Of a stretch of DNA of 59,579 bases, positions 1-59,579 are shown piece after piece (within the stretch, counting starts at the first letter, position 1; each line of letters begins with the position of its first letter). The position numbers and the translations under genes were made by a program. The notes below the pieces were generated by a model, which had not been told where the DNA came from, ran no database searches, and saw only the letters and a list, made by a program, of their open reading frames with translations. The DNA comes from Endomicrobium sp. (GTDB lineage: Bacteria > Elusimicrobiota > Endomicrobiia > Endomicrobiales > Endomicrobiaceae), in assembly GCA_031286985.1 (NCBI GenBank), contig JAITTL010000015.1, positions 1 to 59,579 of the forward strand. The letters run 5' to 3'.

Positions 1-719
1 CAGCTAACAAAAATTTGTCCAAACTTTACCCGTTCATCAAATTTTTGCTTAAATAAATCAACAATGATATCCACTGCTTCAGCGTCATCAGAGGAAAGAT
101 CTACTTTTCCACCGTTTAATTTTATAATTACCCTATCATAAAAACTTCTTGTATCACTTTCTGTGACCTTTTTCATCCTACTATCCACCAGCCGATCTAT
201 AAGCTTTTTCCTCACAATTGAATTGCCCAACTCTTCTTTAAATCTTACAACAGTCATGCCTGTCCTCTTTTCAAGCATAGACTCAGTTCCAAATTGCTTC
301 AAAATTTCGACAAATTTGACCTGTATCTCCTTTGGTTTAGCCGTATAGCCTTGCCGTTTCGCCTCGCACACCAACGTACACTCAATGATTTTATGACGGA
401 GATATTGTAAAAATATTTCTCGCCTACCCTGTTCATCCGAGGTAGGACCCCTGCTTATCATGGCATTAACGAATGGGAGCAACTCTTGCGCGAAAATCGG
501 AACATTATCTACCTTAGCAACAACCACAGCTCCTGCATCGTGGCCAGCTTTTAGTAATTCTAAAATAGACTTTTTCTCTGAATCTGCAACCGCTTCTTCT
601 TTAACATCTAGCAAGGCTTTTGGCTCTTTGAAAACTCCTGCACACGGTACCGTAGCAAGCAACGGAACCATTACAAATCCGACTAAAAAACTTCCAACTT
701 GGATAAACTTTTTTTTCAT
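1..719 (-). CDS. SurA/parvulin-like secreted protein, N-terminal part (runs off window start); not in ORF track
   Basis: Minus-strand translation from ATG at 719: MKKKFIQVGSFLVGFVMVPLLATVPCAGVFKEPKALLDVKEE...VDNVPIFAQELLPFVNAM...; signal peptide, SurA-N-like helical region, open to position 1; GAGGTAG-like RBS upstream. Confidence 0.65.
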   Translation of the reverse strand, partial: MKKKFIQVGSFLVGFVMVPLLATVPCAGVFKEPKALLDVKEEAVADSEKKSILELLKAGHDAGAVVVAKVDNVPIFAQELLPFVNAMISRGPTSDEQGRREIFLQYLRHKIIECTLVCEAKRQGYTAKPKEIQVKFVEILKQFGTESMLEKRTGMTVVRFKEELGNSIVRKKLIDRLVDSRMKKVTESDTRSFYDRVIIKLNGGKVDLSSDDAEAVDIIVDLFKQKFDERVKFGQIFVS

Positions 720-763
720 CATAATAAAACTACCTCTTTTTTTTTTGAACTCAGGTGTGATAA

Positions 764-1597
764 TTATTTTTCTAAAATCTCAGTTTTAATGCTGTCGACA
801 TCTTTTTCCACGATAGAAACAGCAAGTTCCCGCTGTAAAATCCGCTTTATTTCGTTTTTCGATGTTTCAGTAATGACGTTTTTGGGAAGCGTCTCCTTCG
901 ATACAAGACGCGCTATGGAATAGAGTACGGTTCCATTTTCATCTAAAGTCTCGAAAATCTTTGATATTTGTCCAGGACTAAGATTTGCAATTTCTTTTTC
1001 AATTACAGGATAAGTTCCACTTTCAAACTGCTTACTTCCTCCTTTGACGGCGGACTCCTTATCTAAAGAAACTGCTTTTGCAACTTCTGCAAAATTTTCA
1101 TTTTTTTGCAATCTTGCAAGAACGTTCTGAGCAGCTTGCAAATTAGAAACAATAATGAGCTGTATATTGTATGCCATGCGTTTTTCAAATTTTGCTTTGT
1201 TTGCATCATAATATTTTTGAATATCAGCATCAGTTGGTTCTATACTCTCCCGGATTTTGCTAACATACAGGTTCACAAGTAGAGCACTTTCCCAAATATT
1301 GAACTGTTTTTGCATATCTTTATATCTTTGATCTTTATCGGTACCTGCCTTTTTTGCAGCCTCTATGTATCTAACCTCTTTAACAATTTTATCTATGAAT
1401 ATCTTTCTCCCAGAAGGGGTTCTCGCACGTTTCTGATCTTCGATAGGCAGATCCAACAATTTTTCATTTAAAGTGCTTTCCGTAATTTTCACAGAGCCAA
1501 CCCTGGCAATAACTTTTTCACCTTTTTTACAAGAACCAAACAACACGCACATCGCCAATACCGTGCCAACAAACAGCACAGACATCCTTTTCACCAT
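764..1597 (-). CDS. Peptidylprolyl isomerase (PrsA/SurA-like) lipoprotein
   Basis: Lipobox (MCVLFGSC), SurA-N-like segment and rotamase-like segment (MAYNIQLIIVSNLQAAQNVLARL...); start taken at MVKRMSVLF within track ORF 764..1639. Confidence 0.75.
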   Translation of the reverse strand: MVKRMSVLFVGTVLAMCVLFGSCKKGEKVIARVGSVKITESTLNEKLLDLPIEDQKRARTPSGRKIFIDKIVKEVRYIEAAKKAGTDKDQRYKDMQKQFNIWESALLVNLYVSKIRESIEPTDADIQKYYDANKAKFEKRMAYNIQLIIVSNLQAAQNVLARLQKNENFAEVAKAVSLDKESAVKGGSKQFESGTYPVIEKEIANLSPGQISKIFETLDENGTVLYSIARLVSKETLPKNVITETSKNEIKRILQRELAVSIVEKDVDSIKTEILEK

Positions 1598-1841
1598 GAC
1601 ATCTCCCCTTTTGTATATTCGTAATGACACACTGCACACATCCCGCAGACCCGCTGCTGTGAATTCTACAAATTTAAATCATATTAGTCAAACTGGAGGT
1701 TCCATATGGCGTTTTATGCCCCTTCCAGATGATAATACACGTTTGCGCTTTTACAACAAAACGCTTATTCTTTCAACCAAATGTCGAAGTTTCGTTCGAA
1801 TACTTCCGGAAACATTATCATCTTTAAAAATATCCTATCTC

Positions 1842-2066
1842 CTATCTTTTTGGCTCCACATACTGATCAACGAATTTTTCACAATCATCGCTGTCTCTTA
1901 ATTTCCTAAAAACCAAAACCCATGCGCAATCTTTTGTATGATCCACTTCGCATTTTCCATCAACAAAACTACCGCAGGGCCCGTTAACAAAACCTTTTGC
2001 ACATCCCAGTTCTGGAAGAATCTTTTTTAGAACTTTTTTTTGGTGTTTTGTTTCCATCATTATCAC
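1842..2066 (-). CDS. Stand-alone methylenetetrahydrofolate reductase C-terminal (MTHFR_C) domain-like Cys protein
   Basis: GCAKGFVNGPCGSFVDGKCEVDHTKDCAWVLVFRKL matches the NGPCGG..GKCEV..CAW motif pattern of the MTHFR_C family. Confidence 0.65.
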   Translation of the reverse strand: MIMMETKHQKKVLKKILPELGCAKGFVNGPCGSFVDGKCEVDHTKDCAWVLVFRKLRDSDDCEKFVDQYVEPKR

Positions 2067-2140
2067 TTTTTATTTAAGATTTTCGAGACCACTTCATCAA
2101 ATATCTCGTATCTCGGCGTTTTTATTTTATCAAAATCGAT

Positions 2141-2827
2141 TTACTTCTTTGCTGTAGATGTTGCTGGCGCAGAAGCTACAACATCTTCACCCTCTTTATC
2201 CTTTTTCCCTTTGCTGATTACTTCTGGTTGCGCTGCTTCACTTCCACCTACCTCTGAAGGTTTTTCTTCTTCAACAACAACAGCTATAACATTAACTATC
2301 AGTGTTGATGGATCCTGAACGTACTCCACTCCTTCCATTTTTGGCAAATCAGCAATGGTCATTCCTTGCCCTATGCCCAGTGCGCTGACATCAACGCTAA
2401 TTTTTTGAGGAATATTCTTAGGCAACGATTTTACCCTAACTTCTCTAAGTATAAACTCCATAACTCCACCGAAATTCTTAACTCCATCAGCAATACCATC
2501 AATGTGTATAGGAACTAAAACCTCTACAACATCCTTAAGCGAAATTGCCTGAAAGTCTATATGTATAGGATTTTGCGTCAAAACATTTCTTTGCAACGAT
2601 TTTACTATTGCTGATTTTTTTCCATCTTTAAAATTTAAATCTATGATTACATTTGCTCCGTTTTCTCCTATTATTGAAATAAAAGATTTTGAATTAACAG
2701 ATATATATTCAGGCTTAATATCTTTCCCATAAAATACTGCCGGGATCTTTCCACTGTTTCTCAAAGCGGCGAGCCCACCTTTTGAGCTCAATACTCTTGC
2801 TTCAACATCTAAAATTACCTCTTTCAT
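2141..2827 (-). CDS. rplY: 50S ribosomal protein L25/general stress protein Ctc
   Basis: L25/TL5 pattern: GKIPAVFYGKDIKPEYISV...PIHIDFQAISLKDVVEVLVPIHIDG. Confidence 0.92.
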   Translation of the reverse strand: MKEVILDVEARVLSSKGGLAALRNSGKIPAVFYGKDIKPEYISVNSKSFISIIGENGANVIIDLNFKDGKKSAIVKSLQRNVLTQNPIHIDFQAISLKDVVEVLVPIHIDGIADGVKNFGGVMEFILREVRVKSLPKNIPQKISVDVSALGIGQGMTIADLPKMEGVEYVQDPSTLIVNVIAVVVEEEKPSEVGGSEAAQPEVISKGKKDKEGEDVVASAPATSTAKK

Positions 2828-2861
2828 TTAGGTCCTCCATCGTTGATCTAGTTTTTTATCT

Positions 2862-3794
2862 CTATAAAAAAAGGGCACTGATCGATTCGTCATTTGAAAT
2901 TCTCATAATTGCTTCAGATAATATCGGAGCAATACTTAAAACAACTATTTTTTCCATCGGTCCATCATTTGAGGAAGGAATAGAATCTGTTATTACAAGT
3001 TCCTCTATAGATGAATCTTTAATTTTCTGTTTTGCGTTCCCAGAAAGAACCCCATGTGTTGCAGCTGCAAAAACTTTCACAGCTCCTTTCGCTTTTATGG
3101 CATCTGCAACTTTTGTTAAAGTCCCAGCTGTATCAACTAAATCATCTAAAATTATACAGATTTTATTTTTTACCTCACCAATAATATTCATAACAGAAGC
3201 TTCATTAGGACTAGATCTTCTTTTGTCAACAATTGCTAAATCAGCATTAAAATGTTTTGCAAAAGCTCTTGCTCTTTCAACACCGCCCGCATCTGGAGAG
3301 ACTATTACGACATTGCTTAAATCTTTCTCATTAAAGTAGCTTAGAAGTACAGGCGTACTATAGAGATGGTCAACAGGAATGTCAAAAAAACCCTGAATTT
3401 GTCCAGCATGCAAATCCATTGTTAAGACTCTTGTAATCCCAGCGCTGGCAAAAAGGTTTGCAACAAGTCTTGCTGTTATTGGAACTCTAGGCTCAGCTTT
3501 CCTATCTTGCCTAGCGTATCCGTAATATGGGACAACTGCTGTTATTTTCCTTGCAGAAGCTCTCTTTAGTGCATCTGCAATGATTAATAGTTCCATTAAA
3601 CTTTCATTTACTGGTGAGCTCATAGGCTGGATCACATAACAATCCGAACCCCTTACATTGTCAACAATCTTAACCTGTATTTCACCATCACTAAAGCGTC
3701 CAACTTTCGTTTCACTTAACTCAACTCCGAGTTTTTTTGCAATTTGTTTCGCAAGCGTAATGTTAGCATTGCCAGAAATAATCTTAAGTTTCAT
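2862..3794 (-). CDS. prs: Ribose-phosphate pyrophosphokinase
   Basis: MKLKIISGNANITLAKQIAKKLGVELSETKVGRFSDGEIQVKI; PRPP-binding region IILDDLVDTAGTL. Confidence 0.97.
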   Translation of the reverse strand: MKLKIISGNANITLAKQIAKKLGVELSETKVGRFSDGEIQVKIVDNVRGSDCYVIQPMSSPVNESLMELLIIADALKRASARKITAVVPYYGYARQDRKAEPRVPITARLVANLFASAGITRVLTMDLHAGQIQGFFDIPVDHLYSTPVLLSYFNEKDLSNVVIVSPDAGGVERARAFAKHFNADLAIVDKRRSSPNEASVMNIIGEVKNKICIILDDLVDTAGTLTKVADAIKAKGAVKVFAAATHGVLSGNAKQKIKDSSIEELVITDSIPSSNDGPMEKIVVLSIAPILSEAIMRISNDESISALFL

Positions 3795-3829
3795 GACACC
3801 TCTTCAATATCGGTTGAAAAATTCATTCA

Positions 3830-5179
3830 TTATTTTTTTATGCGTTTCAATTCTTGCCTTGCCCTAGCTATCACAAGGTTCCCTGACGGAACATCACGTG
3901 TCACAGTCGAACCTGCAGCAACCAAAACACCACAGCCTATTTTAACAGGAGCTACAAAATTAACATTGGAACCAATAAATGATTTTGAACCTATAAATGT
4001 CTGGTGTTTTTTTACCCCATCGTAATTGCAAGTTATTGTTCCGGCTCCAACATTCACGCTTTCTCCAACACGCGCATCGCCTATGTAAGAAAGGTGATTA
4101 ATTTTTGAATTTTTCGCTATCACAGCTTTTTTCGTTTCTGAAAAATTACCTATTTTAACACCATCTTTCAAAACAGATCCATGCCTTATATGAGAAAATG
4201 GACCAATCCTAACTTTCTTGTTTACAACAGCCCCATCTATGTATGAGTACGATACTACACTCCCCTCACCAATTTTAGAATTTGCTATATAACTTGTTCC
4301 CTTTATTATGCAATTTTTGCCTATAGAAACACCCGCATCTATAAAAACACCCGGATAAACGATAGTGTCTCTTCCAATTTTTGCATCATAAGATATGTAT
4401 ACATTCCCTATATCCAAGATACTGACACCATTACACAAAAGTCCTTCTATTTTCTTGTTTTTTAACATAACTTCTGCTTCAGCAAGTTCCGATCTGTCGT
4501 TTATTCCCCTAATTTCATATCCATCTTTTACCGTATGCAGAGAAATTTTTTTACCAAACTTCCTAAGTGTACCGACAGCATCAGTTATATAATACTCTTT
4601 TTTTGCATTATTTGATTTGATTTTTGGAAGAATTCTCCACAAATTTCTATCAAAACAATATACACCAGAATTCACTTCCTTTATACTTCTTTCAGTTGAA
4701 CTTGCATCCCTTTCTTCAACTATCTTTTCCAAAAAACCATTTTTTCTTATAATTCTTCCATAGCCGAAAGAATTTTCAAATTCAGCTGATAAAACCGTAA
4801 CAGAAGAATTGGTCTGACTATTTTTCTTAACTAAGGCTGATAATGTAGAAGGTTTTACAAAAGGAGCATCTCCATTTAAAACTAAAATATCGCCACCGTA
4901 GTTCTCTAATTTTTTTCCAGCCTCCATCACTGCATGCGCTGTGCCCAGCTGCTCTCTTTGGTAAACAAACTTCACGCCACTATCATACAAATATTTTTCA
5001 ACTACTTCAGACCCGTGTCCAAGAACAACAATTATATCATCGGGCTTTACAGCAGAAACAGCCTCAATCACCCATTTTATCAACGGCTTTCCTGCCAGCC
5101 TATGCATAACTTTTGGTAAAGAGGACCTCATTCTCGTCCCTGAACCAGCCGCAAGTATTACAGCTGAAAAATTCTTCAT
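3830..5179 (-). CDS. glmU: Bifunctional UDP-GlcNAc pyrophosphorylase/glucosamine-1-phosphate acetyltransferase
   Basis: AVILAAGSGTRMRSSLPKVMHRLAGKP plus left-handed beta-helix repeats; start at MKNFSAVILAAG. Confidence 0.97.
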   Translation of the reverse strand: MKNFSAVILAAGSGTRMRSSLPKVMHRLAGKPLIKWVIEAVSAVKPDDIIVVLGHGSEVVEKYLYDSGVKFVYQREQLGTAHAVMEAGKKLENYGGDILVLNGDAPFVKPSTLSALVKKNSQTNSSVTVLSAEFENSFGYGRIIRKNGFLEKIVEERDASSTERSIKEVNSGVYCFDRNLWRILPKIKSNNAKKEYYITDAVGTLRKFGKKISLHTVKDGYEIRGINDRSELAEAEVMLKNKKIEGLLCNGVSILDIGNVYISYDAKIGRDTIVYPGVFIDAGVSIGKNCIIKGTSYIANSKIGEGSVVSYSYIDGAVVNKKVRIGPFSHIRHGSVLKDGVKIGNFSETKKAVIAKNSKINHLSYIGDARVGESVNVGAGTITCNYDGVKKHQTFIGSKSFIGSNVNFVAPVKIGCGVLVAAGSTVTRDVPSGNLVIARARQELKRIKK

Positions 5180-5483
5180 CAATATACCCAAAATCCCTAA
5201 CAAGCGTATGTATTAATCTAAAACCATAAGCTAGACGGACGGTATTGTAACAAAAATGTTATGAAATAACAAAAGCAATCATTAAGATCAAAATAAATAT
5301 AACCTTTTTTGGTACAATAGAAAGTGATTTAAAATGATAGCGTACAAATAGTACAGACTAGAATCAAAAAATTTTAGAACAAGCTAAAAAAATGACAAAT
5401 TTCGGCTCTTTCAAAACCCTCAACTTCTTGACTTGCCGTGTATGATATATGCTTTCAACATGATAATTAATTATAATCTTGTA

Positions 5484-5951
5484 ATGAAAAAACAATTTGT
5501 CGTGATATTTGCTCTAACATTTTTTTTGTGTGGTACTTTTTGTTTTGGAGATTTTATCGAACAAAAAGACTACCGCATAGTGTACCAAGGGAAACCTCAA
5601 GGAATGCTTGACGTTTTACATATAATTATGAACACTATTCCAAAACCCCGTGAAGCTGAAGAAATATTAATACGACAATTGATAAAATATGGAACCATGT
5701 TGACAATAAATAGTGGTGATGAGGCAAGATATAAAAATATTATCGGTTCGGTGTGGTTTTATAATGAAAACCTATCAAAATTTGAAAAAATAAAATTCCA
5801 CAAATATTTAGCAGCCTATGTGTGGATTGGAAAGATAAGGAATGTTGTGCCGTTTCCAAAATATATACTTTTTCTGAAAAAGAGTGGGAACACGAACGCA
5901 AAAAAACAACAAACACACAACGAAACAACAATCAATAATAGCATGATTTAA
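5484..5951 (+). CDS. Hypothetical secreted protein
   Basis: Signal peptide MKKQFVVIFALTFFLCGTFCFG; no family recognised. Confidence 0.5.
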   Translation: MKKQFVVIFALTFFLCGTFCFGDFIEQKDYRIVYQGKPQGMLDVLHIIMNTIPKPREAEEILIRQLIKYGTMLTINSGDEARYKNIIGSVWFYNENLSKFEKIKFHKYLAAYVWIGKIRNVVPFPKYILFLKKSGNTNAKKQQTHNETTINNSMI

Positions 5952-6149
5952 AAGAACTAAAACCAACTAAAGTCTTTGGAGGGATTTGTTTCATGTAAAA
6001 GTTGAAAAAACCCTACCATAATTGTTTTCTTGTTAACTAAAAACCTATAATCTAGAACCGCATAAACGGGCATCATATTAACAAAAATCCAGCATGTTAC
6101 GGGGCTTGTGCGCATGTGTATAATATCTGAAAAAATTGTATAATGCACC

Positions 6150-6320
6150 GGTTTGAAGATATTGTTAATAACCTCATTGTCTTATCAACATATTTATAGT
6201 TGTCACCTTTTTAGAATTTTTGTCTGATAAATATACTGTCTTTTATCAGTTAAGACTTATCAACAATATACAGTGCGTTACAATTATATAGCTTTTTGTT
6301 TAGCGAAACTGGAGGAACTA
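6150..6320. other. Putative oriC-like region upstream of dnaN
   Basis: Two TTATCAACA 9-mers (6182-6190, 6257-6265), TGTTAATAA (6163-6171), inverted repeat CTGATAAA/TTTATCAG (6224-6231/6242-6249); flanking genes diverge. Confidence 0.5.
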
Positions 6321-6321
6321 A

Positions 6322-7443
6322 ATGAAAGTAATTTGTGGAAAAGAGGAATTACTGAAAGGGTTACAAATCATATGCCCTGTAGTATCATCCAAAAGCACGC
6401 TTCCAGTGCTGTCAAATTTTTTATTTGAAACAAATGAAGGTAAAGTAAAACTTTCTTCTACGGATCTGGAAATAGCAGCACAGTGCCATATAAGGTGTGA
6501 AATCCTAGAAGATGGAAGTATTACGATACCTGCTAAAAGATTTGCAGATATCATCAAGGAATTGTCTGATGAAAGTGAAATAGAGATTAAAGCAGATGAA
6601 ACAAATCAGATAAGCATAAAATCTGGAAAATCGAAATTTAATCTTATGGGAATTTCAAAGATCGAATATCCTGTCGTACCTGAATTTTCAAAAGAGAACA
6701 ATTTTACTGTTGAAAAAGGTCTTTTTACTGCAATGCTTAGGAAGACTATTTTTGCAGCATCTAGAGATTCTCAGAGATATATATTAAATGGTGCATGTTT
6801 TGTTGTGGATAATGGTAAATTTACAGTGGTAGCTACAGATGGGAGAAGGCTCACGTATGTTAGTGTGAATGCAATAAAAATACCAATACAAGGAAAAGCT
6901 ATAGTCCCAACAAAAGCTATACTTGACATATTAAGACTTTTATCTACAGATGTGAAGGATGAAATTGTAAAAATAGGTATTACGGATAATCAAATAGCCG
7001 TACAAATCGACGAAATAACGTTTCTTTCAACGCTTATAGAAGGTAATTTTCCAAATTATGAGCAAGTGATACCAAAAATATCAGAATTTAAAATAAAGTT
7101 AAATGTAAAAGATACGCTTGTGGCAGTAAAGCAAATGTCTCTTTTAACTGGCGACAAGATCTCGTCTGACAGATCGATGTCGGTTAAATTTTGTTTTGAA
7201 AAAGATCTTTTGAAAATTTCAGCTTCAACAGCTGGTCTCGGTTCTGGAGAAGTTGAACTTGATGTAGATTATAAAAATGAATCAGTAGAAATTAACTTTA
7301 ATCCTAGCTTTATAAAAGAGGTTTTGCAGAATATAGATGAACCATTCGCTTTATTTGAGTTCAATAATTCTTTAAATCCCACATTGATAGTTCCTGAGAA
7401 AGATAAGAGTTATCTTTGTGTTGTGATGCCGATGAGAATTTAA
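6322..7443 (+). CDS. dnaN: DNA polymerase III subunit beta (sliding clamp)
   Basis: MKVICGKEELLKGLQIICPVVSSKSTLPVLSNFLFE...; C-terminal clamp motif LCVVMPMRI. Confidence 0.97.
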   Translation: MKVICGKEELLKGLQIICPVVSSKSTLPVLSNFLFETNEGKVKLSSTDLEIAAQCHIRCEILEDGSITIPAKRFADIIKELSDESEIEIKADETNQISIKSGKSKFNLMGISKIEYPVVPEFSKENNFTVEKGLFTAMLRKTIFAASRDSQRYILNGACFVVDNGKFTVVATDGRRLTYVSVNAIKIPIQGKAIVPTKAILDILRLLSTDVKDEIVKIGITDNQIAVQIDEITFLSTLIEGNFPNYEQVIPKISEFKIKLNVKDTLVAVKQMSLLTGDKISSDRSMSVKFCFEKDLLKISASTAGLGSGEVELDVDYKNESVEINFNPSFIKEVLQNIDEPFALFEFNNSLNPTLIVPEKDKSYLCVVMPMRI

Positions 7444-7445
7444 CC

Positions 7446-7715
7446 ATGGGTTGGACTCAAGCTTGTCAAGTAATAGATTTATTAAGAAAACGATTGGGAT
7501 TAGAAGAGTTTTTTACAATAGAAAAAGTTTTTGAAAGAGAAGTTGGGATAGAAGGCGTTGAGATAATAGGGTATGAAGATGGTACCGTTTTCACAAAAAC
7601 TGTAAGTTCTGTAGTAAAGTGTGAACTTGTGATTCGTAAAAAAGAAATAATAAGAAAATTAAATCAGTACATTGGTGCGTCAAAGATAAAAAATATAAAA
7701 ATAAAAATAGAATGA
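7446..7715 (+). CDS. DUF721/DciA-like protein
   Basis: Short protein directly between dnaN and gyrB; C-terminal pattern VSSVVKCELVIRKKEIIRKLNQYIGASKIKNIKIKIE resembles DUF721/DciA; ATG at 7446. Confidence 0.6.
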   Translation: MGWTQACQVIDLLRKRLGLEEFFTIEKVFEREVGIEGVEIIGYEDGTVFTKTVSSVVKCELVIRKKEIIRKLNQYIGASKIKNIKIKIE

Positions 7716-7742
7716 ATTGATATATTTTTTAAGCTATTTTGA

Positions 7743-10244
<2,502 letters not shown>

Positions 10245-10388
10245 TAAAGCTGGAATGAAAATCATATTACGAAAATGCCGTAGCAGGTCTGATTGCGTAA
10301 TATAGATGGGTGAAAATGAAAAAAGATTGCTCTTTTTGCTAGTAAAAAGAAGTTTAAACAGTTGATACAAGGAGTGAAGATTTAAGAA

Positions 10389-10783
10389 ATGAGAAAAAAA
10401 TTTTTGTTATACTCTTGTGCGATACTAGCAGCGTCGTCGTTGGTCGCATATGGAGGTAAGCCAAGGCGTGCATATTGCCCACAAAAGGGATTGTCAAGCG
10501 GGTATTCACATGTATCCCTTATCCTGAGAATGTGTTTCGGGTTATTTTTTCCGGAAAATCTGGAATGTCTAAAGAACAGGTTTACGATTTCTGTCTTTTA
10601 AGATGCTCAGAGCTAGTAAAAGAAAAAGGATATAGTTATTTTATTATGCTTAGTGGTGAAATCAATGCTTCTATTGAAATCAACAGATGCAGTTATCCTG
10701 TTACTATCTGTTGTCTTGCTCAAACTCATGCTTACTCTGCCTCGGTCTATGTGGGTGGCAGACGGCAGCTACGACAACGATAG
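10389..10783 (+). pseudogene. Frameshifted small lipoprotein-like gene (CC0125/CC1285-type)
   Basis: Signal-like MRKKFLLYSCAILAASSLVAYGGKP in one frame; RVIFSGKSGMSKEQVYDFCLLRCSELVKEKGYSYFIML in the next; frames meet near 10475-10500. Confidence 0.6.
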
Positions 10784-10835
10784 CCAACAGGTACGGAGAT
10801 AACAACAAGGCATGATGGAATGTGTGTTATTATAG

Positions 10836-11036
10836 CTTTTAAAAGTTAAAGATGAAGCTCATGATAAGCTGATAAAATATAAAGCAGATTTCATTATTAA
10901 AAGCGCATGGAGAGGTGACTTCCATAAGAAAATAGCAAAGAAAGTTAAGTATTTTGATGGATTATTGGAGCTTGAAGCGGATTTTATCTCAAAGAATATA
11001 AAAGATAAATATCTTATGGGAAATAGGGATAAATAA
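10836..11036 (+). pseudogene. Gene remnant without start codon
   Basis: 66 open codons LLKVKDEAHDKLIKYKADFIIKSAWRGDFHKKIAKKVKYFDGLLELEADFISKNIKDKYLMGNRDK* after an in-frame TAG; no plausible start. Confidence 0.4.
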
Positions 11037-11055
11037 AAATAGAGAAAGTTTAATT

Positions 11056-12126
11056 GTGGATAAAAAGAGCAATATAACTTCAAAAGGCAAAAAGGCTTTT
11101 TTCGATAAAATAGTTGATTTGTTACGCAAATCACGTTGTGAAGTAGTAAGAAGCGTAAATAAAGCTATGGTTTACACTTATTATGAGATTGGGCGCGTAA
11201 TTGTAGAAGATGAACAGAAAGGTGAACATAGAGCTGAGTATGGCAAGAAAGTTTTAGGTGAGTTGTCCAAGCGCTTGACACAAGAATTTGGAAAAGGTTT
11301 TTCCGTTGAAAATTTAGATAGGATGAGGTATTTTTATAAAATATATTCACAGCAGATTTCGTCAACACTGTTGACGAAATCACAAGAGTGTAAATCGTCG
11401 ATGAGGCTTCTTGACGTCGCGTCGTATGAATTTAAATTAAGCTGGTCGCATTATCTAAAATTGATGAGAATTGATGATTTACAAGCTCGAAAATTTTATG
11501 AAATAGAAGCATTTGAAAATAATTGGAGTTTGAGAGAACTAGATAGACAATATGACAGCGCGTTGTATGAAAGATTAGGTTTAAGTAAAGACAAAAAAAA
11601 GGTAAAAGAGCTTTCCGAAAGGGGACAAATAATAGAAACTCCTCAAGATGTCATTAAAGATCCATATATTTTGGAGTTTATAGGATTGACTGAAAATGCA
11701 AAATATTCAGAAAGTAATTTAGAACAAAAGCTGATAAATAAGTTAGAACATTTTCTGCTTGAGCTTGGTAAGGGATTTGTATTTGTTGGGAGGCAGGAGC
11801 GTTTTACCTTTGACGAGCAACATTTTAGAGTAGATTTGGTTTTCTATAATAGAATTTTAAAATGTTTTGTGCTTATTGATTTAAAAATTGGCAAATTAAA
11901 ACATCAAGATATTGGACAGATGCAGATGTACGTAAATTATTATGACCGAAAAATACGATTAAAAGATGAAAATAAGACCATAGGCATTGTTTTATGTCAA
12001 CAAAAGAATGATGCAATTATACAGTATACCTTGCCTAAAGATAACAAGCAAATCTTTGCAAGCAAATATCAGACAGTCTTGCCAAGCAAAGAAGATTTTA
12101 AAAAATTAATATCAGATCAAAAATGA
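11056..12126 (+). CDS. DUF1016 (YhcG-like) PDDEXK-family nuclease
   Basis: YhcG N-terminal pattern (VNKAMVYTYYEIGRVIVEDEQKG...FKLSWSHYLKLMRI) and nuclease core (FRVDLVFYNRILKCFVLIDLKIGKLKHQDIGQMQMYVNYYD). Confidence 0.88.
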   Translation: MDKKSNITSKGKKAFFDKIVDLLRKSRCEVVRSVNKAMVYTYYEIGRVIVEDEQKGEHRAEYGKKVLGELSKRLTQEFGKGFSVENLDRMRYFYKIYSQQISSTLLTKSQECKSSMRLLDVASYEFKLSWSHYLKLMRIDDLQARKFYEIEAFENNWSLRELDRQYDSALYERLGLSKDKKKVKELSERGQIIETPQDVIKDPYILEFIGLTENAKYSESNLEQKLINKLEHFLLELGKGFVFVGRQERFTFDEQHFRVDLVFYNRILKCFVLIDLKIGKLKHQDIGQMQMYVNYYDRKIRLKDENKTIGIVLCQQKNDAIIQYTLPKDNKQIFASKYQTVLPSKEDFKKLISDQK

Positions 12127-12158
12127 CAAATATTTTAAGATAAATAAGAGGGTCTATA

Positions 12159-14711
12159 ATGGGAAAAAGCAGGGGAATTAATAAACAACAAGAAGTAATG
12201 TCATCGGAAGTTGTTGCTGTAACCATTGCTCCTCGCAATATTGAAGATGAAATGAAAACCTCTTACATAGATTACGCTATGAGTGTAATTGTCGGAAGGG
12301 CGTTGCCTGACGTTCGCGATGGGTTAAAACCTGTGCATAGAAGAATACTTTTTGCCATGAAGGAAATGGGCTTAAAGCATAATACAGCATACAAGAAATC
12401 TGCTAGAGTTGTTGGAGATGTGCTTGGTAAGTATCATCCTCATGGAGATTCTGCAGTTTATGGGGCAGTCGTTAGAATGGCTCAAAATTTTTCTTTGAGA
12501 TACCCTATGATTGATGGGCAAGGAAACTTCGGGAGTATAGATGGCGATTTTGCAGCCGCTATGCGTTATACAGAAGTAAGAATGGATGCTATTACTGATG
12601 AAATGCTTGCTGACTTGGATAAGAATACAGTTGATTTTATGCCAAACTATGATGGTTCGTTGAAAGAACCTTTGGTATTGCCGACGAAGTTGCCAAGTCT
12701 TTTAATCAATGGATCTTCCGGTATAGCTGTCGGTATGGCAACGAATATACCTACGCATAATTTGAGTGAAGTTTGCGATGCATTGATTGCCTTGGTGGAT
12801 GATGAAGAACTCCCGGTATCCGAACTTACAAAATATATTAATGGCCCAGATTTCCCTACTGCTGGCATAATTCTTGGCAAGAGCGGAATTAGGGATTATA
12901 TGGAAAAAGGTAGAGGCTCGGTAAAAATGAGAGCCAAAGCTGAAATAGAGGAAACCAAAAATGGCAGAGAATCAATAATAATAAATGAAATACCATATCA
13001 AGTAAATAAAGCAAATCTTGTAATGTCTATAGCGAATTTAGTAAAAGACAAAAAAATTGATGGTATCTCTGATTTACGTGATGAATCGTCCGATCGTGAT
13101 GGTATTAGAATTGTTGTAGAGCTTAAGAGGGACGCAAATGCTCAGGTTGTGCTTAATCAGCTTTATAAGCATACGCAAATGCAGTCGTCTTTTGGTGTTA
13201 TAATGCTTGCTATTGTAAATAATAGGCCAAAAGTGATGAATATTAAAGAAATTTTAATTCATCATATAGAGCATAGAAAAATTGTTATCGTAAGGAGAAC
13301 AAAATTTGATTTGCAAAAAGCTGAAGCTAGAGCTCACATATTAGAAGGTTTAAAAATAGCGATAGATAATATTGATACTATCATTAAAATTATTAAGGAA
13401 TCACCAGATGATGAAACAGCTCGCGTGGGATTGATGACAAAGTTTCATTTAAGCAAAATCCAAGCTGAAGCCATTTTGGAAATGAAAATTCGTCAACTTA
13501 CGGGGCTAAAGAGAAAAGAGATAGATGACGAATATTTAGAGACAATACAGATGATAGAAAAGCTTCGCTCCATTTTGGCCGATCCAAAAAAAGTTCTTTC
13601 TATAATTAAAGAGGAAGTTGTTGAAATAAAGAAAAAGTACGGTGATAAGAGAAGGACACAAATACAAGCTGCAGAAGCTGATTTCAATATTGAAGACTTA
13701 ATTCAAAAAGAAGATGTTGCTGTAACCATGTCACACGATGGTTATATTAAACGAATATCCCTTGATACTTACAAAGCTCAACACAGAGGTGGTCGTGGGA
13801 TAACAGCAATGAACACAAAAGAAGAAGATTTTGTTGAAAATTTATTTATTACTAGTTCTCATGCTTATATGTTATTTTTTACAACTAGAGGAAGGTTATA
13901 CTGGACAAGAGTTTACGAAATACCGGAAGCCGTAAGAACATCTAAAGGTAAAGCCATAGTAAATATCTTGCAGCTGCAAGGTACGGAAGAAAAGATTACG
14001 GCAGCGATTCCTATAAAGTCGCTTAATCCTAAAGAAATAAAAGACGAATATCTGTTGATGTGCACAAGAAATGGAACGATAAAAAAAATAGCTTTAGCCG
14101 AGTTCACCAACCCTAGAAAAGGAGGAATAATAGCCATAAAGTTGGAAGACGGTAATATTTTAACTGCAGTAAAAGCTATAGATAAAAATCCTGAGGTTGT
14201 AATAGCTACAAAAAAAGGTATTGCTATAAGATTTAAAGAAACCGATGTGCGTGCTATAGGCCGCAATGGTATTGGCGTAAATGGGATTTCTCTCCAAAAA
14301 GACGATGAAGTTATAGGTATGGAAGTTTTCTCGCCCAACGATGTGTTTCTTTCAATATCAGAAAATGGCTATGGTAAGAGGACAGAGGTAGGCAAATACC
14401 GTCTGCAAAAAAGGGCAGGACAAGGTGTTATCAACATGCAGGCAACAGAAAGAAATGGAAATGTTGTCGGAATTAAAAAAGCAAATCCTGGTGAAGAAGT
14501 AATGATAATGACGCAAAATGGAATAACAATAAGACTCAGAGTGGACAGCATTTCTGTAATAGGAAGAAATACTCAAGGTGTAAGACTTGTGCGTCTTGGT
14601 GACGGTGATAAAGTAGCCGCAATTGCTTCTGTTGTAAAAGACGAAAGCGATGAAGAAGCACAAGATGTCGTAGAAGTTGAGAAGAAAGAGGACATAAGGT
14701 ATGATACGTAA
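12159..14711 (+). CDS. gyrA: DNA gyrase subunit A
   Basis: [33 protein letters not shown]; catalytic region [11 protein letters not shown]. Confidence 0.98.
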
Positions 14712-14869
14712 AAAAATTGCGAAATTGAAGCTCAAATATAAATTCTTAGCAATATAAAATAGCTCACAAAAACCCACACACGCACGGCTCCGCAATATAT
14801 CACCGATGCTAATTTTTGATTACGATGCGCATCACGCTGTCGATGTCGATAACTTTTCAACGCAAAAAC

Positions 14870-14906
14870 AAAAAGACCCCAAAGAAAACATCCTCTAAGG
14901 TCTTTT
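14870..14906 (-). terminator. Rho-independent-like terminator of the cold-shock gene
   Basis: On minus strand AAAAGACC...GGTCTTTT stem followed by T-rich run; directly 3' of the csp CDS. Confidence 0.6.
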
Positions 14907-14923
14907 AAGTTTTAGGAAACAGT

Positions 14924-15127
14924 TCAAATCTTTCTTATGTTTACAGCCTTAGGACCTTTATCTGAACTTACAACTTCAAATTCAACACTGTCCCCTTCAG
15001 CTAATGACTTAAACCCCTCGGACTGAATGGCCGAATAATGCGCAAAAACATCACCTGACCCATCGTCATTAGAAATGAACCCATACCCTTTTTGGTCGTT
15101 AAACCACTTCACTTTTCCCTGTGCCAT
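14924..15127 (-). CDS. Cold shock protein (CspA family)
   Basis: [35 protein letters not shown]. Confidence 0.97.
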
Positions 15128-15271
15128 TACTACAACTCCTTGTTTTTTCTACCCATCGTGCAACGGGTAACTAAATTACGACCATCTCCTACGATCGCAT
15201 TGCCATTGTAACAAAATAATTCTATAATTGTCAAGAGCACTAGTTTTAGACGATAAAGATAAAGTATAGAG

Positions 15272-16330
15272 GTGGTTGATATGGAAGAAAAAATTTCACA
15301 AATATTTCACAATTGTAAAATGGATTGCATTCTTTTTACCAATGCAAAAGAGATTTTTTATTTAACTGGGGCAAAATTTGACGGTTTTTGGATTTTGTTT
15401 GTAAAAGACAAAATATACACAATATGTTCCAAAATGATAGAAAATCAAATAAAAGAATTTTTTTGCAACCAAAACATACACATATGCATTGGGACTTCGT
15501 TTACTAAAACGGTTGCTAAAACTTTAAAATTTAATGGTATTGAAAATTTACTAATCGATCCAAAGTACATGAACGCAAAAGATTTTATTTCGATGAGTGA
15601 GGAATTAAATAATGAAGGAATTAAGATTACAAAAAAAATAGGCATTCTAGACCAGATACGACTTGTAAAAAACCAAAATGAAATTGGGAATATAAAAAAA
15701 GCTTGTCAAATAGCATCTGAAGTGTGTAACATAATCAAACATGAATTAAGAGAAGGTCTTAGCGAACTTGATATTCATTACAGAATAATGGAACTGTTTG
15801 CTAAAAACCATGTGACAGAAAGCTTTGACCCTATAGTTGCCTCAGGGAAAAATTCAGCAAATCCTCACCATAAAAGTTCAATAAAAAAAATAGCTGCAAA
15901 CGATATGGTGATGATAGATCTGGGATGCATCTACAACGGATACTGTTCCGATTTGACACGTACCTATTTTTTGGGTAGAATCGGCACCGAATGTAGGGAA
16001 GTTTGGGATGTAGTAAAAAGTGCTCAAGATTTTGTTTTAAAGGGAATAAAAGCAGGGCTACCTGTATCTTGGGTTGATAAAGCGGCGGTAGGTGTTATAG
16101 AAAAAGCAGGGTACAGGGATGGGTTTATTCATACTACTGGGCATGGTGTAGGGATAGAGATACATGAAATGCCTTCATTAACATCAGAAGCTGAGGGTGT
16201 TCTTTTGGCGGGTATGGCAGTTACAGTTGAACCTGGTATATATATCAAACAGAAATTTGGTGTAAGAATTGAAGATACAATATTGATAAAAGAAAATGAC
16301 AGCGAAGTATTAACTTTTGCGGCATATTGA
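15272..16330 (+). CDS. Xaa-Pro aminopeptidase (M24 family)
   Basis: DLGCIYNGYCSDLTRTYFLG; HTTGHGVGIEIHEMPSL; TVEPGIYI. Confidence 0.93.
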   Translation: MVDMEEKISQIFHNCKMDCILFTNAKEIFYLTGAKFDGFWILFVKDKIYTICSKMIENQIKEFFCNQNIHICIGTSFTKTVAKTLKFNGIENLLIDPKYMNAKDFISMSEELNNEGIKITKKIGILDQIRLVKNQNEIGNIKKACQIASEVCNIIKHELREGLSELDIHYRIMELFAKNHVTESFDPIVASGKNSANPHHKSSIKKIAANDMVMIDLGCIYNGYCSDLTRTYFLGRIGTECREVWDVVKSAQDFVLKGIKAGLPVSWVDKAAVGVIEKAGYRDGFIHTTGHGVGIEIHEMPSLTSEAEGVLLAGMAVTVEPGIYIKQKFGVRIEDTILIKENDSEVLTFAAY

Positions 16331-16346
16331 GGATAAGGAGAAAAAA

Positions 16347-16904
16347 ATGATTTCAACTTCAGATTTTAAAAATGGATATAACATTTTAGTTGATGGAGAA
16401 CCTTATCAGATCACATGGTTTCAAAACCATAAGCCGGGAAAAGGTGGCGCTGTAATGCGTGTAAAGCTCAAACATCTTAAGAAGGGTGGGACCATAGAGC
16501 GTACTTTTAAATCTGGAGAAAAATTCGAAGCGTTAAGTGTTTCTAGACGCAAAAAACAGTTCCTGTATAAAGAAGGTATAAATTATAATTTTATGGATGT
16601 AAATACTTATGAACAGATGACAGTTTCTCCCGGACTCTTAGGAGAAATGGCAAAATTTCTTAAAGAAAATCTTGAGGTTGAAGCAGTGTATTTAGAAAAT
16701 GAACTAATCGGGATAGATCTTCCAATAATTATAGAAATGACAATAGCTGAGGCAGAAGCTGGGATCAAGGGAGACTCTGTTTCCAATCTCACAAAAATGG
16801 CAAAACTTGAAACAGGAGCGGATATACGCGTACCTCTTTTCATAAAGGAAGGCGATAAGATAAAAGTTGACACAAGGACCGGGGAATATGTGGAGAGAGC
16901 GTAA
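16347..16904 (+). CDS. efp: Translation elongation factor P
   Basis: MISTSDFKNGYNILVDGEPYQITWFQNHKPGKGGAVMRVKLK; start after AAGGAG within track ORF. Confidence 0.96.
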   Translation: MISTSDFKNGYNILVDGEPYQITWFQNHKPGKGGAVMRVKLKHLKKGGTIERTFKSGEKFEALSVSRRKKQFLYKEGINYNFMDVNTYEQMTVSPGLLGEMAKFLKENLEVEAVYLENELIGIDLPIIIEMTIAEAEAGIKGDSVSNLTKMAKLETGADIRVPLFIKEGDKIKVDTRTGEYVERA

Positions 16905-17004
16905 CACCAGAAAATTTTAAATAAAATTTTAATGAAAAGATACTATTTGTTTTGTCGACTATTAAGTGGTTATGTGAAATTTCAGCTGAATCAATGGGGT
17001 ACAA

Positions 17005-17427
17005 ATGAATCCACAAGAAATTAGGGATTTTTTAAAATCAATAAAACATACCGACATTGAAGAGATGCAGTATCAAAGCGAAGGAAATTCCATATATTTT
17101 AGAAAAACTGACGTAAAGCCAATGGTACATGTTAAAAATAATGCTGTTGAAGACAAAAACAAAAAAGAGGAAAAACAAACCGTTGTTGCAATTAAGTCAT
17201 CCATGGTTGGAACTTTTGCTAACTCACAAATCAATTGTGAAACACCATTTGTAAAAGAAGGTGATATGGTGGTTGTTGGTCAAAAAATTGGACAAATAGA
17301 AGCGATGAAAATTATTAAGGACATTTTCTCAGATATAAAAGGCAAAGTTGTGAAAGTCCTTATTTCAGATGGCCAACCTGTTGAGTATGGGCAAAAATTA
17401 TTTTTAGTGGACACAAGTAAGGAATAA
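17005..17427 (+). CDS. accB: Acetyl-CoA carboxylase biotin carboxyl carrier protein
   Basis: Biotinylation motif IEAMKIIKDI; next to accC. Confidence 0.92.
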   Translation: MNPQEIRDFLKSIKHTDIEEMQYQSEGNSIYFRKTDVKPMVHVKNNAVEDKNKKEEKQTVVAIKSSMVGTFANSQINCETPFVKEGDMVVVGQKIGQIEAMKIIKDIFSDIKGKVVKVLISDGQPVEYGQKLFLVDTSKE

Positions 17428-17522
17428 TTCGCTACGTACTGTATAATGTCTTAATAGTATGGTACGAGTTGAAGATCTTTTTGAATTTCGTTTTCGGATT
17501 TGGAGCGAACTGGAGATATTGG

Positions 17523-18872
17523 ATGTTTAAGAAAGTTTTGATTGCAAACAGAGGTGAGATTGCTTGCAGAATTATAAGAGCCTGTAGGGAACTCGATATT
17601 AAAACCGTAGCTATTCATTCAGAAATAGATAAAGAAAGCATGCATGTAAAGCTTGCAGACCAGGCCATATGCGTAGGTCCCGCAAGTGCTTTAGAAAGTT
17701 ATTTAAATATACCGAGTATTATAGCTGCTGCTGAAATTTCGGGCGCTGATGCAATTCACCCTGGATATGGATTTTTGTCTGAAAATACATATTTTGCAGA
17801 GGTTTGCCAGACTTGTGGAATTAAATTTATTGGACCTTCAAAAGAATCAATAGAACAAATGGGAGACAAAATTTCAGCCATAGCTCTTATGAAAAAAGCG
17901 GGTATCCCTACAGTATCTGGATCAAATGGACCTGTAAATGCAGACGACTCAAATATTTTTGATATAGCAAAAAAAATAGGTTACCCCATTATTATTAAAG
18001 CAACCGCTGGTGGAGGCGGAAAAGGTATGAGAGTAGTTGTTTCCAAAGAAACTCTTCAAAATGCGATAATTACAGCACAAACAGAAGCTAAAGCCTCATT
18101 TGGAAATCCTAGTGTGTATATGGAAAAATATATTGAGGAACCCCATCACGTAGAGTTTCAAATTCTTGGTGATAGGTATGGTAAAATTGCGTATTTGCCA
18201 GAAAGAGATTGTTCTATACAGAGAAGACATCAGAAACTTGTTGAAGAAAGTCCTTCTCCTTTGATCAATGAGGCGTTGAGAAAAAAAATGGGCAAAGCTG
18301 CAAAAAATGCTGCAGCTGCTGTTAAATATGTCACAGTAGGTACCGTGGAATTTTTAGTAGATAAAAAAGGTAATTTTTATTTTATGGAGATGAATACAAG
18401 AATTCAGGTAGAGCATCCTGTTACAGAGGTTGTTACAGGGTTGGATTTAGTTAAAGAACAATTAAAACTCGCAGCAGGTGAAAAACTTTCTATAGTTTCT
18501 GAAAAAGTTAAAATATTAGGGCACGCTATAGAATGCAGAATAAATGCGGAAGATCCGGACAAGGATTTTATACCTTCCCCTGGAACGATTGGGAGACTGT
18601 TTTTACCTGGAGGGCCAGGAATTAGGTTGGATACACATGTTTATTCTGGATATATGATATCATCTTTTTATGACAATTTAATTGCAAAAATTATTGCTTT
18701 TGGCTGTGATAGGGATGAAGCCATTAAAAAAATGCAAAGAGCTTTAAGGGAAGTTGAAATAGAAGGTATTAAAAACACTTCGTCCTTACATAGTAGGGTT
18801 ATGTCCAACGAAAATTTTTGCAAAGGAAGCGTGTGTACAAATTTTCTCTCAAAATATATATATGGAAAATAA
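17523..18872 (+). CDS. accC: Acetyl-CoA carboxylase biotin carboxylase subunit
   Basis: MFKKVLIANRGEIACRIIRACRELDIKTVAIHSE; FMEMNTRIQVEHPVTE. Confidence 0.97.
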   Translation: MFKKVLIANRGEIACRIIRACRELDIKTVAIHSEIDKESMHVKLADQAICVGPASALESYLNIPSIIAAAEISGADAIHPGYGFLSENTYFAEVCQTCGIKFIGPSKESIEQMGDKISAIALMKKAGIPTVSGSNGPVNADDSNIFDIAKKIGYPIIIKATAGGGGKGMRVVVSKETLQNAIITAQTEAKASFGNPSVYMEKYIEEPHHVEFQILGDRYGKIAYLPERDCSIQRRHQKLVEESPSPLINEALRKKMGKAAKNAAAAVKYVTVGTVEFLVDKKGNFYFMEMNTRIQVEHPVTEVVTGLDLVKEQLKLAAGEKLSIVSEKVKILGHAIECRINAEDPDKDFIPSPGTIGRLFLPGGPGIRLDTHVYSGYMISSFYDNLIAKIIAFGCDRDEAIKKMQRALREVEIEGIKNTSSLHSRVMSNENFCKGSVCTNFLSKYIYGK

Positions 18873-18921
18873 TTTATAATTGGACAGCCCTTTATGTGGT
18901 TTATACGAATGAGGTTTTATA

Positions 18922-19530
18922 GTGTCAACAAAAGAACTTATTAAAGATCTTATAAATGAGAGTCTTCAAGCAAAAAAAACAATGCTTGAAGATAGTCAGG
19001 TTGAGAGCATCTATAATATTGCAAATAAAATTGTTGATGTGTACAAAAATAAGAAAAAAACAATTATCTGCGGTAACGGAGGATCTGCTTCGGATGCTTT
19101 ACATTTTGCTGCTGAAATGGTTGTTCGATTTGAGAAAAACAGAGATGCTCTTCCTTCAGTTGCCTTATCTGAAAATGTATCGACAATAACTGCTATCGGA
19201 AATGATTTCGATTATGATCACATTTTTAGCCGCCAGCTTGAAGCTTATGCGCATAAAGGTGATATTTTTATTGCTATATCTACAAGCGGAAATTCAAGAA
19301 ATATCCTAGAGGCTTTGAAGTCTGCAAAAAAGATGGGTATATTTACAATAGGCATGACAAACTCAGATGGCGGAAAGATGAAAAGCATGTGCAATTTGTG
19401 CTACTGCGCTCCGTCAAAAATCACAGCAAGAACACAGGAATGTCATATACTTCTAATACATATCATTGCAAAACTCGTAGAACAACAAATTTTTTCACTT
19501 TCTGCAAAGTTTAATTCCTTAAAAATTTAA
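18922..19530 (+). CDS. gmhA: Phosphoheptose isomerase (SIS domain)
   Basis: IICGNGGSASDALHFAAEMVVRF; IFIAISTSGNSRNIL; GTG start. Confidence 0.85.
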   Translation: MSTKELIKDLINESLQAKKTMLEDSQVESIYNIANKIVDVYKNKKKTIICGNGGSASDALHFAAEMVVRFEKNRDALPSVALSENVSTITAIGNDFDYDHIFSRQLEAYAHKGDIFIAISTSGNSRNILEALKSAKKMGIFTIGMTNSDGGKMKSMCNLCYCAPSKITARTQECHILLIHIIAKLVEQQIFSLSAKFNSLKI

Positions 19531-20878
19531 TCGCTGTGTCAAGTGTTTCTGTCGCAAATACATCAATTTTGCCTTTATATGACAATTTTTTTAAATTGCT
19601 TTTAGGTATTATTGCTTTCCTAAACCCAAGTTTTTCAGCTTCGGTAAGTCGCTCTGCAACAAGGGCTACAGAACGAACTTCTCCTGCAAGACCAACTTCA
19701 CCAAAAATTACAATGTCTTTAGGACATAAAAAACCCAAATTAGCAGATACTATGGCACAGGCTGCGGCTAAATCAATCGAAGTTTCTTTAACTTTAACAC
19801 CACCTGCTATATTTACAAAAATATCCTGCATTCCAAGTGACAGATTTAATCTTTTTTCCAAAACAGCTATAAGAATTATAATTCGATTTATATCATAGCC
19901 AGAAACCATTCTACGCGGTATACCAAAAGCTGTTCTTGTAGATAAAGCTTGAACCTCTAAAAGAAGAGGTCTTGTTCCCTCCATCGATACAGTTACAATG
20001 TTTCCTGCTGCATTTACAGCACGTTCTCCCAAAAAAATGAGAGACGGATTTGAAACCTCAGAAAGTCCTGAGGAATTCATTTCAAAAATTCCAATTTCGC
20101 TTGTGGGGCCAAATCGATTTTTGTAGGCTCTTAATATTCTATATGCGTGTTGTCGTTCATTTTCAAAATATAACACAGTATCAACTATGTGTTCCAAAAC
20201 TCTAGGGCCTGCTAAATCACCTTCCTTTGTAATATGTCCTAAAAGAAATACTGTAATATTTTTCGATTTTGCGATTCTCAAAAATTCTGCGGCCGTTTCT
20301 CTTACTTGGGCGACTGTTCCTGGAGCACTTGTAAGTTCAGGGTGATACGTTGTTTGTATAGAGTCTATAACTAAAATTTTAGGATCTATTTTGTCTACCG
20401 CATCTATAATATTTTGAAGATTTGTTTCAGAAGCTAAAAAAATATTATCTTTTTTTATATTTAAACGTTCTGCACGGGCTTTAACTTGCGAAAGAGATTC
20501 CTCTCCCGATATGTAAAGAACTGTTCCTTGTTCACTCAAAGCATCCGATATATGCAAAATTAATGTAGATTTGCCAATTCCAGGAGCCCCCCCTAGCAGT
20601 ATCAAGGACCCCGGGACAACTCCACCGCCAATCATGGTATCAAACTCTTTTATTTTGGTTTTATAACTTACAAAATCTTTCACTGAAATTTCGTTTAACC
20701 TTAACACTTGAGATGAAAACCCAGTAAGTTGTCTTGAAGGAGAGCGTAATTTTAGAGGTGTTGAAAATTTTTCTTCGGAAAAGCTATTCCACGTTCCGCA
20801 TGATGAGCATCTACCAAGCCACTTAGCAGATTCATAGCCACATTGTTGACATAAGAATTTTGTTTTCTGTTTTTTCAT
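19511..20878 (-). CDS. radA: DNA repair protein RadA
   Basis: Zn motif CQQCGYESAKWLGRCSSCGTWNSF; Walker A GGAPGIGKST; KNRFG motif. Confidence 0.97.
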   Translation of the reverse strand: MKKQKTKFLCQQCGYESAKWLGRCSSCGTWNSFSEEKFSTPLKLRSPSRQLTGFSSQVLRLNEISVKDFVSYKTKIKEFDTMIGGGVVPGSLILLGGAPGIGKSTLILHISDALSEQGTVLYISGEESLSQVKARAERLNIKKDNIFLASETNLQNIIDAVDKIDPKILVIDSIQTTYHPELTSAPGTVAQVRETAAEFLRIAKSKNITVFLLGHITKEGDLAGPRVLEHIVDTVLYFENERQHAYRILRAYKNRFGPTSEIGIFEMNSSGLSEVSNPSLIFLGERAVNAAGNIVTVSMEGTRPLLLEVQALSTRTAFGIPRRMVSGYDINRIIILIAVLEKRLNLSLGMQDIFVNIAGGVKVKETSIDLAAACAIVSANLGFLCPKDIVIFGEVGLAGEVRSVALVAERLTEAEKLGFRKAIIPKSNLKKLSYKGKIDVFATETLDTAIKFLRN

Positions 20879-20908
20879 GGTTGATATGATAACGATAAAC
20901 TTATAACA

Positions 20909-22231
20909 TTACTTTGATGCAGTTGCAGCTATACCTATGATCCCCAATAATGATACCAAATCCCTATCATCAAGTGAAATATTTAAATATGGTGTAACAG
21001 CAGGCGTATACGTTGTATCTTCAACCGCAACTCCTACGTAAAGCCATTTTGTTATTCCAAATTTTATACCAGCATTGACTACAGGCCCTCTAGTCTTTCT
21101 TGTAAAATCATACACGTCTAAATTAGCTTTCAAAGTTTTATAGGAAGCACACATAGGTTGTAAAAAAGAATATCCAAACCCAATACCACCTTTTCCTCTC
21201 ATAGCACCTAGGTAAACTTCAGATTGCTTTGATCTAAATCCAATTAAGGCTTCTAATTTATTTATACTTTTCTTTTCATCTTTATTTCTTTCAGAATCAC
21301 TGTTATCTGAAATATTTGAAACCCCTATATGATAAAATTTGCTGTCATTTGGCATTAAAGTTATGCCAACATCAGTGCTAAATTTTTCTGTTCTACTGTT
21401 ATATCTTCCTGTACAATTCCAACTGAATTTTAATTTATTAGCTTTTCCTATTGTATCATTGAGGCTCTTAAAAGCTCCTTTTGCAGATGCTACTGTTTCT
21501 TTTAAGTCTTGACTCATTTGTTTATCATTTGCAAGAGTTGAGATTGTTCCATCACCGTCGCACATACGATCAACCAATGTATTTAACTTTGAAGCAACAT
21601 TTTTAATCATCAGTATCGTATCTTGTAAATTTTGTCTATTGTTTGCAGAAATACTTGCAATATTTGCAGAAAATTTATTAAGGTTGCTGATCATTTCTGA
21701 AATTTGCCCACCTTGCGATGCAAAGCCTTCTAAAAAAGACCTCAGAGAACATACAGCTTCAGCAAGATTTTCCATCATATTGCCATTCTTTTGACTGTCT
21801 AATGCACCATTAATTTTATCAACAATATTGGTTAAAGTATTTTCTAATGATGAACTCTCAATTGATGGGATAGAGTCTCCACTCTTTAGTATCTGGGCTA
21901 AAGGATTTCCGGGAACAATTTCAATATATTTTGTCCCAATGATACCTATGGAAACAATGCGTGCTTGAGAACCTTCATACAAAACAATTTTTTTATCTAT
22001 TGAAAGTTTTAATTTTGCTTTAGAATTTTCTAAAGAGACATCTTTCAAAATTCCAATATTTACTCCAGCCATTTTGACTTTGGCTTTTCTTGAAAGGCCA
22101 GCAATGTTGTTGAAACTTACATAAATGCAATAAGTTTTTTGCAAAGAAAAAGATCCAACCGCAAAAATCGAAGCAATTATCGCAAGAACTCCTACCACTG
22201 CAAAAATTCCTAATTTAAGTTGATTGTTCAT
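20909..22231 (-). CDS. MCE/MlaD-family substrate-binding protein
   Basis: N-terminal TM then MCE domain (CIYVSFNNIAGLSRKAKVKMAGVNIGILKDVSL); adjacent to MlaF- and MlaE-like genes. Confidence 0.88.
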   Translation of the reverse strand: MNNQLKLGIFAVVGVLAIIASIFAVGSFSLQKTYCIYVSFNNIAGLSRKAKVKMAGVNIGILKDVSLENSKAKLKLSIDKKIVLYEGSQARIVSIGIIGTKYIEIVPGNPLAQILKSGDSIPSIESSSLENTLTNIVDKINGALDSQKNGNMMENLAEAVCSLRSFLEGFASQGGQISEMISNLNKFSANIASISANNRQNLQDTILMIKNVASKLNTLVDRMCDGDGTISTLANDKQMSQDLKETVASAKGAFKSLNDTIGKANKLKFSWNCTGRYNSRTEKFSTDVGITLMPNDSKFYHIGVSNISDNSDSERNKDEKKSINKLEALIGFRSKQSEVYLGAMRGKGGIGFGYSFLQPMCASYKTLKANLDVYDFTRKTRGPVVNAGIKFGITKWLYVGVAVEDTTYTPAVTPYLNISLDDRDLVSLLGIIGIAATASK

Positions 22232-22988
22232 TATATTCCACTTTCTCCTTAACTATTGGCCCACATTTCGACCGTTCAACAAATTGTTTCATATATTCAT
22301 TTTTGGTATTATCCATTTCTGATGGTGTGCCACTAAAAGCTATATTCCCATTGCAGAGCATTAATACTTTATTTGCAACTTTATACACATATTTCATATC
22401 GTGTGTTACCACTATTGATGTAATACCCCAACAGTTTTTTAAATTCACTATCAAATTTCCTATTACATTTGACATTATAGGGTCAAGTCCTGTAGTAGGT
22501 TCATCGCAAAAAATATAGCGAGGCTTATACGCGATAGCCCTTGCGAGGCCAACTCTTTTTTTCATTCCACCAGATAGTTCTGATGGTTTTAAATTTTCAA
22601 TATTTTCCAAACCCACCATCGAAAGACACTGTAAAGTTCTCTGCCTTATTTCATTTGTTGTAAGAGATGTAAGCATTTTTAACCCAAATGCTACATTTTC
22701 AAAAACATTAAGCGAATCAAAAAGAGCTGCTTCTTGGAACACATAGCCTATTTTTTTTTGCGTCGCGCGTAAATCCAACGAAGAACATTTTCTTATATCA
22801 ACCTCATCAATCTTAACTGATCCACTATCTAGCTTGATAAGTCCTACCATGGTTTTCAGTAAGACACTTTTTCCAGTTCCAGAACCACCTATAATGGCAA
22901 CACTTTCTCCTTCGGAAACTTCAAAATTTACACCACAAAGTACTTGTTTACCACCAAACTGTTTGTGAACATTTTCTACTTTTATCAT
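22215..22988 (-). CDS. MlaF-like ABC transporter ATP-binding protein
   Basis: GGSGTGKSVLLKTMVGL; LSGGMKKRVGLARAIAYKPRYIFCDEPTTGLDPI. Confidence 0.93.
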   Translation of the reverse strand: MIKVENVHKQFGGKQVLCGVNFEVSEGESVAIIGGSGTGKSVLLKTMVGLIKLDSGSVKIDEVDIRKCSSLDLRATQKKIGYVFQEAALFDSLNVFENVAFGLKMLTSLTTNEIRQRTLQCLSMVGLENIENLKPSELSGGMKKRVGLARAIAYKPRYIFCDEPTTGLDPIMSNVIGNLIVNLKNCWGITSIVVTHDMKYVYKVANKVLMLCNGNIAFSGTPSEMDNTKNEYMKQFVERSKCGPIVKEKVEYNEQST

Positions 22989-23087
22989 CTTGTCTCGCCA
23001 TTATATAAGTGTCTATTAACGTTAAAATATAAATTTTCTTCAAACTAATACAACAACTTATTTCTAAATATCCCAATCATACAAACT

Positions 23088-23858
23088 TTACTTTATCCCA
23101 AAGAAAATCAACAGTGTTGTCAAAAAACAATCCATAATCAAAATTGCAATCATTGAAAACATTACTGAACTTGTAGTAGCTTTCCCAACGCCTTCTGCAC
23201 CACCTTTTGTATTAAAACCTTGATAACATGCAATTATTACAATATTTAACGCAAAAAAAAATGATTTTATAAACCCATGCAGAAAAGTCTTAATCGTCAT
23301 AAAATCCAAAGCCTCTGCCCAATATGTAGCAGGAGAAATATCCCACATATTCGTAGCAGCAATCATTCCGGAATATACTCCAATTATATTTGAAATAACA
23401 GTAAGTATCGGCAACATGCAAAAGCAGGCTAAAAATCTAGGAACTGCAAGAAATTTTATGGGATTTGCTCCAAGTGTATACAACGCATCAATTTGCTCAG
23501 TAACTTTCATTGCTCCAAGCTCTGCCGTAATTGCAGCTCCAACTCTTCCTGCTATAACTATCGCTGTTAAAACAGGGGCCAACTCCATTACCAAAGAGAA
23601 ACTAGTTATTGTTCCAACGTAGACAGGTTCATTAAAAAGATTTTCAGTTGCTGAACCTGCTTGAATGACCAAAACCATACCTGTAAAAAAAGATGACAAA
23701 ATTATTATAGGAACAGAACGCCAGCCAATTTCAACCATTTGGGCAACGGTATCTTTAAAAGATATTTCGCCTCCAAATATCCCTTTCATTGTCTCTACCG
23801 TCATTGTGGCAGCATTTTTTGAGGCTTCTAGTAACTGAAACAATAATTTACTCGACAC
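23088..23858 (-). CDS. MlaE-like ABC transporter permease
   Basis: ELAPVLTAIVIAGRVGAAITAELGAMKVTEQIDAL. Confidence 0.94.
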   Translation of the reverse strand: MSSKLLFQLLEASKNAATMTVETMKGIFGGEISFKDTVAQMVEIGWRSVPIIILSSFFTGMVLVIQAGSATENLFNEPVYVGTITSFSLVMELAPVLTAIVIAGRVGAAITAELGAMKVTEQIDALYTLGANPIKFLAVPRFLACFCMLPILTVISNIIGVYSGMIAATNMWDISPATYWAEALDFMTIKTFLHGFIKSFFFALNIVIIACYQGFNTKGGAEGVGKATTSSVMFSMIAILIMDCFLTTLLIFFGIK

Positions 23859-23922
23859 ATTTTACCCACTTTTTTGTAAAACGTTTTATATTTACGCACT
23901 ATTTTTCACGTTTTTTTACATA

Positions 23923-25098
23923 TTAAACCACAATTCTTGGGATATTTGAAGATATTAAACAAGTTATCTCATAATTTATAGTCTCTTGGATTTTTGCAAG
24001 TTCATCAGCTGTTATTTGATCATTCCCCTGCGCTCCTATTAAAACAACCTCATCACCGATAGAAACACCTTTGACACCTGTCACATCTATCATTGTCCCG
24101 CTCATCGTGATCTTTCCGGCAATAGGACAACGTTTCCCTCTAACCAAAACATCTCCCTTATTAGACAGTAACCGATTATATCCATCAGCATAGCCAACTG
24201 GAATTGTAGCAATAACAGAAGCTCTATTTGTAACAAGGGTTCTTCCGTAACTTACACAAAAACCTGAAGGAACTCTCTTTAAAAACGTTATTCTGGTTTT
24301 CCATGATAAAACTGGTTTAACTTTTAAAAATCTATCTGAATTTTTGAAAGGGCTAAGCCCATAAAGATTCAGTCCCTGACGAACACCGTCAAGATGTGTA
24401 CGTTTGTTCTTTAATAGCGCTGCAGAATTTGCAGAATGTGCCATAAATTTCAACTTTAAACTTGTGCGTGCAAATTTTACGATTTTTGTAAAGGTATTCA
24501 ACTGTAATTGTGTAAAAACAGGGTCAGTCCCAGCTACAGCGTAATGTGTATACATACCTGTCATACTTACCCCTGGGACATTTGCGATTTTTTGTAATAT
24601 CCCATATGATGCTTCAGGTTGTGCACCGATACGCCCAAGACCTGTATCTATTTTTAAATGAAAATTTATTTTTTTATTCAGTCTTATTGCTAAATTTTCT
24701 AAAGCCATAAGACCTGATAATGTAGAAATCGTTGGGACCAAAGAATGTGCAACTACCGCTTGAAAATTTTCAAAAGGAAAAATATTTCCCAAAACTAAAA
24801 TGTTAGTTTTTATCCCAGCTTCTCTTAATACAATCCCTTCCTCAAGAGAAGAAACAGCCATCCAATGTGCCCCAGCTTTCTGAGCTTCTCTTGCAAGCGC
24901 ACCCACGCTGTGTCCATAAGCATCGGCCTTCATAACTGCTATGATTTTGGTATCTTTTGCGATGTATTCTTTGATCTTTTTAAAATTGAAATGGAAATTA
25001 CTTTTATCAATTTCAACCCATGTTTGTCTAAAAAAAATTTTAGATCTTTTACTTTTTGTAGGTACTGACACCGGAGCAGCTAATTGTTGATTTTTCAT
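23923..25098 (-). CDS. alr: Alanine racemase
   Basis: AVMKADAYGHSVGALAREAQKAGAHWMAVSSLEEG; HLKIDTGLGRIG. Confidence 0.96.
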   Translation of the reverse strand: MKNQQLAAPVSVPTKSKRSKIFFRQTWVEIDKSNFHFNFKKIKEYIAKDTKIIAVMKADAYGHSVGALAREAQKAGAHWMAVSSLEEGIVLREAGIKTNILVLGNIFPFENFQAVVAHSLVPTISTLSGLMALENLAIRLNKKINFHLKIDTGLGRIGAQPEASYGILQKIANVPGVSMTGMYTHYAVAGTDPVFTQLQLNTFTKIVKFARTSLKLKFMAHSANSAALLKNKRTHLDGVRQGLNLYGLSPFKNSDRFLKVKPVLSWKTRITFLKRVPSGFCVSYGRTLVTNRASVIATIPVGYADGYNRLLSNKGDVLVRGKRCPIAGKITMSGTMIDVTGVKGVSIGDEVVLIGAQGNDQITADELAKIQETINYEITCLISSNIPRIVV

Positions 25099-26465
25099 TG
25101 ATAATCATCCCGTATTTTAGATTCATCGGAGAATTTTACATACTCACCTTCAAAAACTAAATTCACATCGCCTGTGGGACCATTTCTTTGCTTACCTATT
25201 ATAAGCGTAGCTTTCTTTTGTAGTTCGGAATCTTCCCTGTTGTAATATCCCTCTCTGTAAAGCATAGCAACTACATCCGCATCTTGTTCAATTGCACCTG
25301 AATCTCTCAAATCAGAAAGCTGTGGTTTGTTATCTTTTCTACCCCTATCCTCTGTTCTTCTTGAAAGTTGCGATAAAACAACAACCGGAACATCTAAATC
25401 TTTAGCCAAAGCTTTAAGAGATCTTGAAATATCTGAAACTTCTTGCTGGCGAGATTCAAATTTTCTTCCAGAACCACGTATAAACTGAATATAATCTATT
25501 ATTACCAAAGCAAGAGGATTACCTTTCGCTTGAAGTTCGGTTGCAAGTTTTCTCACTCTTGCCCTCAATTCTACAACACTTATATCAGAATCATCATCAA
25601 TAAAAATAGGAGCTTCCGCAATTTTTCCTGCGGCACTTGTAAGCTTAGGCCAATCCGTACTACTGTATTGCCCATTTCTTAATTTTCCAGCGTTTACCCT
25701 TGCCAACGAAGCCAAAAATCTAGACATCAACGCTTCTTGCTTCATTTCGAGAGAAAAAATAGCGACGGCTTTTTTTTCTACAATAGCTACATGTTCGGCA
25801 ATATTTAATGCAAAAGCTGTCTTCCCCATGGATGGACGTGCCGCTAAAATTACAAGTTCTGCCGGATGAAGCCCGGTCGTTTTAGCGTCAAAATCAGAAA
25901 ATCCCGTTGAAAGCCCTGAAATATCTCTTGGGTTAGAATGCAACCTCTCAAGTTTTTGAAGCATAGGTAACACAAGCTTAGAAACACTTGCAAAATCTTT
26001 TCTTCCTTTCTGCTGTGAAATAGCAAATAAAGCCGCCTGCGATTTATCCAATATCTCCTCAGGTGATATTTGTTCATTAAATGCGTAGCTAACCATCGTA
26101 GATCCTACATTAATCAGCTGTCTCAAAATAGATTTATTACGGATAATTGACGCATAGTGTTCTACATTTGCAGCAGTTTGGACGTAATCAATTAGATTTG
26201 TAAGATAAGCAACACCACCTATCTCTGAAAATATTTTATTTTTTTTAAGAGCTTCTGAAACCGTAAGCAAGTCAACAGGTTCATTTTCAATGTATAAGTC
26301 GTGAATTGCTAAAAAGATTTGTTTGTGTATTTCTTTGTAAAAATCAACTTCATTTATTATATCTACAATCTTTAAAATTGCTTCTTTCTCTATGAGCATC
26401 GCACCTAAAATAGCCATTTCTACATCTATAGCCTGTGGTGGAATTTTTTCCATTATATTTGTCAT
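25095..26465 (-). CDS. dnaB: Replicative DNA helicase DnaB
   Basis: ILAARPSMGKTAFALNIAEHVA; DLRDSGAIEQDADVVAMLYRE. Confidence 0.97.
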   Translation of the reverse strand: MTNIMEKIPPQAIDVEMAILGAMLIEKEAILKIVDIINEVDFYKEIHKQIFLAIHDLYIENEPVDLLTVSEALKKNKIFSEIGGVAYLTNLIDYVQTAANVEHYASIIRNKSILRQLINVGSTMVSYAFNEQISPEEILDKSQAALFAISQQKGRKDFASVSKLVLPMLQKLERLHSNPRDISGLSTGFSDFDAKTTGLHPAELVILAARPSMGKTAFALNIAEHVAIVEKKAVAIFSLEMKQEALMSRFLASLARVNAGKLRNGQYSSTDWPKLTSAAGKIAEAPIFIDDDSDISVVELRARVRKLATELQAKGNPLALVIIDYIQFIRGSGRKFESRQQEVSDISRSLKALAKDLDVPVVVLSQLSRRTEDRGRKDNKPQLSDLRDSGAIEQDADVVAMLYREGYYNREDSELQKKATLIIGKQRNGPTGDVNLVFEGEYVKFSDESKIRDDYQ

Positions 26466-26594
26466 CTATTTTTGCCAACTCATTTTCCATATACTCTTTT
26501 CTTCTAAAAATTAAAAGGAACCATCAACACATGTTCATAAGTTGATCTTATACCATAACGCCTACGATACCAATATGATAACTGTTTTCATTTT

Positions 26595-27035
26595 TCAAGT
26601 CACGACAGAAAATTTCACCTTTGCAGTAACCTCAGGATGAAGCCTTACGTTGATCTCATAATCGCCAAGCCCTTTTATATTTTCAGCCAGAAGAACATTA
26701 CGTTTGTTTACTTTAAAACCGTTATCTTCAAAAATTTTAGAAATATTTGCCGCAGTTATTGATCCAAAAATTTTGCCATTTTCGCCAATTTTAACTTTAG
26801 CATGAAACTCTACTTTTTCCATTTTAGAAGCAACTTCTTTCATCGCACTAATTATATCTTCTCTCTGCTTTTCTAGCTTTGCCCTCTCTCTTTCCCAAAC
26901 TTTAAGATTTTCAGAAGTAGCCTCCATAGCAAAATTTTGCGGGATGAGGTAATTCCTCGCATACCCAGGTGAAACCTCCTTTACCTCACCTTGTCTCCCA
27001 ACATTTGTAATATCGGATCTCAATATGATTCTCAT
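26595..27035 (-). CDS. rplI: 50S ribosomal protein L9
   Basis: MRIILRSDITNVGRQGEVKEVSPGYARNYLIPQNFAMEAT; start after GGAGG. Confidence 0.96.
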   Translation of the reverse strand: MRIILRSDITNVGRQGEVKEVSPGYARNYLIPQNFAMEATSENLKVWERERAKLEKQREDIISAMKEVASKMEKVEFHAKVKIGENGKIFGSITAANISKIFEDNGFKVNKRNVLLAENIKGLGDYEINVRLHPEVTAKVKFSVVT

Positions 27036-27085
27036 TTTTTCCTCCGGACAACATCCGCTTAATCTATTTTGAAAAATACAATTAT

Positions 27086-27391
27086 TCAAGCTACTGTAAA
27101 AGGCAAAAGCGCGAGCATCCTTGCTCTCTTAACTGCTCCATCAAGTCTTCTCTGATGCTTTACACACGTCCCTGTTATACGTCCTGAAAGTATTTTCCCT
27201 TTTTCAGTTAAAAACGCACGAAGCAAACCTGCATTTTTATAATCTATTTCAATTTTATCAGCACAAAAGCGGCAGATTTTTTTCCTTATCGGTCCACCCT
27301 TTTTAAATTTTCCACCAGGTCTTCCATGCCCTTCAGCCGCAGATCCTTGAAATCTCGCTTTTTGTCCCATCGATTTTTTTACATACGCCAT
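27086..27391 (-). CDS. rpsR: 30S ribosomal protein S18
   Basis: [59 protein letters not shown]. Confidence 0.96.
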
Positions 27392-27410
27392 TATTCCTCC
27401 CTCCAATTAC

Positions 27411-27893
27411 TCAAAACGGTATATCATCATCATTATCAATCGTATTAGTATTATCAATTTGTTCATGCGCCTCGTTTTCACTTGCACTTTCTTCAACAAA
27501 TTTTGCACCAACTACCATGTCATCCTGCTTGACTACAGAAAGAAACTGTACTCTTGAAGCGATAACTTCCAAACGACTTCTTTTTACCCCATCAGTTCCT
27601 TCCCACTTATTCGTCTGTAATCTTCCTTCTACATGTACTGGGAATCCTTTTTTAAGACGTTCACCACACCTCTCTGCCTGATCGCCCCAAACAACAATCG
27701 GAACAAACGTCGGATCAGCATCCCTCCACTCGCCAGTGACAGGATCTTTCGTTCTCCTGCTAATGGCCACATCAAAAGAGCAAACCGCTTTCCCTGTGCT
27801 GGTACGTCTTAACTCTGGATCTCTTGTCAATCTACCAACTAAAACAACACTGTTTTGTTCAGGTAAGCGAAGATTGCTCTGTTTCTGATTCAT
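27411..27893 (-). CDS. ssb: Single-stranded DNA-binding protein
   Basis: OB-fold VVLVGRLTRDPELRRTSTGKAVCSFDVAISR; acidic C-terminal tip DDDIPF. Confidence 0.97.
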   Translation of the reverse strand: MNQKQSNLRLPEQNSVVLVGRLTRDPELRRTSTGKAVCSFDVAISRRTKDPVTGEWRDADPTFVPIVVWGDQAERCGERLKKGFPVHVEGRLQTNKWEGTDGVKRSRLEVIASRVQFLSVVKQDDMVVGAKFVEESASENEAHEQIDNTNTIDNDDDIPF

Positions 27894-28272
27894 TTTGCTT
27901 TACCTCCAACGATTGTTCGATATCAAGATCTTGTGATTTTTCCTGTAAATCTGGTTTTGGTGCGGATGTAGCAGCAACTTCTTTCTTTTTCTTTTTAATT
28001 TTAACAGTCAAAAATCTCATAACTGAATCGTTAAATTTCAAAAAGTTTTCCAGGGCATAAACTGTTTCGCCACCACCGGCAAACTCCACATAAACATAGC
28101 TTCCTTCACGAAATTTATCAATGGCATATGCAAGTTTTTTCTTACCAAGCTGCTGAACTACTTTGATGGTCCCTTCAGATGTTTCGATGATTTTAATTGC
28201 TTTCGCGGTGAGCTCTTCAATTTTTTCCTGCGATAATTCTGGAGAAACAACAAGCGTGCTTTCATAGTCCAT
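27859..28272 (-). CDS. rpsF: 30S ribosomal protein S6
   Basis: YESTLVVSPELSQEKIEELTAKAIKII...QLGKKKLAYAIDKFREGSYVYVEFAG; rpsF-ssb-rpsR-rplI synteny. Confidence 0.95.
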   Translation of the reverse strand: MDYESTLVVSPELSQEKIEELTAKAIKIIETSEGTIKVVQQLGKKKLAYAIDKFREGSYVYVEFAGGGETVYALENFLKFNDSVMRFLTVKIKKKKKEVAATSAPKPDLQEKSQDLDIEQSLEVKQNESETEQSSLT

Positions 28273-28551
28273 ATTTTAATGTCTCCTTTTTGGAATTTCC
28301 TAAAAACTCAATCTCTAAAAGAGACTAAATCTCTTAAGATTCAGCCTTATGTGTAAACACACTTAAAGCAAAAGATTATAAAAAAGTCCTGTTATTATAC
28401 AAAATAAATGATATTTTTCAATTCGTTTATAGCTCCATTCTTCATCTGACAGCAATGCCACTATGATTGGTATATTGAATAAAAAATAGATAAGGTAGCG
28501 GATTATCAAATTAGTAATAAAATTCAAATTTATATTATAATATCGACGAAC

Positions 28552-29952
28552 ATGAAGAACATAGCTATACCAAAAAATCATGAATCAATAATTTATAAAA
28601 TTTCCACTACCGCAAAAGAGAATAATTTTGAAGCGTATATTGTTGGCGGATTTGTAAGGGATTTATTGCTTGATAGAGAACCTAAAGATTTGGACGTCAT
28701 GGTTTGTGCAAAAAAAGATACATTGTATGAGCATCTGGCAGGAATAAATTTTTCCAAAATAGTTGCAAATAAGTATAAACTGCTCGAACCTGTTGTTTTT
28801 GAAAAATTTGGAACATCTAAATTATTTATAGATTGCCAAGAAGTAGAATTTATAATGCCCCGAAAAGAATATTATGACTCAAATTCAAGAAATCCAGAAA
28901 CGCAACCTGCTTCTCTTAAACAAGATGCGTTAAGGCGAGATTTTACTATAAACGCACTGTTTTTGAGACTTGATGACATGAAAATTTTAGATCTTACTTC
29001 TAAGGGACTTATTGACTTAAAAAATAAAATCATAAGGGTAACAGATCCTCCAAATGCTGAAATAATATTTAGGCAAGATCCTTTAAGAATATTGCGTGCT
29101 ATAAGACAAAGTTTACAACTAGGATTTAGCATTGAAAACGAAACTTACGATGCGATGAAAATCTCAGTACCACGAATTAAAATTATCTCACACGAACGAG
29201 TGAGAGACGAAATAAATAAAATATTGGTTGAGATCAATCCATCAAAAGCATTTATGTCCATGGATGAAATTGATTTGCTGGATGAAATTTTGCCGGAAAT
29301 TACAAGATTGAAAAATTTAGAACAACCTTCAAAATATCATATTGACGATGTTTTCGCACATAGTTTAAAAGTTTTAGATAGAACAAGTAACGATGTTGTT
29401 TTAAGAATGGCTGCTTTACTTCATGACATAGGTAAATATTCAACACATGAAAAAACTGCCAAAGGAATTTCTTTCCATAAGCATGATACCGAAGGAGCCA
29501 AAGAGGCTGAATCCATTTTAAAAAGACTTAAGTATTCAAGGGAGTTTATAAAAAAAACTGTAACTGTTATACAAAATCATATGTACCCTAAGATGTATTC
29601 AGATAACTGGACAGACAGTGCGGTACGCAGATTTGTTAAAAAATGTGGTAATGAACTTAATTTAATAATGCAACTTTCAAAAGCAGACTATGGCAGATAT
29701 AGCTACACCCATAAACTTACTGAACTAAATAGGAGAATTGAAGATTTAAAATCAAAAAATATGTTGTCGCCAAAATCTGAATTGATTTCTGGGGAAGAAC
29801 TTATGGAGATATTTAATAAGCCAGCCGGAAAATGGATACAGACAACAAAAAATACAATAGAAGAAATGCTATTAGAAAATCCTATTCTTACAAAAGAAGA
29901 AGTTATTGAAGTAATTAAAAAATTGAAAAATGAAAAGAGACGGTATACTTGA
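28552..29952 (+). CDS. CCA tRNA nucleotidyltransferase/poly(A) polymerase-type protein with HD domain
   Basis: YIVGGFVRDLLLDREPKDLDVMV; RRDFTINALFLRL; HD motif AALLHDIGKYST. Confidence 0.94.
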   Translation: MKNIAIPKNHESIIYKISTTAKENNFEAYIVGGFVRDLLLDREPKDLDVMVCAKKDTLYEHLAGINFSKIVANKYKLLEPVVFEKFGTSKLFIDCQEVEFIMPRKEYYDSNSRNPETQPASLKQDALRRDFTINALFLRLDDMKILDLTSKGLIDLKNKIIRVTDPPNAEIIFRQDPLRILRAIRQSLQLGFSIENETYDAMKISVPRIKIISHERVRDEINKILVEINPSKAFMSMDEIDLLDEILPEITRLKNLEQPSKYHIDDVFAHSLKVLDRTSNDVVLRMAALLHDIGKYSTHEKTAKGISFHKHDTEGAKEAESILKRLKYSREFIKKTVTVIQNHMYPKMYSDNWTDSAVRRFVKKCGNELNLIMQLSKADYGRYSYTHKLTELNRRIEDLKSKNMLSPKSELISGEELMEIFNKPAGKWIQTTKNTIEEMLLENPILTKEEVIEVIKKLKNEKRRYT

Positions 29953-30206
29953 AAAAACTACAAATCAGTATGAAAATAACATCAAAGATCGAAGAATTAA
30001 GCAAGAAGATTAAATGTCAAAAAATCAAAGCAGATGAAAAAATGAAGCACGCTTGTAACGCTGAAGGTCTATTTGTAGGTGGGATAATTGGGTTAAGCAT
30101 AGGTGTGATGTTTTTTTTCGATATTCTTTTTTCAATGGAATTAGGAATGTTTTTGGGACTAATTGTTGAAAGTAGGCAAAAGAAGAAGAAAGATAACAGC
30201 GTGTAA
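29949..30206 (+). CDS. Hypothetical small membrane protein
   Basis: Start overlaps the cca stop; two hydrophobic segments. Confidence 0.4.
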   Translation: MKKLQISMKITSKIEELSKKIKCQKIKADEKMKHACNAEGLFVGGIIGLSIGVMFFFDILFSMELGMFLGLIVESRQKKKKDNSV

Positions 30207-30258
30207 AAACATATGTACTTCTCTAAAATTTAATACATTATGTAGTCCTTACGACTGA

Positions 30259-30287
30259 TTGAAATAAGAGTATATTTTGTATATAAT
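30259..30287 (+). promoter_or_regulatory. Sigma70-type promoter of the tRNA pair
   Basis: TTGAAA - 17 nt - TATAAT, 16 nt before tRNA-Glu. Confidence 0.65.
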
Positions 30288-30303
30288 CGAACCTGTTTTG
30301 CGT

Positions 30304-30377
30304 GCTGCCATCGTCTAGCGGTTTAGGACACCGCCCTCTCAAGGCGGAGATCACGGGTTCAAATCCCGTTGGCAGCG
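30304..30377 (+). tRNA. tRNA-Glu (anticodon CTC)
   Basis: Acceptor GCTGCCA/TGGCAGC, anticodon arm CCGCC-CTCTCAA-GGCGG, T arm ACGGG-TTCAAAT-CCCGT; CCA not encoded. Confidence 0.92.
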
Positions 30378-30409
30378 TTTCGTGTTTTAGCAGAATCGTT
30401 CAAAGTGAT

Positions 30410-30483
30410 GCGCCCATAGCTTAATTGGATAGAGCATTTGACTACGAATCAAAAGGTTAGAGGTTCAATTCCTCTTGGGCGCG
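30410..30483 (+). tRNA. tRNA-Arg (anticodon ACG)
   Basis: Acceptor GCGCCCA/TGGGCGC, anticodon arm TTTGA-CTACGAA-TCAAA, T arm GAGG-TTCAATT-CCTC. Confidence 0.92.
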
Positions 30484-30587
30484 TTTGGGTTTTATTAAGC
30501 TTTTTTTCCGCGCAATTCTAAAAAGCCATGGAGTGTGGTTTGATGATTAGATAAAATTGCTTAAAATTTAAATAACAGAGGAAAATC

Positions 30588-30815
30588 ATGGCCTTAAGAG
30601 AGGAAGTAGAAAAAGCTTTGGAGTCTGTAAGACCTCGTTTACAGGCAGATGGTGGGGATGTTGAATTGGTAGATGTAAGTGAAGATGGAATTGTAAAGGT
30701 AAAACTTAAAGGAGCTTGTGGCGGATGTCCTATGGCTGCTATGACTTTGCAAAATAGTATTACAAATACAATTAAGCAAGCTGTTCCAAAAATAAAAGAA
30801 GTTCAGGCCATCTAG
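30588..30815 (+). CDS. NifU C-terminal domain (Nfu-type) Fe-S scaffold protein
   Basis: VRPRLQADGGDVELVDVSEDGIVKVKLKGACGGCPMAAMTLQNSI. Confidence 0.93.
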   Translation: MALREEVEKALESVRPRLQADGGDVELVDVSEDGIVKVKLKGACGGCPMAAMTLQNSITNTIKQAVPKIKEVQAI

Positions 30816-30860
30816 TTTTTAAAGTCTTGGCGTTAAAGAGGATGGTATGCAAGTTGTTAA

Positions 30861-31790
30861 ATGGAAATTGGAATGAATGTGAAAATACGAGTGCCAGCAA
30901 CTATTGCAAATTTAGGACCTGGTTTTGATGTTTTTGGGGCGGCTTTGTCACTGTATAACGAATTTGAAGCAGAGTATGTTACTGATGCTAAAGAGACGCA
31001 CTTTATACTAAATGGAGAAGGGAAAGAGTTGCTTGAGAAGAAAGACAAAAATCTGGTTTGGCAAGCAATGCAAAAAACTTTTGAGCTTTTATCTGAGGAC
31101 AAGTACAATTTAAAAAATTTAAATATAACGATTAATACAAACATTCCTCTTAGCAGGGGCCTTGGGTCGAGTGCTTCAGCTATAGTTGGTGGCATTTGTT
31201 TAGCAAATGCTTTATGCAAAAACAAGCTTAATAGACGCCAAATTGCCGATTTAGCGATCAAAATTGAAGGCCATCCAGATAATGTTGTCCCTGCAGTTTA
31301 TGGTGGCCTGTGTATCTGTGGTAAAAATGAGTACGGAGACACAGGAATTTTAACACAACTTCCCATTCCTAAACTTAAAGTTGTTTTATGTATTCCATTT
31401 TTTGAATTAAGAACGAAATATTTAAGAGAAATTTTACCTACAACGGTAAGTTTAGATGATGCTGTTTTTAACATTTCAAGAGTTGCCATTCTTACAACCG
31501 CTTTTTGTTGCGGAGATTATGCTCTTTTAAGACAAGCTATGCAAGACAAAATTCACCAACCATACAGAAAAAAGATGATTCCAGCTATGGACAAGGTTTT
31601 AGAAAAAACATTATCTGCTGGGGCTTACGGAGCATTTCTTTCAGGTTCAGGACCTACTCTTGCTGCTTTGTGTGATAAAAAAAACGTGGTAAATATTCAA
31701 AAATCTATGATATCTACATGGAAGGAAGAAAATGTTTTTGCTAGATCATGTATATTGGATTTTGATAGCGAAGGAGTTTTAGAAATATAA
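30861..31790 (+). CDS. thrB: Homoserine kinase
   Basis: GHMP kinase: VPATIANLGPGFDVFGAALSLYN; PLSRGLGSSASAIVGG. Confidence 0.94.
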   Translation: MEIGMNVKIRVPATIANLGPGFDVFGAALSLYNEFEAEYVTDAKETHFILNGEGKELLEKKDKNLVWQAMQKTFELLSEDKYNLKNLNITINTNIPLSRGLGSSASAIVGGICLANALCKNKLNRRQIADLAIKIEGHPDNVVPAVYGGLCICGKNEYGDTGILTQLPIPKLKVVLCIPFFELRTKYLREILPTTVSLDDAVFNISRVAILTTAFCCGDYALLRQAMQDKIHQPYRKKMIPAMDKVLEKTLSAGAYGAFLSGSGPTLAALCDKKNVVNIQKSMISTWKEENVFARSCILDFDSEGVLEI

Positions 31791-31838
31791 GAAAGTTTTC
31801 TTGCAATGATACAGGCATAATGAATGGGGGGAGCCAAG

Positions 31839-33068
31839 ATGTCTCTTGTGATAATGAAGTTTGGCGGATCTTCTTTGGAAGATGATGGAAAAATGAAACT
31901 TGTCGCAAGAAAAATAATCGCAAAAAAAAATACTTACGATAATGTTGTTGTTGTGGTTTCGGCTCCAGGGGATACAACTGATAATTTACTTAAAATGGCT
32001 GACAAAATTACATCCAGTCCTCCTGGGAGAGAAATGGATATGTTACTTGCAACTGGAGAAATGGTTTCTGCTTCTCTTCTTGCGATGGCACTTGGGTCTA
32101 TGTGTGAAAAGGTAGTCGCTATGACAGGGCCACAGGCAGGTATTTTAGCAAACTCCAATTATACATGCGCTAAAATTAAGAAAGTTAATCCTAAAAAAAT
32201 TAAAATTCAACTTGCAAAAAGAAATATCGTCATAGTTGCAGGGTTTCAGGCTTTAAATCCCAGAGGAGATATAACAACACTGGGAAGGGGTGGATCAGAC
32301 CTGACTGCTGTCGCTTTAGCAGCTGCGTTAAAAGCCAACTTTTGTGAAATATATTCTGATGTAGAAGGTGTGTATACAACTGACCCAAGAGTTGTAAAAA
32401 ATGCAAAAAAAATTGACTATATATCTTACGATGAAATGCTCGAAATGGCAGGATCCGGTGCTCGGGTGTTACAGTCAAGAAGTGTTGAAGTTGCAAAAAA
32501 ATTTAACATTGAAATACACTCAAGAAGTACTTTCAGTGAAAATCAAGGGACTATAATAACAAGTGAAGAAAAAATCAGGAGGAAAAAGATGGAGGCGCTA
32601 CTCATTTCAGGAATAACTTTTGATGAAAATCAAGTAAAATTTACAATTGTAGATTTGCCAGATGTTCCTGGAGTTGCTGCAAAAATTTTCAGCAGGCTTG
32701 CAAAAATTGGTATTAACGTGGATATGATTATTCAATCTGCAGCTGTTGGTAAAAAGAATGATATTTCATTTACTGTTAGTAAACGAGATATTAAAAAGAC
32801 CCAAATGGAATTAGACAAAACAGCTGCTGAACTTAAAGATGTTGTTATTGTTTGCGATGAACATGTTGCAAAAGTTTCAATTATTGGAATAGGGATGAAA
32901 AGCAATGCTGGTGTTGCAGCACAAATGTTTGAAATACTTCACAAAAAGGGTATAAATATTGAAATGATTTCTACAAGTGAAATTAAAATATCGTGCATTG
33001 TCGATGAACTTGATATGGAAAAAGCCGTCAAAGAACTACATAAAGGCTTTGGCCTTTCAAAGGAATAG
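31839..33068 (+). CDS. lysC: Aspartate kinase
   Basis: MSLVIMKFGGSSLEDDGKMKLVARKI; TLGRGGSDLTAVALAAAL; C-terminal ACT domains. Confidence 0.96.
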   Translation: MSLVIMKFGGSSLEDDGKMKLVARKIIAKKNTYDNVVVVVSAPGDTTDNLLKMADKITSSPPGREMDMLLATGEMVSASLLAMALGSMCEKVVAMTGPQAGILANSNYTCAKIKKVNPKKIKIQLAKRNIVIVAGFQALNPRGDITTLGRGGSDLTAVALAAALKANFCEIYSDVEGVYTTDPRVVKNAKKIDYISYDEMLEMAGSGARVLQSRSVEVAKKFNIEIHSRSTFSENQGTIITSEEKIRRKKMEALLISGITFDENQVKFTIVDLPDVPGVAAKIFSRLAKIGINVDMIIQSAAVGKKNDISFTVSKRDIKKTQMELDKTAAELKDVVIVCDEHVAKVSIIGIGMKSNAGVAAQMFEILHKKGINIEMISTSEIKISCIVDELDMEKAVKELHKGFGLSKE

Positions 33069-33079
33069 AAAGAAATTTT

Positions 33080-33271
33080 ATGAAAGACTTAAAAGGTTTT
33101 ATCTTGATAAAATTTGTGATGGTAATTGCCATAATAGCAATATTAGGAATTGTAGCTGTTCGCGTCTACAAGAATTATATTAAAAAACCAAAAATAGCAC
33201 CTATCAATATTGTTATTGAAGAATCTGTATCTGAAAATGATTCATGTGGACGAAAAATCTTGGCTGTATAA
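33080..33271 (+). pseudogene. Truncated/degenerate type IV pilin-like N-terminus
   Basis: MKDLKGFILIKFVMVIAIIAILGIVAVRVYKNYIKKP resembles class III signal GFTLIELMVVIAIIGIL, but 63 aa and Lys at the +5 Glu position. Confidence 0.5.
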
Positions 33272-33296
33272 CCATTTGTATAATTTTGGAGCACAA

Positions 33297-34874
33297 GTGA
33301 AAAAAATTCTTATATTTGATACGACCCTGAGAGATGGTTCTCAAAGGGTTGGCATATCTTTTACCGTTGAAGATAAAGTAAAGATAGCTAAAGCTTTAGA
33401 CGCTTTTGGTGTTTCATACATTGAGGGTGGTTGGCCCGGGACCAATCCAAAAGATGATTTGTTTTTTGCTCAAATGAAAAAAATTAAGTTAAAAAATGCA
33501 AAACTCACAGCTTTTGGTTCTACCAGACGAAAAAATAGTAAAACTTCCGAAGATAAAAATTTAAATGCAATAATAAAATCTGATGTTAAAACAGCCTGTA
33601 TATTTGGCAAATCTTGGGATTTGCATGTAAAACGTGTACTTCAAACAACAAATGAAGAAAATATAAAAATGATTTCTGAAAGTATAAATTATTTAAAATC
33701 TAAAAAACTTGAAGTGATATTTGATGCAGAACATTATTTTGATGGTTTTAAAAGCAACGAAAAATATGCCCTTGCAACCATACAATCTGCCACCAAGGCA
33801 GGTGCAGATATAATCTGTCTCTGTGAAACTAATGGAGGGATGCTTCCATCTGATGTGGAAAAGATCGTTAAAAAAACACTGGCTTTTTTTCAAAAAATTA
33901 AATTTGGGATACATGCTCATAATGATTCTGGGTGTGCAGTTGCAAACTCTATAACTGCTATTGAAAAAGGGTGCATATTAATCCAAGGCACAATTAATGG
34001 GATCGGAGAACGGTGTGGTAATGCAAATTTATGTTCCATAATACCAGCTCTTGAATTGAATAAAAATTGCAATTGTATTTCTAAAAAAAATATAAAGACT
34101 CTTACGCAACTTTCAAGATATATTGATGAAATAGCAAATCTTGTACCAGATGACTCAAGTCCATATGTCGGGAGAAACGCATTTGTGCATAAAGCAGGAA
34201 TGCATGTTTCTGCTGTGGGGAAAAAACCTGAAACTTATGAACATATAGATCCTGCTTTTGTTGGAAATGTCAGAAAAATTTCAATAAGTGATTTGTCTGG
34301 TAAGACTAATGTTATATCTAAAGCCAACGAAATGGCAATAAATATTAAAAATATCGCTGAGAAGAATGTTAAAAAAATTATAGATATTGTCAAAAAAAAG
34401 GAAAATAACGGATATCAGTATGAAGGAGCTGACGCTTCTTTTTTCTTAATTATTAAAAAGACTTTAGGAATTTTTAAACCGTTGTTTTCTTTAAAGGGGT
34501 ATAGAGTTTCTGTTGAAAAAGATGTTAATGGGAATATAATTTCAGAGGCAACGGTTAAGCTTGATATAAAAGGCAAGGAAGAACATACAGTTGCAGAAGG
34601 AGACGGCCCTGTTAACGCTTTAGATAATTGTCTACGTAAAGCATTAATAAAATATTACCCTACTATAAAAGACGTATTTTTGAGAGATTTTAAAGTAAGG
34701 GTTGTAGATGGCGATGCCAATACAGCTGCAAAGGTAAGAGTATTGATTGAATCTTCAGATTCTTCAAAGTGGTGGGGAGCAATCGGAGTCAGCAGGAATA
34801 TAATAGATGCATCTTGGCAGGCTCTATCGGATTCGTTTGAATATAAATTGATAAAAGATAAAAAAAGACGATAA
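33297..34874 (+). CDS. cimA: (R)-citramalate synthase (CimA family)
   Basis: VKKILIFDTTLRDGSQRVGISFTVEDKVKIAKALD; HAHNDSGCAVANS; LeuA-type C-terminal domain. Confidence 0.9.
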   Translation: MKKILIFDTTLRDGSQRVGISFTVEDKVKIAKALDAFGVSYIEGGWPGTNPKDDLFFAQMKKIKLKNAKLTAFGSTRRKNSKTSEDKNLNAIIKSDVKTACIFGKSWDLHVKRVLQTTNEENIKMISESINYLKSKKLEVIFDAEHYFDGFKSNEKYALATIQSATKAGADIICLCETNGGMLPSDVEKIVKKTLAFFQKIKFGIHAHNDSGCAVANSITAIEKGCILIQGTINGIGERCGNANLCSIIPALELNKNCNCISKKNIKTLTQLSRYIDEIANLVPDDSSPYVGRNAFVHKAGMHVSAVGKKPETYEHIDPAFVGNVRKISISDLSGKTNVISKANEMAINIKNIAEKNVKKIIDIVKKKENNGYQYEGADASFFLIIKKTLGIFKPLFSLKGYRVSVEKDVNGNIISEATVKLDIKGKEEHTVAEGDGPVNALDNCLRKALIKYYPTIKDVFLRDFKVRVVDGDANTAAKVRVLIESSDSSKWWGAIGVSRNIIDASWQALSDSFEYKLIKDKKRR

Positions 34875-34992
34875 CCGTAATTAATAAAACAAACATGCAG
34901 CAGATTTTTAAGTATGCTCTAACAACTATAGAGCCCATAAGTCTTTAAGATATTTTTTACTTTTACTGCAAAAATTAGATTGACACTGACCA

Positions 34993-37095
34993 TTAAAAAG
35001 CATTGAGCAATTTTTGATAACTTGTCATTGGCCAATATTCATCTGCCACTAAGTCTTCAGCAGCATCAGTTTTTTCTCTTAACTGTTTCAAAATTTCCAC
35101 GCCTTCATTTGCAAATTCATCAGCTGTTGTAACAACATCTCCGTGATCTACTGAAAGAAATTTTTCTAAAGCAGAACTATATTTTCTTATATCATCGTAG
35201 AGATTGGTTAAAATTTCGAGTTCATTTAAAAACATATTTGATTTTATATTGATTTTCTCTAAATTTTTACTTGTTTCTGCCAAAATATTTATTTGCTTAA
35301 GAATTGCCGGTAACAACAATGTATTTACGATTTTTACTGCATATCTATATTCAATTTCTTTTGTTTTTATATAACTTTCAAGTTTAATTTCAACTTTTGA
35401 TTTTAATTCTCTTTCGGTTAATATGTGATAATGCGAAAATATTTTTATCACATTACTGTCAAAAAAAACCTTCAAGGCCTCTGGAGTATTCTTGGTATTG
35501 GGCAATCCTCTTTTGGCTGCTTCATTATGCCAATCCTGCGAATATCCATTTTTTTCAAATCTTATATCTTTTGTTTCAATAATAATTTCTTTGACGACTT
35601 TTAATGCCTCTTTTTTTACATCGTAGCTACCTTTTTTGATCGCAATTCTTTTATATATTTCATCAAACCCATAAGCCGCAATAAGGTTTAATACTGTTCC
35701 TACTTCAGAAGGATTTGCTGAAGAGCCCAATGCTCTGAATTCAAATTTGTTGCCTGTGAAAGCGACTGGGGAAGTTCTATTTCTATCAGAATAATCTTTG
35801 CTAACCTTAGGAAGATTTTGCACTCCTAGTGTGATTTCGTTTACTTCTTTTTCATTAATTGAACTTGCTCTCTCTATTGAATCTAAAAGATTACTGACAT
35901 ATTCTCCTAAATAAACTGACATAATTGCAGGTGGTGCTTCATTAGCGCCAAGTCTGTGATCGTTACCAGCACTCGCAACACTAGCTCTTAAAACTTCACC
36001 AAATTTTTTTACTCCAAACAACACCGCACTTATGGCTAAAAGAAACGATATATTTTTAAGAGGTGATTTCGAAGGCTCGAAATAATTTGTTCCACTATTA
36101 TCTCCAATAGACCAATTAAAATGCTTCCCAGAACCATTTACACCAGCAAACGGTTTTTCATGTAAAACAGCAATCATATTATGTTTATCTGCAATTTTTT
36201 TAAGAATTTCCATTACCTGTAAATTGTTATCTATTGCCAAATTTACTTCCTGATAAAGCGGTGCCAACTCAAACTGATTAGGTGCTACTTCATTATGTCT
36301 TGTCTTTATAGGAATACCTTTACGGTAGAGTTCGTGATCAACATCCTCCATAAATTCTAAAATATTTTCTTTAATGTTTCCAAAATAATGGTCCTCCATC
36401 TGTTGCCCTTTCGCTGGGGTGTTGCCAAATAATGTTCTTCCTGTAACGGTTATATCAGATCTGGATTTTCCCAATTCTTTTGAGAGAAGAAAATACTCTT
36501 GCTCAATACCTGCAAAAACTTTTATTTGCTTGGCGTTTTTATTTCCTAGAAGTTTTTGTAAACTGATCACTTTTTCATTTAAAACAGCAAGGGATCTGAG
36601 CAAAGGTGTTTTTAAATCCAGAACTTCCCCGGTCCAAGAAAGGAAAACTGAAGGAATGACCAAAGTTTTTGTTTTTCCTGCTTCAAGAAGGAATACTGGG
36701 GATGTGGGGTCCCAAGCCGTATATCCTCTTGCCTCAAAGGTCGATCTTATTCCACCTGAAGGAAAAGAAGATGCGTCAGGTTCAGACTGTACAAGTTGCG
36801 AAGCTGAAAATCTTTCTAAAATTTCTCCATTTTTCCCATAATCTATAAATGAGTCATGTTTTTGAGCAGTACCACCCCTTTGAGGTTGAAACCAGTGCGT
36901 AAAATGAGTTGCACCGTTTTCAAGTGCCCATTCCTTCATTGCATGGGCAACTTCACCTGCTATTGTTTGATCTAAAGGTTCCAAATTGTCAATTGATGCC
37001 ATAAGTTTTTCATAAATACTTTTACTTAATTTTTGTTCCATTATTTTTTTTGTAAACACCAACTCACCATAATAGTCATGAATTGACTGCACCAT
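34993..37095 (-). CDS. Type III glutamine synthetase
   Basis: FTHWFQPQRGGTAQKHDSFID; EKPFAGVNGSGKHFNWSIG; NRTSPVAFTGNKFEFRALGSSANP; about 700 aa; start at MVQSIHDYYGELV. Confidence 0.95.
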   Translation of the reverse strand: MVQSIHDYYGELVFTKKIMEQKLSKSIYEKLMASIDNLEPLDQTIAGEVAHAMKEWALENGATHFTHWFQPQRGGTAQKHDSFIDYGKNGEILERFSASQLVQSEPDASSFPSGGIRSTFEARGYTAWDPTSPVFLLEAGKTKTLVIPSVFLSWTGEVLDLKTPLLRSLAVLNEKVISLQKLLGNKNAKQIKVFAGIEQEYFLLSKELGKSRSDITVTGRTLFGNTPAKGQQMEDHYFGNIKENILEFMEDVDHELYRKGIPIKTRHNEVAPNQFELAPLYQEVNLAIDNNLQVMEILKKIADKHNMIAVLHEKPFAGVNGSGKHFNWSIGDNSGTNYFEPSKSPLKNISFLLAISAVLFGVKKFGEVLRASVASAGNDHRLGANEAPPAIMSVYLGEYVSNLLDSIERASSINEKEVNEITLGVQNLPKVSKDYSDRNRTSPVAFTGNKFEFRALGSSANPSEVGTVLNLIAAYGFDEIYKRIAIKKGSYDVKKEALKVVKEIIIETKDIRFEKNGYSQDWHNEAAKRGLPNTKNTPEALKVFFDSNVIKIFSHYHILTERELKSKVEIKLESYIKTKEIEYRYAVKIVNTLLLPAILKQINILAETSKNLEKINIKSNMFLNELEILTNLYDDIRKYSSALEKFLSVDHGDVVTTADEFANEGVEILKQLREKTDAAEDLVADEYWPMTSYQKLLNAF

Positions 37096-37556
37096 ATTCC
37101 CCCTCCTATTTGCCACCCCTATTCTATAAAATAAACCCAACATAACATAACTGCCAAATTTTTTTAAACAACACACAGACACCGTGCATACCAACCACTT
37201 GTGCGCAGTATAACATTTTCAATATTCTAATATCAAACTATATATATACATAAAATGGATAAAAACATTAAAAACACTTTAGGTTTTATTATTTTTAAAA
37301 AAATATTAACAAAAATATAGTAAAAATCAGATTTTTTTCAAGTTTTTCTTTTACACTGTTTTGCTATTAAAACTACTGCAAATACGGAACAATACTACAG
37401 ATTTATGAATTTTTGATAGATTTTTCATGTCTAAAATAAGATGAATTGAAAACTATCGTTATGCAATTTTGTATAATGCCACTAGAAAATTTAGTAAACT
37501 CCCGATCTTGTGACTTAGAATGTAAAGCGTGATTATTGAAATAGTGTGGGGTTTGA

Positions 37557-38030
37557 ATGGTAAAATTTAAGAGAAAGGAATTACCGAATAATTTAAGTGC
37601 ATCCCTTGAAAATTATCTTGAGACTATTGCAGTGTTGAAAAAGGAAAAGAGATATGCAAGAATTGGAGATATTGCTAAATCTTTAGATGTTAAGAGCTCA
37701 AGTGTTAACGGTGCAATTAATTTTTTGATCAAAAATGATCTTGTAACACATGAAAAATACGGATATGTAGATCTGACCGATAGAGGAGAAAAAATAGCTT
37801 CAGAAGTTCAAAAAAAGCATGATGTATTGTATAGGTTTTTGCATAATTTGCTGTTTATAAATAATGAAACTGCTAATAAAGAGGCTTGTAAAATAGAACA
37901 CCTGATCAGCGTTGAAACTACACGCAAGCTTGAAATGTTACACTCTGTTTTGGAGGAGCATTTTTTAGAAAAAGATGGAGAAAGAGTCAATTTGAAAGAA
38001 TGTTTAAATAAATGTGATAAACAAAGGTAG
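37557..38030 (+). CDS. DtxR/MntR-family metal-dependent regulator
   Basis: N-terminal wHTH ENYLETIAVLKKEKRYARIGDIAKSLDVKSSSVNGAINFL; upstream of feoA/feoB. Confidence 0.88.
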   Translation: MVKFKRKELPNNLSASLENYLETIAVLKKEKRYARIGDIAKSLDVKSSSVNGAINFLIKNDLVTHEKYGYVDLTDRGEKIASEVQKKHDVLYRFLHNLLFINNETANKEACKIEHLISVETTRKLEMLHSVLEEHFLEKDGERVNLKECLNKCDKQR

Positions 38031-38120
38031 GAAAATATTATTGTTTCCATTGTTTTTGTCACGCTAAAAAGTTAGGTTAAACTAAAATAATTATATACAA
38101 CTATTGAGAGAGATGAAGAA

Positions 38121-38486
38121 ATGGCGATATCAAAAAGAGTCATAAGATGTTTTTGTGAGAATTTGCGCAAGCGATGGATTAAAACTCATTTAAAAAAATT
38201 TAAAAATTTTGACAATCGGCATGAACGCCATAAGCTCAATAATTGTCAAGAGTGTCATAATATGGTCAAATTGAGCAATGCTGTTGCTGGTACTTATAGA
38301 TTTGTTACAGCACACTGTGATGCAAAATTACGCCATAGACTTCTTGAAATAGGTTTTGTTCCTAGCGAAAAATTAATAGTCATCGAAAAAACAGGCAATA
38401 AAAGTAATGTTGTTATTAGGATAAAAGGTTCAAAAATCGCCTTGAGTAATAAAGTTGCAGACAGGGTACTGCTGGAGAGGAAATGA
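38121..38486 (+). CDS. feoA: FeoA-domain protein with N-terminal extension
   Basis: DAKLRHRLLEIGFVPSEKLIVIEKTGNKSNVVIRIKGSKIALSNKVADRVLLE; next to feoB. Confidence 0.85.
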   Translation: MAISKRVIRCFCENLRKRWIKTHLKKFKNFDNRHERHKLNNCQECHNMVKLSNAVAGTYRFVTAHCDAKLRHRLLEIGFVPSEKLIVIEKTGNKSNVVIRIKGSKIALSNKVADRVLLERK

Positions 38487-38489
38487 TAT

Positions 38490-40586
38490 ATGACAGAGAA
38501 CAAAGGATGTATTACGGTTGCCCTCATTGGAAATCCAAATAGCGGCAAGTCTACGATTTTTAACAGTTTGACTGGTTCCAATCAACACGTTGGCAATTAC
38601 CCAGGTGTTACAGTAGAAAAGAAAGAAGGATACAAAAAGTATAACGACTGTAATATAAACTTTATCGATTTGCCAGGTACGTATAGTTTATCTGCATATT
38701 CTGATGATGAAGCGATTGCAAGAGATTTTTTGCTTCTTAAAGAAAAGCCAGACATTACACTCAACGTGATCAATGTTGTTTCTCTTGAACGTAATCTCTA
38801 TTTGTTTACACAGATTACGGAACTGGATACGCCAATTATAATAGCTTTGAATATGATTGACATTTTAGAATCTCAAGGAAAAATTGTAGATAAAAAAACG
38901 ATGTCGGACAAATTAGGTGTTCCTGTATTTCCCACAGTTGCGAGTAAAGGGATAGGGATAAGTGATATTTTAGACTCCATAGTATTTCTTTTTGAGGAGA
39001 AAAGAAAAAAAAATCAATTAAGAGCACAAATTGATTATGGAGATGTTATAAAAGATGAAAAAGATAAACTAAAAAAACTTATTTTAAAAAATTCAAAGTT
39101 GTCAAAATTTCCGATAAATTGGATTTCAATAGAACTTTTGGATAAGAATCCTTTTGCATTAGGATTGATTTCAAAAACAGATAATGAATCTGAAATTTTA
39201 AGACAAATTAAAAAAAGTACAGATCATATCAAAGAACATTTTGGAGCAAAAGCAGAAACAGAAATAGCAAACAGACGTTATGGTTTTGCAAAATCTATTG
39301 AGAAAAATGTGATTGAAAAAACAGGCAAGGGGAAAATAGACATAACAGAAATTATAGATGATTTTGCAATTAATAGGTATCTTGGCATTCCTATTTTTGC
39401 CTTAGTGATGTACATAATTTTTAAATTTACATTTACTTTTTCAGGGCCTGCTGTGAATCTGGTAGGGTTATTCTTTGATTGGGTTGGAGTGGTTGCTAAG
39501 TCGCTTATTCCATATGGTCCTGTGCAATCTTTGATTGTTGATGGAATAATTAGCGGAGTTGGAGGGGTGTTAGGATTTTTTCCTTTGATATTATTTATGT
39601 TTTTTGCGATAGCGTTTTTTGAAGAATCAGGGTATATGGCGAGAGCCTCTTTTGTAATGGATAAAACTATGCATAGATTTGGAGTTCATGGAAAATCGTT
39701 TTTACCTTTGATGCTTTCAACTACCGGATGCGCAGTTCCTGGAATCCTCGCCACAAGGACGCTGGATTCAAAGCGAGATAGGCTCATAACCATGTTTATT
39801 GTATCATTTATGATATGCGGAGCAAAACTTCCTGTATTTGCTTTGATTATAGGCGCTTTCTTTGCGATTAAATATCAAGTTATCATAATGTTTTTTATGT
39901 ATGTTTTGAGCCTTATTATTGCCTTAAGTGTTGCAAAGTTGTTGAGTGTTACAATATTAAAAGGAGAACCATCATATCTTGTGATGGAGCTTCCTCCGTA
40001 TCATTTACCAACAATTAAGGGGTTATTTTTGAAGATGTGGGAAAGAGGCTGGTTATACGTACGCAAAGTTGGGCCGATAGTAGTTTTTATATCAGTTTTA
40101 ATATGGGTTATGTTTTCTTACCCTAAGTATCCTGTAAATGAAAAGCTTGATAAGGTTCAACAATCTGTTTTGCAGATAAAACATAGCTTAGCAGGAAGAG
40201 TAGGGAAAATAGTTGAACCGTTGTTCAAACCTATAGGAATGGATGGCAATAGAGCGATTGCTTTGATAGTTGGGGTTATGGCAAAAGAAATGATTGTAAG
40301 TTCTTTGGCTACAATCTATGCTATAGAGGATGGTGCTGAAAAAACATGTTCTTTAAAAGAAAAAATTGCTGTTGATAAGGACTGGTCGCCGCTTATAGGT
40401 ATAGTTTTTCTTGTTTTTTGTATGATATATCTACCTTGTGTTGTTGCTGTATCAGTCTTTTTTAAAGAAACAGGTTCAAGTTATAAATGGCTTGCGCTAC
40501 TTGTTATAGGAAATACAGTTTTTGCATGGATATTTTCGTTTATCGTTTTTCAGTTAGGGACACTGTTGGAAATAGGATTACATTGA
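38490..40586 (+). CDS. feoB: Ferrous iron transport protein B
   Basis: ALIGNPNSGKSTIFNSLTGSNQHVGNYPGVTVEKKEG; LPLMLSTTGCAVPGILATRTL. Confidence 0.97.
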   Translation: MTENKGCITVALIGNPNSGKSTIFNSLTGSNQHVGNYPGVTVEKKEGYKKYNDCNINFIDLPGTYSLSAYSDDEAIARDFLLLKEKPDITLNVINVVSLERNLYLFTQITELDTPIIIALNMIDILESQGKIVDKKTMSDKLGVPVFPTVASKGIGISDILDSIVFLFEEKRKKNQLRAQIDYGDVIKDEKDKLKKLILKNSKLSKFPINWISIELLDKNPFALGLISKTDNESEILRQIKKSTDHIKEHFGAKAETEIANRRYGFAKSIEKNVIEKTGKGKIDITEIIDDFAINRYLGIPIFALVMYIIFKFTFTFSGPAVNLVGLFFDWVGVVAKSLIPYGPVQSLIVDGIISGVGGVLGFFPLILFMFFAIAFFEESGYMARASFVMDKTMHRFGVHGKSFLPLMLSTTGCAVPGILATRTLDSKRDRLITMFIVSFMICGAKLPVFALIIGAFFAIKYQVIIMFFMYVLSLIIALSVAKLLSVTILKGEPSYLVMELPPYHLPTIKGLFLKMWERGWLYVRKVGPIVVFISVLIWVMFSYPKYPVNEKLDKVQQSVLQIKHSLAGRVGKIVEPLFKPIGMDGNRAIALIVGVMAKEMIVSSLATIYAIEDGAEKTCSLKEKIAVDKDWSPLIGIVFLVFCMIYLPCVVAVSVFFKETGSSYKWLALLVIGNTVFAWIFSFIVFQLGTLLEIGLH

Positions 40587-40660
40587 AGATCGAATAACAG
40601 TAATGACGAGCCGTTATCAATAACATATTTCAAAAATTATACTGTTTATGAGGTGAAAAA

Positions 40661-40804
40661 ATGGTTCAAAACATAACGATAACGGTAGTTTCAGTGATTG
40701 CCGTTATATTTATAGTGAGACGCCTAATAAAAGGCAGTTGTGGCGGCTGTAAAAAGTGCGAGAAAAAGAGCAGTAACTGCTATGGGGATGATTGCCTAAA
40801 CTAA
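40661..40804 (+). CDS. FeoB-associated Cys-rich membrane protein
   Basis: MVQNITITVVSVIAVIFIVRRLIKGSCGGCKKCEKKSSNCYGDDCLN*; below ORF-track length cutoff; directly follows feoB. Confidence 0.8.
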   Translation: MVQNITITVVSVIAVIFIVRRLIKGSCGGCKKCEKKSSNCYGDDCLN

Positions 40805-40829
40805 TAATATATAGAGAACAATTTTCACA

Positions 40830-40900
40830 TGGAGCCAGCGGGAATTGAACCCGCATCCTATCGTTGCGAACGATATATTCTCCCGTTTAACTATGGCCCC
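40830..40900 (-). tRNA. tRNA-Ala (anticodon CGC)
   Basis: Acceptor GGGGCCA/TGGCTCC with G3:U70, anticodon arm TATCG-TTCGCAA-CGATA, T arm GCGGG-TTCAATT-CCCGC. Confidence 0.88.
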
Positions 40901-41170
40901 TCTATACTTAATAAGGTTGAAACTATTTAAGGGACCCGCATTGTAGCAATATTTGGAATTTTTTACACGATCATTGTAAATGTTGTGGAATAGATATAAC
41001 TCTTTTTTAAGCATATTAAAAATGGCTGTAAAAATGTGAAAATAGTAAAAAAGAAGAAAGGATGTGTTTAAAAAAAGCAGAGAAGTTAAATGAAAAAGGA
41101 TTATTAACTCTGTAATAAAATTTATATATTTGCTAGACTCGGGCTAAGTAATATTAAAGGATGGGTTTTT

Positions 41171-42796
41171 ATGTCATATCTTTGTCTTGCAAGAAAATAT
41201 AGACCTCAAAATTTTGATGAGGTTATAGGGCAAGAACATATCTCTCAAACACTTAAAAATGCAATTTGTGAAAACCGAGTTGCACACGCGTATCTGTTTA
41301 GTGGCCCGAGAGGTTGTGGTAAAACTACTATGGCAAGAATTTTAGCGAAGGCTCTAAATTGTAAAAATGGCCCCACGATTCTTCCGTGCGGAGTATGTGA
41401 AAATTGTTTAGATATTTCAAAAAGTGCAAATGTTGATGTTTTGGAAATTGATGGAGCGTCAAATAACGGTATAGATGAAATAAGAGCTTTAAGAGAAAAT
41501 GTAAAATTTTCAAGCGCTAATTCAAAATATAAAATTTATATTATAGATGAAGCACATCAAATAACCACGCAAGCCTTTAATGCGTTGCTCAAAACCCTTG
41601 AAGAACCGCCATCTCATGTAGTTTTTATTATGGCAACAACGGAGCAGCATAAAATTCCTGCCACCATTCTCTCAAGATGCCAAAGGTATAGGTTTAAACT
41701 CATACCAAGTGATGAAATGTTGATAGCAATAAAAAATATAGGACAAAAAGAAGGATTTAAAATAGATGATGAAGCCTTAAACATAATCACTAAAGATTCC
41801 GGAGGTTCTATGAGAGACGCTTTGAGCCTTCTAGATCAATCGGTTTCTTCAACTATTGAGGAGATAACAGGAGAACGCATAAGAGGGTTGCTTGGACTTC
41901 TTCCAAAAGAGATTATAGCTTCAGTCACAGAAAATATAGCAAAAGGTGATGTGCAGGCGATTTTAATAGCCGTCAAAGAAATCACGGAACAGGGGTATAA
42001 TATTTTGCAATTTACAAGAGATTTGAGAGATCATTTGAGACAAGTTATGATTTATTCAATAGATCGCTCGATTTCAAAAATTCCTCCTGAAGATGAAAAA
42101 CTTTTCGATTCTCAAAAGAATTTGTTTACGATTTCACGTCATATACGCATGAATAATCTTTTATCAAAAGCTCTCGAAGAAATGCGCTGGCATGATTTAC
42201 CGAGAACTCTTCTTGAAATGTATCTTCTTAAAATATCAGAGCCGTACTACAATGTAGGCGAGCTTATTAAAATGGTTAATGGTTTAGGGGAAAACGTTAA
42301 GGTCGAAAATATTTTGCAATCTTCTCTTGAAAAATGCCAGCCAAAACAAGTGACAAAAAATATCGTTAATGATCATTGTGTTTCGGTTGATTTGATGAGT
42401 GTGTGGAATGAAATTGTTGATGAAACAATAAAAAAACACCCTTTAACTGCACAGTCGTTGAGAAAAGTATTGATTAAAACGTTGGATGATTCATCCGTAC
42501 AATTGGCGGCGGCTGGGCAATTTGATTATGAAAGTGTCATGGAATTTAAAGGGCAAATATCTGAACTTTTCAAAAAAAAGACAGGTTTCAATATATTGGT
42601 TAAAGTCGGTATCGATAAAAACGTTATTGCAAATGAGATAAAACAAGATGAGGAAGTAGTTGTAAAAGAAGAGGTTCCCCCGACTTCTATCGAATATATC
42701 GTTGAGGAAGATTTTAAAGAAACAGCAAAAACAGCAGTACCAAAAAAGATAGAAGAGATAGCAAAAAAATTTGGCTCTGTTGCTAAAAAACTTTAA
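41171..42796 (+). CDS. dnaX: DNA polymerase III subunit gamma/tau
   Basis: LARKYRPQNFDEVIGQEHISQTLKNAI; YLFSGPRGCGKTTMARILAKALNC. Confidence 0.97.
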   Translation: MSYLCLARKYRPQNFDEVIGQEHISQTLKNAICENRVAHAYLFSGPRGCGKTTMARILAKALNCKNGPTILPCGVCENCLDISKSANVDVLEIDGASNNGIDEIRALRENVKFSSANSKYKIYIIDEAHQITTQAFNALLKTLEEPPSHVVFIMATTEQHKIPATILSRCQRYRFKLIPSDEMLIAIKNIGQKEGFKIDDEALNIITKDSGGSMRDALSLLDQSVSSTIEEITGERIRGLLGLLPKEIIASVTENIAKGDVQAILIAVKEITEQGYNILQFTRDLRDHLRQVMIYSIDRSISKIPPEDEKLFDSQKNLFTISRHIRMNNLLSKALEEMRWHDLPRTLLEMYLLKISEPYYNVGELIKMVNGLGENVKVENILQSSLEKCQPKQVTKNIVNDHCVSVDLMSVWNEIVDETIKKHPLTAQSLRKVLIKTLDDSSVQLAAAGQFDYESVMEFKGQISELFKKKTGFNILVKVGIDKNVIANEIKQDEEVVVKEEVPPTSIEYIVEEDFKETAKTAVPKKIEEIAKKFGSVAKKL

Positions 42797-42855
42797 TGGT
42801 ACGTAACCAATATTTATACTTAAGATCGTGATGATCATATCAGGAATTTTAAAAA

Positions 42856-43452
42856 ATGAATAGACCGCAACCTATAGAAAAAATGATTGAAGTCATAAAG
42901 AAGTTTCCAGGTGTAGGTCATAAAATGGCTGAACGCCTCAGTTACTACATTTTAAAAATGTCAAATAGTGATGTTGATAGGTTTTTAGATTCCATACGAA
43001 AAGCAAGACAGATAATGAAGAGTTGTAGTACATGTTATAATTTGAGCGAACATGATCCATGTCAAATTTGTTCTGATTCTACGAGAGATCATGATGTCAT
43101 ATGTGTTGTGGAGACTCCGCAAGATTTAATAGCGGTAAGCAAGGTGAAAGAGTATAGAGGGCTTTATTTTGTACTTGGAGGTGCGTTGTCGCCCCTTGAT
43201 GCAATTGGCCCTGCTGAGATAAAAATCGACAATTTGATAAAAAGATTAAAAAATGATAGCATCACCGAGGTAATAATTGCTACAGATGCGGATTCTAATG
43301 GTGAAGTGACTGCTATCTATATAGCTGAGATCATAAAGAAATTGAATATTAAAGTTACAAGGTTGGGTTATGGCCTACCAGTTGGTGGTGATATCGAATA
43401 TGCTGACGAGGTAACCATTTCGCGTGCTATTGCAGGGCGAAAAGAGATGTAG
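42856..43452 (+). CDS. recR: Recombination protein RecR
   Basis: FPGVGHKMAERLSYYIL; zinc finger CSTCYNLSEHDPCQIC; TOPRIM region ICVVETPQDLIAV. Confidence 0.96.
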   Translation: MNRPQPIEKMIEVIKKFPGVGHKMAERLSYYILKMSNSDVDRFLDSIRKARQIMKSCSTCYNLSEHDPCQICSDSTRDHDVICVVETPQDLIAVSKVKEYRGLYFVLGGALSPLDAIGPAEIKIDNLIKRLKNDSITEVIIATDADSNGEVTAIYIAEIIKKLNIKVTRLGYGLPVGGDIEYADEVTISRAIAGRKEM

Positions 43453-43531
43453 TTCTTTTGTCAAGATTCAATGGTGTTTTTGTATAAATGGAAGCGGTGT
43501 GATTTGCATTTTGGAAAAGGGGTAAAAAGAC

Positions 43532-44110
43532 ATGTCGGCAAAAATGATTGAGGTTCGTTGGCACGGACGTGGAGGACAAGGTGCGAAAACAGCTGCGCTT
43601 TTATTTGCAGAGGCCGTTTTAGCAACAGGTAAGTACGTTCAAGCATTTCCTGAATATGGCCCAGAAAGAATGGGAGCTCCTGTTCAATCTTTCAACAGAG
43701 TAAGCGAAAATCCAATAACGGTCCATTCAGGTGTTACAAATCCAAATTATGTGGTTATTTTGGATCCGTCTCTTATGGAATCTGTTTTGGTCACGGATGG
43801 TGTAGGTAAAGTTGGAAAAGTTATAGTAAATACCTCATTTAGTGCTAAAGAAATTGCAAACAAATTGGGTATCGATGGAAGTCAGGTATACGTAGTGAAT
43901 GCAAGTAAAATAGCTTTAGAAACAATAGGTAAGAATATACCAAATACTCCCATGCTTGGAGCTTTGGTTAAAGTTGTAGGGACACTTGACATAAACGGTG
44001 TTTTGGAGGATACAAAGGATAAATTGACTGCTAAATTCAGGCATAAACCTGAAGTTATTGATGGTAATCTTACATCTATAAAGCGTGCTTTTGATGAAGT
44101 AAAAAACTAA
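43532..44110 (+). CDS. porG: Pyruvate/2-oxoacid:ferredoxin oxidoreductase gamma subunit
   Basis: IEVRWHGRGGQGAKTAALLFAEAVLATGKYVQAFPEYGPERMGAPVQSFNRV. Confidence 0.94.
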   Translation: MSAKMIEVRWHGRGGQGAKTAALLFAEAVLATGKYVQAFPEYGPERMGAPVQSFNRVSENPITVHSGVTNPNYVVILDPSLMESVLVTDGVGKVGKVIVNTSFSAKEIANKLGIDGSQVYVVNASKIALETIGKNIPNTPMLGALVKVVGTLDINGVLEDTKDKLTAKFRHKPEVIDGNLTSIKRAFDEVKN

Positions 44111-44174
44111 ATTGGTCTGTAATTAATGATTTTGGGTATCTCCAAAAAAGAGATTTGCCTCTTGGGGGAATAAA

Positions 44175-44501
44175 GTGGATAAAGAAAATGGACAAAGTTC
44201 CAAAAAAAAATTAACAGCTGCAGAACTTCCTATTGGTGGCATAGTTGAAGCTGGAACGGCAGAAAAATTTAATACTGGAAGTTGGCGTTCTGAGAGACCT
44301 GTGTGGGATAAAGACAAATGTATTAGCTGCTTAACATGTTGGATTTCATGCCCTGATGCTTCTATAAAAATTGCCCCAGATGAAAAGAAAACAACAGTTG
44401 TGGCAGGAATAGATTATACACATTGTAAGGGCTGCGGGATATGTGCAAGCGAGTGCCCAACAAAAATTAAAGCTATTACTATGGAACAAGAGAGGAAATG
44501 A
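44175..44501 (+). CDS. porD: Pyruvate:ferredoxin oxidoreductase delta (ferredoxin) subunit
   Basis: Two 4Fe-4S motifs: CISCLTCWISCPD and CKGCGICASECP. Confidence 0.94.
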   Translation: MDKENGQSSKKKLTAAELPIGGIVEAGTAEKFNTGSWRSERPVWDKDKCISCLTCWISCPDASIKIAPDEKKTTVVAGIDYTHCKGCGICASECPTKIKAITMEQERK

Positions 44502-44536
44502 TTTAAAAGGTTTTTCATTTTAAAGGGGTTAGCGAA

Positions 44537-45742
44537 ATGATAGAGACAGTATATCCAAAAGGAAAGCTTGTTGCAAAAACAGGCAATGAAGTTATGGCAG
44601 AGGCGATGCGCCAGATAGAGCCAGATGTTGTGGCTGCATATCCCATAACTCCTGCGACAGAAATTTTGCAAATTTTTTCACAATTTGTTGCAGACGGTGT
44701 TGTAAAAAGTGAATATATTCCTGTGGAAAGTGAACATTCCGCGATGTCTGCGACAATAGCAGCATCTGCTGCTGGAGCGAGAGCAATGACTGGGACTTCT
44801 TCTCAGGGATTATGTTTCATGTGGGAAATGCTTTATATAGCTTCAGGTCTTAGACTTCCCATAGTTATGGCGGAAGTTAACCGGGCGATTTCTGCTCCCC
44901 TTAACATCCATGGCGACCAGTCTGATACAATGGGGGCTAGAGATTCAGGTTGGATTCAGATATATTCAGAAAACTCGCAGGAAGCTTATGATAATATGAT
45001 TCAAGCTACGAGGATAGCTGAAAAGGCAAAGATCCCTGTACTTGTGACAACGGATGGATTTATCATTTCTCATTGTATGGAAGTTGTTGAACTATATCCT
45101 GATGCTGATGTAAAAGCATTTGTTGGTGAATATAAACCTGAAAGATATTTGTTGGATACCAAAAAACCTTACACATTGGGATCGATAGATTTGCAAGATT
45201 ATTACTTTGAGCACAGGTTCCAACTTGCCGAGGCTATGAGAAATGCGAAAAATGTGATTTTGGATGTAGCTAAAGATTTTGAGAAATCTTTTGGGCGTAA
45301 ATATGATTTGTGTGAAGAATACATGTTGTCTGATGCTGAAATTGCGATAGTAATTATTGGTTCAACGGCTGGAACTGCAAAAGTTGTGGTTCAAGAATTG
45401 AGAGAAAAAGGCATTAAAGCTGGACTTTTGAAAATAAGAGCATACAGACCGTTTCCAGTTGAACAAGTTACGAAAGGGTTAAAGCATATTAAAGCTGTTG
45501 CAGTTATGGACAGAGCTGATTCTTGTTCTGGTGCTTTTGCTCCTTTGTATTCTGATGTTGTTTCATCTCTGTATGCGACTGGGGTTACAAGCCTCAAAGT
45601 TGTAAATTATATTTACGGTCTTGGCGGGAGAGAGATCAATATTAGGCATATATCCGATGTTTATGAAACTTTAATTAAAATTGCTACTGGGTCAGAAAAA
45701 CCATCAAGTCAAGTTAGATATATAAATGTAAGAGAAAAGTAA
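44537..45742 (+). CDS. porA: Pyruvate:ferredoxin oxidoreductase alpha subunit
   Basis: TGNEVMAEAMRQIEPDVVAAYPITPATEI; PLNIHGDQSDTMGARDSGWIQIYSENSQEAYDN. Confidence 0.95.
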   Translation: MIETVYPKGKLVAKTGNEVMAEAMRQIEPDVVAAYPITPATEILQIFSQFVADGVVKSEYIPVESEHSAMSATIAASAAGARAMTGTSSQGLCFMWEMLYIASGLRLPIVMAEVNRAISAPLNIHGDQSDTMGARDSGWIQIYSENSQEAYDNMIQATRIAEKAKIPVLVTTDGFIISHCMEVVELYPDADVKAFVGEYKPERYLLDTKKPYTLGSIDLQDYYFEHRFQLAEAMRNAKNVILDVAKDFEKSFGRKYDLCEEYMLSDAEIAIVIIGSTAGTAKVVVQELREKGIKAGLLKIRAYRPFPVEQVTKGLKHIKAVAVMDRADSCSGAFAPLYSDVVSSLYATGVTSLKVVNYIYGLGGREINIRHISDVYETLIKIATGSEKPSSQVRYINVREK

Positions 45743-45839
45743 AGTGCGATGTTTGCTTATGCTAAAGAGAATCATCGGTGACGGTTTGTATCTGTAGTAG
45801 AAATATGGGAAAAAGCTTGGCTTTTAGGAGAAGAATAAA

Positions 45840-46775
45840 ATGGCAAATTTGAAAGAATTAAGTAAAGCCCCAGAGCGTGTGACAGGTGGTCATCGCCTTT
45901 GTGCAGGTTGCGGTGCTGGGATAGTTGCAAGACAGGCTTTAATAGCGATTGGCAATACTCCTGTTGTTGTTACAAGTGCTACTGGATGTTTAGAGGTTTC
46001 GACGACAGTTTTTCCGTATACTTCATGGAAAAATTCATTTTTCCACAGTGCTTTTGAAAATTTAGCGGCGACGTGTTGTGGCATAGAAACTGCTTATAAA
46101 AGTTTAAAAGCACAAGGTAAAATTAAAGAAAATATTAGATTTATAGCTTTTGGTGGAGATGGTGGAACATATGATATCGGTTTTCAGTCTTTATCAGGTG
46201 CCATGGAAAGAGGGCATAGGATGCTTTATATATGCTATAACAATGAAGCGTATATGAATACAGGAATTCAACGATCAGGGGCAACTCCCAGAGGCGCACA
46301 TACGACAACTGCTCCTGCGGGAAAAGTTCGCCAAGGCAAAGAACAAAATAGGAAAGATTTAACACAAATCATGGTTGCTCATAATATTGCCTATGTTGCG
46401 CAAACCTATGTTGGAAATTGGAATGATTTCATAACAAAAGTGCAAAAGGCTTTAGCGGTTGACGGTCCATCGTTTATAAATATTTTGACGCCTTGTAGAC
46501 TTGGATGGAATTATAAACCCGAAGACACTATGGTACTTGCAAGACTTGCGGTCGAAACTTGTGTATGGCCTTCCTATGAAGTTGAAAATGGTGTTTATAA
46601 AATAAATGTGATGCCCAAAGAAAAGAAACCTGTGACAGAATTTTTGAAACATCAAGGAAGATTTAAACATCTTTTTAAACCTGAAAATATAAATATTCTC
46701 GAATCGATTCAAAAAAGTGTTGATGAAAAATGGGAAATTTTACAACGTAAAGCTTTGTCAGGTTGTAAAGTGTAG
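45840..46775 (+). CDS. porB: Pyruvate:ferredoxin oxidoreductase beta subunit
   Basis: GHRLCAGCGAGIVARQAL; TPP-binding AFGGDGGTYDIGFQSLSGA. Confidence 0.95.
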   Translation: MANLKELSKAPERVTGGHRLCAGCGAGIVARQALIAIGNTPVVVTSATGCLEVSTTVFPYTSWKNSFFHSAFENLAATCCGIETAYKSLKAQGKIKENIRFIAFGGDGGTYDIGFQSLSGAMERGHRMLYICYNNEAYMNTGIQRSGATPRGAHTTTAPAGKVRQGKEQNRKDLTQIMVAHNIAYVAQTYVGNWNDFITKVQKALAVDGPSFINILTPCRLGWNYKPEDTMVLARLAVETCVWPSYEVENGVYKINVMPKEKKPVTEFLKHQGRFKHLFKPENINILESIQKSVDEKWEILQRKALSGCKV

Positions 46776-47195
46776 ATTTTAATATATTTCGATTTAGATT
46801 TTCTCTTGGCGGCTAATGCTGACATGGGTATTTTAGGAGAGATTGTGGTTTTTTTGGAGCCTAGATGATAGATTTTGCTTTAATGGCGATGCGGCTTTGT
46901 GTTTTCTTTCGCGCAACGCAAAGTTTTGACGATTAACATATAGGCCTAACCTCGGATTTGTTGTCTGTGTTCTTTCTGCCTTCTGTTGACCGCGGTGATT
47001 TTTGTCTTTTGTTCAATGTTGTTTTACATGAGAGATTTTTGATATGGTGGTTTTCGGTAATTGAAAACTAAAATTCTCTCTAATGTTTAGTTGTCGCAAA
47101 GGTTGTACAAAATTAATCATAGCGATTATCTGCGTTTGTTGAAAGCTTTATGAGATATCTTAAAGATTTGTTAATTTTGTTTGTTGGATTTCAAA

Positions 47196-47939
47196 ATGAA
47201 TACTTTGAAAACAGCTAAGGAATTTGACGATTTGAAGGACGAATTTTTGTCAAATGTTTCTCATGATTTAAAAATTCCGCTATCTGCAATAAAAGGATAT
47301 TGTGATTTATTGATATGCGAAGTAGAGACAGATAAAAATTTTTCCAAAAAGAATCAATTAAAAGGGTTGAATGTTATAAGAGAATCAACAGCAAGGCTTG
47401 CATATTTTATAGATAATATTTTGGATTTAACGAAACTGAAATCTGGGATTCTTAAAATTAAATTGACCCCGGTGTATCTAGATGAAGTTGTACATGAAGC
47501 AGCAAAGCTATTTAAAACTACGGCTGCTGATCAAAAAAAAAAGATGATACTTGAAGTACATGAAAATCTTCCTTCGGTAAGAGCAGATTTCGATAGAATT
47601 AAACAGGTAATATTGAATCTTTTGGATAATGCTTTTAAGTTTACAAAAAGAGGTGATAGGATAAGTATATTTGTGAGATTGTCACCGCTGTATGGTGACA
47701 AATATGTGGAAATTTGTGTTGCGGATACCGGCATAGGCATTTCTGAAGAAAATATAAAAATGATTTTTGAAAATTTTTATCGGGTAAGAGATAACGAATG
47801 TAAAAAAAGCAAAGGTAGCGGGCTTGGTCTTTCTATTGCGTACGAAATAATCAGGCTTCACGATGGTAAAATTTGGGCTGAAGGTAAAATAGGTAGGGGC
47901 ACAAAGGTTAACTTTATTTTACCGATTTTAAAAATGTAG
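47196..47939 (+). CDS. Sensor histidine kinase core (HisKA + HATPase), no N-terminal sensor
   Basis: H box FLSNVSHDLKIPLSAIKGY; N box LNLLDNAFKFT; GSGLGLSIAYEIIRLHDGKIWAEG. Confidence 0.92.
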   Translation: MNTLKTAKEFDDLKDEFLSNVSHDLKIPLSAIKGYCDLLICEVETDKNFSKKNQLKGLNVIRESTARLAYFIDNILDLTKLKSGILKIKLTPVYLDEVVHEAAKLFKTTAADQKKKMILEVHENLPSVRADFDRIKQVILNLLDNAFKFTKRGDRISIFVRLSPLYGDKYVEICVADTGIGISEENIKMIFENFYRVRDNECKKSKGSGLGLSIAYEIIRLHDGKIWAEGKIGRGTKVNFILPILKM

Positions 47940-47970
47940 AAATATTATGCATTAAACATATTTAGAGATT

Positions 47971-48669
47971 ATGGTTATGATAAAAAACAGGGTGGTTATA
48001 GTAGATGATGAAGAGCATATAAGAAGCCTGTTAAAGGATTTACTTGAATCCAACGGTTTTACCGCTATTCTCTGCAAAGATACCGATGATGGATACAAAA
48101 AAATTTTGAAATCTAGACCCTCTCTTGTGGTTCTTGATGTCAATATGCCTGCTGTTGGTGGGATAGAGCTTTGTAAGATGCTTAGGGGAACGCCTGAAGT
48201 AAAAAATATACCTATAATCATGCTTACTGTCGAATCTACTGAGGTCAGTAAAGTTGTTGGTTTTGAAAGTGGTGCGGATGACTACATAACCAAACCTTTT
48301 AGCAATATGGAACTTGTTGCAAGGATTGAATCTTTGCTACGACGTGCTCGATATAAAAATAAGCGCGTTAAAATAGAGTGTGATGGACTTGAGATGTTTT
48401 TAAGTTCAAGAACTGTTCTCATAAATAAAAAAGAAGTTCTGTTACGCCCTAAGGAATTCGATTTGCTTTACATGCTTTTGTCAAACCCAAATGTTGTTGT
48501 AAATAAGGAAGTTATTTTGGAAAACGTTTTTGAATATAATGCAGCTACTTCCTCAAGAACCGTGGATACGCATATAAAAAATTTGAGATGTGCGCTTGGT
48601 CAATGGGGGAAACATATTAAGACTGTTTTTGGAATAGGGGTTAAGTTTGTTACGTGTTCGAAATCGTAA
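47971..48669 (+). CDS. OmpR-family response regulator
   Basis: Receiver VVIVDDEEHIRSLLKDLL...SLVVLDVNMPAVGG; Trans_Reg_C winged helix. Confidence 0.95.
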   Translation: MVMIKNRVVIVDDEEHIRSLLKDLLESNGFTAILCKDTDDGYKKILKSRPSLVVLDVNMPAVGGIELCKMLRGTPEVKNIPIIMLTVESTEVSKVVGFESGADDYITKPFSNMELVARIESLLRRARYKNKRVKIECDGLEMFLSSRTVLINKKEVLLRPKEFDLLYMLLSNPNVVVNKEVILENVFEYNAATSSRTVDTHIKNLRCALGQWGKHIKTVFGIGVKFVTCSKS

Positions 48670-48810
48670 AAAATGTGTCCAATAGGTGTATATTGGTGGT
48701 CTTACGCTGTGAGTGATTGAATTTAGCGATAGGTTTTGCAAATAAATGACAATTTTTAAACCCAGCCTTTTCGACTTGATTTTGTACTCCCAGTGCATAA
48801 TACGAGGTAA

Positions 48811-51282
48811 ATGCTTATGGAATTAATATTTGGCAAAGTTTTTCATTTTTTGTTTTCCATTACAAATTCCTATGGTTGGGCAATTCTGCTCATATCGGTA
48901 TCAGTCTCCATTGTGTTGATGCCTTTTTATCATATCACGAACATCTTAGAAGATAGAGAAAAAACTATTCGTTTAAAGTTGCAGCCATACATTTTAAGAA
49001 TAAGTAAAATTAAGAATGCGCATGTTAAATATCATCATTTGTCAAAGTTATATAGGTCGTATAACTATTCGCCGATTATGTCGTTACGATCGTTGTCGTC
49101 TTTAGTAATACAAGTTCCGTTTTTTATTGCTGCCTATCAAGTGTTGAGTAAAGTATTGGTTGCGAACTCATATAATTCGGAGATGTTTTTTTTGTTTATA
49201 AAGAACTTGGGTTTGCAGGATAATTTGATTGGCGGTGTAAATTTGTTGCCAATTTTGATGACGGCAACCAATATATTGGCTGTGATGTGTATGACTCCTT
49301 TTTCCAAGGAAAGAAGACAAGGTTATATCATAGCTGTTTTGTTTCTGATATTGTTGTACATGTCTCCCGCAGGGCTTGTCTTGTACTGGACAGCGAACAA
49401 TTTTATTAACTTATTGCGGTATTTGTTTGTCTATTTGAAAGGTAAAAAATTCTTGATGATTAAACATACAGTGATAAACTGCTTTTCACTCTTGGCAAAG
49501 AACGTATTCGTCAGGGTTTTCCTATTTTTAATTTCCGCTTATTTTGCAGTTAATACAATGGTACCTATTGAAAAGAGCATCACTAAGTACAGTAACGCTA
49601 TAGTTTTACCTTTGTATATTTTGTTTTTCCTGAAGTTATACGATCATAAAATTATTAGATCACACATGACTAGAAATGGAAAAATACGACTATTGTTGAT
49701 CATATTGTGTTTCGTAGTATCGTGTTTTGTGAAAAGATGGGAAAAAGTACATTGGTTATCTGCTGCTTTGACATTGCTTGTAGTATGCGACCACAGAAAT
49801 ATAAAAATTGTCAAAATTAAAAAAATACTTAAATCTTTAACCCTACCTGTTGTAGGTATGTTGTTTCCAGCTATTTTGTATGCAAGATCTAACCTAATAT
49901 ATATTAACGGATATGGTATTTACACCTATTTTTTAATGCTTATTTTTATTGCTTGTTTTGTTCCCCCAGTGACGTATGTGTATAACACTAGTTGTTCGAT
50001 GTCTAAAATTATAAAAATTTCACTATCCTTTGTATTAGCTACGATGTTTTTACCTTTGATACGGGAGGTTATTAAACATACAGGTAGTTTGCCATATGAT
50101 TTTATATTTTTGTTGTTTATAGTTTACTTTGTGCTTGACTTATTTTGGAAAAAAAAGAAGATAATATTTATATTTTTCTTGGGTTCTATAATTTTTCTAC
50201 TTTTTTCTAAAATTGATTTGACCATGAAGAAAAACGTAGCAGAAGTTGCTGTAGAAGTTCCCGAAGAATTGTTGACTATGTCAATGAAAGATACGCCGAC
50301 AGTATATCTTTTTATGTATGATTCATTTCCACATAAAGAGTTGATTGATGAACTGGGTTTAGACAGAAGCGAATTGGATGATTTTTTATGTGAGTATCAG
50401 TTCAAGGAATATGATTTATATTCCGTTGGGTACTATACTCTGGGAACTATGGCGCAAGTTTTCAACATACATAGGATACAAGATACGGATACGGATAATG
50501 CTCTTAGAAAAATTCTTGGAGGAGATAACTTAGTTAGCATCTTATTCGAAAAATATGGTTATGATAATTTCATCTCAACTGGTTGCGATAATTGCTGGCT
50601 ATTTCCAAGTGCTGATCGTATAAAATATAAACTTGTAGGTAGGGATGATGAAAATAGTCTTTCAAATTCTTTGAGCTTAGTTTATACGATTTTAAAGGGA
50701 AAAATGAATTGTATGTTAAGAGGAAATCCTAAGGTTAGAGACGCATGTTGTGATCTTTCAAAATTTGCTAATAGTAACGGGAACCGCAGTGAAATATTTG
50801 CTTGGGGGGTGAGTGATTATCCTGGCCATTCATCTCTTAGTGGGAGAGGTTTTAGCTATGAATTTAAACGTTGGAAGCCAATATTTTATCAGTCTATACA
50901 GAATATGAAAAAAGATTTAAAATTAGTGATTAACAGTAACCCTGATGCCATAGTAATATTGATGAGTGATCATGGGCCGTGTTTACTTGATGATGCCAGA
51001 AGAAGATATCCATCATTAAGGGACGATCAAATAAGACATATTCATTTCCGCGATATGTTTGGAGCGTTTATGGCAATACGGTGGCCAAACAAAGAGCGTG
51101 CCGCGAAATACGACAAAGAATTCAATATAACACAAGATTTATTTCCTATAGTGTTTGCATACTTATGTGATTCTGCAATTCCGTTAAAATATAAGATAAA
51201 AGATACTGCAGTAAGAATACGGGATCATAGGTTTGACAAAGGCGTGTTTTATCCGAATTCATATAAAAAGGAAGAGAAATAG
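48811..51282 (+). CDS. Fusion: YidC/Oxa1-like domain + polytopic region + alkaline phosphatase/sulfatase-superfamily domain
   Basis: N-term LKLQPYILRISKIKNAHVKYHHLSKLYRSYNYSPIMSLRSLSSLVIQVPFFIAAYQVLS...MSPAGLVLYWTANNFINLLRYLFVYLKGKK resembles YidC; C-term TVYLFMYDSFPHKELIDEL...DAIVILMSDHGP resembles sulfatase/alkaline phosphatase superfamily; single uninterrupted 823-aa ORF. Confidence 0.82.
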   Translation: MLMELIFGKVFHFLFSITNSYGWAILLISVSVSIVLMPFYHITNILEDREKTIRLKLQPYILRISKIKNAHVKYHHLSKLYRSYNYSPIMSLRSLSSLVIQVPFFIAAYQVLSKVLVANSYNSEMFFLFIKNLGLQDNLIGGVNLLPILMTATNILAVMCMTPFSKERRQGYIIAVLFLILLYMSPAGLVLYWTANNFINLLRYLFVYLKGKKFLMIKHTVINCFSLLAKNVFVRVFLFLISAYFAVNTMVPIEKSITKYSNAIVLPLYILFFLKLYDHKIIRSHMTRNGKIRLLLIILCFVVSCFVKRWEKVHWLSAALTLLVVCDHRNIKIVKIKKILKSLTLPVVGMLFPAILYARSNLIYINGYGIYTYFLMLIFIACFVPPVTYVYNTSCSMSKIIKISLSFVLATMFLPLIREVIKHTGSLPYDFIFLLFIVYFVLDLFWKKKKIIFIFFLGSIIFLLFSKIDLTMKKNVAEVAVEVPEELLTMSMKDTPTVYLFMYDSFPHKELIDELGLDRSELDDFLCEYQFKEYDLYSVGYYTLGTMAQVFNIHRIQDTDTDNALRKILGGDNLVSILFEKYGYDNFISTGCDNCWLFPSADRIKYKLVGRDDENSLSNSLSLVYTILKGKMNCMLRGNPKVRDACCDLSKFANSNGNRSEIFAWGVSDYPGHSSLSGRGFSYEFKRWKPIFYQSIQNMKKDLKLVINSNPDAIVILMSDHGPCLLDDARRRYPSLRDDQIRHIHFRDMFGAFMAIRWPNKERAAKYDKEFNITQDLFPIVFAYLCDSAIPLKYKIKDTAVRIRDHRFDKGVFYPNSYKKEEK

Positions 51283-51284
51283 AT

Positions 51285-54388
<3,104 letters not shown>

Positions 54389-54500
54389 AATGGCGTGTGA
54401 TGTGAGTAAAGGAGAAAATCCTTCTTGTCTCTTTTGAAGTTTATATGTTGATGTGGTAAATCACTATAGGACAAATCCTATAACTAGCTGATGATATGTG

Positions 54501-54974
54501 GAGAGTTTTTGTCACCTAATCCAAAAGATGTGTCGATATTCAAGATATGTGGAAGCTTTGGAATATGTGATTAAAAAATTTAAGCAAGAGTTATAAGATG
54601 AAGTAGGCATACGAAATGTTCTGTAGACAATTTTCATTCAACTGAAAAAATTTGAATATGCTATTACTCCGTGGCATCCGTTACAATAGTTATCTGAAAA
54701 GACGGCAACAGTAAATTGTCTAAAATCGGGGTATTTGCATTTAGCAGATAATGGATTGTTTATGTTTGACATTTAGTTCAATGAATCATGATCAAGATTG
54801 ATTAGGGAAGGAGACGGTGATATATTTTGCTGTGTGGAGATTATTCACTCAGTTATAAGTTGTCATGTGGATGCAAGTAAAAATATATTCAGTACAATTG
54901 ATGAATTGCAGAATTATCAAAAATTGAAAAGATATTATATGTTGTGTCCTGAGGAAATTTTAAATTTGAATTAG
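54501..54974 (+). pseudogene. Decayed coding region with multiple in-frame stops
   Basis: One frame reads ESFCHLIQKMCRYSRYVEALEYVIKKFKQEL*DEVGIRNVL*TIFIQLKKFEYAITPWHPLQ*LSEKTATVNCLKSGYLHLADNGLFMFDI*FNES*SRLIREGDGDIFCCVEIIHSVISCHVDASKNIFSTIDELQNYQKLKRYYMLCPEEILNLN*. Confidence 0.45.
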
Positions 54975-55006
54975 ACTTTATTATTATGTATCTTTACGTA
55001 TAACAA

Positions 55007-55024
55007 CGTTTAGCGCGCTAAACG
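55007..55024. repeat. 18-bp perfect palindrome CGTTTAGCGCGCTAAACG
   Basis: Read directly from sequence. Confidence 0.9.
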
Positions 55025-55396
55025 AAGAATAAATAGCATGCAAGGGACAATGGTAGATAGGGAGTCAGCTGTAGATTGCTTGTTGAGTTCAGATCTGATA
55101 TTTCACAATGGTCAATCGTTGATGGATTTATAGGGTTGAGTTGTATTCAGATTATTTAGCTAAAGTTAATAGCAGTAAGTTTTGTACCGATATTTTTGAT
55201 AAAGTAGAGAAAAAAAGATATTTTAAAAGATCATTAGATTATCATCAAATAGGTTCGATGAAAAAATCGGTTTTAAGACTGCGGGAGTATTGCGCAAAAA
55301 TATGTTTTTTGCTATTTTTGGGACAATAAAATGATTTGTAATATTTTACGTGAAGCATTACAGGCTAAAGTGGTTCTCAATAAATAGCGTTGTAGA

Positions 55397-56770
55397 TTGG
55401 TTTCGAAAAAAATTAACGTAAATTTGAAAAAAATATTGGAAAATGTGTCTTGTAAGGGGGGCATTGTGAAAAGAAGGACAGTTTATTTGGGAATGATTGG
55501 TGATATCATTCACCCCGGCGTAATTAATATTATACGTGAGGGATCAAAATATGGAGATGTGTTAGTTGGTCTTTTCACTGATGATAGTATTGCGTCCCAT
55601 AAACGCTTGCCATATCTTAATTATGAACAGAGAAAAGCCGTAGTTGAAAATATAAAAGGTGTAATCAGAGTTGTACCTCAAGAAGAATGGAGTTATGTTC
55701 CGAACTTGCTTAAATATCGTCCTGATGCGATTATACATGGCGATGATTGGAAAAACGGACCGGATAGCCAAGAGCGCGATGCTGTTTTTAAAGTTATGCA
55801 AGAATTTGGCGGTGAAGTAATAGAAATTCCTTATACACAAGGTATTAGTTCATCAGGATTAAATAAGGATATATTATCTATTGGCACAACGCCTGGTATA
55901 AGACTTAAAATGTTGCGTAGATTATTAAAGGCAAAACCTTTGGTTAGAATCATGGAAGCTCATTCTGGCCTTAGCGCTTTGATAATTGAGAATGTTGAAA
56001 TTGCTAAAGGAAACGGAATACATAATTTTGATGGAATGTGGTCTTCAAGCCTTACAGATTCAACAAGTAAAGGTAAACCAGACATAGAAGCGGTAGATTT
56101 GACTACCAGATTGCAAACGTTAACTGATATTTTAGAATGTACCACAAAACCAATTATTTTTGATGGTGATACTGGAGGCAAGCTTGAACACTTTGTCTTT
56201 GCAGTGCGTACGTTGGAGAGAAACGGTATTTCAGCTGTTATTATTGAAGATAAAACAGGGTTAAAGAAAAATTCTTTATTTGGTACAGAAGTCAAACAAG
56301 AGCTTGCTCCTATATCGGATTTCTGCGCAAAGATAGCCGCTGGGAAAAGAGCGCAAGTAACGCAAGATTTTATGATAATTGCAAGACTTGAAAGTTTGAT
56401 TGCTGGTGGTACGGTGGAAGAAGCGCTTGTTAGAGCAAGAGCTTTCGTTGGCGTGGGAGCAGATGGAGTTATGATACATAGCAAAGAAGAAACAGGAGTT
56501 GAAATAAAAAATTTCTGTGAAAAGTTTCGCGGTGAATTTCCAAATACTCCTATCGTGCTTGTGCCTACTACGTATAATCAGTTTAAAGAAAAAGAATTTG
56601 TGGAATGGGGTGCCAATATTATTATCTATGCAAATCATATGCTTCGTTCATCGTATCCAGCTATGTTAAATACTGCAAAATCTATTTTGGAAAACGAGAG
56701 ATCACTAGAAGCGGATAAATTTTGTATGCCAATAAAGCAGATATTGGAACTTATTTCAGGTGGTAAATAA
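55397..56770 (+). CDS. aepX: Phosphoenolpyruvate phosphomutase with N-terminal cytidylyltransferase-like domain
   Basis: N-term YLGMIGDIIHPGVINIIREGSKYGDVLVGLFTDDSIASHKR...; C-term IMEAHSGLSALIIENVEI with PEP mutase signature IIEDKTGLKKNSLFG. Confidence 0.93.
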   Translation: MVSKKINVNLKKILENVSCKGGIVKRRTVYLGMIGDIIHPGVINIIREGSKYGDVLVGLFTDDSIASHKRLPYLNYEQRKAVVENIKGVIRVVPQEEWSYVPNLLKYRPDAIIHGDDWKNGPDSQERDAVFKVMQEFGGEVIEIPYTQGISSSGLNKDILSIGTTPGIRLKMLRRLLKAKPLVRIMEAHSGLSALIIENVEIAKGNGIHNFDGMWSSSLTDSTSKGKPDIEAVDLTTRLQTLTDILECTTKPIIFDGDTGGKLEHFVFAVRTLERNGISAVIIEDKTGLKKNSLFGTEVKQELAPISDFCAKIAAGKRAQVTQDFMIIARLESLIAGGTVEEALVRARAFVGVGADGVMIHSKEETGVEIKNFCEKFRGEFPNTPIVLVPTTYNQFKEKEFVEWGANIIIYANHMLRSSYPAMLNTAKSILENERSLEADKFCMPIKQILELISGGK

Positions 56771-57892
56771 ATGATAAATCCAAGTTTTTTCTATGAAAAA
56801 CTCAAAGAAGGCAATATTGATTTTTTTGTAGGGGTTCCAGACTCTCTGTTAAAAAGTTTTTGTGCTTATTTAGCTGATAATTGTGAAGAAAACGAACATA
56901 TTATTGCAGTGAACGAAGGAGCAGCTGTGGCTCTTGCATCAGGGTATAATATAGCAGCAAATAAATCAGCCTTGGTCTACATGCAAAATTCAGGTATAGG
57001 TAACGCTGTAAATCCGCTTTTATCGCTTGCTGATCCTGAAGTTTTCAAGATCCCTGTGGTGCTTTTGATAGGATGGCGTGGACAACCCGGAGTTCATGAT
57101 GAACCTCAACATATTAAACAAGGCAAAATAACATTAAGATTGCTTGAAACCATGGATATTCCATATGAAATACTTTCTGATAATGAAAACGAAGTTACAA
57201 AGCAATTAAATACTTGCTTTAGCTTCTTATCTGAGAGCAGTTCCCCATATGCTTTAGTGGTTAGAAAAGATGTTTTTGCTCCGTATTCTTTAAAAAGTAT
57301 TAAAATGGAAGAACCTGGTTTGATGACCCGGGAGGAGGCGATAGAAGAGATTGTGAAAGCTTCCAAGAAAGATGAAATATTTTTTTCTACAACAGGTATG
57401 GCTTCGCGAGAATTATATGAATTACGTGATAAATACAAAATGGATCATTCACATGATTTCTTAACGGTGGGTTCAATGGGTCATGTTTCGCATATAGCGC
57501 TCTCTGTAGCTTTACAAAAACCAGATAGTGGAGTAACCGTTGTGGATGGCGATGGTGCAGCTCTTATGCACATGGGAGCAATTGCTACAATTGGAGTGAA
57601 GAAACCTATAAAATTTAAGCATATTGTTATCAACAATGCTGCGCATGATAGTGTTGGGGGACAACCTACAATCGCTCAGAATATTAATCTTTGCGATGTA
57701 GCCGTTGCATGTGGGTATAAATATGCACGTAGAGTAAAGCTAAAGACCGAACTCTTGGATGTTCTTTTGCAGGAAAAAGCGTCTCCATCTTTCATTGAAA
57801 TTTTTGTTAAAAAGGGTGCTAGAAAAAATTTGGGAAGACCAAAGGTGAAGCCTATTGAAAATAAAATGGAATTAATGAAACGATTTATGTAA
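56771..57892 (+). CDS. aepY: Phosphonopyruvate decarboxylase
   Basis: FFYEKLKEGNIDFFVGVPDSLLKSFCAYL; HIIAVNEGAAVALASGYNIA; TPP motif DGDGAALMHMGAIATIG; adjacent to PEP mutase. Confidence 0.93.
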   Translation: MINPSFFYEKLKEGNIDFFVGVPDSLLKSFCAYLADNCEENEHIIAVNEGAAVALASGYNIAANKSALVYMQNSGIGNAVNPLLSLADPEVFKIPVVLLIGWRGQPGVHDEPQHIKQGKITLRLLETMDIPYEILSDNENEVTKQLNTCFSFLSESSSPYALVVRKDVFAPYSLKSIKMEEPGLMTREEAIEEIVKASKKDEIFFSTTGMASRELYELRDKYKMDHSHDFLTVGSMGHVSHIALSVALQKPDSGVTVVDGDGAALMHMGAIATIGVKKPIKFKHIVINNAAHDSVGGQPTIAQNINLCDVAVACGYKYARRVKLKTELLDVLLQEKASPSFIEIFVKKGARKNLGRPKVKPIENKMELMKRFM

Positions 57893-57988
57893 AACAAAGA
57901 AAATATCATTAAAAAGAAAAAGCTTATTGATGTTTTATTTTTTGAAAAAATCTTATCGAAGCAAGAGTTAAAACTCAAGGCTGGGGAG

Positions 57989-58201
57989 TTGGGTTTAAAA
58001 AGTTTAAAAATAGTTAAAATCTTTAAATGGGTTTATATTGATCGTAGATGGAAAATTATGGTAGCTGGCATAGCGACAATTTGTGGGACGTACTACACAT
58101 GTGTGTGGTCCATGCATTTTATCGGTGTAATTGTTTCTGGTATTTTTGAGACGGTAAATATGAAACTTCCACCACGAAAAAATCCTAAAGATTTGCGATA
58201 A
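57989..58201 (+). CDS. Hypothetical membrane protein (weak, TTG start)
   Basis: Open frame with one hydrophobic segment WKIMVAGIATICGTYYTCVWSMHFIGVIVSGIF; same frame is open back to the aepY stop. Confidence 0.35.
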   Translation: MGLKSLKIVKIFKWVYIDRRWKIMVAGIATICGTYYTCVWSMHFIGVIVSGIFETVNMKLPPRKNPKDLR

Positions 58202-58859
58202 AAAGAATATGCCGTTCGCCAATAAGAATTTGTTTTGTAATTACTTATGGCAGTGGTTTTTAGAATTATTTTAATAGTATGTGTAAATTTTTGATAAGAA
58301 ATGTGATAGATACTTGGGATGAATAGGTGATAAGTGATATGCTCAAAAAAAAATCATAAAACATATTCAGTAAAAAGGATAACATAGATGAATTTTACAA
58401 ATAATAAAATCTAGCAAAGGAATTCGATGAAATAGTGGATTTTCGATTGATATTTGGTACGCTGGTTGGGTGTCAGAGATGCTTGTGTGTATTGGTCAAA
58501 GATGGTAGAAAAAAAATAGATGAGGAGTAAAGGAATTTTCAGAAAGAGAGAAGTAAGAGAGCAAGAGTTTGAAATAAGGAAGGGCAGAACAGCAAGAAAA
58601 GAGATCGAAAGGAAGTGGTCATGCAAGACACAAAGGGAGAGAAGTTTTAAAAAGGAAAGATTTAGAGAGATATAGAAGGATGGTGGAAGTCTGATAACAG
58701 AAGAAGACATGTCTACAGATGTAGTTAGGTTTTGATGATGATGTTTGTTTGCGATAAAAAAGAGAGTAAATGGAGATTGGATTTTTAAGAAAAAGAAAGA
58801 TGAAACGGTTTGCCGTACGGTATAATTGTGTATGAGAATGGGAAAAGGGGAGAGACAAA

Positions 58860-59579
58860 GTGAGAGTAGTTTTTGAATTGGGAAATAGAAAGGTAAGAAT
58901 GTTTGTATTTTTGTGCTTCGTGTGTGTGATTGTGGTGGGTCTGTTTAGTGGAAGAGCCCGAGCAGCAAAAAACGAAGAAGTACTGATACATTTAACAAGC
59001 AAACACAAAGTTCGATGGGGAGGAGAGAAATCAGGAGACAAAGTAACAAACCTGTCTATAGGAATGCAGGCAGAAATACGAGAAAAAAGAGAAATAGTGA
59101 TAAGTGGGCTAGATGGAGCCCCATTGCCAAGAGATAGAGATATAAAGGCAAGGGTTCTCGGATGCGAACTGGCGATAAAAACCTCAGGAGAAAACCACAG
59201 GGTAGTTGGGATAGTTGGAGTAGGAGCATACAGTTTGGCAGTGGAAGAAGGAAGAATAAAAGTGAATATGCAGGATGGAACGGAACTGTCAACAGAGACA
59301 AAAATAGGGGTCTCAGGCTTCCCACCACGCCCACGCCCACTACGGCAACTGCGGCGACGACTGCTGGACACATTCAATGATGGGGTTGATGATTTTCCTC
59401 CGCCGCTGGACACAGACACCCCCAATCCGCGGCTGGACACAGACACCCCCCCAATCCGCGGCTGGACACAGACACCCCCAATCCGCGGCTGGACACAGAC
59501 ACCCCCAATCCACGGCTGGACACAGACACCCCCAATCCACGGCTGGACACAGACACCCCCAATCCACGGCTGGACACAG
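58860..59579 (+). CDS. Secreted protein with C-terminal 9-aa tandem repeats (open at window end); not in ORF track
   Basis: GTG start 8 nt after GGGGAG, TATAAT at 58821; VRVVFELGNRKVRMFVFLCFVCVIVVGLFSGRARAAKNEEVLIHLTSKHKVRWGG...; 182 codons with no stop before the repeat array. Confidence 0.6.
   Translation, partial: MRVVFELGNRKVRMFVFLCFVCVIVVGLFSGRARAAKNEEVLIHLTSKHKVRWGGEKSGDKVTNLSIGMQAEIREKREIVISGLDGAPLPRDRDIKARVLGCELAIKTSGENHRVVGIVGVGAYSLAVEEGRIKVNMQDGTELSTETKIGVSGFPPRPRPLRQLRRRLLDTFNDGVDDFPPPLDTDTPNPRLDTDTPPIRGWTQTPPIRGWTQTPPIHGWTQTPPIHGWTQTPPIHGWTQ
59406..59579. repeat. 27-bp tandem repeat array CTGGACACAGACACCCCCAATCC(G/A)CGG, at least 6.4 copies, continues to window end
   Basis: Units start at 59406, 59433 (29 bp, C7 instead of C5), 59462, 59489, 59516, 59543, 59570. 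Confidence 0.97.

Follow-up and report, generated by a model that had tools for sequence, protein, structure and literature searches.

The window, by which we mean the whole stretch of DNA analysed (59,579 nucleotides of contig JAITTL010000015.1 from an Endomicrobium sp.), contains a single intact open reading frame of 823 amino acids beginning with ATG, located exactly where the first-pass annotation had placed it. In its product a YidC/Oxa1-like domain is followed by a polytopic middle region and a domain of the alkaline phosphatase (AP) superfamily (Table 1). An artefact resulting from a lost stop codon or faulty assembly was ruled out, the identical architecture being open in independent genomes. 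Within residues 224-469, hydropathy and the model helices indicate approximately nine hydrophobic helices, in keeping with the polytopic region recognized earlier, and a KKKK loop precedes the last of these. Because of this loop and the positive-inside rule, the C-terminal domain is predicted to be extracytoplasmic.

Table 1. Features of the fusion gene and of the adjacent operon genes in the window.
Feature	Position	Strand	Basis
Whole fusion gene: YidC-like domain, polytopic linker, AP-superfamily domain	48811..51282	+	Single ORF; full-length relatives have the same layout
YidC/Oxa1-like domain, residues 1-212	48811..49446	+	PF02096, Foldseek YidC folds, clade, conservation
Polytopic middle region, residues 213-487, about nine TM helices	49447..50271	+	Hydropathy and model helices
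AP-superfamily (EptA/LtaS/YejM/sulfatase-type), putatively catalytic domain; D504, T543, H673, D720, H721	50272..51279	+	Profile, fold, conservation
TagB-like CDP-X phosphotransferase, 427 aa, N-terminal YLDPGTG membrane segment	51285..52568	+	PF04464, E 7.4e-11
PntC (NTP_transf_3)-PhnW (2-aminoethylphosphonate aminotransferase) fusion, 610 aa	52556..54388	+	PF12804, E 3.3e-9; TIGR03301, 372 bits, above cut-off
Cytidylyltransferase-like domain-PEP mutase fusion, 457 aa, EDKTGLKKNS motif	55397..56770	+	TIGR02320, E 2.3e-119, above cut-off
Phosphonopyruvate decarboxylase, 373 aa	56771..57892	+	TIGR03297, E 1.2e-142, above cut-off

The phosphonate genes that had been reported beside the fusion are indeed adjacent to it. 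All of the genes expected for the synthesis of 2-aminoethylphosphonate (AEP), namely those for PEP mutase, decarboxylase and transaminase, and for its activation with CTP (PntC) are located in the operon, and the PEP mutase motif given in Table 1 is of the EDKX5NS type, the Ppm motif (PMC6697681). The operon is thus predicted to specify a complete route to CMP-AEP, matching the Pnt logic described in the same paper. The PF04464 match of the TagB-like protein scores 42 bits against a cut-off of 22.1, and its YLDPGTG and RPHP motifs are kept in 59 homologues. No glycosyltransferase or acceptor gene is found in the window's operon; the Spirochaete loci contain many glycan genes. Within the phosphonate operon approximately 1 kb (54389-55396) is without a convincing gene, and the genes flanking this gap are adjacent in relatives; a search of the gap for remnants of the neighbouring proteins found none. 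A 27-bp tandem repeat of 6.6 copies occupies the end of the window (59399-59579) and lies within an open frame, where it reads as repeated WTQTPPIHG/WTQTPPIRG.

The YidC/Oxa1-like character of the N-terminus, proposed in the first pass, is confirmed by the HMM search: PF02096 matches residues 21-207 (E 3.4e-19; 69.8 bits against a curated cut-off of 35), and is likewise matched by 45 of 45 relatives. Comparison with the solved YidC 5y83 using phmmer gave an E value of 3.4e-12, and Foldseek aligned the model of the window protein with YidC structures 3wo7 (TMt 0.66) and 3wo6 (TMt 0.70), and also with 6al2 and 6y86. Since the match to the NCBIfam YidC model TIGR03592 (E 8.7e-17; 61.8 bits) lies under that model's cut-off of 84.3 bits, we assign the fused domain to the YidC superfamily and do not regard it as an ordinary YidC. 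A tree of YidC domains places the fused and split copies on one side and 19 housekeeping YidCs on the other, with a branch support of 100/100. The position of the groove arginine is occupied by Ser in the window protein and by Ser, Thr or Asn in 131 of 134 fusions. The same position is Gln in the 17 Elusimicrobial copies, so that Arg is not universal in true YidC; the housekeeping YidCs of Elusimicrobiota with Gln include L004-L020 and L162.

The YidC-like domain is the most conserved portion of the protein. Between the Endomicrobia and the relatives outside the Fibrobacterota, identity amounts to 38.7% in the YidC part, 13.7% in the linker and 13.9% in the AP domain, and the dN/dS values of the window gene against that of genome G010 are 0.14, 0.26 and 0.22, respectively. 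Several residues, among them Y86, T151 and N154, are invariant in the fused clade only. These data bear on the earlier suggestion that the YidC-like part has been repurposed as a mere membrane scaffold for the enzyme. Known AP-superfamily transferases also possess transmembrane anchors, as such a scaffold would lead one to expect; anchors, however, diverge fastest, yet the YidC part is the slowest-evolving across five phyla and has its own family-specific invariant residues, and the middle region already provides nine helices as an anchor of its own. Because it is the most conserved part and carries invariant polar residues of its own, a passive scaffold is disfavoured, indeed distinctly improbable, and the YidC-like part resembles an active module more than an anchor.

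A housekeeping YidC accompanies the fusion in genome G000 (C28) and in 11-12 of 13 genomes checked; in one of the 13, G349 (Bacteroidales), no housekeeping YidC was found above threshold. The copy at G000:C28 rules out the fusion as that cell's sole YidC, and, a housekeeping YidC being also present, the fusion is not the only source of insertion. Treponema putidum also has the YidC-like and AP parts encoded side by side in separate genes, which branch within the fused clade; because these split genes adjoin and have this placement, the two parts seem to cooperate both as a fusion and as individual proteins. At this locus (L100, 9905-20563) short YidC-like genes (221-367 aa) alternate with AP-domain genes, some of them possibly broken. 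Adjacent separate genes are what one would expect of two cooperating parts, and they would also fit an arrangement in which the AP domain is a transferase and the YidC-like domain a dedicated insertase or chaperone for the polytopic linker or for a partner such as the TagB-like protein. The YidC five-helix fold and cytoplasmic hairpin are kept, and the high conservation of the YidC part fits a working insertase equally well. The cell, however, already possesses a housekeeping YidC, and the groove Arg has given way to Ser, Thr or Asn in essentially all fusions, although the latter is a weak test given the Gln of the Elusimicrobial housekeeping proteins. We consider a dedicated insertase rather unlikely.

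The C-terminal part of the window protein has no Pfam or NCBIfam match of its own, and PF00884 is matched by 23 of 45 relatives at E 1e-3. Sulfatases, LtaS and MCR-1, and also phosphonate monoester hydrolases, are recovered with a profile constructed from 45 relatives. With the AlphaFold model of the window protein (pLDDT 76.7), Foldseek identified YejM, MCR-1, ICR and EptC at E values of approximately 3e-4 to 6e-4 and LtaS at 1e-3, while for the Treponema lecithinolyticum homologue, whose model is better (pLDDT 86.8), E values of 3e-7 to 9e-6 were obtained against LtaP, PbgA, phosphonate monoester hydrolases, MCR-1 and EptA. When the AP subfamily of the window was compared alone with the PDB only weak matches resulted (best 0.01); the assignment of the AP fold is based on the profile of the wider family and on the models, and hhalign links the C-terminal domains of the Endomicrobia and Fibrobacterota with those of the Spirochaetes and others (E 5.7e-7, probability 92%). 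Profile and models agree with the sulfatase/phosphotransferase-like domain that had been proposed for this region. Because phosphonate monoester hydrolases are also among the matches, the fold, by analogy, can handle phosphonates.

The MYDSF and SDHG motifs, already singled out in the first-pass annotation as resembling metal ligands, contain D504 and D720-H721, which, with H673, are invariant in 45 of 45 aligned fusions; T543 is present in 44 of the 45. This pattern, for which the correspondence was established by alignment and not from coordinates, is that expected for a Thr-nucleophile, metal-dependent enzyme. The nucleophile of sulfatases is a formylglycine derived from Cys or Ser, and the EptA and LtaS transferases use Thr. 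From fold, residues and context, the AP domain probably transfers a head group via T543. AP-superfamily domains also hydrolyse, and the profiles score higher against sulfatases and phosphonate monoester hydrolases than against LtaS or MCR-1, which would suit a hydrolase that trims or recycles glycans or lipids decorated with phosphonate or phosphate. The Thr at the nucleophile position, as in EptA and LtaS and not of the formylglycine type, and the location of this membrane-bound protein among biosynthesis genes make a hydrolase quite unlikely.

Scanning the genomes of 85,462 species for relatives yielded at least 77 loci, at least 71 of them with the full fusion, and on sequence grounds these form one large family spanning at least five phyla. 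Among the matches listed, Spirochaetota are foremost, accompanied by Fibrobacterota, Bacteroidales and Azohydromonas, and 35 of 71 loci harbour two or more copies of the fusion. Ninety of the 145 Treponemataceae genomes drawn contain the family, often in several copies and frequently arranged in tandem. In the Elusimicrobiota the C-terminal part was matched in 10 of 341 genomes: nine belong to the fusion family, two of these with fragments only on contigs, and the tenth (G041) has an AP domain without YidC. Fibrobacterota copies are placed among those of the Endomicrobia in the YidC-domain tree, which suggests transfer between gut bacteria. A viral origin was ruled out; phages and plasmids gave plain YidC-like matches only, and viral_contigs searched with P0001 and A1 (Endomicrobiaceae alignment) contained no relatives. 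The fusion gene of G289 (L044, 9974-12474) has an in-frame stop and a frameshift in its YidC part and is either a pseudogene or an assembly error. We found no description of the fusion family in the open-access literature, and it is apparently undescribed, each of its parts deriving from a known superfamily.

The constant partner of the fusion, which the first-pass annotation had missed, is the TagB-like transferase: among the matches listed, its gene is present in 38 of the 42 fusion loci that extend over 18 kb or more, and it is found in Azohydromonas too. The genes that supply the donor vary. Among the 71 listed loci, which were picked by similarity to the window, so that percentages describe close relatives, 20 contain PEP mutase, 14 an NTP-transferase/CobD-like PLP fusion, and four a TagD-like cytidylyltransferase with a class-V aminotransferase. 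In the Endomicrobium relatives G010, G013 and G289, an aminotransferase/TagD-like pair replaces the phosphonate genes behind the fusion and TagB-like genes; a class-V aminotransferase and TagD-like cytidylyltransferase are located at L033 13967-15503. The NTP_transf_3-CobD/HisC-like PLP fusions (for instance L065 15400-17388 and L058 16622-18454) may, at a guess, make a CDP-aminoalcohol such as CDP-ethanolamine. The neighbouring Treponema proteins of 610-680 aa are not LicC-choline kinase fusions, Pfam identifying in them NTP_transf_3 and a CobD/HisC-like PLP domain. At L033 (8187-10139) and L035 (5313-7274) the dxs gene, for 1-deoxyxylulose-5-phosphate synthase, lies directly upstream of the fusion; it is absent there in the window, and the synteny may be due to chance.

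With p-values that are optimistic, related genomes having been treated as independent, the fusion occurs in 40 of 46 Treponemataceae genomes with PEP mutase versus 50 of 99 without (p 1.8e-5), and in five of 12 Elusimicrobiota genomes with PEP mutase versus four of 329 others (p 2.5e-6). Half of the Treponemataceae PEP mutase genes (24/48) have a fusion no more than 12 kb away. PEP-mutase genomes that lack the fusion number 6/46 and 7/12 in the two groups, and many fusions occur without PEP mutase. The phosphonate linkage claimed at the outset therefore holds in other genomes, with phosphonate as one of several donors: judged by gene content, at least three cassettes for cytidylyl-activated donors can stand in for one another, the phosphonate genes being the most frequent. 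A function exclusive to phosphonates is ruled out by the other cassettes, and because the same gene pair adjoins these elsewhere, the fusion is better described as putatively serving cytidylyl-activated aminoalkyl phosphates and phosphonates in general.

The fusion is probably part of a system of cell-surface decoration. We propose, from the sequences and models and with about even confidence and doubt, that it is an envelope head-group transferase fed by the TagB-like enzyme, its YidC-like domain passing or presenting lipid. PEP mutase, decarboxylase and transaminase would make AEP, which PntC would activate with CTP. At the cytoplasmic face the TagB-like enzyme, whose use of CMP-AEP we infer from its family and linkage, would move the AEP head group to a lipid or lipid-linked carrier. 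The YidC-like domain would then let the lipid bearing the head group reach the outer face, or would present it. Outside, the AP domain would take the head group on Thr543 through its metal site (D504, D720 and H721, with H673 nearby) and hand it on to a glycan or lipid of the envelope, much like EptA/MCR-1, which transfer phosphoethanolamine, and LtaS, which transfers glycerol phosphate. Where relatives have a different cassette, the aminoalkyl phosphate used would differ too. The CMP-AEP could already be spent on a glycan by the TagB-like enzyme, leaving the AP domain another job.

A lipid-passage role is proposed because lipid scrambling in liposomes is documented for purified YidC of E. coli and for further members of the Oxa1 family (PMC10491306). 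This property is common to all Oxa1 proteins tested and is not proof of a lipid role in the fusion; that the YidC-like part passes or presents a lipid-linked donor is a tentative suggestion. Just as speculative is the wider idea of a general system of envelope decoration, built on a YidC/Oxa1 domain that has become a dedicated module for lipid or head-group passage and is joined to an extracytoplasmic transferase: in at least five phyla and with exchangeable donors, a single polypeptide would carry a cytidylyl-derived phosph(on)olipid through the membrane and attach its head group at the surface.

How bacteria complete phosphonate tailoring once CMP-AEP has formed is described as unknown (PMC6697681), and the fusion family with its TagB-like partner offers concrete candidates, in Treponema, Endomicrobium and Fibrobacterota, for these last steps. 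It also presents an Oxa1-superfamily domain under strong constraint outside the housekeeping role, and the movement of lipid by insertases becomes testable in a setting where it could be the main job.

With the YidC/Oxa1 insertases the fused domain shares the five-helix core, the cytoplasmic hairpin and the fold (TMt 0.66-0.70 to Bacillus halodurans YidC); it differs in forming a separate clade, in the replacement of the groove Arg and in being joined to an enzyme. Unlike these insertases, the fusion does not occur as sole YidC in any genome with an identifiable housekeeping copy. The membrane AP enzymes nearest in fold, among them the phosphoethanolamine transferases (EptA, MCR-1, EptC and ICR), the lipoteichoic acid synthases LtaS/LtaP, and YejM/PbgA, resemble the fusion in having an AP domain after transmembrane helices, in the Asp/Thr/Asp-His pattern and in fold, but identity is only approximately 10%, and the fusion adds the YidC-like module and the nine-helix linker; unlike those systems, it has a TagB-like partner gene and CTP-activated donors. 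That partner has in common with the TagB/TagF CDP-glycerol phosphotransferases a GT-B type Glyphos_transf domain and the RPHP motif, and differs in its YLDPGTG membrane segment and in its linkage to CMP-AEP or aminoalkyl donors instead of CDP-glycerol. The Pnt clusters of Rice et al. 2019 (PMC6697681) share with the window the PEP mutase-cytidylyltransferase fusion, PntC-PhnW and the decarboxylase. That paper names no final transferase, and YidC and sulfatase are absent from its main text; for one group of these clusters, the fusion and TagB-like pair would be candidates to supply the missing steps.
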